64,000 nt of DNA from Nostoc linckia FACHB-104 (GTDB lineage: Bacteria > Cyanobacteriota > Cyanobacteriia > Cyanobacteriales > Nostocaceae): positions 1 through 64,000 of the forward strand of contig NZ_JACJQJ010000001.1 in the NCBI RefSeq assembly GCF_014696615.1. Reading direction: 5' to 3'. Numbering within the stretch: position 1 is the stretch's first letter; every line of letters starts with the position of its first letter. The notes under the pieces were generated by a model, which saw nothing but the letters and a program-made list of their open reading frames with translations, ran no database searches and was not told the origin of the DNA. The translations under genes and the position numbers were made by a program. This document shows positions 1 through 64,000 of this stretch, one piece after another.

Positions 1-115
1 AATTGGGGGATTCTCCCCCAAACCCCCGATTGGGTGACGGTTGCGTCCCCCAAACCCCCTCCAAAATTATTGTTCGGTTTTTTGTTGAGTAATACCAATT
101 GGAAAAAAGACATAG
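1..115. repeat. G/C-run intergenic repeat and MITE-end remnant
   Basis: The first 60 bases contain short G-runs and C-runs that can pair with one another, as in common cyanobacterial intergenic repeats. From 92 the sequence begins ATACCAATTGGAAAAAAGA, which matches the terminal repeat of the roughly 100-bp MITE-like elements at 8667-8765 and 24421-24521. Only one end is present here. Confidence 0.4.
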
Positions 116-337
116 CTATTTTGCTCTGCCTTTTTCTATATCGTCTAAAGCCCTTTCTGTACGTGCATTTGGATTAGTTTTAGGCTGCCAATTTGGAAAC
201 AACCCAACAACAAATTTATTGATGGCTGTGCGAGTTTGTAAGCTGGCAGAACTTAAGGGTTTGGGTAAGAAGCTGTCTCCAAAACCTACAAATATCAAGA
301 ACAACAAAAGCAACCATGTCGTAGCTGTCTTACGCAT
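116..337 (-). CDS. small secreted or membrane-anchored hypothetical protein
   Basis: A 73-residue protein with a positively charged start (MRKTATTW), one hydrophobic stretch (about residues 7-20, LLLLFLIFVGFGD) and a polar tail of about 50 residues rich in basic and Asn/Pro residues. This is the layout of a signal peptide or membrane anchor with a short exported domain. An ORF on the other strand (99-344) overlaps it but has no protein-like character, so I prefer this strand. The start is the first ATG, with no strong ribosome binding site. No family was recognised with certainty. The gene diverges from the methyltransferase gene that starts at 485. Confidence 0.45.
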   Translation of the reverse strand: MRKTATTWLLLLFLIFVGFGDSFLPKPLSSASLQTRTAINKFVVGLFPNWQPKTNPNARTERALDDIEKGRAK

Positions 338-484
338 TGTTTGATACCCAGCAATAGTAGATCAATAGTCTAATCGACATTTTTGCAAAACAGCCATATC
401 TTTTTTCTTCTTTGAGCTACCTCAAAGACAGCATGATAAATTCCTGGCAAAGTAAGAGTCAGATGAGTTCAGAGGGTCACACAG

Positions 485-1261
485 ATGACCAACCTTAGCC
501 TCAATTTGCAAACAGCTTCCGGACACCAAGTTTTAGCAGCCGCAGGTAAAAAATATTTGCGTCCTGGCGGCAGAATAGGTACAGATAAATTGCTCATGTG
601 GGCAAATTTCCAACCAGGAGAAACAGTTTTAGAGCTAGCTTCTAGCTTTGGTTATAGTGCGATCGCTCTTGCTCAACGCTACCATGTAAAAGTAATTGGA
701 ATAGAAAAGAATCACGAAAGTGTAATTCATGCCCGTGCTAATATTCATGCTGCTGGGTTAGATAACCAAATCGAAATTATTGAAGGTGATATTTTTCATC
801 TCGAGCAAATCCCAATTAAATTCGACTACGTTTTAGCAGAAGCTATTCTCACGATGCAATCTCCTCAGGGGAAAGCTAAACTTTTGACGGCAATTTATAA
901 TCGCCTGAAACCAGGAGGAAAATTCCTCTCTCATGAACTATTAGCTTGTAACAAAGAAGAACAAATTCGTGCTGAATTAGCTCAGGTAATTCGCGTTAAT
1001 TCTACACCACTTTCCGAATCTAGCTGGATTACAGCTTTCACAACAGCAGGATTACAAGTACAACAGCATCATACTGGTTCCATGAATTTATTGAATTGGC
1101 AACGAATGCTTCAAGAAGAAGGGATTGTGAACACCATCAAGATTTTGTGGAACATCTTAACGCAACCCCTAATCCGCAAGCGTGTTTTAGAAATGCGCTA
1201 TGTCTTCCATAAATATCATCAGGAATTAGGCTACATCCTCATATCTGCTGTTGCCCAATAA
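485..1261 (+). CDS. class I SAM-dependent methyltransferase
   Basis: A 258-residue protein with a Rossmann-type methyltransferase core. Motif I is VLELASSFGYSAIALA (about residues 48-63), the acidic end of strand 2 is VIGIEKN, motif II is EIIEGDIF, and motif IV is FDYVLAEAIL. A later KPGGKFLSHELL segment matches the post-IV loop of small-molecule methyltransferases. The substrate cannot be told. An AGAGGG stretch upstream of the ATG is a plausible ribosome binding site. It is the first of three same-strand genes with short gaps (45 and 17 bp), followed by a cupin and an unknown protein, so the three are probably co-transcribed and may act on one metabolite. Confidence 0.8.
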   Translation: MTNLSLNLQTASGHQVLAAAGKKYLRPGGRIGTDKLLMWANFQPGETVLELASSFGYSAIALAQRYHVKVIGIEKNHESVIHARANIHAAGLDNQIEIIEGDIFHLEQIPIKFDYVLAEAILTMQSPQGKAKLLTAIYNRLKPGGKFLSHELLACNKEEQIRAELAQVIRVNSTPLSESSWITAFTTAGLQVQQHHTGSMNLLNWQRMLQEEGIVNTIKILWNILTQPLIRKRVLEMRYVFHKYHQELGYILISAVAQ

Positions 1262-1306
1262 CATTATTTATCTGCCTCAATCGGTGTTTCATTATCCTCT
1301 AAAAAT

Positions 1307-1654
1307 ATGACTTCCACAATCACAAATAACCAATCTTTTGCTACTCAACTGCGAGAACAAATTGAATATCCCCATAGTGGAGTTCTCAGTAAAGTGCTGC
1401 TCAAAGACCAAGTTTGTCAATATACCTTATTTTGTCTAGCAGCTAATACAGAAATTTCGGAACATACTTCCACCCGTAATGCCACAATCAGCGTCATTGA
1501 AGGTAAAGGTTTACTAACTTTATGTGGTGAAAATATTGTTCTAGAGCCTGGTGTTTTAGTTTTTATGCCCGCTAACGCACCTCACGCTTTACAAACTGCA
1601 GAAAATCTCAGCTTTTTACTCATCCTTTCCGAGAAAGCATCAGATAAAAATTAA
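1307..1654 (+). CDS. small single-domain cupin protein
   Basis: A 115-residue cupin. The conserved beta-barrel pattern is visible as SEHTSTRNATISVIEGKGLL (motif 1, with His at EH and a following Glu) and PGVLVFMPANAPHAL (motif 2, with the usual Pro-x8-10-His spacing). Such proteins bind a metal or a small ligand and can be enzymes, sensors or storage proteins. It follows the methyltransferase by 45 bp and precedes an unknown gene by 17 bp, so a shared transcript is likely. Motif 1 keeps only part of the HxH set, so a catalytic metal site is uncertain. Confidence 0.8.
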   Translation: MTSTITNNQSFATQLREQIEYPHSGVLSKVLLKDQVCQYTLFCLAANTEISEHTSTRNATISVIEGKGLLTLCGENIVLEPGVLVFMPANAPHALQTAENLSFLLILSEKASDKN

Positions 1655-1671
1655 TTTTTGGATAAATAACT

Positions 1672-2163
1672 ATGCAATCACTAATTTCTACTTTCGCCCA
1701 ATACTCAGATATTGCTCAACCTCAATTAGAAGCAATACTATCTCACCCACTCAATGAATTTTTGAACTCGCCTGAACTACAGCAAAAACTAGACAGTTTA
1801 GATACTGATTTGCTCAAGGAAACATTACCAACAGCCGGAGCAGTTTTAGCTAAAGAACTACCACCTTTTTACAACTGGCTAAAAAATGAATTAGGAGTGA
1901 AGCGCGTTCCTGATAGTCCCGATCACACAACAGCTTGGGTAATTGGTTTTGTTCATCATCGCGAAAGTTTAACTAACTTAGTTAATTTACATCGTCCTGT
2001 ACCGCGTGCGGCTTTAGAAGCTTCCATTCCGCGCTTGATAGCATTATTTGATGGAGTACAAAGCGTTAAAGTACGTCACGAATGGCAAAAGGCGATCGCA
2101 ATTCTTTGTTTAGTTCTAGTAGTCGCAGCTCGCGAACAAGATAAATTAACTGTAGCTGTTTAA
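1672..2163 (+). CDS. hypothetical protein, third gene of the methyltransferase-cupin run
   Basis: A 163-residue soluble, mostly helical protein that I do not recognise. The centre contains TTAWVIGFVHHRESLTNLVNL, with paired histidines in a His-His-Arg-Glu segment that might be a ligand site, and a hydrophobic helix near the end (AIAILCLVLVVAARE). The start is the ATG 17 bp after the cupin stop codon. Base composition and HIP1 content resemble the neighbours. Function is unknown; co-transcription with the cupin is inferred from the spacing. Confidence 0.6.
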   Translation: MQSLISTFAQYSDIAQPQLEAILSHPLNEFLNSPELQQKLDSLDTDLLKETLPTAGAVLAKELPPFYNWLKNELGVKRVPDSPDHTTAWVIGFVHHRESLTNLVNLHRPVPRAALEASIPRLIALFDGVQSVKVRHEWQKAIAILCLVLVVAAREQDKLTVAV

Positions 2164-2438
2164 TTAGGCTGAAACCGATACTTGTGGGTTAAGGGGAAGG
2201 GGAAAAGGGGTAAGAAAAAACCTTTAACCCTTACCCTTTCACCTTTTCCCCAAACAAAATTCCCAGTTGAAAATCCTGAACCTAGCAGTATTGAGGCTGA
2301 AACACTTTCAGGAGATAGCAAGCCAAAATTGTACTGCTGGAATGCGATCGCCTATGAATGAATGGAAAGCGATTTTTAAGTAGGGTTATACCTACGTACT
2401 TTTTTTTGGATCGCTAGAATATAACCAAAAAACCGTAG
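2164..2438. terminator. intergenic region with imperfect inverted repeat after the three-gene run
   Basis: Purine-rich GGGGAAGGGGAAAAGGGGTAAG at about 2190-2212 faces a pyrimidine-rich partner (CTTACCCTTTCACCTTTTCCCC, about 2230-2252). The two arms could form a long imperfect hairpin that ends the upstream transcript. Similar polypurine hairpins are dispersed cyanobacterial repeats, so the terminator role is inferred. The rest of the gap shows one HIP1-like site and nothing else. Confidence 0.4.
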
Positions 2439-2957
2439 TTGTTGATCGAGCAAGTGCGAAAACATCAATTCATTTACATTTTTGTGGCGCTGAGTTTAGT
2501 TAGTATCCTAGGTTTTTCCTACTTCAGCCGCAAGCGATCGCGAATTCCTGTTTGTCAGCCATCAAAATTCATTGCTACTAAAGGTCAAAAATACTATGCC
2601 TATCCTGAAAAAATAGTAATTCAGCCTTGGCGCGGTCAACATCATGTCTATGCTGTATTTGCAGTTCCCAATCAATATAAAACTGACTATGTAATGCAAG
2701 TTACATTACCGGATAATGATACGGACTGCGGAACTATACATAATATTCCTAGCCCACAGAGTGAAGGCATTCAGGCTCCTCCAGGACATTATCTAGTTAA
2801 AGGGTACTTAAATACACGAATTGCTCTGTGGCTAATTGCCCAAGGTAAGGTAGGTGAATTGCAGCAACCTGCCAACTGGAAATTAGGCTACGGCGAGAAA
2901 ATCCCTAAAAAGCGTAAGAAAGCTACGTTGGGTATAGATTGGGGGTTGGGGAGATGA
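2439..2957 (+). CDS. membrane-anchored hypothetical protein
   Basis: 172 residues from a TTG start, or slightly fewer from the GTG 15 bp downstream. A single N-terminal membrane helix (about residues 11-27, IYIFVALSLVSILGFSYF) is followed by basic residues and an extracytoplasmic-type domain of beta-strand character with two cysteines. No family was recognised. The last few codons (IDWGLGR) run into a GGGGTTGGGGAGATGAGG intergenic repeat, so the natural C-terminus has probably been replaced by repeat sequence. The lack of an ATG start makes it less certain than its neighbours. Confidence 0.5.
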   Translation: MLIEQVRKHQFIYIFVALSLVSILGFSYFSRKRSRIPVCQPSKFIATKGQKYYAYPEKIVIQPWRGQHHVYAVFAVPNQYKTDYVMQVTLPDNDTDCGTIHNIPSPQSEGIQAPPGHYLVKGYLNTRIALWLIAQGKVGELQQPANWKLGYGEKIPKKRKKATLGIDWGLGR

Positions 2958-3050
2958 GGAGGCAGGGGGGCAGGGAGCAGGGAGCAGGGGGAGAAATTAC
3001 AATTACCAATTATCATGCCCAATGCCCAATGCCCAATGCCCCATGCCCCA
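2958..3050. repeat. short tandemly repeated repetitive sequences
   Basis: Polypurine repeats (GGGAGCAGGGAGCAGGG) are followed by four tandem heptamers of the CAATGCC/CCATGCC type at about 3016-3050. These are short tandemly repeated repetitive (STRR) sequences typical of filamentous cyanobacteria. They sit between convergent genes. Confidence 0.8.
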
Positions 3051-4259
3051 TTAAACCAACATTCCCGCAATGCAAGCAGTAATGAAGCCTGCGAGTAATC
3101 CACCAAGCATGGATTTTACACCCATACGGGCTAGGTCATGTTGGCGATCGGGTGCCATACCTGCAATGCCACCAATGGTAATGCCAATTGAGCCAAGATT
3201 TGCAAAATTACATAAGGCGTAAGTGGCAATAACTATGGCTCTTTGAGAAATTTTGCCGCTTTCAATGAGGCTTTTTAAATCTAAGAAAGCAATAAACTCA
3301 TTGAGAATTGTCTTTGTCCCTAATAATGCCCCAACTTGCAGACAATCTGCCCAAGGTACTCCCATCAACCAAGCTACGGGAGCCATTATGTAAGACAAAA
3401 TCCACTGCAATGACAACTGCGGTAAGCTTACCAACCCCCCTAACCATCCTAAAAGGGCATTCAAGGCTGCTAGTAAACTCAAAAAGGCAATAATCATTAC
3501 CCCAACGTTAACCGCTAGCTTCACACCGTCAATTGCTCCGCTAGTAATCGCATCAATTACATTTACATAATTGGTTTCCACATCAAGCTGGGCATGACCA
3601 ACAGTTGCTGATACTTCTGTTTCTGGGTAAAGTATTTTTGAAACCACCAAAGATACAGGCGCAGTCATAAAAAAAGCCGCAATTAGGTGTTCAGATGGGA
3701 TGCCAAATGATAAATAAGCTCCCAAAACTCCCCCAGCGATTGTGGCAAAACCACCGGTCATTACTGCATGGAGTTCTGATTGAGTCATTTTTGCAACATA
3801 GGGTTTAACTATTAACGCTGACTCTGTAGGCCCCAAAAATATGTTACTAGCACAGGATAAAGACTCAGAACCCGATGTTTTCATTGTTTTCATCATCACC
3901 CATGCCATGCCACCTATAACACGTTGCAAAATGCCATAGTAGTACAAAACACTAATAAAAGCAGAGAAAAAGATAATGGTGGGTAAAACTTGAAAAGCAA
4001 ATAAATGCTCCTTAAAATTCTCACCAAAGACAAATTTGGCACCAACATCAGAGAACGCTAAAAAATTAGTGACTACATCCCCTAGAGTTTTAAATACAGC
4101 AAAACCCCCAGGAGTTTTGAGAATTAGCAGTGCAAATATAAACTCCAAACCCAAACCCCAGGCGACAGTCCGCCAACGCACCGCGCTGCGATTCACAGAA
4201 AGCGCATAAGATATACCAATAAAAACTAAAATTCCTAACGCGGAGATAGCGCGTTCCAT
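3051..4259 (-). CDS. concentrative nucleoside transporter (CNT/NupC family)
   Basis: A 402-residue polytopic membrane protein of the CNT family, which imports nucleosides with a cation. Family features include the N-terminal gate region, FLGPTESALIVKPYVAKMT (the pore helix with the Pro-Thr-Glu-Ser signature), TGGFATIAGGVLGAYLSFG, and the conserved C-terminal ALCNFANLGSIGITIGG segment. The open frame extends 49 codons further upstream to 4406, but that part is not family-like and overlaps the divergent gene. I chose the ATG at 4259 because GGGAGTG lies just upstream and MERAISALGILVFIGISYAL is a typical start. It diverges from the PepSY-like gene at 4374. Confidence 0.9.
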   Translation of the reverse strand: MERAISALGILVFIGISYALSVNRSAVRWRTVAWGLGLEFIFALLILKTPGGFAVFKTLGDVVTNFLAFSDVGAKFVFGENFKEHLFAFQVLPTIIFFSAFISVLYYYGILQRVIGGMAWVMMKTMKTSGSESLSCASNIFLGPTESALIVKPYVAKMTQSELHAVMTGGFATIAGGVLGAYLSFGIPSEHLIAAFFMTAPVSLVVSKILYPETEVSATVGHAQLDVETNYVNVIDAITSGAIDGVKLAVNVGVMIIAFLSLLAALNALLGWLGGLVSLPQLSLQWILSYIMAPVAWLMGVPWADCLQVGALLGTKTILNEFIAFLDLKSLIESGKISQRAIVIATYALCNFANLGSIGITIGGIAGMAPDRQHDLARMGVKSMLGGLLAGFITACIAGMLV

Positions 4260-4373
4260 ATTCACTCCCAATAAATGCACAGCAAAACATTTGGTCACAA
4301 AGCATACACAAAAATAGGCCTGATTTGACAAATGTATTTGATAACCTGAAAGGTACTGTACTAGAGAAGCTTT

Positions 4374-4649
4374 ATGAACCGGATGTTTCGCAAATACCAT
4401 CGCCAAATTGCGATCGCTTTATGTATACCCTTATTTTTGACTGTGATCACTGGTATGGGGTATACAATCGCAGATGAATGGTTCCACCAAGGTGAGTTAG
4501 GAGAATTTTTGCTGCGAATTCATACTTTTGAGATCTTACGATTAGGTAAAATCTACCCAATTTTGAATGGTTTGGGATTAGTAGGTTTGCTCATCACTGG
4601 TTTAAGTATGACAGGCTTATTTCGCAAACGCCCAGAGCAAAATAACTAA
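4374..4649 (+). CDS. small PepSY-like two-helix membrane protein
   Basis: A 91-residue protein (start ATG 4374, alternative ATG 4383). It begins MFRKYHRQIAIALCIPLFLTVITGMGYTIADEW, like the first membrane helix of PepSY-associated transmembrane proteins (a His near the start, then a TM helix ending in TG). A loop with IHTFEILRLGKIYPILNGLGL is followed by a second TM helix (VGLLITGLSMTGLF) and a basic tail. Cyanobacteria carry stand-alone proteins of this size. Function is unknown. It is transcribed away from the nucleoside transporter, and the intergenic region is about 115 bp. Confidence 0.7.
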   Translation: MNRMFRKYHRQIAIALCIPLFLTVITGMGYTIADEWFHQGELGEFLLRIHTFEILRLGKIYPILNGLGLVGLLITGLSMTGLFRKRPEQNN

Positions 4650-5048
4650 CCTATTACATATTGAAATTACATACTTACTAATCAGGTTGGTTAACTGTTG
4701 ACTGTTGATATTTAACAGTCAACATTTAACAACAAAAAAAGACCCCCGGTGATTAGCCAGGGGATTCTGCAAGTCGGTATTGTCGCACAAAGACATTCGC
4801 GAGTTTTAAGATACCAATTTAGTAATAAAAATATCTGCCAAATTGCCAAATCTAGATGATGAGGGGATTGGGGACTGGTGATTGGGGATTGGGAAGATGA
4901 GGAAGAAATAAAAAACACCCATTACCAATTACCAATTACCTATAATTCACATTAAGCGTAAATCTTTAGCAAAGAGAATCAAATGCTACTGCAATAGTTA
5001 AAACCTCGGTTTTTAATCAAACATTATCTTAAAAAAATCTAAAAAAAT
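4650..5048. other. intergenic region with hairpin and repeats
   Basis: GTTGACTGTT (4697-4706) and AACAGTCAAC (4714-4723) form a perfect 10-bp stem with a 7-base loop, which could terminate the upstream gene. Polypurine STRR sequence (GATTGGGGACTGGTGATTGGGG) follows at about 4864-4893, then ATTACCAATTACC heptamers at about 4920-4940. I see no gene or structured RNA that I recognise. Confidence 0.5.
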
Positions 5049-6347
5049 ATGTTGAGTATCCCTGTGAATCTTGGTTTACCCCGTGTACCAAGTTTAGTGA
5101 CTTCCTTACCGGGGCCTCATGCTCAAGCAATTATAGAACGCGATCGCGCTGTGACTTCTCCTTCTTATACAAGAGATTATCCCTTAGTGGTGGCTAGGGG
5201 TGAAGGTTGTATGGTGGAGGATGTTGACGGTAATGTTTTCTTAGATATGACTGCAGGGATTGCGGTGACTAATACCGGACACGCCCACCCAGAAGTGATT
5301 GCAGCTATTCAAGCACAGTCAGCAAATCTTCTACATATGTCGGGGACTGATTTTTATTATGAACCGATGGTGGAATTAGCGGAAAAATTAGCTAGTCGCG
5401 CCCCTTTCCCCGCAGGTGCTAAAGTATTTTTTACCAATTCCGGGGCGGAATCTAACGAAGGAGCAATTAAACTAGCTCGATATTACACCAAGCGATCGCA
5501 AATCGTGGCATTTTTAGGTGCATTCCACGGACGTACTTATGGTGCAATGTCTTTGACTGCTTCTAAAGTAGTGCAAAGACAGAATTTTGGCCCCTTTGTA
5601 CCCGGTGTCACTCATATTCCTTACGGTACTCACGCCAGCTTAGATTATTTAGAAAAACATTTATTCCCGACAATGTTACCACCCCAGGAGGTAGCAGCAA
5701 TTGTTGTAGAAGCAATACAAGGAGAAGGTGGCTACATTGTACCCGAAGATGGTTTTTTACCAAGAATTCGGGAAATATGCGATCGCTATGGCATCCTGAT
5801 GGTAGTTGATGAAGTGCAATCGGGGATGGGGCGCACCGGACACTTATTTGCAATTGAGCATTGGGGAGTGATGCCTGATATTATTACCACAGCCAAAGGT
5901 ATCGCTAGCGGCTTACCTTTAGGTGCAATTATTTCTCGCCCAGAATTAATGACTTGGCCTCCAGGGGCCCATGCTACAACATTTGGTGGAAATCCCGTAG
6001 CTTGCGCTGCTGGTATTGCGACACTACGACTTTTAGAAAGCGGTTTAATGGCTAACGCCTTGCAAATGGGAGAGTTATTACAAACAGGTTTAACTCAATT
6101 ACATGAAAAATTTCCCCGCCTATCGTTACCACGAGGTAAAGGTTTAATGGTAGCAGTGGATTTATGGGATGAAGAAGGTAATCTTGATCGTAATCTGCGC
6201 GATCGCATCATTCAAGAAGCTTTCTTGCGAGGTTTATTATTGCTTGGTTGTGGTAAAGCTGCAATTCGTTTTTGCCCACCTTTAGTTATCGATAGCAATC
6301 AAATTCATATTGCTTTAGATATTCTCTCAAATATCTTAAGTTCCTAA
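5049..6347 (+). CDS. class III PLP-dependent aminotransferase (acetylornithine/GABA family)
   Basis: A 432-residue class III (fold type I) aminotransferase. It has the family landmarks FTNSGAESNEGAIKLAR (phosphate-binding region), AFHGRTYGAMSLT, the MVVDEVQSGMGRTG strand with Asp254 that pairs with the pyridine nitrogen, and the PLP lysine Lys283 in TTAKGIASGLPLGA. Length fits acetylornithine, 4-aminobutyrate and lysine or aminoadipate omega/alpha-aminotransferases, and the sequence alone does not decide among these. The DUF1338 gene 110 bp downstream on the same strand belongs to the 2-oxoadipate dioxygenase family, which hints at a lysine or aminoadipate substrate (inference). Confidence 0.85.
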   Translation: MLSIPVNLGLPRVPSLVTSLPGPHAQAIIERDRAVTSPSYTRDYPLVVARGEGCMVEDVDGNVFLDMTAGIAVTNTGHAHPEVIAAIQAQSANLLHMSGTDFYYEPMVELAEKLASRAPFPAGAKVFFTNSGAESNEGAIKLARYYTKRSQIVAFLGAFHGRTYGAMSLTASKVVQRQNFGPFVPGVTHIPYGTHASLDYLEKHLFPTMLPPQEVAAIVVEAIQGEGGYIVPEDGFLPRIREICDRYGILMVVDEVQSGMGRTGHLFAIEHWGVMPDIITTAKGIASGLPLGAIISRPELMTWPPGAHATTFGGNPVACAAGIATLRLLESGLMANALQMGELLQTGLTQLHEKFPRLSLPRGKGLMVAVDLWDEEGNLDRNLRDRIIQEAFLRGLLLLGCGKAAIRFCPPLVIDSNQIHIALDILSNILSS

Positions 6348-6362
6348 GTGATGATTTATAAA

Positions 6363-6396
6363 GTAGGGTGCGTTAGCGACAGCGTAACGCACCATC
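6363..6396. repeat. palindromic intergenic repeat (GGTGCGTTA family)
   Basis: GGTGCGTTA and TAACGCACC form a 9-bp stem around a 9-base loop just after the aminotransferase stop codon. GTAGGGTGCGTT repeats of this kind are dispersed in cyanobacterial genomes; degenerate relatives occur near 37023 and 51262. It may also act as a terminator, although no U-run follows. Confidence 0.6.
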
Positions 6397-6456
6397 TGTC
6401 TCGGTGTATTACTTCACTATTTACTGATAAATATAAAATCTAAAATTTTCTAGCTT

Positions 6457-7374
6457 ATGAAACCCCAAATAGCCCTTCATCTCTATTCATCTCTCTGGGA
6501 AGAATACAGCACCCGAGTAAGTTATGCCCGCAGCTATCAACAAATGATTACTGCTGCGGGTGGAACTGTTGCTAATGACCACATTGCTTTGCGTTCTTTG
6601 CGTTTATCTCTCGATACGCCTACAGGTAAAGTTAATTTGGGAATTAATTATCTAGAACAATTAGCTATAGCTTTAGGTTATATAGCAGCAGGAGAATATA
6701 TTTTCCCAGAAACTCACTTATATGCCCGTCATTATAGTCATCCTCAGCAGGCAGAATTTGACTTGCCCAAGCTATTTATTAGCGAGTTAATTGTAGATGA
6801 ATTGCCCACTAAGATTGCTCAATACATATATCAAACAGTATCTGCAATTGATTACGAACTCATATATTCTCTACCAAATTCACTCAAGGAAGATGAAAAC
6901 GAAAAAATTATTGCCCAACAATTTCTAAAAATGTTTACCCGTCCTTGGAAAACTCCCCAACGTTCTGTTGTGGAAGCAGTGAATCAGGTCACTCAGTATG
7001 GTGCTTGGGTATTGTTGCATGGTTATGCGGTCAATCATTTTACCGGCTACGTCAACCGCCAAAACACTACAAAATACCCAGATATTGATGCCACAGTTCA
7101 AGGTTTAATTAACTTGGGTATTCCAATGAAAGCCGAGATAGAAGGTCATATTGCCTGCGGTTTGCGTCAAACAGCAACCCAAGCTGTAACAGAAATGGTA
7201 ACTGTTTTCGATGATAGTAACAATGCAGAAATTCAGATTCCCTGGACTTATGCTTATTATGAAATTGCTCAACGTTATCCCGTTGAAATAGAGCCAGGAA
7301 AATATATACTTTTTGATGCTTTCTTAGGTAAAAATGCCCAGCATTTATTTGAAATGACAAGAATATCTAAGTAA
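6457..7374 (+). CDS. DUF1338 protein, 2-oxoadipate dioxygenase/decarboxylase-like
   Basis: A 305-residue DUF1338 protein. Characterised members (HglS/YdcJ type) are Fe(II) enzymes that turn 2-oxoadipate into D-2-hydroxyglutarate in lysine catabolism. The likely metal ligands are His42 (NDHIALRSL), His194 (YAVNHFTGYV) and Glu269 (YYEIAQR). Arg46, four residues after the first His, matches the substrate-binding Arg of the family. The protein is shorter than the roughly 450-residue YdcJ type and so belongs to a compact subgroup. It follows a class III aminotransferase in the same direction. The substrate assignment is inferred from family knowledge and context. Confidence 0.75.
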   Translation: MKPQIALHLYSSLWEEYSTRVSYARSYQQMITAAGGTVANDHIALRSLRLSLDTPTGKVNLGINYLEQLAIALGYIAAGEYIFPETHLYARHYSHPQQAEFDLPKLFISELIVDELPTKIAQYIYQTVSAIDYELIYSLPNSLKEDENEKIIAQQFLKMFTRPWKTPQRSVVEAVNQVTQYGAWVLLHGYAVNHFTGYVNRQNTTKYPDIDATVQGLINLGIPMKAEIEGHIACGLRQTATQAVTEMVTVFDDSNNAEIQIPWTYAYYEIAQRYPVEIEPGKYILFDAFLGKNAQHLFEMTRISK

Positions 7375-7980
7375 TACTAATTTGAAAAAAGAATGTAACA
7401 GATTGTAGGGGCAAGGCATTGTCTTGCTCTCTAGAATATTATTGATATATCTTGATAGCAATGTTGGTAGGTTGGACAATATCTATAAAGTTAAAATCAA
7501 AATTTAAGCTAACCATATTTTTCCCTCTACGCTTACTGAGTATGGTGCTAGGTATTTACTAAAAGCAAAGAACGCCAAACTAATTTCCAGCCCTAAAATC
7601 TGCAAAGACTTTCAGGTTTAGAGTAGATTTTTCCCAACTAGCATTTCCTATATCAATAAAAAGGTTTCACTTAATTTAAAGTGAAAAATTTACAGTCTTA
7701 GCTCCATCCTCCTAGCGATTGATTTAGATGGCTGCTATCATTTTTTATTTTGCTTTGAAATTATCAAGAATTACTTTTATTTGACTATATTGTCATCTAT
7801 ATATCACAATCGTTTTCACAAATTTTAATCAAATTTTGCCCAAGATAATAACTTGATTCTTGCTAAGAATATGACAAAATTAGCCTATAGAGAGATGATT
7901 TTTTATCTAAATAATGGAATATATATAATTTCCAAGTATTAAAATTGCAAAACGAAAAATCTTATAGCACAGGAGTTTGC
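7375..7980. other. AT-rich intergenic region with MITE remnant
   Basis: The first part (7374-7439) is a half copy of the MITE-like element: ATACTAATTTGAAAAAAGAATG, then TGTAGGGGCAAGGCATTG and its partial complement. The rest is AT-rich, contains no convincing ORF, and probably holds the promoter of the downstream cupin gene. Confidence 0.5.
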
Positions 7981-8445
7981 ATGACTTTACCAATCAAAGA
8001 AATTATATTAGCGCCAGGAGAAGGCAATCACCTCATCATCGGTAAGAGCGAAGTAACATTCAAAGTACTTGGTACTGATACTAACGGACACTTAGGATTG
8101 TTTGAAAACTTAATACAACCAGGAGGAACTGCACCCATACTACACATTCACCGCAAGATGGAAGAAATGTTTTATGTTCTAGAGGGAGAAGTTGAAATTG
8201 TAGTTGGTAATCAAACAGTACAGGGTCTCCCAGGAGCTTTTGTATTAGTTCCTCCTGGAACTCCTCATACATTTAGTAACCTAGGAAACACACCTGCAAA
8301 GTTATTAATTATGTTTTGTCCCGCAGGAGAACGAGAAAAGTATTTTGAAGGTTTAGCTAAACTCCTAAAAGAAGGACAAACACCCGATAAAAAAGCTCTC
8401 CTAGAATTGATGCGACAATTTGACCAAGAGCCAGTAGATATTTAA
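7981..8445 (+). CDS. cupin domain protein
   Basis: 154 residues from the ATG at 7981, chosen because AGGAG sits 5 bp upstream; an in-frame TTG 36 bp earlier lacks a ribosome binding site. A complete cupin motif 1 is visible (PILHIHRKMEEMFYVLEGEVEI, with HxH and a Glu ligand) and motif 2 is PGAFVLVPPGTPHTFSN. All four usual metal ligands are therefore present, unlike in the cupin at 1307. This type resembles quercetinase- or oxalate-decarboxylase-like small cupins; the actual substrate is unknown. It stands alone between two repeat-rich gaps. Confidence 0.85.
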   Translation: MTLPIKEIILAPGEGNHLIIGKSEVTFKVLGTDTNGHLGLFENLIQPGGTAPILHIHRKMEEMFYVLEGEVEIVVGNQTVQGLPGAFVLVPPGTPHTFSNLGNTPAKLLIMFCPAGEREKYFEGLAKLLKEGQTPDKKALLELMRQFDQEPVDI

Positions 8446-8622
8446 TTAGTCGGTATTAGTTCAAGTTGCATACACTACTTTGTTAGTCTTCATAAACTAT
8501 GACGCAAGTTCTGCGTTCAATTCCTCTACATTAACAAACAGCAAGAAAATTCAAAATATTATAAAAGCAATAATGTAATTTTTCAAATGCCTATTTGAAA
8601 AAAAAATATCGCATATACATGA

Positions 8623-8650
8623 GTAGGAGCACATAGCTATGTGCTCCTAC
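8623..8650. repeat. perfect 28-bp palindrome
   Basis: GTAGGAGCACATAG is followed directly by its exact reverse complement CTATGTGCTCCTAC, giving a perfect palindrome with no spacer. It could extrude as a cruciform or fold in RNA. Its outer bases resemble the GTAGGGGCA core of the nearby MITE-like elements. Confidence 0.85.
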
Positions 8651-8666
8651 AGTTAATTGATGTGTT

Positions 8667-8765
8667 ATACCAATTTCAAATAAGATGCGAAGGATGGGTA
8701 GGGGCATAACATTGTTATGCTCTTTATCATCATTTATCTGGCGCAAAAATAATTTTAATTGGTAT
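8667..8765. mobile_element. MITE-like element, 99 bp
   Basis: It starts ATACCAATTTCAAATAAGA and ends with AAAATAATTTTAATTGGTAT, imperfect terminal inverted repeats of about 26 bp. The centre has GTAGGGGCATAACATTG with a partial complement TGTTATGCTC. The arrangement matches 24421-24521, with half copies at 92, 7374 and 37590. No coding capacity; any movement would need a transposase elsewhere. Confidence 0.65.
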
Positions 8766-8977
8766 TACAATTTTTGTTGAATTAATTAGGACTTACGCAA
8801 GTGTCATATTTTTTTCGTTTAGGTTTGTCCAGGATCAAATGTCAAGATTCCAAAAAACCTAGATTTTTGAACCTTGAACGCCACTTGCTCTACTTGGGGA
8901 AACCCCAAGACCGCAGTGGCTCCTCTTGACTCTTATGCCAGATGATCAATGTGCCAGTTGCGTAAGCCCTATTAATA

Positions 8978-10726
8978 CTAGAAGTTGTAACCAACACCTA
9001 ATATTAAACCAACGCTAGTTTCATCAAAAAAGGCTGCATTCACAGAACCTGTGGCTGTAAATCGAGAACCTAAAGGAACATCTATACCACCAGTTACCAG
9101 AGGAGCAATATCCGTATCACCAGAAGTATCGATAGCTACCCCCGCACCTATAAAAGGAGCAATGGGGAACCGTTGCTGTCCTGTAACTGGTTCTGCTTGT
9201 GGTCTAAAATCTAATGTTACGGGAACCAACACTAAGGTATTATCTCCAAATATCGCTGATGGTCGCACTGAGATATTACGTGTCAGACCGAGTTTGCTAA
9301 TTACTGAGAAGTTACCAACGCTGAGTGCATTAGTACCTGTCAAACCAATGTTACCACCAACACCTATATAGCTAGGGCCACCAAGGGTTGTTCTCCCAGG
9401 TGTGACAGTGCCAGTAGTACCACCGCCAGTAGTTCCGCCGCCTGTAGTTCCACCTGGTTGCTGTCCAGTTAGGTTAGGTGGAATGAGAACTTGGTTAATA
9501 GCATGGATCACACCATTACTAGCTTGCACATTTGCCTGAATAACTCTTGCACCATTAACTGCAATTTGATTGTTAGCAGCATCAACCTGAACATTTACAG
9601 CTTCATCTTCAATTGTCTTAACTTGCCCAGTTGACAGCTGGCTAGAAGTTAATTGACCGGGAAGCACATGGTATCTTAACAACTTAATCAATGCTTCTCG
9701 ATTTTCTGGTTGCTGTAATTGCTGTAAAGTACCAGGTGGTAAAGCTGCAAATGCTTGATCCGTAGGAGCAAAAACTGTATAAGGGCCTGCTTGTTGTAAA
9801 GTCTCAGCTAAACCTGCTGTCTTTAACAAAGAAGTTAGAGTTGTAAAAGAACTGCTAGATGCAGCTAAAGAAACAATATCAGTACCACCAGGTTGGGTAG
9901 TACCAGTAGTAGTACCTGCAACAATATAGCTAGCAGCGGGAAGGTTGCTAGCTATAGGTTGCACTTGTCCTTGTCTGACTAAAGCTTGATACAAAATTGC
10001 TGCTGCTTCAGCACGAGTGAGAGATTGTTGTGGATTGAGTTGTTTAACTTCTGGATAGTTAACTACAATATTGGCTTGTGTTGCAGCTGCCACACTATTG
10101 ACGGCATAACTAGGAATTGCCGCAGCATCGGAGTAAAAAGTGTTCAATACATTAGATGCATTATCGTTACTAGTTAAACCCAAACCACTTGTGATCGCAA
10201 CGATCGCTTGTACCCGAGGAATTTGTTGATTGGGTAAAAATACATTTCCTGGATAACCTGACATAAAGCCTGTTTCGTAGGCTTCCCGAATCGCATCTGC
10301 TGCCCAAAAGTTAGCAGGAATATCGGAAAATCCACCAGCAGGTAATTGCCGTACTGTATTTTGATTGAAGGCTTTTTGAATCATGGCTGCAAATTGAGCC
10401 CGAGTCACAGCCTGATTGGGCTTAAAAGTACCATCAGGAAACCCTGCAATTACGTTTCTTTGCGCTAGGGCTTGAATAAATGGACTAGCCCAGTAATCTG
10501 AACCAACATCAGACAAGTTTGTTGTTGCTTGTGCTGTAGTAGCTGGTGCTGTAGTAGCTGGCGTTGTAGTAGCTGGTGCTGTATTACCCGATGTTGTCTT
10601 ACCTGTTGATGGAAAAGTATTTTGAGCCGAAGCAGGTATAGAAATGACAATAGGAGTTAATGTAGCAGCGATGACTCCCAAAGCTAGGAAACTGCTCTTT
10701 ACTGATGCACGGAACCAATTAAACAT
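8978..10726 (-). CDS. SLH-fasciclin outer-membrane protein
   Basis: 582 residues from the ATG at 10726, chosen because GGAGGAT lies just upstream; the frame extends 7 codons further. Order of parts: signal peptide ending near SIPASAQN; a Thr/Ala-rich linker; three S-layer-homology repeats (about residues 72-250, beginning LSDVGSDYWASPFIQALA); a fasciclin FAS1 domain (about 280-420, with YTVFAPTDQAFAAL and YHVLPGQL); a Gly/Thr linker (GGTTGGGTTGGG); then about 125 residues of alternating beta-strand character ending in GVGYNF. The final aromatic residue and strand pattern suggest an outer-membrane barrel. SLH domains would bind the peptidoglycan polymer, and FAS1 is adhesive. Confidence 0.85.
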   Translation of the reverse strand: MFNWFRASVKSSFLALGVIAATLTPIVISIPASAQNTFPSTGKTTSGNTAPATTTPATTAPATTAQATTNLSDVGSDYWASPFIQALAQRNVIAGFPDGTFKPNQAVTRAQFAAMIQKAFNQNTVRQLPAGGFSDIPANFWAADAIREAYETGFMSGYPGNVFLPNQQIPRVQAIVAITSGLGLTSNDNASNVLNTFYSDAAAIPSYAVNSVAAATQANIVVNYPEVKQLNPQQSLTRAEAAAILYQALVRQGQVQPIASNLPAASYIVAGTTTGTTQPGGTDIVSLAASSSSFTTLTSLLKTAGLAETLQQAGPYTVFAPTDQAFAALPPGTLQQLQQPENREALIKLLRYHVLPGQLTSSQLSTGQVKTIEDEAVNVQVDAANNQIAVNGARVIQANVQASNGVIHAINQVLIPPNLTGQQPGGTTGGGTTGGGTTGTVTPGRTTLGGPSYIGVGGNIGLTGTNALSVGNFSVISKLGLTRNISVRPSAIFGDNTLVLVPVTLDFRPQAEPVTGQQRFPIAPFIGAGVAIDTSGDTDIAPLVTGGIDVPLGSRFTATGSVNAAFFDETSVGLILGVGYNF

Positions 10727-12031
10727 GAAAATATCCTCCAAAAACAAGTAGAGTCGTTGCTCAATTCCCTGATCGAATCTTGGAAAGTGGTGTACACGAA
10801 GTTAAATGGACACACATCTTGAGATGATGCTTGGGTTTGCCTATTAAATAAAACTACGAGTGCGAAATGTTAAATAGTAAATTTTCTATAACCACCTACC
10901 ATTGCATTTCATTAATGTATTTCTAAATCCTTGCCTGATAGAGGCAACTTTAAGTGTGTGATGAGAGTTGAGCTTTTCTTTCCAGAACCACAGATTAAAC
11001 TCAGCAATAGTAAGACTGCTAAGACTATCTGGCGATGTTTCCCAAATAAAGAGAATTAGTACAAATTCTTAAATTTATTAGGTTAAGTAATGGAGTCTGG
11101 AAACTACAAAGTAGATATTTAGGTTGTCTTATTAGCTTGAAAAAGCTTAATCACATCATTTTTTTGCAGCATGAGTCTAGTATTTAGTGACGAAAAAACG
11201 CATTATTCTGATGATTACTATTTTTTATCTGTCACTTAAATTTAACAACTAGCTAAAGGCTAGACTTCTCGGCGATTTTTTCCATCTTTAGGTAGTTGAC
11301 AAAAAAGCTAAAAGTTTAAGATTGGGGGCGAATGGGTAAGCTTAGGGCTAAATTAGCGATCGCACTTCCACTGTTCATGTATGATTCACACCTCGTCAAG
11401 CTCCGCAAAATTCGTTCATGCATTCCGCAGTCACAATAACGATTACTGAAATTTCGAGCTTTGCTTAGATGGTATCTTGATTTCTTTGTTTACGGTAATT
11501 ATCAGTTCATATTTCTTTATAAAAAAATTTATTAATTCCTGCTTAATTGTTAATCAACTTAGATATTTAATTTACATTAGAACTTTATACTATAAATTTG
11601 ACATAATAAAACGCTGATATTTTAGTCCAAATTGCTAGATTTTATGAAATCCAACTCAATTGATATCTAAATATCTAACTAAAGGTAGTGTTTAAATTTA
11701 TCAATTATGGCTAGCCATATCTTTTTTAGTAGGAGATAGTGAGGGGTTAGTATGATAATTATCTAATTTAAATTAGTTTTTGCTGAGGATTTATTTGAAA
11801 CCTAATAATAATCCTATATTGCTCTAGATACGGAAATATTTATTGTTAGATATCTAACTTTAATTTATCTTTTATATATGCCACTAATACTGATTAGCAA
11901 AAATTATTTATAAAGCTATTTTAAACTTTCTGTAAAGTCAGATATAAATACTTGGACAAACCAAGAAAAAGGTACATACAATACATAACCAAATCATCAT
12001 CTTGCTTATATATTAAGCTGGCTAAAAATAT
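10727..12031. other. 1.3-kb AT-rich gene-free region
   Basis: No convincing coding region on either strand. It separates two divergent genes and so must hold both promoters. Direct TATCTAACT-type motifs occur at about 11660-11690 and 11850-11860, and one HIP1 site lies near 11357. The size is large for a cyanobacterial spacer; I recognise no RNA in it. Confidence 0.5.
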
Positions 12032-12937
12032 ATGAGTACCATGTTTAAAAAGGTACAAAATAAATTCCTCAGAAATATCTATAATCTGCCATTTTTACAC
12101 CACCAGGCAGAGATGGAGTATCAAAAATTAGTGAAAATGCATATTGCAAATTTACCGCTCATCTCTGTTGCTGATAAAAGTATTGTTGAAACTCTAAATA
12201 GTGAAGGAGTGGTAATTACTTCATTAGCAGATTTGGGAATATCATCAGCTTCTAAGATGTTTCAGGCAGCAGAAACCCTGATGCATAAAATACCACGAAT
12301 GGTTACAGATAATAGCAATGAATTTGTTGTTCATGCAACTTCCCAGCAAATAATGGCACATCCAGAAATTTTTCTTTGGGGAGTAGAACAACGTTTAATT
12401 AATATAGTAGAGAATTATCTTGGCTTACCAGTAGCCTATCATGGAGCATATTTTCGTAGAGATATTGCCAACCAAGTAGAGCAACAGTCTCGGTTATGGC
12501 ATCTAGATAAAGAAGATAAAAAAGTACTGAAAATTATTGTTTATCTACATGATATGGATGAAGATAGCGGGCCTTTTCAATATCTCCCCATATCTGAAAC
12601 AGAATCAGTGGCTCACTTACTTAAATATCATCATGGCTATATTCAAGATACAACTATGCAACAGGTGATATCACCTGCTAACTATAAATCTTGTCTAGGC
12701 CCAGCTGGTACAGTAGTCTTTGCTGCAACTGCTAGCGTCTTTCATCGAGGTAAGCTACCTGTAAAGTCTGATAGATTTGCCATTTTTTTTGACTACACTT
12801 CCCAAAAGCACAAATTGTCATTTTATAGCACATCCTCACTACCACTGGAAGATGTGGCTTTATTGGCAAAAAATCTTCCCCAAAAACAAAGAGAGTGTCT
12901 CTTGGAGAATAAAATTTTTAAAAGTCACGACTTGTAG
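12032..12937 (+). CDS. PhyH-like Fe(II)/2-oxoglutarate dioxygenase
   Basis: A 301-residue protein with the jelly-roll facial triad of phytanoyl-CoA dioxygenase-like enzymes: His157-x-Asp159 (LWHLDKED) and distal His238 (VFHRGKLP), with Arg248 placed to bind 2-oxoglutarate. Between them lie IIVYLHDMDEDSGPFQYLP and GPAGTVVFAAT, which match the usual order of core strands in the family. The N-terminal 100 residues are helical and less conserved. The substrate is unknown; bacterial relatives hydroxylate small molecules in biosynthetic pathways. It is isolated, with large AT-rich gaps on both sides, so it is probably monocistronic. Confidence 0.8.
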   Translation: MSTMFKKVQNKFLRNIYNLPFLHHQAEMEYQKLVKMHIANLPLISVADKSIVETLNSEGVVITSLADLGISSASKMFQAAETLMHKIPRMVTDNSNEFVVHATSQQIMAHPEIFLWGVEQRLINIVENYLGLPVAYHGAYFRRDIANQVEQQSRLWHLDKEDKKVLKIIVYLHDMDEDSGPFQYLPISETESVAHLLKYHHGYIQDTTMQQVISPANYKSCLGPAGTVVFAATASVFHRGKLPVKSDRFAIFFDYTSQKHKLSFYSTSSLPLEDVALLAKNLPQKQRECLLENKIFKSHDL

Positions 12938-13247
12938 AGACGCGATTAATCGCGTGTGCATTCAAAGGTCAAGGGTCAAAAGTCATACCATTTTGGATTT
13001 TGGATTGCTTTCTAAATCTAGGTTCTGTCAATCCATCTGTGTTGCAATTATTTTTTTAATTGGTGTCAAGAGTCTCAAACTTTCAGATGAATATTGCAAC
13101 CTGATGAAGGTTTTATTTTCCAGCCTTAGCCTAAAATTTTTTCAGGTTACTTAACTTAGATCAATTCACGAAATTATTGATACAAATTACTTCCTCTGCT
13201 TGCCCATGTGTATCACTTTCCAAGTGAAATGGTATTAGACCCTGACC
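12938..13247. repeat. intergenic region with GACGCGATTAATCGCGT repeat
   Basis: GAGACGCGATTAATCGCGTG at about 12937-12956 is one arm-pair of a dispersed palindromic repeat whose perfect form occurs at 34816-34835. TCAAAGGTCAAGGGTCAAAAG heptamer-type repeats follow. No supported gene; a small ORF on the plus strand crosses the repeat and is not protein-like. Confidence 0.6.
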
Positions 13248-14669
13248 TCAAATTAACTTTTTAATATCGCCGAATGCACGGTAGAAGCCACCATTGGCTG
13301 ACTCCCGGATTTCTTCTACAAGATAACGTTGTCCGTCTTGGCGAATATCTTTGGGGAATTGCACTTTCCAGTTGGGGTTGTACCCTGGCGAGACAACACG
13401 GACTCTGAGTTTACTTCCTTCCTTGAAGCACTCAACGATTACGCCTTGGCTGGTATCTGTTGTGGTTTCAACAACTGCTGAAGGTGCTGCGCCTTCTCCT
13501 TTTGGTGCTGTAATAATGGCTGCTTGGGGAATTGTACCTGCTTGAGCAGCTTGGATGGCGGCTTCACTAGCATCTATACAAGCTAGAGAACCATCGGTAG
13601 TAACTATATAGATGTGATTCTCAAAAAACTGCATCGATAAAGCTGAAGCACAGCCAGTAGAAAGCTTCCACAGGCGTTCTCCTGATTCATTGAAACAGTA
13701 AATGGATGAACTGTTATCACCAGCAAACACATACTTACCATCTGCTGCTGTAGCGCAAGAGTAAACAGATGCGTCGCACTTGTAAACTGGGCCAGCTTTA
13801 CCTTGCTTGCTAAAAGAGTAAATCTTTTGGTCACTTGCACCTGCATAAACGGCTGATGTTTCTTGCCAACCGAATAATACAGCACCACCTGTTTGTTGAT
13901 GCCAAAGCATCCGACCTTCTTGAGTATCATACATGGTCAAGCCTTGAGAGTGACCGTGATAGACACCAGCTTCGTCACAACGCACCATCCAGCCAGATTG
14001 ACCTTGACTTAAACGCGTCCATTGTGATTCATCTTCATGATCGATTGTCGTGACACCACCGTTAGCATCGGAAACAGCTAATAAGCCATTGTTAATATCG
14101 AGCCAAAAAATATCGACATTTTCATCAATATTATAGGCAACCCGAGGTAACTTCCCTGTCAGGTCGTAGACATTGCCATCATCGCAGCCAGCATAAATCC
14201 AGATATCATCAGCGACTAGACATTTCACTCCATCAGGCAGCTTAAACTGGTTGATAACTTGACCTTGATGATTCAGCGCAAAAACTTGACCTGCTTGATT
14301 ACCCACCCAGCAACGATTATCGTCAATAAAAATGCCAAAGGCTGCGGAATTGGAGTTAAATTTCCAGAGGATTGGCGCTTGTTGTGCTGTCGAGGTGGTA
14401 CTGGTAACTGCGCGTCGAGTCACCGAACGCTTCTGACGCACACCCATAACGGCGTGTTCGTAACCTTTCGCCAATTTTTCTTTAATCTTCTTATTGGCTT
14501 CGGCTTTAGCTTTATCTGGGGTAGGGTAAGTTTTCGTCTGAGTTTGCCCTGAGTCGCCAATACGACCATAACGTATTGTCACCTCAGTATCTTTGATGAT
14601 GACTTCATAAAATTTATGGGAACCTCCATCTGCTTCAGAAAGCTCTAGGTAAGTCTTTTCTTCAGCCAT
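13248..14669 (-). CDS. WGR domain and beta-propeller protein
   Basis: 473 residues. An N-terminal WGR domain (about residues 1-85, with KFYEVIIKDTEVTIRYGRIG and KAKAEANKKIKEKLAKGY) resembles the domain of PARP-type and bacterial regulatory proteins that binds nucleic acid. It is followed by about seven PQQ/WD-like blades (about 100-370; repeats such as VWVGNQAGQVFALNHQG, IYAGCDDGNVYDLTG and VFAGDNSSSIYCFNESG), and a C-terminal domain of about 80 residues after an Ala-rich linker. No signal peptide, so cytoplasmic. Function is unknown. It is 85 bp upstream of the glutaminase gene's stop codon in reversed view, so the two may share a transcript with glutaminase first. Confidence 0.75.
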   Translation of the reverse strand: MAEEKTYLELSEADGGSHKFYEVIIKDTEVTIRYGRIGDSGQTQTKTYPTPDKAKAEANKKIKEKLAKGYEHAVMGVRQKRSVTRRAVTSTTSTAQQAPILWKFNSNSAAFGIFIDDNRCWVGNQAGQVFALNHQGQVINQFKLPDGVKCLVADDIWIYAGCDDGNVYDLTGKLPRVAYNIDENVDIFWLDINNGLLAVSDANGGVTTIDHEDESQWTRLSQGQSGWMVRCDEAGVYHGHSQGLTMYDTQEGRMLWHQQTGGAVLFGWQETSAVYAGASDQKIYSFSKQGKAGPVYKCDASVYSCATAADGKYVFAGDNSSSIYCFNESGERLWKLSTGCASALSMQFFENHIYIVTTDGSLACIDASEAAIQAAQAGTIPQAAIITAPKGEGAAPSAVVETTTDTSQGVIVECFKEGSKLRVRVVSPGYNPNWKVQFPKDIRQDGQRYLVEEIRESANGGFYRAFGDIKKLI

Positions 14670-14753
14670 GATATTTCATCCTGAATACAAAGTTGGGAAG
14701 GTGGAGATTTTGGCTTGGTTGTAAATGCTACCTTTTGCAGTGTCGATTAACCA

Positions 14754-15758
14754 TCATGCTGTTGCAGGTGGTGGACAGAAAGTTTCACCAAACTTTGAAC
14801 CTTTACTAGAACACTCAAATAGATGTAGACCTAGTTGCTGGGAAAGTTCTTCGCATACCTTAACCCCGCGCACGCTGTTACCCCGCACATCTAATGGTGG
14901 CGAAAATACCGCAATTCCCATTTGATTGGGAACAACAGCCAAGATTCCGCCGCAAATACCGCTTTTCGCAGGAATACCGATTTTATAAGCCCACTCACCA
15001 GCAAAATTATACATGCCGCAAGTGTACATGACACTCAATATGTCTTTAATGTAACAACTTTTTACTGCCTGTTCCTGAGTAATGGGGTTAATACCTTTGT
15101 TTGCTAAAGTTGCCGCCATCACTGCTAAATCACGGCAATTTACCATCACCGCACACTGCTGGAAGTATAAATCTAGTGACTCTTCAATATTTTGATCAAT
15201 CATGCCAAAGTTGAGCATGAGATGGGCCATGGCGCGGTTGCGATGTCCGGTGCTGCGTTCGGAAGTAAATACAGAAATATCAACGAATACATCATGACCG
15301 ATGTATCTTCTAAACATATCCAGCATCCGGTTGAGACGTTCGGTAGCACCAGCACCTTTGATTAAACTAGTGGTGGCGATCGCACCTGCATTTACCATTG
15401 GGTTCAGTGGTCGATTTGATTGCTCATCAAGGATAATGGCGTTGAATGCATCTCCTGTCGGTTCCACACCAACCCTAGTCAATACATAATCTCGTCCATG
15501 ATCCTCAAGGGCCAATCCGTAAGCAAAGACCTTGGAAATCGACTGAATGGTAAATAATTGCTCAAAATCGCCAACTTCGTAAACCTGACCATCTACCGTC
15601 ACAATGCAAATGCTAAACAGATCAGGATTTACCTTTGCTAGTTCTGGAATGTAGTTTGCTACTAGACCGTCTCGCAGCGACTTGTACTTGAAATGCAATT
15701 CCTTGAGAAAATCGGGAAATGGCGATGCGACTATTTCTAAACTTCCTTGGTGTGCCAT
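14754..15758 (-). CDS. glsA: glutaminase
   Basis: 334 residues, the usual size of the GlsA/YbgJ serine-dependent glutaminase family, which hydrolyses glutamine to glutamate and ammonia. The catalytic Ser-x-x-Lys is seen in [16 protein letters not shown]. Other family blocks present are [48 protein letters not shown] and the C-terminal [27 protein letters not shown], including the active-site Tyr region [16 protein letters not shown]. Cytoplasmic. Nothing unusual in length or motifs. The start is the only ATG near the family N-terminus. Confidence 0.94.
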
Positions 15759-16679
15759 GAGGCTTATAGCTTACTTTAAAAAATCATACTTAATCAACTA
15801 CTGTAGGCAAAAATGTGGTTTTATTTTCATTTATTGGAGATTGGGGGCTGGGGATTGGGTAATGGGGACAAACCCAAACACCAAACACAAATAGATACCA
15901 TCTTCTGCGACCTATGCTTTAAGTCTGTTCATCGCTGTTGATATATGTAGTTGATGACCGCTACTTATAGCTTGAGTCTCTTTTGAGATTACTTAAATTT
16001 GTGTATGTTATAAAATATACATAAAACTTTTTAACGTATTTATGCTGAGTTGTTTTGCTGCTCGATGTTAATTAGATAACTAATGTTCAACTAAATAAGA
16101 ATTTATACTTATCAATAGATATGTAACAAAAATAACTTTTTAAGTTATTATTAAGTTTGTGTGAGTTTTATATTTTTTATTCTGTAATTCTTGTTACGAA
16201 ACCAATTCAAAGATTGATAAAATTAAATTAAAATATTTTCATAAGTATAAATTCGCAATTTATAAAATAGTTAGTTATGGATTTTTAACTAATTTTTTCC
16301 GTTAATATTGAATGGCTAAAAAGCTACATATATAAGCAATATTGGGTGAAATATTTGGTCGATCTGGCTCAATTTCTACTCACGAAAATGTTAATTTTTC
16401 ATAAGAAAAGTATTACTTATCAAAAAAAACGTTACATAGCCGAAATCCGCATTTGAGAAAGCTTTGAGCCTTGAAAATAGGATCTAATTTTGCTAAAGTT
16501 ACCAAGACTTACGCTAAAACCCTGATCCCCAAGCTCAAAGGTTCGTGTTAGTCTGTTGCAGTTACAAAACAAAAAAGTGAAAGCGGAACGAGTTCGAGTT
16601 GAAGGGGCAACACTTTTACTGGTGCAAAATCCCACGAACCATAAAACCTCTGTTCTACAGTCGCTTTAAAATCGGACGC
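15759..16679. other. AT-rich intergenic region
   Basis: Contains a short STRR block (TTGGGGGCTGGGGATTGGGTAATGGGG, about 15841-15867, then CAAACACCAAACAC) and otherwise AT-rich sequence with no supported gene. The frame of the downstream rlpA gene is open 81 bp upstream of its chosen start, but that part does not look like protein. Confidence 0.5.
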
Positions 16680-17786
16680 ATGAATCAAAGACATTTGTGG
16701 ACTATTGTCGCCGTGTTTCTAACTGTTTTAGGGATGCCCTCAGTTGGACGCACTCAAACAACCAAGGGAGATACTCTTGCTTCTCAACCATTACCAGCAG
16801 GTGAGGTTGTCAAAGTAGGAGAGTACCAATCCCCAGCAGGGAAACCAACCTCTGATGCTGCGATCGTGGAAATTCATCCTCACAGCATTGAAGGTCGTAA
16901 GGCGGCAACCCTTTTTATCCGAAATATTCCTGTTCTTACCTTTCTGAGTTCTTTATCAGCCGAGAGTAGTAATAGCAAGGTTGGAGTAATTGACAACCCT
17001 AGGGGCGTACAAGGCTACGCCCCTCTTGCTAGCAATACAACCAAAGTGGCAAGTATTGGGAATTTGACGGATGTAGGTAACCAAATTACCGCTACTCACG
17101 ATGACCCGGTGGAGAGAGCTGGTGTAATAGCAACAAAAATTAACCAGTTGCTTCGAGACAATGTGGATGCCGGTCAGATTAGTGTCAGCTGGAAAGGAGG
17201 CGGCGAAGGGAAAATTGCCAATCAAAGCCAGAATAAAGGTGCCTCCGATCTGGAAAAATCAGGCGATCGCTATACGATCAAAATCAAAGGCGAAGAATTG
17301 GTGGAAATCAATGACAATACCCGCCTAGCAAATTCCACCAACGATTTAGCACAAGATGCATTGCAAGCCACCAACCGGATGCGGAGGCTCATCGGTAATG
17401 CATCTCCTATCAGCGAAATTGCAAATTTACCAACTCGTTCGCCATTATCATTACCCAAGTTGCCACAGCAAGTTGCTATTGGCCCAGTGCGAATTACCCT
17501 CAGTGGTATTGCTTCTTGGTATGGTTATGATGGCTCTGGCAGCCGCACTGCTAGTGGTAAGAGGTTTCATCCCGAAGGCATGACGGCGGCCCATCGTAGC
17601 TTACCCTTTGGTACAAGAGTGCGTGTAACTAACACCCGCAATGGTCGTTCTGTAGTGGTGTCGATTACTGACCGTGGCCCATATATTCGTGGTCGAATTA
17701 TTGACCTGTCTGCTGGCGCGGCGCGGATTTTAGGAATGATGGGTAGTGGTGTTGCGCCCGTGAAGATTGAAGTATTAGGCAGATAA
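16680..17786 (+). CDS. rlpA: RlpA-like septal ring lytic transglycosylase family protein
   Basis: 368 residues from the ATG at 16680, which begins a clean signal peptide ([19 protein letters not shown], cleavage after about SVGRTQ). An upstream in-frame ATG at 16599 would bury this signal and is rejected. The C-terminal 95 residues are the double-psi beta-barrel of Rlp[50 protein letters not shown] and [15 protein letters not shown]. In other bacteria this domain cleaves peptidoglycan strands lacking stem peptides. No SPOR domain is present. The 230-residue middle region is low in conserved features and probably a periplasmic linker. Confidence 0.85.
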
Positions 17787-17940
17787 ACAGAAGGCTAAAG
17801 GATGAAGGCTAAATTATTTAAGAGTTCCCTTGTTCTCTTTGCCTTCATCCTGAATTCTCGAAACTTAATACTTTTTTAGTAAATTTCCTATCCGCTTTCA
17901 ACTCTCTACTCTTTACGTTTCATTCGCTATCACTTAAATT

Positions 17941-18018
17941 CCCCTAGTTGAACAAATCTTCCCCCAATTTCAGAGATAAACTAACGGGGGAGGGATCGAT
18001 AAAAACTAGGGGTTTTTT
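17941..18018 (+). promoter_or_regulatory. nested hairpin with U-run directly before panC-cmk
   Basis: CCCCTAGTT (17941-17949) pairs with AACTAGGGG (18004-18012), and six T residues (18013-18018) follow directly, ending at the GTG start codon. Inside the loop TCCCCC (17960-17965) can pair with GGGGGA (17986-17991). This has the form of an intrinsic terminator. It could end rlpA transcription or attenuate panC-cmk. Confidence 0.6.
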
Positions 18019-19632
18019 GTGCGCCTGCTGACAACAGTTGCAGCTTTAAGCTGTTTTTTAACTCAACGCCGCTTGGAAAGTAAATGTTTGGTTCCAGACG
18101 ATCTGGTTCTAGATGAAATGTCTAGCTGGGATCGGACAGCTATCGGTTTGGTACCAACTATGGGAGGGTTACATCAAGGTCATTTAAGCTTGATGCAACG
18201 AGCGCGGCAAGAAAATTCTACGGTGATTGTCAGTATTTTTGTCAATCCACTGCAATTTTCTCCCAATGAAGACTATAGCAAGTATCCCCGGACTTTAGAG
18301 CTTGATATGCAACTGTGCGAACAAGCTGGGGTTGACTTAATTTTTGCTCCGACTCCGGAAGAAATGGGAGTTTCGCAGAAGAGTATACAAGAATCGAAGG
18401 TTACACAAGTAATCCCTCCTTCTGCTATGATAACAGGCTTGTGCGGTGGTTCTCGGCTAGGTCATTTCCAAGGTGTGGCCACGATTGTGACCAAGCTTTT
18501 TAACTTGGTACAGCCTGACCGAGCCTACTTTGGCCAAAAGGATGGTCAGCAACTAGCAATTATTCGACAGTTAGTAGCTGATTTGAATTTTCCGGTAGAA
18601 ATTGTTGCTTGTCCAACGCTGCGCGAAGCGTCGGGTCTAGCCTTCAGTTCTCGCAATCAGTATTTGAGTGCATCGGAAAAACAGCAGGCGGCGGTTTTAT
18701 ATCGTGGCTTGCAACAGGCTGAAGCTGCTTTTAAAGCGGGGGTTCGCAACAGCGAGGAGCTGATCGCGGCAGTTCGCCAAGAAGTAGCAATGGTCACTAA
18801 TGCTTTAGTGGAATATATTGAATTGGTTGAGCCGAATACATTGATGTCGTTAGTTACAGTTAAGGAGGAAGGAATGCTCGCGATCGCAGCTCGTCTTGGT
18901 TCTACTCGGTTGATTGACAATATTTTATTAAGCGATCGCCTACCCATCATCGCTATTGACGGCCCAGCCGGCGCAGGTAAGTCTACTGTGGCGCGGCAAG
19001 TGGCAGCAAAACTAGGTCTAGTGTATCTAGATACCGGATCTATGTATCGTGCTGTTACTTGGTTGGTGTTACAACAAGGTATTGCCATAGATGATGAGTG
19101 TGCGATCGCGGAATTAGCTAACTCTTGTGAAATTCAACTGACTCCTGGCCAAGATTTGCAATCTCCTGTACAAGTTTGGATTAATGGAACTAATGTTACT
19201 CAAGTAATTCGCACTGTAGAGGTAACATCTAAGGTTTCAGCTATCGCTGCACAAACTGCGGTGCGTAAAGCTTTAGTCAAACAACAGCAAAGCTGGGGGA
19301 AAAGAGGTGGTTTAGTTGCAGAAGGAAGAGACATTGGGACTCATGTCTTCCCAGATGCAGAAGTAAAAATCTTCTTAACCGCTTCTGTAACTGAACGTGC
19401 GCGTCGCCGCCAGGAAGACTTTAAAAAACAAAATCTGCCGGAAGTTAATCTAGAACAGTTAGAACGGGACATTGCCGAACGTGACTGGAAAGATAGTACG
19501 CGCAAAGTTTCACCTTTACAAAAAGCAGCAGATGCAATTGAAATCCAAACCGATGGACTTAGTGCATCTGAAGTTACTGCTAAAATCGTTGACTATTGCC
19601 AACAACGTATATCACAGTTGTCATCTCTTTGA
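18019..19632 (+). CDS. panC/cmk: bifunctional pantoate-beta-alanine ligase / cytidylate kinase
   Basis: 537 residues, a fusion typical of cyanobacteria. Residues about 1-300 are pantothenate synthetase (PanC), which joins pantoate and beta-alanine with ATP. PTMGGLHQGHLSLM carries the HxGH nucleotide motif, and VNPLQFSPNEDYSKYPRT and FGQKDGQQLAIIRQL match conserved blocks. Residues about 308-537 are cytidylate kinase (Cmk), with P-loop DGPAGAGKSTVARQVA, LDTGSMYRAVTW, and GRDIGTHVFPDAEVKIFLTA. A GTG start is used; the N-terminus MRLLTTVAAL is the normal family start, so the choice is firm. A terminator-like hairpin ends at the start codon. Confidence 0.95.
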   Translation: MRLLTTVAALSCFLTQRRLESKCLVPDDLVLDEMSSWDRTAIGLVPTMGGLHQGHLSLMQRARQENSTVIVSIFVNPLQFSPNEDYSKYPRTLELDMQLCEQAGVDLIFAPTPEEMGVSQKSIQESKVTQVIPPSAMITGLCGGSRLGHFQGVATIVTKLFNLVQPDRAYFGQKDGQQLAIIRQLVADLNFPVEIVACPTLREASGLAFSSRNQYLSASEKQQAAVLYRGLQQAEAAFKAGVRNSEELIAAVRQEVAMVTNALVEYIELVEPNTLMSLVTVKEEGMLAIAARLGSTRLIDNILLSDRLPIIAIDGPAGAGKSTVARQVAAKLGLVYLDTGSMYRAVTWLVLQQGIAIDDECAIAELANSCEIQLTPGQDLQSPVQVWINGTNVTQVIRTVEVTSKVSAIAAQTAVRKALVKQQQSWGKRGGLVAEGRDIGTHVFPDAEVKIFLTASVTERARRRQEDFKKQNLPEVNLEQLERDIAERDWKDSTRKVSPLQKAADAIEIQTDGLSASEVTAKIVDYCQQRISQLSSL

Positions 19633-20503
19633 TTCACCTGGGAACTGGGGACTGGGGATTGGGAACTGGGGAATGGTATTTGGGGATTGAAATTGAGATT
19701 TAGGTTTTCAACCCCAACCAATTTGCGAAAGACGCTATTCTTCGGTACCTAGTCGCCAGTCTCCAAGCGCTAATTTTTGACTAAACCGTACAAACCTGGG
19801 AAAAATAATCCTAGCTGCGACTTGCTCATATAGAGCCAACTTATTGATGAAGACATGCATGTCTGCGAAAATTTTGCGATCGCAAATTAATAATGTCGCT
19901 AGCAACCAAATTTAGTGATGTTTGAATATAAATTGATTTTTTGATTATTTCATCTAGCTAAAGATAGATTTTAAATTATTGAACTAATGTTACCAGGGCT
20001 AGAAGTTTTTAGCCTCAGGAGTGGCGCTAAATAGAATGGTTGAACATGGCTATTTAAAACTGAGGTGAAAACCCAACTAATATTCCTTTGCCAGCAATAA
20101 TCACCATCTGAAAGGCTAGACCGAAATTCAGCGCAGCATAGCACAAATAACTAACCAGATGAAAATACCTTAAACACCTATTAATCTAGTCCTTTTGACT
20201 TTTGACTTTTGACTTTTGACTTTCACCCAGCAGCATCAGGCCCCATCTCCCACTATTAGCGTGTCAATTCTAGATGTGCCCTCAATAGTGAGTTGGTGAA
20301 TTTTGCATTTTTCCCCATAGGATTGCTGATTTTACCTATTGCAAAAAATCTATAGTTTTAAATTTCAGTTTGGTAGTAGAATTACCATGTTAAGTTTTAT
20401 GTGCCGACATTTAGGGCATCAAACTTACCAACATAAAAGCTGTAATTTCCTAAACATCTGAATAGCTTTAAACTGGAAAACGGTAAAGAGAGGATTTCAC
20501 ACA
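19633..20503. other. 870-bp gene-free region before sodB
   Basis: Holds STRR blocks (GGGAACTGGGGACTGGGG at about 19640-19690 and four TTTTGAC heptamers at about 20195-20222), a 14-bp perfect palindrome AGACATGCATGTCT (19852-19865) and a HIP1-like site. The sodB promoter must lie at its 3' end. No gene was recognised. Confidence 0.5.
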
Positions 20504-21103
20504 ATGGCATTTACACAGCCCCCCCTACCCTACGACTTTAATGCACTAGAGCCGTATGGCATGAAAGGTGAGACTTTTGAGTATCACTATGGTAAGCACC
20601 ACAAAGCTTATGTAGACAACCTCAATAAGTTAGTTGATGGTACAGAACTTGCTGATAAATCCTTGGAAGAGGTAATCACAGCTTCCTTTAAAGATGCTTC
20701 TAAGGCAGGAATCTTTAACAACGCGGCTCAAGTGTGGAACCACACCTTTTTCTGGAACTCACTCAAACCAGCAGGTGGCGGACAACCTTCTGGCGCACTA
20801 GCCGACAAGATTGATAAAGATTTTGGTAGCTACGATAAGTTCAAAGAAGAGTTCTCTAACGCTGCTGCAACTCAATTTGGCAGTGGATGGGCTTGGTTGA
20901 TTGATGATGGTGGTACTTTGAAAGTTATCAAGACACCAAATGCCGAGAACCCTCTCGCCTATGGTAAAAAGGCAATTTTAACTCTAGATGTTTGGGAACA
21001 CGCCTATTACATCGACTTCAGAAATGCCCGTCCTGCATTTATCAAAAATTACCTAGATCAATTAATTAACTGGGATTTTGCGGCTGAGAATTTAGCCGCC
21101 TAA
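20504..21103 (+). CDS. sodB: iron superoxide dismutase
   Basis: 199 residues, the normal FeSOD length, disproportionating superoxide in the cytoplasm. The metal ligands can be placed: His in EYHYGKHHKAYVDNL, His in AAQVWNHTFFW, and Asp and His in LDVWEHAYYIDF. The FGSGWAWL block and the AAQVWNHTFFWNSLKP form favour iron over manganese. No signal peptide. AGAGAGG upstream of the ATG is a good ribosome binding site. It is monocistronic by spacing. Confidence 0.95.
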   Translation: MAFTQPPLPYDFNALEPYGMKGETFEYHYGKHHKAYVDNLNKLVDGTELADKSLEEVITASFKDASKAGIFNNAAQVWNHTFFWNSLKPAGGGQPSGALADKIDKDFGSYDKFKEEFSNAAATQFGSGWAWLIDDGGTLKVIKTPNAENPLAYGKKAILTLDVWEHAYYIDFRNARPAFIKNYLDQLINWDFAAENLAA

Positions 21104-21343
21104 ATATGTAAGGTTATAGGGGAAAGGGGAAAGGTTAAAGGGGAAAGGTGATTTCTCTTTGTGCTTTTCCCCTTTCTCCTTATTTATATATAGTTGTCAA
21201 TTGGGGACTGGGGACTGGGGAGATGAGGGAGACAAGAAGAAATTACCAACACCCAATTACCCAATGCCCCATGCCCCATGCCCCATGCCCCATGCCCATT
21301 CCCCAAGATGTATACTTAAAAACAGCCCTTCCCACCCCTGGCA
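21104..21343. repeat. STRR-rich spacer
   Basis: GGGGAAAGGGGAAAGG and its complement CCCCTTTCTCC (about 21118-21178) can form a hairpin after sodB. TGGGGACTGGGGACTGGGG and then four CCCCATG heptamers (about 21264-21295) follow. No gene is supported here. Confidence 0.7.
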
Positions 21344-21937
21344 ATGACTGTTAAACCGCAAAAAATCCTGATATTAGCCGCAAATCCTAGCAATACATCA
21401 CGATTGCGTCTCGATCAAGAATTGCGTGATATCAAGGAAGGCTTGCAAAGGTCGCTAAATCGGGAGAACTTTGACTTACGGTATGATTTAGCAGTCCGTC
21501 CCAGGGATATTCGCCGCGCTATTTTGGATTATCGACCGAATATTATCCACTTTTCTGGGCATGGTGCAGGGATACAAGGACTAGCTTTTGAGGATGAAGC
21601 GGGAAAAACACAGCTAGTTACGGGTGAAGCATTAGCTGGATTATTTGGACAGTTTTCTAAACAAGTAGAATGTGTGCTGTTGAATGCTTGTTACTCGAAA
21701 GTTCAAGCTGAGGCTATTTCCCAACAGATTAATTATGTGATTGGGATGAACGATCGCATCGAGGATAAAGCCGCGATTGAGTTTGTTGTCGGTTTTTACG
21801 ATGGGCTTCTGGCTTATAATCCCGAATATGATTCTGGTGCGCCTGTAGAGTTTGCTTTTAATATTGCGCGAAATGCAATACAGTTAGCTGGTGTCTCGGG
21901 TGAGTTGATTCCTGAACTTAAAAAAAAACCAATTTAA
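21344..21937 (+). CDS. CHAT-domain (caspase-like) protease part, cut off at a poly-A tract
   Basis: 197 residues of CHAT peptidase fold. The catalytic pair is His73 (IIHFSGHGAG) and Cys116 (VLLNACYSKV). The rest matches the cyanobacterial N-terminal form (KILILAANPSNTSRLRLDQE and RDIRRAILDYRPNIIHFSGHG). The frame ends six codons after an A9 tract (21920-21928). The next frame, entered by a -1 shift or by one added A, reads without stop into NLTNVPELPPHFLPRLEEL and the NB-ARC protein at 22060. CHAT and NB-ARC-WD40 are normally one polypeptide in cyanobacteria, so this is probably the 5' part of one gene of about 867 codons. Confidence 0.8.
   Translation: MTVKPQKILILAANPSNTSRLRLDQELRDIKEGLQRSLNRENFDLRYDLAVRPRDIRRAILDYRPNIIHFSGHGAGIQGLAFEDEAGKTQLVTGEALAGLFGQFSKQVECVLLNACYSKVQAEAISQQINYVIGMNDRIEDKAAIEFVVGFYDGLLAYNPEYDSGAPVEFAFNIARNAIQLAGVSGELIPELKKKPI
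21920..21928 (+). other. A9 slippery tract joining CHAT and NB-ARC frames
   Basis: Nine consecutive A residues after CTT. Codons upstream are in one frame (Glu-Leu-Lys-Lys-Lys-Pro-Ile-stop). With one more A, or a -1 slip, reading continues as Lys-Thr-Asn-Leu-Thr into the downstream NB-ARC ORF with no stop codon. Runs of nine A residues are known to allow RNA polymerase slippage and homopolymer length mutation. Confidence 0.75.
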
Positions 21938-22059
21938 CCCCCCATCACCAACCTTTAGGCAATCTTACCAACGTCCCAGAGTTACCACCGCACTTTTTAC
22001 CCCGTCTTGAAGAACTTGCACCCTTAAAACAGAAAGTATTATCTTCAACAAAGCAACCT

Positions 22060-23949
22060 GTGGGTATTACAGGGAAAAGTCGGCGTGTGGGTGTGCAAGG
22101 GATGGGCGGAATTGGTAAAACTGTCTTAGCTACAGCCTTAGCGCGGGATGAAGAAGTGAGAAAAGCGTTTCCTGATGGGGTGTTGTGGGTAACATTTGGA
22201 CAAACGCCCCAGATTTTAACTTGGCAATCCTATCTGGCTTCGGCGTTGGGCGACAAGCAAGCGGCGTTTACCGAGGTGGGATTGGCGAAAGCGCGGTTGC
22301 GGGAGTTGTTTGCACAGAAAGCTTGCTTACTGATTTTGGATGATATCTGGCGTTTGGATGATGCAACGGCGTTTGATGTGTTGGGGGAAAGCTGTCAGAT
22401 GTTAATTACTACCCGTGATGCGGCGATAGTCACGGGGTTGGGAGGGGAAGAGTATCAGCTGGCGGTTTTAGGTAAACAACAGGCGTTAGAACTGTTGGCA
22501 GATTGGGCAAATCAACCCGAGATATTGCAACCCAGTCCGCACAATGATGTTACTTTGCAGGTAGCGCGAGAATGTGGGTATTTACCTTTAGCATTGGCGA
22601 TGGTTGGCGCGATGATGCGCTCTAAACCTGCAAATCGCTGGCAGAATATTTTAGAAAAATTGCAAAGTGCTGATTTAGAGAAAATCAAACAACAGTTTCC
22701 CGATTATCCTTATCCCGATTTACTCAAAGCTATTGCTGTTAGTGTGGCGGCTTTGGATAAGAATTGCCAACAGCGATATTTAGATTTTGCGGTGTTTCCG
22801 GAAGATACACCCATACCCGAAGCAGTTTTGCAGACTTTTTGGCAACCCTTGGGGTTAGATGAGTTTGATAGCCAAGATGTGATTGATGAATTGGTGAGTA
22901 AATCTCTGGCTTTGCGGGATGAATCGGGGAATTTGCGGTTGCATGACTTGCAGTTTGATTATGTGAGAAAGCAGTACACGACTTTAGCAAAGGAAAGTCA
23001 GGGGATAGGGTTTTTACACAATCGGCTGTTAAATGCTTACAGCGAAAAATACCCCGCAGGCTGGCATAGTTTAGCAAATGACGGTTATATCTGGGAGAAT
23101 TTAGCCTATCATTTGCTTTTTGGGAGAAGGGAAGGAGAATTACAACAACTGCTGTGTGATTTTCGCTGGTTGCAGGCGAAGTTGGAGAACATCAATATTA
23201 GTGCATTGATAGCAGATTATGATTTTTTGCCCCTAGATGAGAATTTACAGTTAATTCAAGGTGCGTTGAGGCTGTCGGCTCATGTTTTGAATGAGGATAA
23301 ACAGCAATTGCCAGGGCAATTATTAGGGCGGTTACTGGGTTTTGAAACAGAAGAAATTCAAAGATTATTAACGCAGGCGCAGCAATGCAAAACTCCTGGC
23401 TTGCTTCCGCAAACAGCCAGTTTAACTTCACCGGGCGGTTCCTTAGTACGTACTCTGGTGGGTCATAGTGGTGAGGTAAATGCAGTTGCCCTCACCCCAG
23501 ATGGCAAGTATGTGATTTCTGCTTCCAATGACAAAACCCTCAAAGTTTGGAATTGGCAAACCGGACAACAACTACGTACCATTAAGGGTCATAGTGGTGG
23601 GGTAAATGCACTTGTGCTCATCCCAGATAGCAACTATGTGATTTCTGGTTCCCGTGACACCACCCTCAAAGTCTGGAATTGGCAAACTGGAGAAGAACTA
23701 CGTACCTTTAAAGGTCATAGTGCCAAGGTATATACAGTTGCTCTCACCCCAGATGGCAACTACGTGATTTCTGGTTCCCTTGACACTAAGGTAAAAGTCT
23801 GGAATTGGCAAATTGGGGAAGTAATTGCAAGTTTTACAGCAGAGAGTGCAATTTCTTGCTGTGCTGTTGCACCCAATAGAGTAAGAGTTGTTGCTGGGGA
23901 TTCATTGGGACAGGTGCATTTTTTGCACTTGCAAGCCGCACAAGACTAA
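22060..23949 (+). CDS. NB-ARC (STAND) ATPase with WD40 repeats, 3' part of a CHAT fusion
   Basis: 629 residues from GTG 22060, although homology-like sequence extends upstream in frame to the A9 tract. P-loop GMGGIGKT lies at about residues 15-22, Walker B is LLILDDIW, sensor TTRD and the GxP motif CGYLPLALAMVGA follow, then a helical and winged-helix section (to about 450). The C-terminus carries four WD40-type repeats (LVGHSGEVNAVALTPDGKYV and copies), the last divergent, fewer than the seven needed for a full propeller. STAND ATPases of this kind oligomerise on sensing a ligand and activate an attached effector, here CHAT. Plant NLR-like proteins and bacterial antiphage systems use the same scheme. 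Confidence 0.82.
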   Translation: MGITGKSRRVGVQGMGGIGKTVLATALARDEEVRKAFPDGVLWVTFGQTPQILTWQSYLASALGDKQAAFTEVGLAKARLRELFAQKACLLILDDIWRLDDATAFDVLGESCQMLITTRDAAIVTGLGGEEYQLAVLGKQQALELLADWANQPEILQPSPHNDVTLQVARECGYLPLALAMVGAMMRSKPANRWQNILEKLQSADLEKIKQQFPDYPYPDLLKAIAVSVAALDKNCQQRYLDFAVFPEDTPIPEAVLQTFWQPLGLDEFDSQDVIDELVSKSLALRDESGNLRLHDLQFDYVRKQYTTLAKESQGIGFLHNRLLNAYSEKYPAGWHSLANDGYIWENLAYHLLFGRREGELQQLLCDFRWLQAKLENINISALIADYDFLPLDENLQLIQGALRLSAHVLNEDKQQLPGQLLGRLLGFETEEIQRLLTQAQQCKTPGLLPQTASLTSPGGSLVRTLVGHSGEVNAVALTPDGKYVISASNDKTLKVWNWQTGQQLRTIKGHSGGVNALVLIPDSNYVISGSRDTTLKVWNWQTGEELRTFKGHSAKVYTVALTPDGNYVISGSLDTKVKVWNWQIGEVIASFTAESAISCCAVAPNRVRVVAGDSLGQVHFLHLQAAQD

Positions 23950-24177
23950 TTCATAATTCGTAATTAAGAAATGGGGATTTTGTTTGAGTCAGTTGTGGCG
24001 AATCGGGATAATATGGAGTCCGGTTAGGCAATTTTCATGGCTAGCGTTGCAAAACAAGCCGCGAATTGTGCGATCGCCTGTTTTAATTTCCTTCCCATCA
24101 CCATCACTGTTGCTAATTCACTCATCAGTTGCCATCAAAGTGCGATTGCTCTTGCTCATTTTCTCAACTTTCAAGCA

Positions 24178-24387
24178 AAAAGCCGCAACGTTCAAGATAA
24201 AAGCTGCAACGTTGAGGCTAAAAGGCGCAATTTTGAGGATAAAAACCGCAACGTTCAAGATAAAAGCTGCAACGTTGAGGCTAAAAGGCGCAACTTCCAA
24301 GATAAAAGCTGCAATGTTCGAGATAAAAGCTGCAAGCTTCAGGCTTTGAACTCCAACCTTCAGGCTTTGAGGTGCAAATTCCACCTT
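24178..24387. repeat. ten-unit 21-bp tandem repeat
   Basis: Ten consecutive 21-bp units, the best of form AAAAGCTGCAACGTTGAGGCT. Units 2 and 5 are identical, and 1 and 4 differ by two bases; units 3 and 6 are close, so a 63-bp (three-unit) higher-order period exists. The last two units diverge. The period is a multiple of three, so all frames stay open and give heptapeptide repeats (for example KSCNVEA KRRNFED). No start, ribosome site or conserved ends support translation. Confidence 0.85.
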
Positions 24388-24420
24388 CTGAAGGTGAACA
24401 GTTGGTTATTTTTCCTGGTA

Positions 24421-24521
24421 ATACCAAATAAAATAATGTTTGCGACACATCAAATCTATTCTAGAGGGCAAGGCAGTGCCTTGCCCCTACCATCTGTCGC
24501 ATTCTTTTTTCAAATTGGTAT
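24421..24521. mobile_element. MITE-like element, 101 bp
   Basis: Begins ATACCAAATAAAATAATG and ends AATTCTTTTTT-type sequence CAAATTGGTAT, giving imperfect terminal inverted repeats of about 30 bp, with TTGCGACACAT facing ATCTGTCGCA. The core AGAGGGCAAGGCAGTG / CTTGCCCCT is a second palindrome. Same layout as 8667-8765. Confidence 0.7.
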
Positions 24522-24596
24522 AAATTAAGAAACTTCGACGAATTGAGGTCTTGGGCTTTGAATCTATTCCCTATTTTTGGTGAATCGGTATGAAAG

Positions 24597-24655
24597 ATTT
24601 TTTTCCCATTCCCCATTCCCCATTCCCCATTCCCCATTCCCCATTCCCCAGTCCC
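24597..24655. repeat. CCCCATT heptamer array
   Basis: About seven tandem copies of CCCCATT, then CCCCAGTCCCC. A typical STRR of filamentous cyanobacteria. Confidence 0.9.
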
Positions 24656-24795
24656 CTTTGCCCTTAACCAACAGCAATCATCATGCATAGGGTATAGAAG
24701 TGCGATCGCCTACTTAAAGTATGCATAAAAAATGGCCACTTACGGCTACGTCTTGTATCGTAAAAAGTAATGGCATCATCACAAATATAAAAATC

Positions 24796-25002
24796 ATGGA
24801 TAGTAGACAGCTGGCTCAATACATGGAAGCGACGGATAGCATCGCTAAACCTTGGCTATTAGTACAACTTCGCCTTAAGAAACTCCAAGAACGTCAAGCC
24901 TTGATTCCTCAAGAGGTCTATGTTGAGGAATTAGAAGATATCTTCCAAGATATGATGAATTTGGGTGAATGGTGGCGCGGTATTGAAGATGAGGTTTTTT
25001 GA
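24796..25002 (+). CDS. small hypothetical protein, cyanobacterial type
   Basis: 68 residues from ATG 24796 (MDSRQLAQYMEATDS); the frame is open 75 bp further upstream, but that part is not protein-like. It is acidic at the C-terminus (YVEELEDIFQDMMNLGEWWRGIEDEVF) and helical, with no membrane segment and no cysteines. It looks like a real small cytoplasmic protein because of its balanced composition and amphipathic helices. Function is unknown. Confidence 0.55.
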   Translation: MDSRQLAQYMEATDSIAKPWLLVQLRLKKLQERQALIPQEVYVEELEDIFQDMMNLGEWWRGIEDEVF

Positions 25003-25365
25003 TTATTTGATAGTCAACATCACCTCAAGTTAGCAGTTTGCCGTACTCTTGACTGATTTTAAGTGCATTGTAGTTACAATCAATTGCAGACGATACATTT
25101 AATGCATCGCTCCCTGATCCCTCCTTGCTTACCTTTTCTGGCTTGTAAGGAGGGATCAATTGTGAGTGGGGATTGGGGATGAGGGGGGAAAGGGGAAAGG
25201 GAAAAGGGAAAAAGGGGAAATTATTATTACCCATTACCCATTACCAAACACCCAACACCAAACACCAAACACCAAACCCCAAACACCAAACCCCAACATT
25301 CACCGATTTACGCCGATTTGATATTTTAATAAAATAATCTCATCAAAAGACTCGCAGAAATATAA
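25003..25365. repeat. STRR-rich spacer
   Basis: TGGGGATTGGGGATGAGG and GGGGAAAGGGAAAAGGG polypurine runs (about 25168-25219), ATTACCC heptamers, then about eight CAAACAC/CAAACCC heptamers (25243-25297). No gene. Confidence 0.75.
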
Positions 25366-27009
25366 ATGGACTGGATTACCTTACTGCGATCGCTACAGTC
25401 TGATTTTATTAGAAGGTTAACTAGTGGTTGTCTGCTTCATTGTGAAACAGAAGGTCAATATAGTGAGTTAACTATAATCTCTGGAGAAAGGTTAAAAACT
25501 CTCCGAGATTTTTGCTGGCTGATGGCAGAAAAGTATAAGCGTACTTCGCCAGTCCGGGATGTTTTTATTAGCAACTTAAAAGGTAAACTCGGTGAGGAAG
25601 TTGTTAAAGAACGGTTAGCTGATTTTATTACAGAAGTAGATTATGAAAAAAAAATCGGTGGTGATGGCAAGGTAGATTTTACCCTCACTGCTGAACCCTC
25701 AATTGGCGTGGAAGTTAAATCGCGTCATGGCAGTATTGACAGAGTTAGATGGTCTGTTAGTTCTGAAGAAGTAGAAAAAAATGCAGTTGTTGTCTGCATT
25801 TTAATTCAAGAAGAAGTACATGAAGCTCAACAAGAATATCACCTTTTTTTAGCTGGGTTTCTACCAACGCAAATGATTAAACTCAAAAGAGGAAGAATTG
25901 CCTTTGGGATTAATCAATTACTTTATGGTGGTGGCTTATTCGGCTATTTAGAAAATTTACAAGCTGCTAAAATTAAAGAAAAACCCTCTGCTATTTATCA
26001 ATATAATTCTCAGCAATATATACCAAAAAAATTACCTAATAATCAAAATCATCATCAGATAAATCAGCACTTAGCGCTACCAACAGCAGAAGAAGTTGTG
26101 TTAAATAACACTGCTGATTTAAATCTGAATTATGTAAATATGGGCGATAAATCTTTTGAGCAAGGCGAATCTGATACAGCTATTATTAATTACAACCAAG
26201 CCTTGCAACTGAATCCTGATAATGCCGATATTTACTACAAACGCGGCATGGTGCGTTACCATTTAGGCGATTATGAGGGTGCGATCGCAGATTATACTCA
26301 GGTTATCCAAATTAACTTCAATTACACCAAAGCCTATAACCAGCGTGGTTTAGCGCGTTATCAACTAAAAGATTATCAAGCCGCTATCGAAGATTATACC
26401 CAAGCCATTAGAATAAATCCTGATGTTGCTCTTACTTATATGAACCGTGCTGATGCTCGTTCTCATATTGGCGATCATCAAGGTGCAATTGAAGATTATA
26501 CACAGGCAATTAAGATTAATCCTAATTATGCTGTTGCTGATAAAAATCGGGTAATTTCGCGTTATTTGTTAAAAGAACAACAGCGATTGACGCATTCAAT
26601 TAAAATTGACCCTCACGATGCGGTAGCTTTCTATAATCGCGGTAATACACGTGCAGAATTAGGAGACTATGAGGGTGCGATCGCAGATTACACTCAGGCA
26701 ATTAAAATTAACCCTAATTACGCCGATGCATATTACAGTCGTGGTAATGCACGTTGTGATTTAGAAGATTACCAAAGTGCAATTTTAGATTATAGTCAAG
26801 CGATTAAAATTAATGCCAATTATATCGATGCATATTATAACCGTGGTAATGCTTTAGTTAGCATGGATGATAAAACCAGAGCATTAGCAGATTTCCAAAA
26901 AGCCGCTGATTTATATTGGAAAGCTGGGAAAATAGCCGAACATAAAGATGCAAAAGAAAGAATTTTAGAGTTAGAAATTGAAGAATCTTTGGATATTTTG
27001 AATTTCTAA
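25366..27009 (+). CDS. PD-(D/E)XK nuclease-like domain fused to TPR repeats
   Basis: 547 residues. The first 200 contain a likely PD-(D/E)XK core: Glu77 in KLGEEVVKERLADF, then Asp104 in GKVDFTLT and Glu116-x-Lys118 in GVEVKSRHG, in the spacing seen in restriction-endonuclease-fold proteins. After a His/Asn/Gln-rich linker (about 215-245) come seven or eight tetratricopeptide repeats (about 250-520; consensus AxxYxxRGxAxxxLGDYxGAIxDYTQAIKINPNYA), one visibly shortened (NRVISRYLLKEQQRL). Nuclease activity is predicted only. The same repeat style occurs in the kinase at 34875. No partner gene is obvious. Confidence 0.75.
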   Translation: MDWITLLRSLQSDFIRRLTSGCLLHCETEGQYSELTIISGERLKTLRDFCWLMAEKYKRTSPVRDVFISNLKGKLGEEVVKERLADFITEVDYEKKIGGDGKVDFTLTAEPSIGVEVKSRHGSIDRVRWSVSSEEVEKNAVVVCILIQEEVHEAQQEYHLFLAGFLPTQMIKLKRGRIAFGINQLLYGGGLFGYLENLQAAKIKEKPSAIYQYNSQQYIPKKLPNNQNHHQINQHLALPTAEEVVLNNTADLNLNYVNMGDKSFEQGESDTAIINYNQALQLNPDNADIYYKRGMVRYHLGDYEGAIADYTQVIQINFNYTKAYNQRGLARYQLKDYQAAIEDYTQAIRINPDVALTYMNRADARSHIGDHQGAIEDYTQAIKINPNYAVADKNRVISRYLLKEQQRLTHSIKIDPHDAVAFYNRGNTRAELGDYEGAIADYTQAIKINPNYADAYYSRGNARCDLEDYQSAILDYSQAIKINANYIDAYYNRGNALVSMDDKTRALADFQKAADLYWKAGKIAEHKDAKERILELEIEESLDILNF

Positions 27010-27253
27010 AATACGAATTTATTATTAGGTCATTTATAGACTTGTAACCAGCAATTATCAGGTTTTCAGTGCAGCATCCCAATGTGTTCGCGCTGCAAAT
27101 TTTTTTGTATTTAGTGAATATATCCATCTTCTTGATGCTTAATAACAACACATTATCAATGCATTATTAATAAACATTAAGTTGTTTAAAGCTTCATGTA
27201 AACTTCATGATACGGTGTTGTTTTTGTAAAGTAATGTAATCAAATCAATTCCC

Positions 27254-28009
27254 ATGAAGTATAAACGCCAACTGCCACAATCTTTGGCACTGTTATCTTT
27301 ATCAGTGGTATTAGGCGCTGATTTAGCAATCACAGATATAGCTCCTTCAGCTAATGCCCAAACTACTGTACCGTCATCTATTGGTAACAGTGTGCCATTT
27401 ACTTGTGGTGATAGTGAAGCAACAATCAAATCTAAAAATGGCCCTAGGGTCAGTAGTGGGAGCAAAACAATCTACATCGGTTATAGACAAGTATCTTCTA
27501 CTAACAAAAATCCTCGCATTATCCGTTTTGATAATGGTGTCAAAAAATGGTGTCGAGATGATTACGAAACCACTGGTGATGATGGTTCTGGTTATGGTTT
27601 GTTTTGGGATGGCGGAAGTGTTTTGTATGGCGTATTTTCTGCCACTGGTAGCCAGCCAGGAAATGATTTCCGCCGCTTTGCTACTGGTCGTTGGCTAGCC
27701 AGTTATGGTAGTGGTGGCGGCCCGAAAGTAGCAGTTATAGCCAGGATTAATCCTGACAATGGGAATGTTGACTATGCAACATTTCTGACGGCTCAAAGGC
27801 CAAGTGATGGGAAAACAAACTCTTTATTAGTCACCCAATTGTTGTGGAATGGTGTGAATTTAACTGTAAATGCAACTTCTTGGTGGACTCCCCGCCGCGC
27901 TAATACAACTGCGATGAATTGCACTGGTTCATCACCCTACAAATACACAGCCGTTTTCACTGGGGATTTAAGAAAAGTGAACTCGGCTTCAGCTGCTACT
28001 TGTAGTTAA
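27254..28009 (+). CDS. secreted hypothetical protein
   Basis: 251 residues with a signal peptide (MKYKRQLPQSLALLSLSVVLG, cleavage after SANA-QT). The mature part is Gly/Ser/Asn-rich and beta-like, with four cysteines (FTCGDSE, KKWCRDD, AMNCTGS and the final TCS), which suggests two disulfides. WDGGSVLYGVFSATGSQPG and a Trp-rich stretch (NATSWWTPRR) are notable. I recognise no family. It is followed at 111 bp by another secreted protein on the same strand. Confidence 0.65.
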   Translation: MKYKRQLPQSLALLSLSVVLGADLAITDIAPSANAQTTVPSSIGNSVPFTCGDSEATIKSKNGPRVSSGSKTIYIGYRQVSSTNKNPRIIRFDNGVKKWCRDDYETTGDDGSGYGLFWDGGSVLYGVFSATGSQPGNDFRRFATGRWLASYGSGGGPKVAVIARINPDNGNVDYATFLTAQRPSDGKTNSLLVTQLLWNGVNLTVNATSWWTPRRANTTAMNCTGSSPYKYTAVFTGDLRKVNSASAATCS

Positions 28010-28016
28010 GGGGAAT

Positions 28017-28052
28017 TGTTAACTGTTGACTGTTGACTGTTGACTGTTGACA
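28017..28052. repeat. TTGACTG heptamer array
   Basis: Four tandem copies of TGTTGAC/TTGACTG directly after the stop codon of the upstream gene. It also shares sequence with the hairpin at 4697-4723. Confidence 0.85.
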
Positions 28053-28120
28053 AATGACAAACCGCATAATTTGATACTAAAATTTGGTCATCAATTAAGT
28101 ATTTACCTATAAATAGGGTT

Positions 28121-28693
28121 ATGCGGATGATATTCGGTTTAAGAAATTTCAGTGGTGCGTTTGCCGCAATTTTGCTAGTCAGCAGCAGCTTATCGGGTTT
28201 AGCGATCGCATCTACCAATCCTCAGCCTCAGAAGATTGCCCAAAGTCAAGTCCAAACCGTTGATTCTCAACCACATCCGGTTTTTAAGGCGATTTTACCA
28301 AGATTAAGACAAAAGATAAAAATTAGGCTGCTATTACCTAAGTTTATTCCTGAGTCGGATGGCGCTAACCCAGTTTATGCGATTGTAGAAAACGCTACGC
28401 TGAGGAAATACGATATTTTACTAGGTTTTAGTCCCGATTGTACTGGTGGAACAGCTTGCCGTTTAGGTGTTGTGACTGCGGAAGCTATAACCCGTAAAAC
28501 TCCTAAGTTGACTGGGAAACGAGTTGTATTAGCTAAGGGTATTAAGGGCTATTTTGTAGATTCTACTTGTGGCGCTAATTGCTCAGATGCAACCTTGACT
28601 TGGCGACTTCAGGGTGTGCAATATACTGTTGGATTAAAAGCAGGCGATCGCGCTTCGTTGATCAAAATGGCTAATTCTGCGATTAATCCCTAA
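28121..28693 (+). CDS. secreted hypothetical protein with two predicted disulfides
   Basis: 190 residues with a signal peptide (MRMIFGLRNFSGAFAAILLVSSSL, cleavage near AIAS). The mature protein has LLLPKFIPESDGANPVYAIVE and then a regular beta-rich segment with four cysteines in two pairs (SPDCTGGTACRLG and DSTCGANCSDATL). Secreted, function unknown. Proteins of this pattern occur in cyanobacteria, but I cannot name a family. Same strand as the secreted protein upstream, separated by an STRR. Confidence 0.65.
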   Translation: MRMIFGLRNFSGAFAAILLVSSSLSGLAIASTNPQPQKIAQSQVQTVDSQPHPVFKAILPRLRQKIKIRLLLPKFIPESDGANPVYAIVENATLRKYDILLGFSPDCTGGTACRLGVVTAEAITRKTPKLTGKRVVLAKGIKGYFVDSTCGANCSDATLTWRLQGVQYTVGLKAGDRASLIKMANSAINP

Positions 28694-29130
28694 AACGTTA
28701 ATGCAGTTGTGCAGTGGGTTGTTGGTGTAGATTTTAAGGAGAAGGAAGGCGATATTCAAGGCAAAAATTTATGATTGAAGCCTTACGTAAGCTGGTAACA
28801 TTTGATGATTTTATCGCTTGGTATCCAGAAAACTCCCAACAACGCTATGAACTGCATGACGGAGTAATTGTTGAGATGACCCCACCTACTGGCGATCATG
28901 AACAGGTTATTGGTTTTTTAGCATTAGAAATATCTGTAGAAATCAGGCGGCTAAAACTACCTTACTTTATTCCCAAAACAGCTTTCATCAAACCATTAGA
29001 AGGTGAGTCAGCTTATTCACCAGATGTATTGGTATTAAATCAGCCTAATTTAGTAAATGAACCTCGATGGAAAAAAGAATCAACTGTTAGCCAAGCTGAA
29101 TCAATTCCTTTAGTAATTGAGGTGGTGAGT

Positions 29131-29211
29131 CAGTGCGTTGCGCGGGTTCCCCGCGTTGAAGCAACTGACGTTCCCCGAAGGGGTTCTCGAAGAGTACCCG
29201 TAAGGGTTAGT
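29131..29211. repeat. 81-bp palindromic repeat inserted in Uma2
   Basis: Made of nested inverted repeats (GCGCGGGTTCCCCGCG, GTTCCCCGAAGGGGTTC, TACCCGTAAGGGTTA). It has an AGT triplet at each boundary and a length divisible by three. Removing it restores the expected VIEVVS-TxWRDDY sequence of Uma2 proteins. Confidence 0.75.
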
Positions 29212-29253
29212 ACCAAATGGAGAGATGATTATTTAAAAAAAGCCGCTGACTAT

Positions 29254-29295
29254 GTTCGCGAAGCGTCTCGTTGGCGCAGCCTCTCGTAGAGAAGA
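29254..29295. repeat. 42-bp repeat insertion bringing a stop codon
   Basis: Positions 29270-29294 match 37356-37380 in reverse orientation at 23 of 25 bases (core GAGAGGCTGCGCCAAC). Removing the 42 bp restores ADYEAVGIPEYW. The TAG at 29287-29289 is part of the repeat. Confidence 0.8.
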
Positions 29296-29603
29296 GAAGC
29301 AGTAGGTATCCCTGAATATTGGATTGTAGATTATGCAGCTTTAGGTGGTAGGCGGTTTATCGGTAACCCCAAACAACCAACTATCTCTATTTACTCGTTA
29401 GTGGAGGGAGAATACCAAGTTCGGGAATTTTTACAAGGAGAACGTATTATCTCTCAAGTTTTCCCCGACTTAAATTTGATGGCTGAACAAATTTTTCAAG
29501 TTGGAAGTATGACAAGTTAGTATAATTAAACCCCTCTTCGCGTGGAAGTAGGGGTTTAACTTTAACTTAATTACGAATTAGAAATTACGAATTACGAATT
29601 ACT

Positions 29604-30587
29604 TTAATATCCTTCTTCTTCGTATTCTGGTTGTTTTTCTTTGACTTTCTTGGGAATATTGACTGGTTGGGGCACATCTTCCCAAGCATCGCCATCTACA
29701 TCGTCATAGTTGTCATATTCATCGACATAGGGCTTTTTGTAGGGTTGAGCTTCAAATTTTGCGGGCTGTTGATACCTGTCTTTATCTGTAGCCTCACTCC
29801 AGTTGTCTTCTTCGTCGTCTTCTTCGTATTGAATCGATTCGTACTGGCGCGCTTGCATTACTTGGCGCTGGGGTCTTTCTTCTTCTACATAGTCCTCATC
29901 CCATTCTTCCCGGGCTACGGGTTCGGGGGTGCGAACTTTTGGCTTGGGTGGTTGTAATGGTACACCGCTGGGTAATTGATTGGCGGGTGCGACGGTGCGA
30001 GGCGCACTATAGCCGTATTCTTCATCATCGCTGCGATCCCAGGGGGCTTTGCCAATACCCATGCGTTCTAGAACGCCAACTGTCAATTGATTGACGCGTT
30101 CTTCAGCTCCTTCAAATACAATTAATCGACTGGGGCCTGTGCTGACAATTTCATCAATGGAAAGTTCGTAAGTACTTAGCACTTGTTCGGGAATTTGCGG
30201 TAATCCCACAGAAGCAATGACTATAGAGTGAAGTTTGCCATTTTCACCATTGAATTTGAAGCCGCGTACTCTACCTAGAACTTCACCGGTTTCTGTAATT
30301 ACTTCCCAGTTAATCAGGTTGCTTAAGGTTTCAATTTCAATATCTTCTATTACGTCCTCGTTATCGACCAGGATCACATCACCAATCTGGCTGATACTGC
30401 TAAGGTACATATTGCGCGGTATACCAGAAATAGAGATCAGGCTGTCTCTCAAACCAAGAGCCACAACCTCTCGTTGGTCAATATCCACCCAGACTTGACT
30501 AACTATGCCTACCCGCTTGCCATTGTCGCGGGTAATTACCTGGGTATTTAATATGTCGGAACGCCTAATTATCTGTTCAGAGGTCAT
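29604..30587 (-). CDS. PRC-barrel domain protein downstream of smc
   Basis: 327 residues from ATG 30587; 18 upstream in-frame codons are not family-like. Two PRC-barrel units are visible: RRSDILNTQVITRDNGKRVGIVSQVWVDIDQREVVALGL (about residues 7-45) and LINWEVITETGEVLGRVRGFKFNGENGKLHSIVIA (about 92-126). The rest is a disordered acidic tail with many Glu, Tyr and Pro, and WDEDYVEE- and YDNYDDVDGDAWEDV-type stretches. PRC barrels bind proteins or RNA (RimM, photosynthetic reaction centre subunit H). The gene follows smc by 58 bp on the same strand, so the two are probably one operon, which hints at a chromosome-related role. Confidence 0.8.
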   Translation of the reverse strand: MTSEQIIRRSDILNTQVITRDNGKRVGIVSQVWVDIDQREVVALGLRDSLISISGIPRNMYLSSISQIGDVILVDNEDVIEDIEIETLSNLINWEVITETGEVLGRVRGFKFNGENGKLHSIVIASVGLPQIPEQVLSTYELSIDEIVSTGPSRLIVFEGAEERVNQLTVGVLERMGIGKAPWDRSDDEEYGYSAPRTVAPANQLPSGVPLQPPKPKVRTPEPVAREEWDEDYVEEERPQRQVMQARQYESIQYEEDDEEDNWSEATDKDRYQQPAKFEAQPYKKPYVDEYDNYDDVDGDAWEDVPQPVNIPKKVKEKQPEYEEEGY

Positions 30588-30645
30588 TCTATACCGAGTC
30601 CTGATCTCGAATCCGGTTAATCTATACACTATTATTAACAAAAAC

Positions 30646-33600
30646 TCAAGCAGATGTATGGTCAGCTTGCAATTTAATTCCCAAAACTTGGGTGTAAGCT
30701 CCCCGTGCTTGAGTAACGCCTATTGTGCGTTCGGCTGATTCTATCATCGGGCGACGCAAACTAACAACTATAAATTGAGCTTGTTTAGCCTGTTGTTTAA
30801 TCATTTTAGCTAATCGTTCTACGTTTGCCCCATCCAAAAACATATCGACTTCATCGAAAGCGTAGAAGGGAGAAGGACGATAGCGTTGTAGGGAAAAGAT
30901 AAAGCTTAAGGCGGTGAGAGATTTTTCTCCCCCAGACATGGAAGCTAGTCGCTGTACTGGTTTACCTTTGGGGTGGGCGACTAAATTCAAGCCGCTGTTA
31001 AACGGATCTTCGGGATCGTCTAGTTGTAGGTAGCCATCACCTTCGGAAAGGGTGGCGAAAATGGATTGGAAGTTTTCGTTCACTGCGTCGAAGGCTTCTT
31101 TAAAGGCGCGTTGACGCAATGTAGTAAAGTTTTCAATGCGTAAAAGTAATTCTGTGCGCTCCCCTTCTAAGGTTTCCAGCTTTTGCGTCAGTTCTTGGAG
31201 GCGGTTTTGGGTGCGTTCGTATTCTTCCAAGGCCAGCATATTTACTGGTTCCATTGCTTGCAAGCGTTTGGCAAGCGATCGCAATTCTTTCTGCAATTCT
31301 TCTAAGTCTACTTGATCGGGGACTTCTGGTAAGGGGCTGGGTAGTTCGGCGGCGACAGTTTGCAGTTGCTCTCTGACGTTAACGATTTCCTCGCGCTTGG
31401 CGGTGAGGGTTTCTTGGAGTTTTTGCAGTTCCCATTCTAATTGTTGCTGACGCAGAAGATGCGATCGCAGTTCTTGTTCGGTGCGATCGCGTTTTTGTTT
31501 TTCTTCCCCTAAATTCAGTTCCATCTGACTCAGTTTCGCCTTAATTGCGGCGATTTGAGCGCTGAGTGCTGAGTGTTGGGTGCTGATGAAGCTTAATTGA
31601 TTTTGCTGGGTTTCTTGCTCATGCTGGTATTGGGTAATCCGTTCCTCAGCTTCTTGGATTTTTTCTTGTAATCGCTGTTGCTGATTTTCGAGATTCCTTA
31701 ATCTTTGTTCTGCTTCCCGTAAGGCTGTTTCTCTTTGTTGTAATTGTTGCTCTTGGTTTTTAATGGTGGCTTGGATTTGTTGCCATTCACTAGGAGTTTG
31801 GGAGGCTTCTAACTCCGCTAATGTTTGTCGCAATTGTTGCAACTGCGTTTCTTGTCCCGGTAATTCCCGATCCAAAACTTCTAGGCGTGATTGAGAGGTG
31901 GCAAACTTTTCGGTGTTTTGCGCTAATTGCGATCGCGTATTTTCTAACTGCGCTGTCAAAGTTTTAATTTCTTTTTGCAGCTGTTCTAATTGGATCTGCT
32001 GTTCTCGCCTAGCTTGACGTGCTTCTGTAACTTCCTGCGCTAAGGTTTTGCTTTTCGCGACGAGAGTAGAAATGGCTTCTGTACAACGTTCTAAAACTCG
32101 TTCAATTTCTCCCAAGCGTCTTTTTAAAGCGGCGACTTCCTCGGGTTCAGCAGCTTCGACGTTTCCAAAGCGCAACGCGGAACGCTGGGTGTTACTACCA
32201 CCAGTCATTGCGCCGCTAGTTTCTAATAATTCCCCGTCTAAGGTGACAATGCGGTATAAACCTATGTTTTTTCGTGCCTGTTCTAGGGTAGAAAATACAA
32301 CAGTGTTGCCAAATACATAGCCAAATACATCTTTATAACGGCGATCGCACTCCACTAAATTCACAGCATAGTTGACGAAACCACTGGCTAAACGCAGTGT
32401 GGCATCTTGAGTAAATCTGGGAGCATTAATTTTATTTAACGGTAAAAAAGTGGCTCTCCCGGCGCGTTTCTGTTTCAGCAGTTCAATTCCCGCAGCACCG
32501 ACACCGTCATCTTCCACCACTATATGTCCCAAGCGCCCACCAGCAGCAATTTCCAAAGCTAGCTGATAGCGGGGTTCTACTCGCCCTAACTGTACCACTA
32601 AGCCACAAAGTCCCGGTAATCCCGATTGCAAGATAACTTTGCTAGCTTGGGTTCCTTGAACCTCTTGCTGTGCTTGCGCTTGCGCTTCTAATTTATCTAG
32701 CTGGCGTTGTTTTTCCCGTTGTTCTTGGAGTAAGCGCTTTTGCGTATCCTGTTGGATTTGCAGTTCTTGTTCTGTAGCTGCCAGGTTTTGCGCTAAATTT
32801 TGGATGGGTTCGCTAGAGGCGTTAAATTCGGCTTCCAGACGGCTACATTCAGCTTGTTTTGTGGCTAATTCTGGCTCTAAATTAGCAACTAGCTGAGTTT
32901 GTTCTTGAATTTGCTGCTGTAGCTGATCGTTACGTTCTCTTAGCTGCGCTTGTTCGGTGCGTTGGGGTTCCAGGGTTTGCAGCAGCGTTTCAATTTGACG
33001 GTTTAACGCCGTTTGTTGCTGTACCCAAGCTTCCGAAGCCGAAGCAATTTCCGCCGCTGCTTGGCGAGAAGTTTCTAAAGCTTGCTGCGTCTCATCCCGT
33101 TGCTGTTGTAAGTAGACAATCGATTGCTTTTCGACAACCTGAGTTTCCGCAATTTGTTCTAGAGAACGTTGGTGTTGTTGAATTTCTTGCTGGCTTTGCG
33201 TCTGACGTTTTGTCGTTTCTTGAATTGCGGTTTCTAATTCGCTGCGTTGACGCTGGAGTTGTTTATGTTCAGCTTCTTGGGTGGCGAGGGTAGATTGTAC
33301 TGCTAAAAGTTCCTCTTCCCCTAAAGCTTTAACATGGGCGTTGAGTTTATCTAATTCAACGGTGGTTTGCTCAATTGTGGTGTTCAGCGCCGTCAGTTCC
33401 GCAGAAAGTTCTTCGGATTTGCGATCGCCAGTTTGAATTTGGTTAGCTAATTTTTCCTGCTGTGCTTGTAGGGAACGCCAAGATAAAACTGCTTCCCAGG
33501 ATTGTTTCGCAAGAAATTCAGCGCGGAGTTTTTGATATTTTTCAGCTTTGGCGCGGTCTTGCGAGAGGCGATCGCGTTGTACAGTTAATTCAGTTTCAAT

Positions 33601-34326
33601 AATCCGACAACTATCTTCCTTTTCCTTTACCTCATCTAAAGTCGCCTTGGCTTGGTGAATTTTGCGATCAAACGCCGCTACCCCCGCCAATTCATCAATA
33701 ATTTCCCGCCGTTCCCTGGCGTTCATGGAAATAATGCTGGTGACATCCCCTTGCAGTACCACGTTGTAGCCTTCGGGGTAAATCCGCAGTGTTTCTAAGG
33801 CTTCATGTAACTCTGTAAGGGTGCAAGAAGCGCCGTTAATATAGTAATTCGATGTATAAGTTCCCTGGTGCGTCACCCGCAGTTTTCTGGTGACACTCCA
33901 CTCATTCGACGATTCGGGATTGGGAAGTTTGGATTTTAACTTGTCTTCCTCAACTTCTTCGACTTCCTCAACGTTCTCAACTTCCTCAATTTCTACTACT
34001 TCGACTTCCTCTATATTTTCTAGACTTTGCGGCTTGCTATCGTTGTGAGAGATTGCATCAGTAATATCAAAAGTCACCGTGACGCTAGCTTCGACAGTGG
34101 CACGGCTTTTAGCTGTTTGAGTATTATTTACCAGATCGGGTAGGCGATCGGCTCGCATTCCTTTTGAACTAGCGAGTCCGAGACAAAACAAGAGCGCATC
34201 AAGAATATTAGATTTACCAGAACCATTTGGCCCAGATATGACAGTAAACCCCCCCAGTAAAGGAACTTGGGTGGTGCCACCAAAGGACTTGAAGTTGGTA
34301 AGTTCCACGCGCTTTACATGAACCAT
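30646..34326 (-). CDS. smc: chromosome segregation protein SMC
   Basis: 1226 residues with full SMC layout: N-terminal ATPase half (FKSFGGTTQVPLLGGFTVISGPNGSGKSN, Walker A Gly32-Ser39), coiled coil, hinge (about 540-690, with GLPGLCGLVVQLGRVEPRY), returning coiled coil, and C-terminal half with the ABC signature (LASMSGGEKSLTALSFIF) and Walker B (YAFDEVDMFLDG). It forms the ring complex with ScpA/B that organises chromosomes. Unusual: an acidic low-complexity insertion of EEVE repeats (residues about 103-129) between the Walker A region and SNEWSVTRKLRV in the head domain. The ATG is the natural start. Confidence 0.97.
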   Translation of the reverse strand: MVHVKRVELTNFKSFGGTTQVPLLGGFTVISGPNGSGKSNILDALLFCLGLASSKGMRADRLPDLVNNTQTAKSRATVEASVTVTFDITDAISHNDSKPQSLENIEEVEVVEIEEVENVEEVEEVEEDKLKSKLPNPESSNEWSVTRKLRVTHQGTYTSNYYINGASCTLTELHEALETLRIYPEGYNVVLQGDVTSIISMNARERREIIDELAGVAAFDRKIHQAKATLDEVKEKEDSCRIIETELTVQRDRLSQDRAKAEKYQKLRAEFLAKQSWEAVLSWRSLQAQQEKLANQIQTGDRKSEELSAELTALNTTIEQTTVELDKLNAHVKALGEEELLAVQSTLATQEAEHKQLQRQRSELETAIQETTKRQTQSQQEIQQHQRSLEQIAETQVVEKQSIVYLQQQRDETQQALETSRQAAAEIASASEAWVQQQTALNRQIETLLQTLEPQRTEQAQLRERNDQLQQQIQEQTQLVANLEPELATKQAECSRLEAEFNASSEPIQNLAQNLAATEQELQIQQDTQKRLLQEQREKQRQLDKLEAQAQAQQEVQGTQASKVILQSGLPGLCGLVVQLGRVEPRYQLALEIAAGGRLGHIVVEDDGVGAAGIELLKQKRAGRATFLPLNKINAPRFTQDATLRLASGFVNYAVNLVECDRRYKDVFGYVFGNTVVFSTLEQARKNIGLYRIVTLDGELLETSGAMTGGSNTQRSALRFGNVEAAEPEEVAALKRRLGEIERVLERCTEAISTLVAKSKTLAQEVTEARQARREQQIQLEQLQKEIKTLTAQLENTRSQLAQNTEKFATSQSRLEVLDRELPGQETQLQQLRQTLAELEASQTPSEWQQIQATIKNQEQQLQQRETALREAEQRLRNLENQQQRLQEKIQEAEERITQYQHEQETQQNQLSFISTQHSALSAQIAAIKAKLSQMELNLGEEKQKRDRTEQELRSHLLRQQQLEWELQKLQETLTAKREEIVNVREQLQTVAAELPSPLPEVPDQVDLEELQKELRSLAKRLQAMEPVNMLALEEYERTQNRLQELTQKLETLEGERTELLLRIENFTTLRQRAFKEAFDAVNENFQSIFATLSEGDGYLQLDDPEDPFNSGLNLVAHPKGKPVQRLASMSGGEKSLTALSFIFSLQRYRPSPFYAFDEVDMFLDGANVERLAKMIKQQAKQAQFIVVSLRRPMIESAERTIGVTQARGAYTQVLGIKLQADHTSA

Positions 34327-34874
34327 AGGCGCTGGGTAGCAGGGTTAATGAAGTAAAAGTGTAGCAAGGAAATATAGATTGTCTACTAGTTGAGCCAGAT
34401 AATTTAGGATTTATTGAACCACTCCGGCGTACAGAACGCACAAAGAGTCAGGAGAGTTTAGCAGTACTGTTAAATAATTGGTATATTTTTACTCATTTAT
34501 CGTTATCCGTAGTTTAGTCAGCAAAATATTGAAGCATCCGCTGATCATGCTTTTCTTGAACATTTGTACTAGCGTTAATATACCAGCCTTAGAGGCTGTT
34601 TGAAAAATTAAGTTTTACAAGCAATAAAATTTTATAAAATAATTGTCGGCTTATCTTATGTGCAAATTGGAGTCACAAAATTCAGGAAGAACAGCGACTT
34701 AATCCCCCGCCAATTGTCGCCAAGTTGATAAAATTTAAAGCTGAAAGAGAAGCCATGAAAAGCAAAGTTTCAGTAATATGTAAACCCAAATTACCAATTA
34801 TTTTGACTTTTGTACAGACGCGATTAATCGCGTCTCTGCGACTCTTAACCAAAAATATAAAATTCACTAAATAG
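34327..34874. other. gene-free region with 20-bp palindrome
   Basis: Holds the perfect palindrome AGACGCGATTAATCGCGTCT at 34816-34835, a dispersed cyanobacterial repeat also present in degraded form at 12937. It holds the smc promoter side and the 3' end of the kinase gene. I see no gene. Confidence 0.6.
34816..34835. repeat. 20-bp perfect palindrome (CGCGATTAATCGCG type)
   Basis: AGACGCGATTAATCGCGTCT reads the same on both strands. A shorter copy is at 12937-12956. It lies in the gap between two same-strand genes. Confidence 0.9.
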
Positions 34875-36917
34875 TTAATTTTTCTCTTCTTTCGTAGGCG
34901 TAGGTTGAGGTTTGGTATCAGATGTAGCTTGTAATCCTTTTAGCTGTGATTGTGCATCTTTATAAGCATCTTGATCGCCTTTCTGCTTAAATAATTTTGC
35001 GGCTTGCTGAAAATCTGCGATCGCTCCTTTTTTCTCCCCCAGTTTCGCCCGCAGTAAACCCCGATTATAATAGGCTAAAGCATAGCGAGAATTGACTGCG
35101 ATCGCTTTGGTGTAATTTGCAAGTGCTACTTTTTTATTTCCCCATTCAAGATAAGCATTACCCCGGTTATTATAAGCAACTGCATTTTTAGAATCTAGTT
35201 GAATTGCTTGGTTGTAATCTGCAATTGCGCCTTGATAATTTCCCAGGGAAAAGCGATGCATTCCTCTATGGAGATATGCTACAGCTAATTTGGGATTTAG
35301 TTCGATAACTTTGTTGTAATCTTCAGTTGCTTCTAAATTTTTGCCCAAATCGCTATAAACATCTCCCCGATTTAGATAGGCTTCAAGATATTTCGGATTG
35401 ATTTCAATGGCGCTATTATAATCCTGAATTGCAGCTTGACTTTGGTGATTTGCAAATAAAGTTAAACCCCGTTGATAATAGGCTTTAGCGTCATGGGGAT
35501 TGATTTCAATCACTGTATCAAAATCTTGAATTGCAGCTTCTTTGATTTTCAGACGACGGCGAACAATACCCCGTTGTAAGTAGGCTTCGCTATACTTGGG
35601 GTTAAATGCGATCGCTTTACTAAAATCTGTGATTGCTGCTGCATAATCTTTCAATTCTACACGCGCTAAACCCCGTCCATAGTAAGTATAAGGATTTTTG
35701 GCATTCAGTTTAATTGCTTGATTAAAATCTGCGATCGCTTGTTTATATTTACCTAATTCATATAAAGAAAAACCTCGGTCATAATAAGCATTATCATCAC
35801 GCCGATTTAGCTGAATTGCTTTGCTAGAATCTGCTTGAGCTTTTTGGTAGTCTCCTAATCGATAAAAAGCATCGCCTCGCCGATTATAAGCTTGTGCATT
35901 TCGCGGATTTAATGTAATTACCTGAGTCAAATCTTTAACAGCTTCTTGGAATTCACCTCGCTCATATTTTTCTATTCCTTGCAGGTATAATAATTTGGCA
36001 TCACCCGCAGGTTTGGAAGTTAGTGAAAACCATGTAGCAGCACCAACTGTAATCAAGCTAGCTATGCCTGCAACAATTAACCAAGGCTTGGGAACTGTCC
36101 GCTTTTGAGTGCCATTTTGTAAGTGCTTGAGGTCATTTAATACTTCGATAGCAGACTGATAGCGTTTCCGGTAATCAAAACGCACCATTTTATCAATAAT
36201 TCTGGCTAAACCTTTGTTGACTTGAGGAATTTTATCACGCCAAACTATTTCACCTGTTAGCAAATTTTTGTGCTTTGGTAATATAGCTATTTCATTGTCT
36301 GTTAAACCAATGAGAGATGCGATCGCTATCATACCTAAAGCATATATATCGCTGTTAGGTTGCGTATTACCTTGCAATTGCTCTATAGGTATATATTCAA
36401 GATTACCAACAATATTAGCGACGATTTCTTTAATAGAACCAAAATCAATCAACACCAACTTATTATCTGACTCGCGGCGAATAATATTTGCGGGTTTAAT
36501 ATCCTGATGACTGATATCGTGACTATGGATAAATACCAAGATTTCTAATATCTCTGTTACGAGATGAATAACTTGCTCTTCTTCCAATGGAATCCCTAAA
36601 AGGATTTCCTCAGTTAAGGGTTTACCAGGAATAAATTCTTGCACTAAATAAAAATCTTCATTTTCTTCAAAATAACTAACTAACTGCTGAATTTGATCGT
36701 GCTTTTGACCTAGTTTTTCTAAAGTTGCTGCCTCACGTGTAAAAAAGCGTCGCAGAATTTTAATATCTTGAGGATTTTTGTTGGCAGGTTGTAGTTGCTT
36801 CAAGATAAATTGACTGTTAGGAAGGTTTATATCTTCAACCAAATAGGTTTGTGTCAATTCCCCTGTATTTAGAACCGCCAAGATTCGGTAATGTGCATCC
36901 AGAAGGTGACTATGCAT
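34875..36917 (-). CDS. serine/threonine protein kinase-like protein with TPR repeats
   Basis: 680 residues. Residues 1-265 are a eukaryote-type kinase domain: Lys40 (FILKQLQ) and Glu62 of helix C, HQD at 137-139 (ISHQDIKPANI, Gln in place of Arg of HRD), and DFG at 158-160. The Gly-rich loop is poor (LNTGELTQTY). The activation segment is short, ending in EYIPIEQLQG. One membrane helix (about 278-298, WLIVAGIASLITVGAATWF) is followed by nine or ten TPR repeats, probably in the periplasm, and a short polar end. Signalling role and target are unknown; a weak Gly loop leaves activity in doubt. It is monocistronic by spacing. Confidence 0.88.
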   Translation of the reverse strand: MHSHLLDAHYRILAVLNTGELTQTYLVEDINLPNSQFILKQLQPANKNPQDIKILRRFFTREAATLEKLGQKHDQIQQLVSYFEENEDFYLVQEFIPGKPLTEEILLGIPLEEEQVIHLVTEILEILVFIHSHDISHQDIKPANIIRRESDNKLVLIDFGSIKEIVANIVGNLEYIPIEQLQGNTQPNSDIYALGMIAIASLIGLTDNEIAILPKHKNLLTGEIVWRDKIPQVNKGLARIIDKMVRFDYRKRYQSAIEVLNDLKHLQNGTQKRTVPKPWLIVAGIASLITVGAATWFSLTSKPAGDAKLLYLQGIEKYERGEFQEAVKDLTQVITLNPRNAQAYNRRGDAFYRLGDYQKAQADSSKAIQLNRRDDNAYYDRGFSLYELGKYKQAIADFNQAIKLNAKNPYTYYGRGLARVELKDYAAAITDFSKAIAFNPKYSEAYLQRGIVRRRLKIKEAAIQDFDTVIEINPHDAKAYYQRGLTLFANHQSQAAIQDYNSAIEINPKYLEAYLNRGDVYSDLGKNLEATEDYNKVIELNPKLAVAYLHRGMHRFSLGNYQGAIADYNQAIQLDSKNAVAYNNRGNAYLEWGNKKVALANYTKAIAVNSRYALAYYNRGLLRAKLGEKKGAIADFQQAAKLFKQKGDQDAYKDAQSQLKGLQATSDTKPQPTPTKEEKN

Positions 36918-37355
36918 GAAAATAAATATAGTTTTATCCGGAGTGATTTGATTATAGCTTGCGTATTATTACTGATGTAAAATTATTTAGTTAGATAAAA
37001 ATATGCAACAGTTTATTGCCGACTATAGGCAGTAGGGTACGTTATGCCGTAAGCCAACGCCCCGCTAATAATATCAAAGTTGGCGTGTTAAAGAAATCAC
37101 TGTCTTGAAAAGAGGGGCTAGAGAGAGCAACTACGTGCCCATAGCGCCTCCTTCAAGAGAAACAGTCCGATTTTCTCTCAAAGACAAAGGCTATTACCAA
37201 GGGGTTGCACCCCGTTGTAGCACCTGCTGTCAGCAAGAGGAAAAGGGGCAGGGGGTTCTGAGCAAGGGGAAAGGCCAGATAAAAAAATAATCAATCGGAG
37301 CCACTGCAGTCTTGTCCCAAGGGGAGACGCTAAAAGCGATAGTGCAGCGTAAAGC

Positions 37356-37380
37356 CTTCTCTGTGAGAGGCTGCGCCAAC
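37356..37380. repeat. copy of the repeat that interrupts Uma2
   Basis: CTTCTCTGTGAGAGGCTGCG and the following CCAAC match the insertion at 29270-29294 at 23 of 25 bases on the opposite strand. It continues into AGCTTCGCTTAGAGAGAGTC, which can pair with part of the repeat. Confidence 0.75.
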
Positions 37381-37589
37381 GGCATAGCTTCGCTTAGAGA
37401 GAGTCCGCGAGCGTCTGGGGTTTCCCCAAGTTGAGCAAGTGGCGTGAGATCCCCCGCAAACGCCTGGCTCGAATTGAGCAAACTGCCTGTGAAGCAGAGG
37501 AAGAAGAATACAATTATGGACTTCGCTCAGCAAAATGGATAATTATTTATAATCGTTTTTTTATTAATGCTGTGATGTACTGGTATGTA

Positions 37590-37660
37590 ATACCAATTTT
37601 AAAAAAGAGTGCGACAGATACATAGACCTAAAGCCTTGTCCTGTCTTGATTCTTAATTTT
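37590..37660. mobile_element. half copy of MITE-like element
   Basis: ATACCAATTTTAAAAAAGAG followed by TGCGACAGATACATAG matches the left end of the elements at 8667 and 24421. The opposite end is not recognisable. Confidence 0.5.
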
Positions 37661-38452
37661 GAATTAATATAACCCCTAGCCCTTTTTATCAATTATGAGT
37701 GTGTGCAGTTAATGAGGGCTACTGAGCGCTATGGGACAAACTGCTAAATATAAGTAAATATAGAAAATACAGAGTAAAAAATTATAATTTCTTACTCTGT
37801 ATTTACCTATGTATCTGCACCCTCAAGATTCGTGATGCCCTTTGCTTTATTTCACATAATTTTAGATTTTTTTTAAGAGCATTTCCATCTGTCTTACGAT
37901 AGGTTTAAAGCCATAAGATTGTCTGTAATATTCTATTTTTTTCAGTGGCTAGTCTCTACCAATGCTACCAGTTTTAACTCATCAAAACAATGATAATACA
38001 AGAGATTCAGCTGGTTGTATTTACTACCTGTTGCGCTTAAATAGGAAAATACCAGCTTAAAAATTTTGCTACATATTTGTAACTAATTTGTCAAATATAT
38101 TCATCGGTTTTGATACCCGAACCTACTTGTATAGAAAGGAAACACAGAAGCGAGGACATGAATAAAGATATACCGATTTTTTCCAAATTTAAATAGTATT
38201 GCTATATAAAATTTATCCAAAAATTATATTTTATACATCATTGAAATCATTATATTTAATATACAACAATAAACTTCGCTATTATAAAACTCTAGCTAGT
38301 ATAAAAATGCTTAATTATAAAATTAAGAAATGCGTATACTCAGCCTTACAACAATTTGTAATGCGTACTTTATGGACTACGTACTTTACTAGCATCGCTA
38401 GAGGCACAAAAATATTGTGTTTTAATACATAACATTTACATAAAATTGACTA

Positions 38453-38848
38453 TTACTTATTTTTAAATTGCTCGTCTACAGGAATCTGATAGCCATTAGC
38501 AAGACGATTAGTTGTATTAGCTGTAGCAACGATCGCTAACAGTTCACCAAACATCGTATCAGTCATGCCCTTGGCACGTCCTGATGCTGTATGTGATGCA
38601 ATACAATAATCACAGCCATTGGTCACGCTGACAGCAATATAAATTAGTTCACGCATCAATGGATCAATCTCCCCTGGACTGGTCATGACTTCCTTGACAG
38701 TTTGCCAGGTGCGTTGCAGGGTAGGGGGATGATTAGCGATCGCTTTCCAAAAATTGTTGATATATTCAGTCTGGCGTGTAGCGCGGATGTCATCATATAC
38801 CGCCCGCACTTCATCGCTGGCTTGTTCGTATTCTATTAAATTAGTCAT
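38453..38848 (-). CDS. carboxymuconolactone decarboxylase / AhpD-like protein
   Basis: 131 residues with the AhpD-like fold. The CxxC redox centre followed by His is seen in NGCDYCIASHTASGRAKG, as in AhpD and related peroxidase-system proteins. ELIYIAVSVTN and a C-terminal NRLANGYQIPVDEQF are typical of small family members in cyanobacteria. Likely function is thiol-based peroxide handling; a decarboxylase role is less likely given the CxxC. The start is ATG 38848. It lies downstream of prfB on the same strand with an STRR between. Confidence 0.85.
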   Translation of the reverse strand: MTNLIEYEQASDEVRAVYDDIRATRQTEYINNFWKAIANHPPTLQRTWQTVKEVMTSPGEIDPLMRELIYIAVSVTNGCDYCIASHTASGRAKGMTDTMFGELLAIVATANTTNRLANGYQIPVDEQFKNK

Positions 38849-38927
38849 TTGTCATTTGTCATTTGTCATTTGTCCCCTCATCCCCCTCATCCCCCCAATC
38901 CCCAGTCCCCAATCCCCAGTCCCCAAC
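38849..38927. repeat. STRR block between AhpD-like gene and prfB
   Basis: Three TCATTTG heptamers (about 38848-38873), then CCCCAGTCCCCAATCCCCAG tandem sequence. Confidence 0.85.
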
Positions 38928-40050
38928 TTAAGCAGGAGTACTTTCTACAAGCTGGTTTTCTTGACGCAAATAGGCTTGAATGAAAGCGTCAAGGTCGCCG
39001 TTCATCACATCAGTAATGGCTGTTGTTTCTGTGTTAGTACGCAAATCCTTAACCATCTGGTAGGGGTGAAATACATAGTTACGGATTTGGTTACCCCAAG
39101 AAGCTTCCACCATATCACCACGAATTTCGGCAATTTCTTGGGCGCGTTGTTCTCGTGCAATCACTAACAACTTAGCTTTAAGACGGGTGAGTGCTTTCTC
39201 TTTATTTTGTAATTGCGATCGCTCTTCTGTACAACGCACAGCTATACCAGTAGGGATATGAACAACGCGTACTGCTGTTTCTACTTTGTTGACGTTCTGT
39301 CCACCTTTACCACCAGCACGAGATGTAGTAATTTCTAAATCTTTATCTGGAATATCTAGCTGTACAGAACTATCTATTTGTGGCATAACTTCCACCCCAG
39401 CGAAACTGGTTTGGCGTTTACCGTTGGCGTTAAATGGCGAAATCCGCACTAACCGATGTGTACCAGTTTCCGATCGCAAATAACCATAGGCGTAGCGACC
39501 GGTAATTTCTAAGGTAGCCGATTTAATACCAGCTTCATCACCTTCTGACTCTTCAGCTAATGCGACCTTGTAACCGTGGGCTTCTGCCCAACGGGTATAC
39601 ATCCGCATCAGCATAAATGCCCAGTCTTGAGCATCTGTACCACCAGCACCAGCGTTAATTGTCAACACCGCCCCTTTATCGTCGTAGGGGCCAGAAAGTA
39701 ATTGTTGTAACTCCCACTGATCGAGTTCGCTATTGAGTTTGGTAATAGTAGATTCCGCTTCTTGCAACAGCGATTCGTCAGTTTCTAACTCCAACAACTC
39801 AACCACAGCCTTGGTATCTTCCAGATTAGTTTGCCACTGATGATACTGCTCAAGGTGGGCTTTCAGGTCGTTGAGTTCTTGTAGAGTTTCTTGGGCTGTG
39901 GTTTGGTCGTCCCAAAATTCTGGCTGGGCGGAAATTTGTTCTAAATCTTGAATTTTGGCAGTCAGTGCAGGTACGTCAAAGATAGTCCTGGGTTTTACCC
40001 AGGCGGTAAGACAACGTTTCGATTTCGCGTTTGAGTTCTAAGACATCCAT
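38928..40050 (-). CDS. prfB: peptide chain release factor 2 with programmed +1 frameshift
   Basis: Full length 373 residues: 24 codons from ATG 40050 ([19 protein letters not shown]...), then an in-frame UGA in CUU-UGA-C, then the remaining frame ([22 protein letters not shown]) without stops to 38928. Release factor landmarks are present: SPF at [11 protein letters not shown], which reads UGA/UAA, and the catalytic GGQ in [15 protein letters not shown]. The C-terminal [16 protein letters not shown] block is intact. RF2 ends translation at UGA and UAA and, in most bacteria, controls its own frame shift. A single-frame annotation would miss the first 24 codons. The same direction as the AhpD-like gene. 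Confidence 0.96.
39975..39981 (-). promoter_or_regulatory. RF2 programmed +1 frameshift site CUUUGAC
   Basis: On the minus strand CAGGACTATCTTTGACGTAC is read. The UGA is at 39978-39976, and reading continues from GAC at 39977-39975. AGGAC 3 bases before the slippery CUU is the SD-like stimulator found in prfB genes. When RF2 is scarce, the ribosome slips and makes RF2. Confidence 0.95.
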
Positions 40051-40599
40051 AGTGCTTACTAAAGATAAAGCGCTCCCGATGGTGAGGAACTTGCCTTTAA
40101 TTCTATTTGCCTTTTTGATTTTAGCTGTAGTTGAGCAAGTTCTCTCTTTGTATTTGTAGAAGTTGCAAAAATCAATTGTGGGTGGAGAAGGATAGCAGCC
40201 TGCCAACTTATCTTCTTCATGCCCAAAAACTTCATTCCCTTGTGGGTGGAGTTTTTTATCAATGCTTCTAATTTGACATGTGTATATACTTACATTCTTT
40301 AGTAGTTTTTTAAATTATGTAAACTGCTAAATTTTGAGCATCTATGTGAAAACCCTTATGTTTATTACCTTACAACTGCTATTTAGCCAGAAAAATTCAG
40401 TATTTTCCGAATTGTTTAAGTTTTTATTCCGGACTTACACACATAACACAGTAGAAGTAGGTTAAGTACTGGTTGATTTAAATGAATACAATAAGTTTGT
40501 ATTTATGTAAATAAAGCGACCGAATAGAATACGAATATCTCCGTACTTGTATTTTATTCAACTTTTGTACTGCCAATAATACTACGCTAAGCTACACGG
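40051..40599. other. gene-free region upstream of prfB and of the lyase gene
   Basis: Divergent promoters of prfB and the lyase gene must lie here. It is AT-rich towards the lyase. A minus-strand ORF from 40206 is only the 5' extension of the prfB frame. No repeats of the listed families and no RNA recognised. Confidence 0.5.
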
Positions 40600-41430
40600 A
40601 TGAAAATGAGCGCTGGACATTGCTTACGAAAGGCACTTTCTAAGGGGTCCATTATTCCTTTTATTGGTATTTACGATGTGTTCTCAGCATCCATTGCTGG
40701 AAAACATTTCGACGGCATTTTTATTAGCGGTTTTGGGTTTGCTGCTAGTTACTATGGACTACCTGATATTGGGTTTATTGCTTGGTCTGATATTGTGAAC
40801 TTTGTCCAACGAGTCCGAACTATTCTGCCTACCCACCATATCATCGTTGATATTGATGACGGTTATACAGACCCTGAGGTTGCTTGTCATGTGGTGCATC
40901 TGTTGGAATCAATCGGAGCTTCTGGGGTAGTTCTCGAAGACCAACGTAGACCTCGACGGTGTGGACACTTCGATGGCAAACAGTTGATGGAATTGGAGAC
41001 ATTCATAGAAAAGTTGCAGAAGGTTCTGGCAACTAGGCAGGAATTGTTCGTTGTAGCCCGTACAGATGCTAGCGAAGTTGACGAAATTCTCACTAGAACT
41101 AAGGCTTTTGCTGCAGCTGGGGCTGATGCTGTTTTAGCTGATGGACTGACGGATCTCAATGTCTTGAAACTTCTCAAAGCAGAGCAGTCGAAGCCTCTAA
41201 TGTTTAATCAAATTGCCGGCGGCAAATCTCCACCTTGTAGCTTGGAAGATTTAGAGCGTTTGGGAGTATCGTTGGTCAACTATAGTACCCCATGTTTGTT
41301 TGCAGCCCAATCTGCTATTCATGACACGATGCAGCTGTTGAAAGAGCAGAATGGCTTATTGCTCAAAGAAAAAGTAGGTGTTCAACAATGCACACAACTC
41401 TTGAATCAAAACCTGATGAATCGTAGATGA
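40600..41430 (+). CDS. isocitrate lyase/PEP mutase superfamily enzyme
   Basis: 276 residues with a TIM-barrel ICL/PEPM fold. Metal-binding Asp residues occur in VDIDDGYTDP (Asp84, Asp86, Asp87), followed by Glu113-Asp114 in VVLEDQRRPRRCGH. Cys121 in RRCGH matches the catalytic KKCGH/KRCGH motif of C-C lyases, which argues against a phosphonate-making PEP mutase (that type has EDKxxxKxN). VARTDASEVDE is the later metal/substrate block. Family members cleave 2-methylisocitrate, dimethylmalate or oxaloacetate, the last giving oxalate. The downstream gene (127 bp, same strand) has an oxalate-CoA-ligase-like adenylation domain, suggesting an oxalate-related substrate (inference). Confidence 0.82.
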   Translation: MKMSAGHCLRKALSKGSIIPFIGIYDVFSASIAGKHFDGIFISGFGFAASYYGLPDIGFIAWSDIVNFVQRVRTILPTHHIIVDIDDGYTDPEVACHVVHLLESIGASGVVLEDQRRPRRCGHFDGKQLMELETFIEKLQKVLATRQELFVVARTDASEVDEILTRTKAFAAAGADAVLADGLTDLNVLKLLKAEQSKPLMFNQIAGGKSPPCSLEDLERLGVSLVNYSTPCLFAAQSAIHDTMQLLKEQNGLLLKEKVGVQQCTQLLNQNLMNRR

Positions 41431-41557
41431 ACCACATTTGATTTGTTGGTTCTCTGAACAGTACTTGAGTCATTTTGCTAACAGTTATGTTGCTTCAGAT
41501 GAGATTCTGAATAATTTTGTCATTCAAACTTAGTGGAAACTAGAGAACTTTATTGCA

Positions 41558-44164
41558 ATGAGTAGACTACTAATAAGCACTTCACAAAGGTTAACAACAA
41601 TTGAGGATTTGATCGCAGCTGCTGTTGAACAAAATCCGAATGGCATTGCGATCGCATCTCCTGGTCGTTTACCCATAACCTATGGTCGGTTATACTCTCA
41701 CATTCAAGACACGATTAAAACCTTGAATTCAAAAGGGTTAGGTCGGAACGATCGCATTGCAATAGTTCTGCCAAATGGCTCTGATATGGCAACGGCTTTT
41801 TTAGGGGTTGCGGCTTGTGCCACTAGCGCACCTCTCAATCCTGCCTATAGTGCTTCTGAATTTGACTTTTATTTGGGTGATTTGAATGCAAAAGCCCTGA
41901 TTGTGCAATCAGGGATAGATTCACCTGCAAAAGAAGTCGCTGTGGCGCATAATATCCCCATCATTGAATTGATTCCTCAGCAAGAGTCCGGAATTTTTCA
42001 TTTAATAGGCGATACAAAATTGCAGAGAGTAGATCGCGCTGTCACTAGTAGTGAAGATATTGCCCTCGTTCTGCATACTTCAGGAACCACTTCCCGACCC
42101 AAAATTGTGCCACTAACACAAGCTAATTTGTGTACTTCAGCAGAAAATATCAAAAAGGCACTGGATTTAAGACAAAGCGATCGCTGCTTGAATGTCATGC
42201 CACTTTTTCACATTCATGGACTGATTGCTGCAGTTCTTTCCTCCTTAGCATCTGGAGGTAATGTTGTCTGCACTTCAGGCTTTGATGCTGCCAAGTTTTT
42301 TGAGTGGATAGAACTCTTTGAACCAACCTGGTATACTGCCGTCCCTACAATGCACCAAGCAGTTTTAGGAGAAGTTGAAACTAACCACAAAATTATCAAA
42401 GAATGTCCACTGCGATTGATTCGTTCTTCCTCTTCGGCATTGCCACCACAGGTCATGGAGGGTTTAGAACGGGCGTTTAGTGTTCCCGTGATTGAAGCTT
42501 ACGGTATGACTGAAGCAGCCCACCAAATTGCCTGTAACCCTTTACCACCTCAAAAGCGCAAAGTCTGTTCAGTTGGCATTACCGCTGGTCCAGAGATTGC
42601 CATTATGGATGAAGTGGGAAATTTGCTAGCAATTGATGAGATCGGAGAGATTGTTATCCGAGGCAATAATGTGACAAAGGGTTATGAAAGCAATCCACAA
42701 GCAAATTCCAATGCCTTTACGAATAGGTGGTTTAGAACTGGGGATCAAGGCTACATAGATAGCGATGGTTATCTATTCATCACAGGTAGGCTGAAAGAAC
42801 TCATCAATCGGGGAGGTGAAAAAATTTCCCCACGTGAAATTGATGAAGTACTATTAGACCATCCAGGGGTAGCACAAGTAGTATGCTTTGCAGTTCCCCA
42901 TCCTACCCTCGGTGAGAATGTTGCAGCAGCGATTGTTTTGCATCAGAATGTCACTGTTACTGAAAGGGAAATCTATGAATTTGCAGCCAAGAGACTGGCT
43001 GATTTCAAAGTACCAACTCAGGTAGTATTTGTGGAGGAAATTCCTAAAGGTTCTACAGGGAAAGTACAACGCATAGGTTTAGCAGACAAGCTGGCAAGCA
43101 AATTGAAAGCAGCTTTTGTTGCACCTACAACACAGATAGAAAAGGTACTGACAGAAATATGGGCTGAGGTTCTTGGTGTTGAAGAGGTAGGAATTCAGGA
43201 TAACTTCTTTGCGTTAGGCGGTGACTCATTGAGAGCCACTCAAATTATGTTGCGTCTGAAAGCATCTTTCCAAGTAGATTTACCCCTAGGTACCCTCTTC
43301 CAAGCACCAACAATTGAGCAATTGGCCAAATTTTTACACTCTCCTCAAGAATGCTCATACCCTTGGTACTCACTCGTACCTATTCAACCATCTGGTTTCC
43401 GCCCTCCTCTGTTCGGGATTCATATACTTGGCTATAAACATTTAGCTAATTATTTAGGACTGGAGCAACCAATTTATGGACTACGTTATGGGTTAGCCGG
43501 AAGCACCACAGATCACAAACCCACTCTCCCTAGTCGAATTGAAGATTTAGCTGCTCACTACATAGAAGAAATGCGAACTTTCCAGCCTGAAGGTCCCTAT
43601 TTTCTCATGGGCCTTTGTTTTGGAGGAGAAGTGGCGTTCGAGATGGCTCAACAGTTAATTGCACAGAGGCAAGAAGTAGCTTTACTAGTTTTGTTTGATT
43701 CCCATCTCAGTATAAATATTAGAGAAAGAAAACTCTTACCACTCCAGCATCAAATTTCTAATCTATTAAGGGTTGGCTCCACCGAATTTATCAAGAGGGT
43801 GAAAGGTCAGATTTCCATCATGCTTCATAGAGTTAAATATCACTATCAAGAGGAAAAATACGAATATACGCCCAATAGCTATGGTCCTATAGGCGATAGG
43901 GAGTTCTTTGAAACTTATACTCCAAAATCTTATTTGGGCAAAGTGACTTTTTTTAAAGCAATGGATGGTGAAAACGAAAAATTGTTGTCTATCCGGTATA
44001 GCTATGACAATATTAAGTGCACATTGAGCAAGTTTATAATTGGAGAACTAGATTATTGTGAGATTCCTAGCGATCACTTTAATATTCTAGAGGAACCCCA
44101 TGTCCAGTTAGTTGCAGAAAAATTGAAGGATTGTCTAAATGTAATAGACAACAAGCATCCGTAA
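41558..44164 (+). CDS. single-module synthetase: adenylation, carrier and thioesterase domains
   Basis: 868 residues. The A domain (about 1-510) has ALVLHTSGTTSRPKIVPLTQ (P-loop), EAYGMTEAAHQIACNP, FRTGDQGYID, GRLKELINRGGEKISPREID and GKVQR, closest in my reading to plant and fungal oxalate-CoA ligases (AAE3/PCS60 type). A carrier domain (about 525-600) has DNFFALGGDSLRATQIM, with Ser557 as the arm attachment site. The thioesterase (about 610-868) has GLCFGGEVAFEMA with Cys687 where most such enzymes have Ser. No condensation domain, so it acts on one substrate and releases it by transfer or hydrolysis. Likely operon with the ICL/PEPM gene. Confidence 0.88.
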   Translation: MSRLLISTSQRLTTIEDLIAAAVEQNPNGIAIASPGRLPITYGRLYSHIQDTIKTLNSKGLGRNDRIAIVLPNGSDMATAFLGVAACATSAPLNPAYSASEFDFYLGDLNAKALIVQSGIDSPAKEVAVAHNIPIIELIPQQESGIFHLIGDTKLQRVDRAVTSSEDIALVLHTSGTTSRPKIVPLTQANLCTSAENIKKALDLRQSDRCLNVMPLFHIHGLIAAVLSSLASGGNVVCTSGFDAAKFFEWIELFEPTWYTAVPTMHQAVLGEVETNHKIIKECPLRLIRSSSSALPPQVMEGLERAFSVPVIEAYGMTEAAHQIACNPLPPQKRKVCSVGITAGPEIAIMDEVGNLLAIDEIGEIVIRGNNVTKGYESNPQANSNAFTNRWFRTGDQGYIDSDGYLFITGRLKELINRGGEKISPREIDEVLLDHPGVAQVVCFAVPHPTLGENVAAAIVLHQNVTVTEREIYEFAAKRLADFKVPTQVVFVEEIPKGSTGKVQRIGLADKLASKLKAAFVAPTTQIEKVLTEIWAEVLGVEEVGIQDNFFALGGDSLRATQIMLRLKASFQVDLPLGTLFQAPTIEQLAKFLHSPQECSYPWYSLVPIQPSGFRPPLFGIHILGYKHLANYLGLEQPIYGLRYGLAGSTTDHKPTLPSRIEDLAAHYIEEMRTFQPEGPYFLMGLCFGGEVAFEMAQQLIAQRQEVALLVLFDSHLSINIRERKLLPLQHQISNLLRVGSTEFIKRVKGQISIMLHRVKYHYQEEKYEYTPNSYGPIGDREFFETYTPKSYLGKVTFFKAMDGENEKLLSIRYSYDNIKCTLSKFIIGELDYCEIPSDHFNILEEPHVQLVAEKLKDCLNVIDNKHP

Positions 44165-44310
44165 GTCAATGTGATCGCGCTTTTGTTAAAGAGAGAGTAG
44201 AAAATAGGGATAGTTCTAGCTTTAAGACTAGCTTTCAAATAACTTTAACCTGCTTACTAGAACTATCCGGCAATACTAGCAAGTAAGAAGCAAAAGCCAA
44301 GCCTATTTGC

Positions 44311-45415
44311 TCACGCCAGGGTTTGATGTTGCTGTTGCAGATAAGCTTTGATAAACAAATCAATTTCGCCATTCAAAACCTCCGTTGCAGCTGTTGTTTC
44401 TACTTGGGTACGCAAATCCTTGACCCTGGTATAGGGATGCAAGATATATTCATGCATGGGCTTTTTGAATAGAGATTTGATTTTGCCAGATTGAAGATCA
44501 GAAATATTCTGAACACCTTGGGCTTGCATGAAAGCCCATAGCTTACTTTTAAAAATAGCTAAGGCTTGCTCTTGGTTTTGCAGTTGATTACGTTCTTGGT
44601 CACACAAGACAGTAATTCCTGTAGGAATATGAAAAACTTGTACCCACGTTTGTGGGCAGTTGACATTTCCACTCTGCCAACATTTAGTTATATCTAAATC
44701 CTTTTCTAGAATCTCTAACTCAAAAGATTTATCTAAAATGGGGCTAACTTCTACAATTGCTTTGCAAGTGAGTCGCTTACCATTACCATTTTGGGGAGAA
44801 ATCCTAACTATTTTTACATGAGTTCCTTGTTCTGATTTGAGGTAGCCTTATGCGTAAAGACCTGTAATTTCTGGGGTAGCGGACTTAATTCCAGCTACAT
44901 CTTTGCAAGATTCTGCGACTAGATATACTTTGTAATTGTGGCTATTTGCCCAACGATCGTACATTCTAAACAAAATCGAAGCCCAATCTTCGGCATCTAT
45001 TCCACCAACCCCGGCAGTAATAGTAAGATATGCGCTCTTTTTGTCGTAATATTCAACTAGTAACTGTTGTATTTCTAGTGTTTTAAGTTCTTGTTAAAGC
45101 TGGATCAGCTTAGTTTGCGCCTCATGCAATAATTGCTCATCGGCAGAGTATTCTAACAGTTCTAGAGCAGCTTTGATATCTCCTAGAAGTGAATGCGATC
45201 GCTGATATTTTCTCTTTTTGGCGTTGAGAGATTCAATCTCTCGAACTGTTGGATAGGCAATAAAGCTATTTTCCCAAAAATTAGACTGAGAAATTATTTT
45301 ATCTAATTCTTGAATTCTTGCAGTTATTTCTCCCAGGTTAAAGACAATCTTCTGCTTTGCTCAGAATATTCGACAACCTTTCTACTTCAAGTTTGATTTG
45401 AGAGAGTTCCAGCAT
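44311..45415 (-). pseudogene. release factor 2 paralog without GGQ or SPF, with in-frame UAA codons
   Basis: Full-length RF2 homology (25 codons, then a frame shift, then 342 codons; real prfB has 24 and 349). It begins MLELSQIKLEVERL from 45415; CUU-UAA-C stands at the frameshift place (45343-45337). After it the other frame continues for 1029 bp with no frame-breaking indel, but holds two TAA codons (45094-45096 and 44848-44850, the latter in LYA-stop-GYLKSEQGTH). SPF is changed to SPQ (RISPQNGNGKR), and the GGQ loop is replaced by CWQSGNVN. The C-terminal FHIPTGITVLCDQERNQLQ and HPYTRVKDLRTQVETT blocks remain. It cannot be a release factor, and it is translated only in pieces unless recoded. 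Confidence 0.85.
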
Positions 45416-45497
45416 AGCTTTGCTCACTTATCGGCTGACAACTTACTACATATTGTATTACAAAAGTTCTTTGTTGAAGATGTCATCCAAATTAAAA

Positions 45498-45525
45498 AAC
45501 CGTGGTTGTTGAGGTTAAACCACGG
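45498..45525 (-). terminator. hairpin after BI-1 family gene
   Basis: CCGTGGTT and AACCACGG form an 8-bp stem about 11 bases apart, near the stop codon of the minus-strand BI-1 gene. The minus strand continues into TTTTTTAATTT, giving a U-run after the hairpin. Confidence 0.65.
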
Positions 45526-45570
45526 CGATAATTTATAAAACTTTACTTTTCTCTATGTACCTATAGGCGC

Positions 45571-46299
45571 TTAATCACGGCCATTTAAGGCAATTAGCAA
45601 CCGCAAAATAAAAATGAATAGGTTGATGTAGGTGAGGTACATAGACAAAGCCGCAGGCAAGTACTGATCGTTGCGATAAGTACGTGGCAAGATGTAGAAA
45701 TCAACTACAGATGCCCCAGCGAACAAAAATACACCTAAACCAGAAATGGCAATTTCTAGCCATGTTGGTGTATAGACACCGAACAAAGCAAACACAAATT
45801 GAGTTAAACAGACAACTACTAAGGCAATGATGCCGAGAGAGATGGTTTTTGTTAAAGCCATCCCGTCTTGTTCCGAAAGATTGGAACCAATTTGGCGGGC
45901 GACAATAAAAGTAACACCACAACCAAGGGCAGCTAAACCAATGCCTTGAATGCCGACACCTTGAGTTCTCAAGGCAACAAACACTAAGCCACTGAGAGTA
46001 TATCCAGTTAAGAGGCTATAGGTAGCCAATAGTGGTAGCGCCAAACCCTTGTTGCCTTTTTCAGCAACATTTTGCGCCACAAAGAACAAAATTAGCTCTA
46101 GAATTACCGCACCAATGAAGGTGGGGAAGAAAATTCCGGGATTAGTACGGATAACTCCCAAACCACCGTAGGTACCCAGTGCTGTGAGTACAAGACCGCC
46201 ACCAACATAAGGAAGGGCATTGGCAATTACATTAGGGCCAACGAGGGCTTGAGTTCTAGCGTCCCGAATGGCATCACGAAAATTGCTGGTATTGCTCAT
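45571..46299 (-). CDS. Bax inhibitor-1 / YccA family membrane protein
   Basis: 242 residues with six or seven membrane helices. Family features include the LALPLLATYSLLTGYTLSGLVFVALR region, IVARQIGSNLSEQDG, and a C-terminal YLTYINLFIFILRLL with a preceding Asp (VVDFYILPRTY). BI-1/YccA proteins are calcium-leak or protease-modulating membrane proteins; YccA inhibits FtsH in E. coli. The role in cyanobacteria is unknown. An inverted repeat AACCGTGGTTGTTGAGGTTAAACCACGG just after the stop codon (about 45498-45525) could end transcription. Confidence 0.9.
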   Translation of the reverse strand: MSNTSNFRDAIRDARTQALVGPNVIANALPYVGGGLVLTALGTYGGLGVIRTNPGIFFPTFIGAVILELILFFVAQNVAEKGNKGLALPLLATYSLLTGYTLSGLVFVALRTQGVGIQGIGLAALGCGVTFIVARQIGSNLSEQDGMALTKTISLGIIALVVVCLTQFVFALFGVYTPTWLEIAISGLGVFLFAGASVVDFYILPRTYRNDQYLPAALSMYLTYINLFIFILRLLIALNGRD

Positions 46300-46925
46300 A
46301 TTTAAAAACGTGTTTTACAGATAAACATTCTGCCTTACTCTCATTTTTACCAATATCTGCGGCTAGTAACCAGGGAGTACGGCTAGATAAATTATGTTTT
46401 TTGATGTATTTATCAAATTCAGAACGATACTTTTGTGCTTAAAAAATCTTATTCTTGAGTTTTTGGAGACTCTACAGTATCGTTCCTACTGATAGAGAAT
46501 TCTTGGTTGTTACTGCCCCAGGGTAAGGATCGGTAGAATTTAGTCAGTAAATTAGAAACAGCCAAAATAGTGCGATTGAGATCACTTCTATATGTCCAGC
46601 AATCTCCGCAAATGCTGGTATGGTTAGTTCTGATAGCAGGATGGGTAATCTAAATTTTTAGATAGGTTGGCAGTATTTTTTTCCCATTCAACTCAGCAAG
46701 CAAGATACTCGTTGAGAAATGTATGTATTTTTAAGCAGAAATATTTAAGGTGTGTTGCCAGAACTCAAAATAATGAGCTTCTGCAAATTGTTGTGGAGAA
46801 AACTACTTTTACCAACAACATAGATCAATAAAAAATCATGCGTGTAAATACTGAATTCAAGCTTCGAGACCCTGATAAGTTCAGTATAACGACGATGGTT
46901 TATTCAGTCTCGTCTAAGGAAAATA
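46300..46925. other. gene-free region upstream of sigF
   Basis: Divergent promoters of the BI-1 and sigF genes lie here. I see no ORF, STRR or HIP1 site and cannot place a promoter with confidence. Confidence 0.45.
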
Positions 46926-47783
46926 ATGACAGCTTTGATAACAATATACGCAACTCCATTTCTTCAGAAAAAGGAGTTACAACAAAGGAATTTTTATATG
47001 GCAGCAAGTGAGTCCTCTGTGCGAATAGATGGTATAGAGCTATTACACTTATACCACCAGAATCCTTCTATTAAACTTCGTAATCAACTTGTACAACTAC
47101 ATACTGGTTTAGTACGGAAGATGGCTCACAAATTTAGCCATCAATGTAATGAACCTTATGAAGATTTAGAACAAATCGGTTATTTTGGTTTGATTAGAGC
47201 CATTGAACGTTTTGATCCCAGCCAAGGATATGCGTTTAGTTCCTTCGCTGTACCATATATTCGCGGTGAGATGCTGCATTTTTTACGCGATCGCAGTACT
47301 CTATTAAAAATTCCTCGGCGTTGGCAAGAATTATATAATGAGGGGCAAAAGGTTCGCAAAGAATTATCAATTGCTTTAGGTCGCCCTCCTAAAGATTCTG
47401 AAATTGCTAAACAGCTGCATGTTTCTGTCCAAGAATGGCAAGAAACTAAATTAGCTGCTCAAAATCGGATGCCTTTAAGTTTAGATGCTACAGCAGTTCA
47501 TTATGTTGATTGTCAAATAACTTTAGGTGAAGCCCTTCCTTGTCCTCGTTCTAGTGCACTTCAGCAACAAGAAGAAGAACGCCAACAACTACAAGGTGCT
47601 ATCAGTTTATTAGAAGAAAAGCCACGCATGGCAGTTGAATTAGTATTCTTAAAAGAACTTTCCCGTAAAGATGCAGCTAAAAATATTGGTACCAGCCCGA
47701 TGACAGTAACGCGATATCTGCAAAAGGGAATTCAAGATTTAATTTGCTATTTGCAACCGCAGCCTGTAGCTAGTGGGTCATAG
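46926..47783 (+). CDS. sigF: RNA polymerase sigma factor, SigF (SigB/F/G) type
   Basis: 285 residues from ATG 46926, or 261 from ATG 46998 (MAASESSVRIDG), which may be the real start. Region 2 is seen in DLEQIGYFGLIRAIERFDPSQGYAFSSFAVPYIRGEMLHFLRD, region 3 in KELSIALGRPPKDSEIAKQL, and region 4 as a helix-turn-helix in SRKDAAKNIGTSPMTVTRYL. The SSFAVPYIRGEM form marks group 3 sigma factors of the sporulation/stress class; in cyanobacteria SigF controls pili and stress genes. No anti-sigma factor gene is adjacent. Confidence 0.85.
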   Translation: MTALITIYATPFLQKKELQQRNFYMAASESSVRIDGIELLHLYHQNPSIKLRNQLVQLHTGLVRKMAHKFSHQCNEPYEDLEQIGYFGLIRAIERFDPSQGYAFSSFAVPYIRGEMLHFLRDRSTLLKIPRRWQELYNEGQKVRKELSIALGRPPKDSEIAKQLHVSVQEWQETKLAAQNRMPLSLDATAVHYVDCQITLGEALPCPRSSALQQQEEERQQLQGAISLLEEKPRMAVELVFLKELSRKDAAKNIGTSPMTVTRYLQKGIQDLICYLQPQPVASGS

Positions 47784-47858
47784 TCAGTGCTCAAAAGTCT
47801 ATAGTTGAAAGTTAATGAACTTTTGACTCTTGACCCTTGACCCTCAACTCTAAACTAA

Positions 47859-49892
47859 TTACCTAGATTTTAAATCCGCGATTGCACCTTTAGTCATAGC
47901 AGCAATCGCTTTATCGGTCGCTTTCGGCAAATGATAATATTTACCTCCGGCTGTTTGCGCTAATTCTTTGGCAAAGCCAGTGGAAACAAATTTACTCTCC
48001 GTATCAATTACTAACAGCTGTATTCCCAAAGCGCGAATTCTCGCTGCAATTTCTAACAATTCGCTTTTGATATCTGGCTTTTCTCCTGGTTCCTGTGGTT
48101 CACCCAAGGAACGGGCTAAGGGTATATTACCCCGGCCATCGGTAATGGCTACAACCACAACTTGCCCAATATCTCCACTCATTTGAGCATTTAACCCAAC
48201 GCGTACAGCTTGGGTTAAACCATGCGCTAAGGGTGAACCGCCACCACAAGGTAGTCTTTCCAAACGGTTACGTGCTAAAGCAATGGAACGAGTAGGAGGT
48301 AATAATACCTCTGCTTGTTCGCCACGGAAAGGAATTAAGGCTATTTGGTCACGGTTTTGGTATGCTTCGGTCAAAAGTTGCATCACCGCACCTTTAGCTG
48401 ATTGCATCCGGTTGAGGGCCATGGAGCCAGAAGCATCTACTACAAATACTACCAACGCCCCGGCTTTGCGTACTAACCGCTTGGCGCGGATGTCTCCCTG
48501 TTCAACTATGACTTTGCGATCGGGGTGCCTTTCTCTACGTGCTTTTTGATACGGTGCAGCGGCTCTGAGTGTGGCATCTACGGCAATGCGTCTTACCTTG
48601 CCCTTGGGCAACATTGGCTTAATGTAGCGTCCTCGGTCTTCCGAGAAGATAATACTGCGACTACCAGACTTACCTTGCCTCTTTGCCATCTGTGTAAAAT
48701 AAAGCACAGTATCATCAAGGATCACCCCTTCCGGATCGAAGATAAATTCTTCGGGGATGCTGGGTGGTTCTTGTTGTTCTTGTTCCTCTGGTTCCTGTTC
48801 TTCTTCTTGTTCGTCTTGTTCAGAGTCGTCTTGATTTTCTGGTGGCTGGGGTGGTGGAGGGGGTGGTGGCGGTGCTTGTTGTTCTGGTGGCGGTGTCTGT
48901 ACAACTGTGGCGCGGGGGACAATCACCAATTCCACAGCCCGGCGCAAGTCTTCTGCGTTGACTGTGTTGCGTCCTTCCAAAGCCGCAGCCGCTTTCGCAA
49001 CGCGCACCGCAAACAACTCAGCGCGGTGTCCTTGAACGCCGCCACGAATGGCTTCGTTTACCAAGTAAGCAATTTGATCGTGGGTAATGATGACATCTTT
49101 TAACCATTCCCGCGCCAGGATAATTTGAGTTTTTAGTCCGTCTAAGTCTTCGTTATATTGTTCTAGGAACTCTTGGGGAGATACAGAATAAGCGATCGCT
49201 TGCTCTACTGCTTGTACTCTTTGATCTAAGCCTAATACTCCATCTGCTGAGAGGGCGATCGCAATTCTATCTAGCAAATGCTCCCGTAATGCGCCTTCTT
49301 CTGGGTTGTAGGTAGCAATAAACAAAGGTTTGCAGGGATGTTGAAAACTTATCCCTTCCCGTTCAATTTGGTTGCGTCCTTCCGATAATACTGTTAGTAG
49401 CTGATTGCTAATTTGGTCATCTAATAAGTTGATTTCATCCACATACAGCACACCTCGGTTAGCTGTGGCGAGTAACCCAGGCTGAAATACAGTGTCCCCT
49501 TGTTTTACTGACTTTTCCACATCCACAGAACCGAGGAGTCTGTCTTCTGTCACCCCGAGGGGAATTTGCACAAAAGGCGCAGGGACAATTGCAGTGGGGA
49601 CTTCTTGAATATCTTTATCTGCGTACTCTGCTAAAAGTAGATCGTCCCAATCTTGGGGTTGATTGGGGTCACAGTTACTAAGCGAGTCTTGAACAACTTC
49701 AATGGGTGGTAGCAGGGCGTGAATAGCACGCGCCATCACAGATTTTGCCGTACCACGACGGCCTGCGATCGCCACTCCACCCAATCCAGGATCGACTGCT
49801 GCTAAGAGTAAAGCTAATTTAATCGCTTCTTGTCCGACTACGGCTGTCAGCGGGAAGGAAGTGACTTTAGGGGTGATAGTAGGCGCAGGCAT
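47859..49892 (-). CDS. chlD: magnesium chelatase subunit D
   Basis: 677 residues, the normal ChlD size. The AAA+ domain (about 1-330) has a P-loop variant GRRGTAKS (44-51) and [19 protein letters not shown] Pro-rich then Glu-rich linker (about 340-380) follows. The integrin-I/VWA domain (about 480-677) has the MIDAS motif [13 protein letters not shown]. ChlD acts with ChlI and ChlH to insert Mg2+ into protoporphyrin IX, the first chlorophyll-specific step. Start ATG 49892. It is convergent with sigF and divergent from the Uma2 fragment. Confidence 0.96.
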
Positions 49893-49985
49893 TGTTTGGC
49901 AATATAGCTAGTCTCGGCTTTTAGCATATCAAGCTTCTGGCCCATTTAGAATAAGTGTTGTGACAACTTTCCCCCAGGAGCAAGA

Positions 49986-50315
49986 TTGATGAGTATTGCT
50001 CAGGCTAAACGCTTCACTCTAGACGAATACCACAGACTTACAGAGTTAGGTTTTTTCCATGAAGATGACCATATTAAATTAGTCAATGGAGAAATCATCG
50101 AAATGGTATCGAAAGGTAAGGCACATGAAACTTGTTTAAGAAAGTTATGGAAAGAACTACCAAAACTTGTGGGGGATAGGGCTAGTAATTTTAAAGTAGC
50201 TGAGATTATTGATGCTTTTCGTTTAACTCTCCATGAGTCATCTGGAATATTTGCTAGCTTCCAGGAGCAAGAATGTAGTGATTTATTATCTACCAAGATG
50301 TTAAGAAGATATTAG
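49986..50315 (+). pseudogene. truncated Uma2 family gene
   Basis: 109 residues beginning like a Uma2 (DUF820) protein (KRFTLDEYHRLTELGFFHEDDHIKLVNGEIIEMVSKGKAHE and a LRKLWKELPKLVGDRA block). The central PDxxV and ExxS nuclease motifs that normally follow are missing; the frame goes into sequence unlike the family (ESSGIFASFQEQECSDLL) and stops. Full-length members are about 190 residues. Probably an inactive remnant, although a short translated product is possible. Confidence 0.65.
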
Positions 50316-50479
50316 GTATTTTGTATAGTGCGATCGCCGAAAGTAAGTTGTAGATAAATTAATTCAATTACCCTCTTAGATTCACTACCCAGATATTGGC
50401 ATTTTTTTCGTATTTTAAGATAATAATACTTGTATTTTTCAGCAAAAAGATTATTTTCGTAACCAGATAAAACATTACA

Positions 50480-51163
50480 ATGCACAAGCTTTTAAAATTT
50501 CGTAACGAAAACTTGTTACGCTGTGCGCTGACTCACCGTTCTTATGTTCATGAAAATCCAGGCGAAGGCGAACACAACGAACGCTTAGAATTTCTTGGTG
50601 ATGCTTTACTAAATTATTTAAGCGCGGAGTATCTCTATAATCGTCATCCAGAAAAGGGAGAAGATGAATTAACAAGACGGCGTTCTGCACTAGTAGATGA
50701 GAAACAATTAGCAAAGTTTGCTGTTGAAATAGATTTAAACTTAAAGATGCGTTTAGGAAAAGGTGCAATTCGAGATGGTGGCTACCAAAATCCTAATTTA
50801 CTCAGTAGTACCTTTGAAGCAGTTCTAGCTGCTTATTATTTAGATAACGATTCTAATATTGAAGCAGTACGCGCTATTATCGAACCACTATTTGATTCTG
50901 TCCCAGAACAAGTTGTTGTGATTCGTTCTAATGTAGATTCCAAAAATCGCTTTCAAGAATGGGTACAACGCAATGTTAGTCCGACTCCTCCCGTATACGA
51001 GACAGTGCAAACAGGTGGTTTAGCTCATGCGCCAGAGTTTTTAGCTAAAGTTTTTGTAGAGGGAAAAGAGTATGGAGAAGGTAAGGGAAGTAACAAAAAA
51101 GAAGCTGCAAAAGCTGCGGCGGAAGATGCATTGGCTAAATTAAAAGCACAAGGATTGTTGTAA
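50480..51163 (+). CDS. rnc: ribonuclease III
   Basis: 227 residues. The RNase III signature is NERLEFLGDALLNYLSAEYLY, followed by RRSALVDEKQLAKFA and NLLSSTFEAVLAAYYLD, which supplies the second catalytic Glu. A double-stranded RNA binding domain occupies about residues 150-225 (NRFQEWVQRN and GSNKKEAAKAAAEDALAKL). The enzyme processes rRNA and structured mRNA. ATG start at 50480 with no strong ribosome site upstream. Confidence 0.95.
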   Translation: MHKLLKFRNENLLRCALTHRSYVHENPGEGEHNERLEFLGDALLNYLSAEYLYNRHPEKGEDELTRRRSALVDEKQLAKFAVEIDLNLKMRLGKGAIRDGGYQNPNLLSSTFEAVLAAYYLDNDSNIEAVRAIIEPLFDSVPEQVVVIRSNVDSKNRFQEWVQRNVSPTPPVYETVQTGGLAHAPEFLAKVFVEGKEYGEGKGSNKKEAAKAAAEDALAKLKAQGLL

Positions 51164-51318
51164 ACATAATTTTTGATTAGTGCATAGATACAAAATTATC
51201 TTTTGTGTTTAAGAAAATTGGTGAGAAAATTATATTTATCTGGAAATATTAATTTTGTATTGGTGCGTTGTGCTGCGCGACAACACACCCTACTTATCTA
51301 TGCAGGAAATCAAATTTT

Positions 51319-52509
51319 TTACATTTTCAATTGCAAAGGGAAAGTGACAGAAAAAGTTGAACCAACCCCAATCTCTGAAACTAAATTAATCTCACCTTGC
51401 AATAGTTTTACCAGTCGCGCCACGATTGCTAACCCTAAACCAGTACTTCCGGGAACGTAAGAATTATTACTACAACCAACACGAAAGTAAGGTTCAAATA
51501 TCTGAATTTGATTTTCTGGTGCAATGCCAATTCCTGTATCCTTAACTGCGATCGCCCATTTTTGATCGTCCAATACCTCACAGCTTATATCAATGCTGCC
51601 AGACTCTGTATAGCGAATGGCATTACTAATAAGATTTATAATAATTTGTTGTAGTTTTACTGGATCTGTGAATATTTGTTGAGGAGCGTTTTGACAATTA
51701 ACAATAATTGGTAACTTTTTTTCCCTGGCTAAAGGCTCCAACATTTCCAGAACATTGTTGATTAATTCGCTCACATTAATCAATTCTGGTTCCGGTTGTA
51801 CCTTCCCTGCGTCGTAGCGTGATATTTCTAAAATATCGTTGATGAGGCGCAGTAAATGTCTACCATTACGTAGAACTCTTTCGATATGTTCTACATTTAC
51901 ATGGTGATCATTTACCTTAGGTTGCTGTCTTTGTTGACGTAAAAATAAATCTGAATAACCAATAATTGAGGCTAAAGGACTTTTCAATTCGTGAGCTAAT
52001 TGAGCAAGATAATCTTGATTAGCATTTACTAAACGATTGAGTTCCTCGTTATGCAGCATCAGGGAATTATAGAGCTGTTGTAATTCTCGCAACCGTTCTT
52101 CAAAATAACTATTAAAACACCGCGCGATCGCTTCATCAATCACAGTATCAATCAACCGCATCGCCCGCACGATTGCTGTCGGTGTTCCCTGTAATAAATT
52201 TGTTTCTATTGTTTCAAATATTACCCTTCTCAGCAGATGATATTCCCGGGCAATTTCTCCCGGATCAAAGCCTTGTTCAGCTCGCAAAACTCCATGCTGC
52301 CAACTAGCCACAACAATTGATTTTACATCATTACCCTGGGATTTTGACAGTACTGTTACCATTGCTTTGATGACATCAGGCAGATGATTTTTGATTGCTG
52401 TATAAGATAAATCATCCGCACTTTCAATATGTTGATCTTTCCGTACCTCTATTACCCATTTTTGGAGGATACTTTCACTTTTTTCAGCCAGTACTTGACT
52501 AAAATCCAT
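51319..52509 (-). CDS. sensor histidine kinase with RsbRD-type N-terminal domain
   Basis: 396 residues, no membrane helices. Residues about 8-135 match RsbRD_N-type sensor regions (ILQKWVIEVRKD and LRAEQGFDPGEIAREYHLLRRVIFE). A short coiled linker leads to HisKA (LAQLAHELKSPLASIIGYSDL, phospho-His in HELKSP) and HATPase_c (NLISNAIRYTE, KDTGIGIAPENQIQIFEPY, GSTGLGLAIV). It senses an intracellular signal and needs a response regulator that is not adjacent. It is convergent with rnc. Confidence 0.9.
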   Translation of the reverse strand: MDFSQVLAEKSESILQKWVIEVRKDQHIESADDLSYTAIKNHLPDVIKAMVTVLSKSQGNDVKSIVVASWQHGVLRAEQGFDPGEIAREYHLLRRVIFETIETNLLQGTPTAIVRAMRLIDTVIDEAIARCFNSYFEERLRELQQLYNSLMLHNEELNRLVNANQDYLAQLAHELKSPLASIIGYSDLFLRQQRQQPKVNDHHVNVEHIERVLRNGRHLLRLINDILEISRYDAGKVQPEPELINVSELINNVLEMLEPLAREKKLPIIVNCQNAPQQIFTDPVKLQQIIINLISNAIRYTESGSIDISCEVLDDQKWAIAVKDTGIGIAPENQIQIFEPYFRVGCSNNSYVPGSTGLGLAIVARLVKLLQGEINLVSEIGVGSTFSVTFPLQLKM

Positions 52510-52969
52510 TCTTTTAAATTCTGTAAATAGACAGATGAGTAAAATTCTATATCCACTAAGTTTAACAAGTGCCGCCTTGAGTTAGGGTAATTCAAAAAAA
52601 TACAACTATCAAATGGTATATATTTTTAACCTTTAGCTTCAGTTAACTGCTGTGTTAGCTTGATTAATAACTAACGCTCTTGAATTAATATGTATATTAT
52701 TTATCACTAAAACTGAAAAATTAATCCAACTCTTAAATACCTTGTTGCTTGATCGCTCCTTCTTTAATGTGCCTTAGCGCACCATAATTCAGCTTAGCAA
52801 TATGACTATATATATAGATGTAAAATAATACCGAGCTAAGATAATTTCTATGGAATCTCAGTACTTCAAGCGAAAATTTAAATCTATGGACAGATAAATT
52901 TACTGATAAATCATGTTATATTGAGCAGACTTAGAGTAAGTCAGCCTAATCTAGTGTATTACAGTATGT
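52510..52969. other. gene-free region before the first riboswitch
   Basis: 460 bases of AT-rich sequence after the divergent kinase gene; it should hold the promoters for the kinase and for the riboswitch-controlled transporter. No ORF or repeat was recognised. Confidence 0.4.
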
Positions 52970-53137
52970 GACGCTAGAGCGGAGGAACCAAATTATGGGG
53001 CGTATCTCTAAAAGATAAAGTCTAAAGAAGAAAGTTTCATCCTTGATACTTTAAACTTCATCCTTTAACAGAGGGGCATCTCTCAGCCCTAGCCCGTCAG
53101 CTAACTTCGTAGGCAATGAGAGGAGACTGAAGAGAAA
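52970..53137 (+). promoter_or_regulatory. c-di-AMP (ydaO/yuaA) riboswitch candidate 1
   Basis: Contains the hallmark blocks of the ydaO/yuaA aptamer in order: GCGGAGGAACCAAA (52979-52992), TGGGGCGTATCTCT (52996-53009), then GAGGGGCATCTCTC (53071-53084) and AGCCCGTCAGCTAACTTCG (53091-53109) with TAGGC after it. It lies 82 bp upstream of an ABC permease gene. About 50 bases of heptamer-like sequence enlarge one loop (53010-53070). In known cases c-di-AMP binding switches off genes for transport and cell-wall functions. Confidence 0.88.
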
Positions 53138-53218
53138 ACATTTTTGTAATCTCATCAGTGTCCAAGGCTGGTACTGCTCGGATTATTGTACCCGTGCTTA
53201 CATTTGTTGAGGTTGTAA

Positions 53219-54070
53219 ATGCTATTGCAACTAAATTTAGCTGCGATTTTTGCCGTAGCTGGACAAGTAGCTTGGAAAAAAGCTAAACCTGTCCTGGTCA
53301 AAGATGTTGTTATCCTGCCCGCTTTAGGATTCTTAGGCATCATCCTTCTGTGGTGGATTGTCGCATTATTCAACCATGAATTAATGCCCACTCCACCAGA
53401 AGCACTAGTGGCGAATCTGGATTATATTTTAAACCCTTTCTACGAACGAGGGCCAGGTAACTTAGGTATCGGTTGGTTGTTACTCGCCAGCCTACGCAGA
53501 GTACTCCTAGGTTTTCTTTTAGGTGCAATAGTGGCGATTCCCCTAGGCTTTCTGATTGGGATGTCAAAACCCGCAATGTTAGCCTTAAATCCCATCATTC
53601 AAATATTTAAACCAGTATCACCATTAGCTTGGCTGCCGATTGCTTTAGCTATCTTCAACTTAGCAGATCCTTCAGCAATTTTCGTAATTTTCATCACCTC
53701 CCTATGGCCGACAATTATTAACACCGCCTTAGGAGTTTCTAGTGTTCCCAAAGATTATTTAGATGTCGCCAGAGTCTTAGAAATACCCCGGTGGCGGCGG
53801 ATTACCAAAATTATTTGGCCTGCCAGCTTACCCTATATTTTTACCGGATTACGAATCAGTTTAGGCATTGCTTGGCTGGTAATTGTCGCCGTAGAAATGC
53901 TCACCGGCGGTATCGGTATCGGCTTCTTTGTCTGGGATGAATGGAGCCGTTTAAATTTGAGTTCAGTGTTTCTTGCCGTCTTTGTAATTGGCGTAACTGG
54001 ATTAATTCTTGATTACGCCGTCGGCAAAATTCAAGAATTAGTAACCCGTCGCCCTACAGTTGCTAAATAA
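53219..54070 (+). CDS. ABC transporter permease, NrtB/SsuC type
   Basis: 283 residues with six predicted membrane helices and the permease EAA-like loop (VPKDYLDVARVLEIPRWRRITKIIWPASLPYIFTGLR) that docks the ATPase. It resembles NrtB/CmpB and SsuC permeases for nitrate, bicarbonate or sulfonates. GAGG 6 bp before the ATG is the ribosome site. First gene after a c-di-AMP riboswitch candidate and followed by the binding-protein and ATPase genes in the same direction. Confidence 0.88.
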   Translation: MLLQLNLAAIFAVAGQVAWKKAKPVLVKDVVILPALGFLGIILLWWIVALFNHELMPTPPEALVANLDYILNPFYERGPGNLGIGWLLLASLRRVLLGFLLGAIVAIPLGFLIGMSKPAMLALNPIIQIFKPVSPLAWLPIALAIFNLADPSAIFVIFITSLWPTIINTALGVSSVPKDYLDVARVLEIPRWRRITKIIWPASLPYIFTGLRISLGIAWLVIVAVEMLTGGIGIGFFVWDEWSRLNLSSVFLAVFVIGVTGLILDYAVGKIQELVTRRPTVAK

Positions 54071-54140
54071 TTCACTTTTTTCACGCAAACAGCTTCAATA
54101 TTTTCTTACCTTTGCGTGAGCTAATTTCCCCCTATTAATC

Positions 54141-55601
54141 TTGGCTGGAGCCACTTCAATGGCTGATCATAACTGGAATCGACGCGATTTTCTCTTAGGA
54201 ATGGGAGCAACAACCGCCTCAATGGCGCTGTCCTCCTGTGCTATCAAAGGTAATACTGGCGCTCAAGGACTAAGCGAAGAAGCCTTAGCAATAGAACCAG
54301 TAGTTAGATCACAAGACTTAGAAAAACCGGATATTACTGTTGGCTACGTACCTGTAAATGATTGTGCCCCATTTGCGATCGCCTGGAAAAAAGGCCTCTT
54401 CCGCAAATATGGTTTAAACGTCAAACTCAACCGCGAAGCTAGTTGGGCAACCTCCCGCGACGGCTTGATATTTGGTCGCTTGGATGCTGCGCCTGTAGTA
54501 TCTGGTGCAGTCACCAACGCCAGAATTGGCGCAGAAGGCGCACGCCATGCCAAATTATGTGCCGCCATGACAATTCACCGCCACGGTAACGCCATGACGA
54601 TGAACAAAGCCATGTGGGATTTTGGGCTACGTCCTTGGTATGAATACCAAGAAAAATATGGCGATGGTGCTTTAGAAGCCTTTGGTAGAGATTTTCGTGG
54701 TTACTTTGACAAACAGCCTCCAGAACGCAAAGTTTGGGCAGTAGTGCTGAGTTCTGCCATCTACGAATACTTTGTGCGTTATATTTCCGCTGCGGCTGGT
54801 GTCGATCCGCTCAAAGAGTTTCGCGTCATCATCGTCCCACCCCCCCAGATGGTAACCAACGTGCGGATTGGGGCGATGCAAGCCTACATGGTTGCTGAAC
54901 CTTGGAATACTCGAGCAATTACAGGTAACGAAGGTGTTGGCTTTACTTTCGCCCAAGGTAAAGAAGTCTGGCTGGGACACCCAGATAGGTTATTGGGAGT
55001 GATGGAATCATTCATCGACGACTATCCCAAAACCTATCGTTCCTTAGTTAAGGCGATGATTGAAGCCTGTCAGTATTGCAGCAAACCAGAAAACCGCCAA
55101 GAAGTTGCCGAACTAATTACAGATCGCTCCTTCACTGGTGCAAAACCTAAAAAACCAGGTGCCCTAATTACCAAATTTACAGGGCCAGCAATTCTCGGCA
55201 ATTACAACTATGGTGGATTTGATGGCAAAGACCGCACCATTCAAGCTGCTGATAATACTATTTTCTTCGATATTCCTGACAATCTTCCCAAACAGCCAGG
55301 AGAACACTCAACATTCTTATGGAGATCCAGAAGTATTTGGTTGATGACACAAGCAGCGCGTTGGGGACAAATTAAAGAATTTCCCAAAGATGCAGAAGAA
55401 TTAGCCGAAAAAGGTTGGCAAACAGACCTTTATCGGGAGATAGCTTCGGAAATGGGGATTGAATGCCCTAAAGATGATTACAAAGTTGAACCACCAGAAG
55501 TATTTATAGATAAAAAAGGTTTTGACCCCAGCGATCCTGTGGGCTACTTAAATAGTTTTGCAATTAGGGCTAACGCTCCCACTCGCTTTTTTATGTCTTA
55601 A
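54141..55601 (+). CDS. NrtA/CmpA-like ABC transporter binding protein
   Basis: 486 residues. Twin-arginine signal with lipobox-like end (NWNRRDFLLGMGATTASMALSSCA), then the NrtA/CmpA-like domain: VGYVPVNDCAPFAIAWKKGLFRKYGL, ASWATSRDGLIFGRLDAAPV, MTIHRHGNAMT, and GAMQAYMVAEPWNTRAI. In NrtA and CmpA these blocks hold nitrate or bicarbonate. An anionic small ligand is therefore likely, but which one cannot be told, since the ligand-contact residues are only partly conserved by eye. The ATG at 54141 is the first; a second ATG (54159) begins MADHNW. Confidence 0.85.
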   Translation: MAGATSMADHNWNRRDFLLGMGATTASMALSSCAIKGNTGAQGLSEEALAIEPVVRSQDLEKPDITVGYVPVNDCAPFAIAWKKGLFRKYGLNVKLNREASWATSRDGLIFGRLDAAPVVSGAVTNARIGAEGARHAKLCAAMTIHRHGNAMTMNKAMWDFGLRPWYEYQEKYGDGALEAFGRDFRGYFDKQPPERKVWAVVLSSAIYEYFVRYISAAAGVDPLKEFRVIIVPPPQMVTNVRIGAMQAYMVAEPWNTRAITGNEGVGFTFAQGKEVWLGHPDRLLGVMESFIDDYPKTYRSLVKAMIEACQYCSKPENRQEVAELITDRSFTGAKPKKPGALITKFTGPAILGNYNYGGFDGKDRTIQAADNTIFFDIPDNLPKQPGEHSTFLWRSRSIWLMTQAARWGQIKEFPKDAEELAEKGWQTDLYREIASEMGIECPKDDYKVEPPEVFIDKKGFDPSDPVGYLNSFAIRANAPTRFFMS

Positions 55602-55646
55602 TTCCCCAGTCGCAATATTGACTAACGACTAAATTACTAGGAGCAT

Positions 55647-56489
55647 TTGATGATGAAATCTACCTCATTACCTATCAATACCCACAACGAAGTTATGCCC
55701 CGCACTGGATTTCTAGAAATTGAAAATTTAGTCAAGTCTTATCCGACACCAGATAAAGGTAATTTTGTGGTTTTAGATGGTGTGAATCTTACGATTGGTG
55801 AAGATGAATATATTTCTGTAATTGGTCACTCTGGTTGTGGTAAATCAACTTTGTTAAAAATTGTAGCGGGATTAGAAAAAGCCACTTCTGGATCGGTACG
55901 GCTAGATGGTAAAGAAATCCGTCAGCCAGGTGCTGAAAGGATGATGGTATTTCAAAATTATTCGCTTTTACCTTGGTTAACAGTACGAGAAAATATCCGT
56001 TTAGCAGTAGATGAAGTGCTAAAAAATGCCACTCGTGCAGAGAAAATTAGCATTGTGAACGAACACTTAGCAATGGTAAACTTAACAGCTGCAGCTGATA
56101 AATATCCTGATGAAATTTCAGGAGGAATGAAACAGCGTGTGGGTATTGCTAGAGCTTTAGCAATTCGCCCAAAAATGTTGCTGATGGATGAGCCTTTTGG
56201 TGCGTTAGATGCGTTAACTCGAGGTAAATTGCAGCGGCAAGTATTGGATATTTGGGAAAAGCATCGCCAAGCCGTAATGATGATTACTCACGATGTAGAT
56301 GAGGCGATTTATATGTCCGATCGCATCGTATTAATGACTAATGGCCCGGCGGCGACAATCGGAGAAATATTAGAGGTGCCTTTTTCCCATCCACGCGATC
56401 GCTCTGCCATGCGAAACTCAAAAGAATATTTTGAACTTCGTAACCACGCCCTGAATTTTCTTGACCGTTATTTTAGCCAAGACGAATAA
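55647..56489 (+). CDS. ABC transporter ATP-binding protein, NrtD/SsuB type
   Basis: 280 residues with Walker A (IGHSGCGKSTLLKI), Q loop (MMVFQNYSLLPWLTVREN), signature ISGGMKQRVGIARAL, Walker B LLMDEPFGALDALTR and H loop (MMITHDVDEAIYMSD). The QNYSLLPWLTV form is typical of the nitrate/sulfonate/taurine group. It completes the permease, binding protein, ATPase set, with gaps of 70 and 45 bp. AGGAGC lies just upstream of the ATG. Confidence 0.93.
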   Translation: MMMKSTSLPINTHNEVMPRTGFLEIENLVKSYPTPDKGNFVVLDGVNLTIGEDEYISVIGHSGCGKSTLLKIVAGLEKATSGSVRLDGKEIRQPGAERMMVFQNYSLLPWLTVRENIRLAVDEVLKNATRAEKISIVNEHLAMVNLTAAADKYPDEISGGMKQRVGIARALAIRPKMLLMDEPFGALDALTRGKLQRQVLDIWEKHRQAVMMITHDVDEAIYMSDRIVLMTNGPAATIGEILEVPFSHPRDRSAMRNSKEYFELRNHALNFLDRYFSQDE

Positions 56490-56529
56490 ATTAGATTATC
56501 ATTCTTAATAGTGGGTAGCCTAATTCAAA

Positions 56530-56657
56530 TTCGTCAAATTTTGGATTTGAAGCGGAGGAACCAATGTTTGGGGCTAATCTTTATGAGAGACACCTTCCAG
56601 TCTTAGCCCGTCAGCTAACTCCGTCGGCAGTGGAAGGAACCGCCAAGAACTTTGGCT
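56530..56657 (+). promoter_or_regulatory. c-di-AMP (ydaO/yuaA) riboswitch candidate 2
   Basis: A compact aptamer with the same blocks as copy 1: GCGGAGGAACCAATG (56552-56566), TTGGGGCTAATCTT (56568-56581), GAGACACCTTCC (56586-56597), and CTTAGCCCGTCAGCTAACTC (56602-56621) with CGTCGGC. It begins about 40 bp after the ABC ATPase stop codon and ends 168 bp before a universal stress protein gene. Confidence 0.9.
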
Positions 56658-56825
56658 TTTAGACCAGTTGTTATTGGGGTTTCTTTTACCGATTTTACTT
56701 ATTAGTCATTAGTTACTAGTCATTGGTGATGGATCTAAACAAATGACATAGGACAAATGATAAAAGACAAAGTTGGTTACCCTGCTTCTCATTAGTAATT
56801 TGTTTTATGGGAGAGAAGTTAAGCT

Positions 56826-57485
56826 GTGAAAATCAAGCCAATGTTAGTGCGCCTACAAAGCACTATAGGTCGAGACGACTTAATTGAACAAATGGTCTTG
56901 TTACCAGAACCTGAAAAAAACTCTTCTATAAAAGGTTCTACTACAAAACCAGTCAACTTAATTGTCGCTTATGATGCATCTCCCAAAAGTCATACTGCAT
57001 TAGATATTGCCTTTTGGATTGCTCATCAAACGCGCTTGGCTACAAACACCCAAGTAACAGTTCAAGCTGTCTATGTGGTAGCAGACAAACTTAAGAGTCA
57101 GTATACAGATATCTCTAGCTTTAGTAGAAATCTCACTCCTTTAGAGTGTCCTACAAGCAATGTATCTAAATCTGTGACACCCGTTTTAACTCAACCAAAA
57201 CTAACAGTTATTGCACCAAATTTACAAGAAAAATCCTTAGCTGTGATCCAACAAGCAGACCAAATTCTATGGCAAGCACGCAGTTTAGCCGAAGAATGGC
57301 AAGGTTCCTTTAAATCGCATTTGCGGTTTGGTTCTATTGCTGCCGAACTGAAAAAAGTTGTGGAATTAGAAACTGCTGATATTCTATTTATCGGTTGTAG
57401 ATCTGTCGAGCATCCTATTATTCGCGCGCTAGGTTCTGATTTTCCCTGTGCTGTTTTAGGTATCCCCAGCGGTATTGAAGAATAA
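56826..57485 (+). CDS. universal stress protein (USP) domain protein
   Basis: 219 residues from GTG 56826 (alternative ATG 56841). A single USP fold in two parts: VNLIVAYDASPKSHTALDIAFWIA (about 42-65) and SHLRFGSIAAELKKVVELETADILFIGCRS (about 160-190), with a long insert of about 60 residues between them. The usual ATP-binding G-x2-G-x9-G(S/T) motif is weak (GCRSVEHPIIRALGSDF). The gene follows c-di-AMP riboswitch 2 and precedes an ion transporter gene. USPs next to transporters often act as sensors or regulators of the transporter. Confidence 0.8.
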   Translation: MKIKPMLVRLQSTIGRDDLIEQMVLLPEPEKNSSIKGSTTKPVNLIVAYDASPKSHTALDIAFWIAHQTRLATNTQVTVQAVYVVADKLKSQYTDISSFSRNLTPLECPTSNVSKSVTPVLTQPKLTVIAPNLQEKSLAVIQQADQILWQARSLAEEWQGSFKSHLRFGSIAAELKKVVELETADILFIGCRSVEHPIIRALGSDFPCAVLGIPSGIEE

Positions 57486-57658
57486 ACAAGGGCTATAGAG
57501 TTCAGTTTCTCTTCATTTAATTAAGATGTCTCACATTCCAACTTTATTTCTGAAAAGCTCCACATTACGTCTAATTCGCTTCTTTTTCGTTCCCTTTTCC
57601 ATTTATTGTGTTCCCCGCCTTAGGAGTAATTCACAAATCAAGTAAGGAATGCTAGCTG

Positions 57659-57690
57659 AAAAAGCCACCTATACTTAGGTGGCTTTTTTC
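57659..57690 (+). terminator. intrinsic terminator / possible attenuator
   Basis: AAAAGCCACCTA (57660-57671) and TAGGTGGCTTTT (57676-57687) form a perfect 12-bp stem around a 4-base loop TACT, followed by T residues. It ends about 40 bp before the transporter start codon. It can end the USP transcript or attenuate the transporter. Confidence 0.9.
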
Positions 57691-57728
57691 ATTATTATGC
57701 AAATAATTAGACTTAAGAGAGGGAAAGC

Positions 57729-59066
57729 GTGGAAAATTGGCAAGCGATCCTGAGCATCATTACTTTTATCACTGTCATTATCTTAATCATGACAGAATGG
57801 GTACATCTTACCATTGCTGCGTTTTTAGGGGCATTATTACTAGTTTTTACCAACGTCATGACTTTAGAAGAAGCCGTGAGTTACATCGGCAATAGTCATG
57901 GCACACTAGGTTTATTCTTCGGTGTGATGGTACTAGTAAGAGCATTTGAACCTACTAAAATATTTGATTACTTAGCCACACAAATGGTGTTATTGGCTAA
58001 AGGTGATGGTAAGCGTCTTCTATTGGGTATTGTGGGGATTACTACCCCAATTTGTGCAGTTTTACCAAATGCTACGACAGTGATGTTATTAGCACCCTTA
58101 ATTCCACCAATGGCGCAAGAAATAGGAATCAATTTTGTACCTTTATTGATTTTAATGGTATTTGTTGCTAACAGTGCTGGACTACTGACACTTGTAGGCG
58201 ATCCAGCGACATTTATTGTTGGTGATGCCATTAATATTAGTTTTACAGATTATTTGTTGAAACTCAGCTTAGGTGGAGTCATTGCAGTTGCCACAGTAAC
58301 AGCTACATTACCATTTTTATTTCGCAAAATTTGGCGGACAAAACTAGAAAATCTTGAACAACTACCACATCCAGAAATTAATCATCCACGTGTTCTCGCT
58401 GTGGGTACATTAATTATTGCTTTTGTCCTGTTATTTTTTGTTATTGGCGAATCTTTACCAGTTCCTATTTCCCCTGCGGCTGTGGCTTTGTTAGGTGCAG
58501 CTTTAGCTTTACTGCTATCACATCACAGTAAAATCGATTCAGTTAACAACATATTGCGAGATGTAGACTGGAGCACATTAATATTCTTCATGAGTATCTT
58601 TGTGCTGATTGGCGGACTAGAAAAAACCGGAGTAATTAATGGTTTATCAGGACTATTAGCAATAATATTGGGAAAAAATATTGTCTTAGGTTCTCTAGCT
58701 TTAATATTTTTTGTGGGACTATTATCTAGCGTTGTTCCTAATATCCCCCTAGTAGTGGCAATGGTACCCTTACTAAAACAATATGTTGTCAATGTCGGAT
58801 TAGCACCAGCCGCAGTTTTAGCAGCAGACTTTCAAGGACAATTTCCCCCAGAAGTTTTACCATTGTTTTACGCCATGATGTTTGGTGCGACTTTGGGCGG
58901 TAATGGCACACTAGTGGGAGCATCTTCTAACATCGTAGCTGCAGGCGTTTCCGAGCAGCATGGACGACGCATCTCTTTTAAAACTTTTTTACACTACGGT
59001 ATTCCAGTGATGCTGCTACAGTTGGTAGCTTCGGCGTTGTATGTGTTGTTTCGCTTTCTACTTTAG
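57729..59066 (+). CDS. ArsB/NhaD-family ion transporter
   Basis: 445 residues, about 11 or 12 membrane helices, of the ArsB/NhaD/CitM superfamily of Na+/H+ antiporters and anion transporters. Repeats typical of the family are AVLPNATTVMLLAPLIPPMA and VPNIPLVVAMVPLL, with TLVGDPATFIVGDAINISF and TLGGNGTLVGASSNIVAAGV as the two hairpin-loop signatures. A GTG start is used; GAGAGGGAAAGC upstream is a plausible ribosome site. Substrate (Na+, arsenite or carboxylate) cannot be told; the c-di-AMP riboswitch upstream favours an ion-balance role. Confidence 0.88.
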   Translation: MENWQAILSIITFITVIILIMTEWVHLTIAAFLGALLLVFTNVMTLEEAVSYIGNSHGTLGLFFGVMVLVRAFEPTKIFDYLATQMVLLAKGDGKRLLLGIVGITTPICAVLPNATTVMLLAPLIPPMAQEIGINFVPLLILMVFVANSAGLLTLVGDPATFIVGDAINISFTDYLLKLSLGGVIAVATVTATLPFLFRKIWRTKLENLEQLPHPEINHPRVLAVGTLIIAFVLLFFVIGESLPVPISPAAVALLGAALALLLSHHSKIDSVNNILRDVDWSTLIFFMSIFVLIGGLEKTGVINGLSGLLAIILGKNIVLGSLALIFFVGLLSSVVPNIPLVVAMVPLLKQYVVNVGLAPAAVLAADFQGQFPPEVLPLFYAMMFGATLGGNGTLVGASSNIVAAGVSEQHGRRISFKTFLHYGIPVMLLQLVASALYVLFRFLL

Positions 59067-59628
59067 GATACTTTCTTTAAATCGGGCATAAGTAGTTTTG
59101 GTAGGGTAAAGACTACCAGTGCTTTCGTTCTTACCCTTATAATCACTAATGGTTTATCGTATGCATTCTGAGGCGTGAGTAAATTCGTATTCAGGACTTT
59201 AGTCTTGGATCGTGAAGCACTAAAGTCCTGACTGCAAAATCATCAAAACTTGTGGAATATCTCACAAGTGATCACTCTACAGCTTCATGAAGTGAAATAT
59301 TTATTTTTTCTTTATATTCCGCGATTGCAATGCTCATTTTGATAATTGCTAGCGATCGCTAGCTAATTCTACTTAGTCTGTATTCTTTAACCCCTAAAAA
59401 CATCGAAGTCTGTAGGGTATAACCCCTAATTCAGTAATGGTATCCTTTGATGGGAGTAAGATTGGCTCTCTATAGCAACCTCTACTTCAGAAAAATTTAT
59501 ATCTGAGGATAGATGCTTTTGATGATTGTATTTAAAGATTCTACCCAACATAGAGATATTTGGGGCCCCAGATCTGGTACAACAACTATAAAGTACAACT
59601 AATTCCACTTTAAAAAAGGATTAAAACC
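59067..59628. other. gene-free region with 13-bp hairpin
   Basis: TCAGGACTTTAGT (59191-59203) and ACTAAAGTCCTGA (59219-59231) form a perfect 13-bp stem with a 15-base loop. It is a dispersed-repeat type and may end the transporter transcript. No gene recognised; the promoter of the operon at 59629 must lie at the 3' end. Confidence 0.6.
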
Positions 59629-60237
59629 ATGAACCCGCCTGAAGAATACACCAATAGTAATTCCAGAGAGCCAGGACAAGGGGGGTCAATTTCGGACATC
59701 AATAAACCACAATCAAATGGGACAAATCTCACCGAACTTAACAGTTTAGATAAAGTCAGAGATATTCTTTTTGGTAACCAAGTAAGAGAGGTAGAAAAAA
59801 GATTTGCACGCTTAGAAGACCGTTTGGTTAAAGAATTAAATAACGTCCGAGATGAAACCAAAAAACGTCTAGATTACTTAGAATTATATATTAAAAAAGA
59901 GGTTGATTCTTTAACAGAACGCTTAAAAAATGAGCAACTAGACAGAGATACAGGAGTAAAAGCGCTTGCTGAAGAGCAGAAAAATATCACTATTAATTTA
60001 GAAAAGAAGTTTGCTCAATTGGATGAACAAACTACTAATAGCCAACGAGAATTACGCGAACAGATCCTTAACCAATCTAATAGCCTACAGGATGATATCC
60101 GGCAAAAATATCAAGAAATCCTGACTTTACTAGAACGAGAATCTCAGGAACTGCGGCGAGATAAAACCGACCGTTCCAAACTAGCATCTTTGTTTACAGA
60201 GCTAGCTGTGAGATTGAACTCTGACATTAAGTCTTAA
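59629..60237 (+). CDS. coiled-coil protein, first gene of the GTPase/OmpA-like operon
   Basis: 202 residues: a polar, disordered N-terminus (about 1-35), then long helical coiled coil (about 38-190, beginning SLDKVRDILFGNQVREVEKRFARLEDRL with heptad spacing of Leu/Val), and no membrane helix. The FGNQVREVEKRFARLE block recurs in other cyanobacterial coiled-coil proteins as I remember it, so a scaffold or regulator role is possible. AAAAAGGATT upstream of the ATG is a good ribosome site. It is followed at 190 bp by the OmpA-like gene on the same strand. Confidence 0.75.
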   Translation: MNPPEEYTNSNSREPGQGGSISDINKPQSNGTNLTELNSLDKVRDILFGNQVREVEKRFARLEDRLVKELNNVRDETKKRLDYLELYIKKEVDSLTERLKNEQLDRDTGVKALAEEQKNITINLEKKFAQLDEQTTNSQRELREQILNQSNSLQDDIRQKYQEILTLLERESQELRRDKTDRSKLASLFTELAVRLNSDIKS

Positions 60238-60345
60238 TTAAATTAGGCAGCTATGGAGAATATATCTATATCCTGTTTATATTCTCAGTTTTTACTACAT
60301 CACATAAATTTATAAATTCAAAATTTAAAAGGTTAAAACTGCGCT

Positions 60346-60435
60346 ATGGCAACTATTACAACAGTTAAATCGCCAGAATTAAACGCGCTTAAATTCAGCA
60401 TCTATTATATATCAGGAAATTTTAGCAATGAGTAA
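60346..60435 (+). CDS. possible 29-residue leader peptide
   Basis: An ATG-initiated ORF of 29 codons (MATITTVKSPELNALKFS...) whose stop TAA (60433-60435) overlaps the first codons of the OmpA-like gene (ATG 60428) in ATGAGTAA. The overlap is typical of translational coupling. No strong ribosome site is seen, so this is a weak call. Confidence 0.3.
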   Translation: MATITTVKSPELNALKFSIYYISGNFSNE

Positions 60436-62341
60436 TAATTCTACTAATGAAGTAGCTAAAGAATCCCTGAAATCTTTGAGTAATGGTAAGCAAATCAGCA
60501 TAGATATAAACCCGGCGATCGCTCTCCAAGAACCACACTTATCTAGTTCAGAGAATTCTGCCGCAAAATCTTCTCCTCATTCTGTTTCTATCAATTCACC
60601 TATCAACAATCATCATTTACAAAACAATGATGAATTAAATATAATCCGTAGTTTACTCCTGGGAGTTGAGCCAACTCAACTAAACAAACTTTATGAGCGA
60701 TTAGATAACCCCCAAATTCAAGCAGAAGATATTAGCCGCCTTCTGCCAGAAGCTGTTATTTTACGTTCTAAGCAGGATAAACAATTAGGTGAAGCCATAG
60801 TAACTACTGTAGAAGCAGCGCTTGAAAGCTCAGTTAAACAAGACCACAATATACTGTCTGAGACATTTTTTCCCATTATTGGGCCAGCAACTCGCAAAGC
60901 AATTTCCACAGCTTTGGAAGAGATGCTCCAATCTTTAAATCAAACTTTAGAACATAGCCTGTCACCGCAAAGTTTGCAGTGGCGGCTAGAAGCAAAAAGG
61001 ACAGGGAAATCATTTGCAGAAATAATTCTTCTCCGCACACTGCTTTATCGAGTAGAACAAGTATTTTTAATTCATAGAAACACTGGATTATTGCTGCAAC
61101 ACCTGATAGCACCCCAGGTAACTACACAAGATCCTGATTTAGTTTCAGCAATGTTAACAGCTATTCAGGATTTTGTCAGAGATTCTTTCAATATAGAAAA
61201 AGAAGATGGACTGCAATCTTTGCAGTTTGGCGAACTCACGATTTGGATTGAAGAAGGGCCGCAAGCCGTACTAGCTACAATTATTCGCGGGAAACCTCCT
61301 CAAGAATTTAGGTCAACCCTCAAAGATGCTCTCGAAAAAATCCATCTGCGATTGAGTAGCGAAATGAACGATTTTGCTGGGGATATAGAGCCATTTACCG
61401 CCAGTAAATCTTATTTAGAAGCTTGTCTAGCAGAAGGCTATAAATCACCACCGAAAAAAAATTATACTTATGCCTGGGGTTTTTTAGGTACGATAGCGAT
61501 CGCTAGTGGTATTTGGGGTTTTTTCACAATCCGAGAGCAATTTCGCTGGCATTCCTATATTCAAAAGCTGGAATCACAACCAGGAATCGTAGTAGTTAAT
61601 ACAGAGCAGCGTCAGGGAAAACATTTTATTTCCGGAATGCGCGATCCCTTAGCTGTAGATCCTACAAAACTTATACAGCAAGCAAATATCAATCCAAAAA
61701 GCGTCATAGGTCAGTGGCAACCTTATATATCATTAGATCCGCAATTAATTACCCTGAGATCTGAGAAATTGCTGCAACCGCCAAAAACCGTAACCCTAAA
61801 AGTTGACGAAAATGGCATTCTTAATGCCACTGGTGCAGCACCGCGCCAATGGATTTCACAAGCAAGAAATTTATGGCGTTTTATTCCAGGGGTAACTCAA
61901 TTTAATGACAAAAATCTTCAGGACATCGCACTTATTCAACTAGAGTCATATAAACAGCAAATAGAACAAGAAATGCTCCTTTTTTCAGAAGGCACAACTG
62001 AGTTGATTACAGGTGAAGTGAATAAACTTCCTAACTTAGTGATAAAAATCAATCAGCTTTTAGATATTGCTCAATCTCTCAATAAAAATGTGAGTTTGCA
62101 AATTTCAGGACACACAAGTAATACGGGTACAGAACAAATAAATAATTTTCTCAGCCAAGCCCGTGCTAATAAAATTCTTGCTTATCTAACTGCTCAAGGT
62201 ATTAATCCCAGCAAATTTCAAACTGAGGGTGTAGGTGCTACGGCTCTATCTTTACAAGCAGAATTAGCACCAGCAGATAACCGCAGAGTTTCCTTCAAAG
62301 TATTCATAACCGACACCTCTAAGCTGAAGCAGTCTCAATAA
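60428..62341 (+). CDS. membrane protein with cytoplasmic domain and BON/OmpA-like C-terminus
   Basis: 637 residues. Residues 1-345 have no signal peptide and look cytoplasmic (LGVEPTQLNKLYERLDNPQ, then LPEAVILRSKQDKQLGEAIVTTVEAALE). One membrane helix at about 348-366 (AWGFLGTIAIASGIWGFF) leads to a probable periplasmic half. About 380-490 resembles BON/OmpATb-like repeats (VVVNTEQRQGKHFISGMRDP, ILNATGAAPRQWISQARNLW). About 515-637 is OmpA-like (ISGHTSNTGTEQINNFLSQARANKILAYL and NRRVSFKVFI), which binds peptidoglycan. Other gene order in this operon suggests that the cytoplasmic half links to the GTPase next door. The start at 60428 is the first ATG. Confidence 0.8.
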   Translation: MSNNSTNEVAKESLKSLSNGKQISIDINPAIALQEPHLSSSENSAAKSSPHSVSINSPINNHHLQNNDELNIIRSLLLGVEPTQLNKLYERLDNPQIQAEDISRLLPEAVILRSKQDKQLGEAIVTTVEAALESSVKQDHNILSETFFPIIGPATRKAISTALEEMLQSLNQTLEHSLSPQSLQWRLEAKRTGKSFAEIILLRTLLYRVEQVFLIHRNTGLLLQHLIAPQVTTQDPDLVSAMLTAIQDFVRDSFNIEKEDGLQSLQFGELTIWIEEGPQAVLATIIRGKPPQEFRSTLKDALEKIHLRLSSEMNDFAGDIEPFTASKSYLEACLAEGYKSPPKKNYTYAWGFLGTIAIASGIWGFFTIREQFRWHSYIQKLESQPGIVVVNTEQRQGKHFISGMRDPLAVDPTKLIQQANINPKSVIGQWQPYISLDPQLITLRSEKLLQPPKTVTLKVDENGILNATGAAPRQWISQARNLWRFIPGVTQFNDKNLQDIALIQLESYKQQIEQEMLLFSEGTTELITGEVNKLPNLVIKINQLLDIAQSLNKNVSLQISGHTSNTGTEQINNFLSQARANKILAYLTAQGINPSKFQTEGVGATALSLQAELAPADNRRVSFKVFITDTSKLKQSQ

Positions 62342-62343
62342 TT

Positions 62344-62841
62344 ATGCTCCAGAAAAAGATTTGCATGGTGGGTGCATTTGCCACGGGTAAAACTAGTTTA
62401 GTATCTAGGTTTGTTAGTAGTATTTTTTCTGAAAAATACCATACTACTGTAGGAGTAAAAATTGATAAAAAAACACTAAATATTCAAGATAGAACTATTA
62501 ATTTAATACTTTGGGATCTTTATGGAGAAGATGAATTTCAAAAAGTAAGAATGTCATATTTGCGAGGATCATCAGGTTATTTATTAGTAGTTGATGGCAC
62601 GCGGAGGAATACCTTAGAAAAAGCATTTGACCTGCAAACCAGAGTAGAAGATACAATTGGCAATGTTCCCTTTATTATGATACTGAACAAATGGGATTTG
62701 ACAGATGAATGGGAGATTGATCCTGTAGAAATCGATGCAGTTCAGCTAAAAGGTTGGACTGTCATGAAAACCAGTGCTAAAAACGGTCTGGGTGTAGCAG
62801 AAGTTTTTCAAGCTCTTGCTGAAAAAATCATGGATGAATAA
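62344..62841 (+). CDS. Ras/Rab-like small GTPase
   Basis: 165 residues with all G motifs: P-loop GAFATGKTS (G1, 10-18), switch I Thr34/Thr35 (YHTTVGV), WDLYGEDEF (G3, Asp58-x-x-Gly61), NKWD (G4, 115-118) and TSAK (G5). Close in outline to bacterial MglA/Rup-type and eukaryotic Rab GTPases. The residue after Gly61 is Glu62, where Ras has catalytic Gln61. It starts 2 bp after the OmpA-like gene's stop codon. Probably cytoplasmic and coupled to the membrane protein and to the next small gene; a GAP or GEF partner is not recognised. Confidence 0.9.
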   Translation: MLQKKICMVGAFATGKTSLVSRFVSSIFSEKYHTTVGVKIDKKTLNIQDRTINLILWDLYGEDEFQKVRMSYLRGSSGYLLVVDGTRRNTLEKAFDLQTRVEDTIGNVPFIMILNKWDLTDEWEIDPVEIDAVQLKGWTVMKTSAKNGLGVAEVFQALAEKIMDE

Positions 62842-63243
62842 ATGTTAGATATCCCCACGCCTGTGATTGCTTATCTTCTAACTTTTATCGTGGAAGAACT
62901 CTCTCTTGCCTATCTATTAGTTAAAAAAGATGGTTGCTTGTCTGCGTGGGGGGGAAAATTGGCAGCATACGGAGTAAGTAACCTGCAAGCAGGTGAACAT
63001 ATTACACAAAAGGTTTTTTTTCTGGAAGGTCTACTGCCATTAGATGATTTTCCCCTATTTTTACCCCGAATGAAAACGGAATACGGGATATGTGCAGATG
63101 TCCATCTCTTTCCCTCCGAGGAAGGTGACTGGGTATTAATGTTAGATGCTACTCGCGATGAAAGTCACAAATTACTTACTCAACAACAAGCAAATGAATT
63201 TAGTTTGTTGCAAGAGAAATTAAGAAAAATTTTTAAGCAATAA
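62842..63243 (+). CDS. small hypothetical protein coupled to the small GTPase
   Basis: 133 residues beginning directly after the GTPase stop codon (TAAATG). An alpha/beta fold is likely: ELSLAYLLVKKDGCLSAWGGKL looks like a roadblock/PAS-like sensor start, and DVHLFPSEEGDWVLMLDATRDESHKL is beta-rich with a helical end. I recognise no family with certainty. Stand-alone PAS-like or roadblock proteins often serve as partners of MglA-type GTPases, so a partner role is plausible (inference). Confidence 0.65.
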   Translation: MLDIPTPVIAYLLTFIVEELSLAYLLVKKDGCLSAWGGKLAAYGVSNLQAGEHITQKVFFLEGLLPLDDFPLFLPRMKTEYGICADVHLFPSEEGDWVLMLDATRDESHKLLTQQQANEFSLLQEKLRKIFKQ

Positions 63244-63277
63244 TCGACCATAAATTAATGTATTGCGGCATCACATC

Positions 63278-64000
63278 ATGAATGACTCTATCACAGCAGA
63301 CCTATTTGCAGCCTTAAATATTTTAGTGTTAGAGCGAATTAATATAGGTTCATTTAAAGTTACTGGTACAGTACCACATTGGTTAAGACATTTTTGCTAT
63401 CCCAGAATTACATCAGGGATGGAAGTCTTAATACCAGAAGAACAGTTTCCTTTTTTAGAAAACTTTTTGATTGATGCTGAAGAATTTTGGCAAAATAATA
63501 GCACGACCAAGCTAACTTCCGGTTTCTGGACAGACCGGGACTTATCTGGTAAAGAATATCATTTTGAAGCCTCAGCTATTTGTTTAAATAACAGAAAAAT
63601 TTTATTAATTGAATTACTAGATAATTCTTTTTACGAAAAACAATATATTATTCAAAAAGCTAGAGAAAATCAATTAGTTTATCAACAGTTATTAAAAGAT
63701 AATCAGAAAAAAGAAATATTGATTCATTGTATTATCCACGATATAGCAGGACAGATAAGTAGTATTAATTGTTGCCTAGCTCTGCTGGAATTTGAGAACT
63801 TAACACCTAAAGGAAAAGAACATTTAGAAGTTGGTAGACAGCAGACTATTAAACAAGAAATGCTGATTCGGGAAATATTAAATGCTTTTTCTGCGGAAAT
63901 GCAATCTTTAGAAGCTTTCACACTCGATCCCGAACAAGCACCTAATATTCTCACTTCTGTACAAGAAGTAATCAAGGTCTTCAGTCCAACCTTTGGACTC
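63278..64000 (+). CDS. sensor histidine kinase, incomplete at the window end
   Basis: The frame is open from ATG 63278 to the last base (241 codons, no stop). The N-terminal 140 residues are a sensor-like alpha/beta domain (GTVPHWLRHFCYPRITSG, FWTDRDLSGKEYHFEASAIC). A likely dimerisation/phospho-acceptor helix follows: ILIHCIIHDIAGQISSINCCLALLE, His154 in HDIAG, and a second helix (EMLIREILNAFSAEM). The ATPase domain would lie beyond the window. It follows the GTPase pair by 34 bp on the same strand, so it probably belongs to the same operon. Confidence 0.75.
   Translation, partial: MNDSITADLFAALNILVLERINIGSFKVTGTVPHWLRHFCYPRITSGMEVLIPEEQFPFLENFLIDAEEFWQNNSTTKLTSGFWTDRDLSGKEYHFEASAICLNNRKILLIELLDNSFYEKQYIIQKARENQLVYQQLLKDNQKKEILIHCIIHDIAGQISSINCCLALLEFENLTPKGKEHLEVGRQQTIKQEMLIREILNAFSAEMQSLEAFTLDPEQAPNILTSVQEVIKVFSPTFGL

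Follow-up and report, generated by a model that had tools for sequence, protein, structure and literature searches.

The window, by which we mean the whole 64,000-nucleotide stretch of DNA that was analysed, carries on its minus strand a pseudogenised paralog of the RF2 gene (44311-45415). Read directly, the gene consists of a 25-codon leader opening with ATG at 45415, a shift site, a 342-codon body in the +1 frame (45339-44314) and a final TGA stop (44313-44311). At the shift site (CTT-TAA, 45338-45343) the context is CUU-UAA-C, at a position where 49 of the 53 family members with a visible site have UGA instead, and the body is interrupted by two further in-frame TAA codons: one at body codon 82 (45094-45096), common to the window and one other genome (G007), and one at body codon 164 (44848-44850), private to the window, where the four genus relatives compared have TAC. 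The GGQ motif is absent, the former GGQ loop now reading CWQSGNVN (44659-44682), and SPQ (44791-44799) replaces SPF; all of these features lie on the minus strand. Direct reading confirmed the sequence features given in the initial annotation, which was also correct in its codon counts (25 + 342 as against 24 + 349 in prfB) and in its remark that all interruptions are TAA, the natural final stop being TGA. When the two TAA codons of the body were written as X, the body scored 138.8 bits against the Pfam domain PCRF (cut-off 24) and 55.5 bits against RF-1 (cut-off 35); because both scores exceed their cut-offs, its homology to RF2 is not due to chance.

The true prfB gene, encoding RF2 (38928-40050, minus strand), lies downstream of the paralog on the same strand and has a CUU-UGA-C shift site, SPF and GGQ. 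From the stop of the paralog to the ATG of prfB at 40050 the distance is 4,260 nt, most of it taken up by a 4,128-nt stretch (40173-44300) that parts the two genes and carries a PEP mutase-like gene and an adenylation-PCP-thioesterase gene.

Insertion and decay of the window copy

The 4,128-nt stretch is missing between the same flanks in G003 and G002 and is present in G007, and the TAA at codon 82 is found only in the window and G007, whose copies no longer adjoin prfB. G004 has neither the paralog nor the insertion, cleanly, and prfB is present there. At codons where the four genus relatives agree, the private changes of the window copy are eight nonsynonymous and no synonymous, plus TAC to TAA, as against 49.5 nonsynonymous and 41.5 synonymous changes summed over the four relatives, each compared with the rest (Fisher p 0.019, on rounded counts). 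Selection on the window copy is relaxed, and the copy is a young pseudogene. Recoding of its TAA codons, which the initial annotation had offered as an alternative to decay, is thus unsupported: the 8:0 ratio is that of relaxed selection, the TAA at codon 82 is shared only with G007, the sole relative within the genus to carry this insertion, and the likely case of recoding, found in 13 relatives (see below), uses UGA, at another codon.

Decay of the window copy would have begun at, or soon after, the 4.1-kb insertion that separated the paralog from prfB, with the TAA at codon 82, and the two further TAA codons would have been gained later, an order that we infer. The link between insertion and decay that we propose draws on a single event, shared by the window and G007. 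The copies are recombination mosaics, the first 60 codons of the window copy resembling G002 and most of its remaining codons G003, and therefore the shared TAA and the insertion do not necessarily trace a single lineage over the full length of the gene.

Distribution and anatomy of the family

In the genus of the window (8 genomes) the paralog is present in seven, and five of the seven copies, which are 54-91% identical to that of the window, have no internal stops. In the window's family, a profile search at E 3e-142 picked out 54 of 217 genomes; the matches in G014, G054 and G065 were true prfB with GGQ and were removed, leaving the paralog in 51 genomes at 52 loci (G088 has two), and a truncated remnant in G127, seen additionally, was left out of the counts. 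A second family, f33, has the paralog in 2 of 10 genomes, and the 54 loci analysed are the 52 from the window's family and these two. GGQ is absent from 53 of the 54. SPF is present in 27, and the emphasis that the initial annotation had placed on the loss of both motifs therefore holds for GGQ, lost in nearly the whole family, but not for SPF, the loss of which is no family trait. Nearly all shift sites retain CUU-UGA-C; the exceptions among the 53 are two with UAA (the window and G176) and two with UAG (G491 and G088a), the site in G492 being unseen. Internal stops before body codon 320 occur in 19 of the 54 loci, and the 35 without them include G492 (first codons uncovered) and G122 and G133 (which end a few codons earlier than the others). 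The loss of GGQ long preceded that of the reading frame, in line with the initial annotation, and relatives carry ORFs that lack GGQ yet can still be read. Automatic annotation may well list the paralog as a pseudogene, because the shift site splits the gene.

The single paralog with GGQ (L033, in G142) also has SPF and is nested among GGQ-less ones; because G142 sits inside the paralog clade, its GGQ was more likely regained by recombination than kept. At L149 in G088, a pair of GGQ-less paralogs, of which one has CUU-UAG-C, and then prfB make up a run of three RF2-like genes. Paralogs of two genera, g6 and g46 (L033, L039, L117 and others), share, at the same place within MPTAGYAYA, a seven-residue in-frame insert that resembles a repeat element. 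At L038 (G137) the frame of prfB is lost past a run of A, ahead of the C-terminal part, possibly through an assembly error, and L071 (G017:C24) and L072 (G093:C38) are GGQ-containing RF2 genes unlike the cyanobacterial ones here, possibly from contaminating contigs.

Among 340 genomes of the order, sampled evenly and searched at E 1e-131, second RF2-like matches outside the family were found only in G176 and G301 among the matches listed. In 388 genomes of the class, E 1e-143 returned seven matches, three of them known paralogs (G000, G012 and G064) and four prfB with GGQ, in a sample that lacks some known carriers and at a threshold that would miss divergent members. A scan by named genomes gave at least 80 loci; of eight loci inspected, five of them from that scan and one (L153) matched by contig only, L177 alone is without GGQ. 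This copy, from Amazonocrinis nigriterrae CENA67, looks identical by eye to that of G083.

Across 51 loci (f33 and the first G088 copy left out), prfB was found at 49, with 146-448 nt between the end of the paralog match and the prfB ATG at 48 of them and 4,262 nt in G007. This close placement ahead of prfB at 48 of 49 loci, together with the breakage of both copies that have been parted from prfB (the window and G007), might indicate that the paralog ORF is a leader only, its UGA-gated translation protecting the mRNA or coupling to prfB and its protein inert. However, prfB has its own upstream box (visible at 19 of the 20 loci given, one having dropped out; weaker in the two of g45; present in the window after the insertion) and persists in G004 without the paralog, and selection at the protein level (dN/dS 0.28-0.38) would be unexpected for an inert product, so we regard this explanation as quite improbable.

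Descent, selection and fold

The paralogs are of common descent: in a tree of 55 proteins (27 paralogs, 24 cyanobacterial prfB and 4 outgroup sequences) they form one clade (100/100), with f33 basal. Forcing the f1 paralogs to group with f1 prfB made the tree 54 log units worse (p-AU 5.7e-5), and forcing the f33 paralogs with f33 prfB made it 58 log units worse (p-AU 9.4e-4), which rejects a recent separate duplication within each family. Either the families therefore separated after the duplication, or the gene passed from one to the other; long branches call for caution here.

Relatives of the window copy are under purifying selection. Codon models gave dN/dS of 0.283 for the five intact copies of the genus and 0.376 for 15 intact g6 copies, as compared to 0.056-0.065 for prfB, and dN/dS = 1 was rejected for both paralog sets (2dlnL 144 and 180, respectively). 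Given a ratio roughly six times as high as in prfB and a patchy presence (51 of 217 and 2 of 10 genomes), the paralog is dispensable. Patchy distribution, the internal stops at 19 of 54 loci and the clear wrecks in G089, G109 and G127 might even be taken to mean that the whole family is a functionless duplicate in slow decay, but 35 of the 54 loci are without internal stops at within-genus dS of up to 0.77-0.93, the neutral expectation for the intact sets is 28-64 new stops per half gene, and dN/dS is far below 1, all of which makes such a reading barely credible. The initial annotation had proposed that the copy served, or serves, a non-termination role and is now decaying, and had suggested looking in relatives for intact GGQ-less ORFs with dN/dS well below 1; such ORFs exist and the family is kept by selection, whereas decay applies to the window copy, which does not behave in this way. 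The GGQ-less RF2 paralog family is real and selected, and it is undescribed in the open-licence literature examined: no cyanobacterial GGQ-less RF2 appeared in titles and abstract beginnings among the matches listed, and the word beginnings cyanobacter, Nostoc, paralog and duplicat do not occur in the text searched of PMC12421855.

Over 25 copies, dN/dS was 0.353 in the first domain, 0.254 in the decoding domain, 0.355 in the RF-1 part and 0.272 in the C-terminal part (0.029-0.141 by part in prfB), and constraint spread in this way suits a whole folded protein. The same values bear on the idea that the family has turned into an mRNA-binding or -stabilising factor off the ribosome, in the manner of plant PrfB3, which according to extracts of PMC5897788 lost both SPF and GGQ and stabilises petB mRNA. 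Loss of SPF in half of the family is consistent with that idea; the decoding domain, however, is the most constrained part (0.254 vs 0.353 and 0.355 in the parts flanking it, with the C-terminal part close at 0.272), and SPF is kept at 27 of 54 loci, so we think it unlikely. An RF2 fold with PCRF and RF-1 domains is indicated by Pfam for the window copy and for the protein of one relative (G006), and by an AlphaFold2 model of the latter (29 rows, pLDDT 84.9, pTM 0.76), the best match of which is E. coli RF2 (1gqe; TM 0.77 by query length, rmsd 6.4).

A second in-frame UGA

Of the 30 genomes of the genus g6 (probably Nostoc) that have the paralog, 13 share a TGA at body codon 165/166, in the contexts GGC-TGA followed by CTA (8), CTG (3), CTC (1) or ATA (1); two genomes with a single TGA elsewhere (G482 and G502) were left out of the 13. 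The same codon is a sense codon in the remaining 17 paralogs, TGG in G491 and Tyr, Leu or Cys codons elsewhere. No stop lies behind the UGA in any of the 13 carriers (in G488 up to the contig end), as against 29.6 expected if the sequence were neutral, a neighbour-joining estimate from synonymous distances. Two carriers (G460 and G496) have a second stop ahead of the UGA, and these copies may be dead. Even when only the age of the stretch surrounding the UGA is considered, 24-42 extra body stops would be expected and two were seen (Poisson 1.5e-8 to 6e-16). Behind the UGA, dN/dS is 0.365 in 12 of the 13 carriers (without G488; 2dlnL 73) and 0.351 behind the same codon in intact g6 copies; ahead of the UGA it is 0.603 in carriers (2dlnL 19.5). 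Singleton changes gave 0.53 in carriers vs 0.50 in intact copies behind the UGA, and 0.61 vs 0.45 ahead of it. In these 13 genomes, though not in the window copy, an in-frame UGA is thus conserved while the sequence behind it stays under coding constraint.

The state of this codon changed at least eight times on the prfB tree (32 rows, 12 carriers, with 15 of 29 inner branches open) and four times on the paralog tree, with the basal pair G462/G472 among the carriers. Around the UGA, synonymous variation is reduced (0.10-0.17 in carriers vs 0.32-0.42 in intact copies), so recombination may have spread cassettes, or an RNA constraint may act; the RNA behind the UGA was considered as single-sequence folds of six copies. 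Among carriers, the dS of the paralog and that of prfB are correlated (0.90).

These sequence patterns strongly suggest that the UGA is recoded in the 13 relatives. Because dN/dS is below 1 in both halves (0.603 ahead, 0.365 behind), one might instead envisage a split gene with two half-proteins, the second made by reinitiation behind the UGA and with no readthrough; we judge this distinctly improbable, as the UGA falls inside the PCRF domain and the codon is sense in the 17 other g6 paralogs (TGG in G491).

As to how the UGA would be read, selenocysteine was rejected, since in none of seven genomes, four of them UGA carriers, did a tRNA-Sec match exceed the Rfam cut-off (47 bits; best match 44.5); weaker matches were present in all seven and in 14 of 14 controls, and those in tRNA arrays are other tRNAs by ARAGORN. 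Likewise, no UCA anticodon of a UGA-cognate suppressor was found in the ten tRNA-array stretches examined. An odd tRNA occupies the Trp slot of the arrays in two carriers (G064 and G012), yet G458, which is not a carrier, has it too, and it therefore does not explain the UGA. We take near-cognate tRNA-Trp to be the likely reader. In E. coli, an overexpressed tRNA-Trp variant with a shortened anticodon stem reads UGA, as described in extracts of a 2026 paper (PMC13092985). The g6 arrays contain Trp-slot tRNAs with an anticodon that ARAGORN could not resolve (L255, 12029-12103; L256, 527-601; L258, 2277-2351), and a tRNA with the amber anticodon CUA occurs in arrays of the window's own genome (L251, contig C97, 4597-4668) and of G475 (L250, 7209-7280), in a slot that adjoins tRNA-Trp and in G471 holds tRNA-Lys CUU.

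Discussion

We consider it probable that the window contains a recently inactivated member of an old GGQ-less RF2 family located upstream of prfB, the working members of which are RF2-shaped, non-releasing and made mainly at RF2 scarcity. Such members would bind the ribosome (or an mRNA) without peptide release and, on the ribosome, would occupy the site of RF2 with no hydrolysis. Ribosome binding is suggested by the modelled fold and by homology, and SPF is gone in half of the family. UGA and UAA are the stops of RF2, RF2 shortage promotes frameshifting, and a UGA with C after it terminates weakly, according to extracts of PMC12421855. Full-length product would require the +1 shift at UGA and, in the 13 species, passage of the second in-frame UGA as well; since synthesis would need UGA recoding, most of the protein would be produced at times of RF2 shortage. 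Its amount would then track RF2 shortage, with a steeper dependence where the second UGA exists, and RF2 control would be weakened at the four of 53 sites with UAA or UAG. A more tentative extension, and one we hold to be rather doubtful, is that the non-releasing relative serves as a two-lock sensor of RF2 shortage, gated by the +1 shift at leader codon 26 and by readthrough at body codon 165/166, which may occupy the A site at UGA and alter rescue or waiting time.

With this family, bacteria would have a counterpart of a catalysis-free RF2, one that selection has maintained next to the gene it came from and that answers to the sensor of that gene. The UGA of the 13 species, if true, would be a case of naturally kept readthrough in an RF2 relative; readthrough of an early in-frame UGA was once entertained for RF2 itself and is absent from sequenced RF2 genes, according to extracts of a review (PMC5009743).

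Among known systems, RF2 itself (prfB, TIGR00020) shares with the paralogs its fold (as modelled), domain order, tandem position and CUU-UGA-C site; unlike RF2, the paralogs have lost GGQ at 53 of 54 loci, and five intact relatives score 280-345 with the NCBIfam prfB model, below its cut-off of 370, as compared to 485 for true prfB. Plant PrfB3 is likewise derived from RF2 and has lost GGQ, and SPF is lost in part of our family as well, but the family is bacterial, stands beside prfB and has kept the shift site, and only GGQ is consistently lost. PrfH (RFH) is also an accessory RF2-like factor; it has no N-terminal domain, keeps the catalytic Gln and has RtcB as a neighbour (extracts of PMC6514570), whereas the paralogs have a PCRF domain and lack GGQ. 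The autoregulatory frameshift of prfB is matched in the family by a leader of about 25 codons and by CUU_U with UGA and then C. Of 8,164 genomes with the frameshift motif, 98.6% have TGA and 1.4% TAA, with TAG undetected (extracts of PMC12421855); the shift sites of the paralogs, by comparison, have UAA in 2 of 53 and UAG in another 2 of 53.
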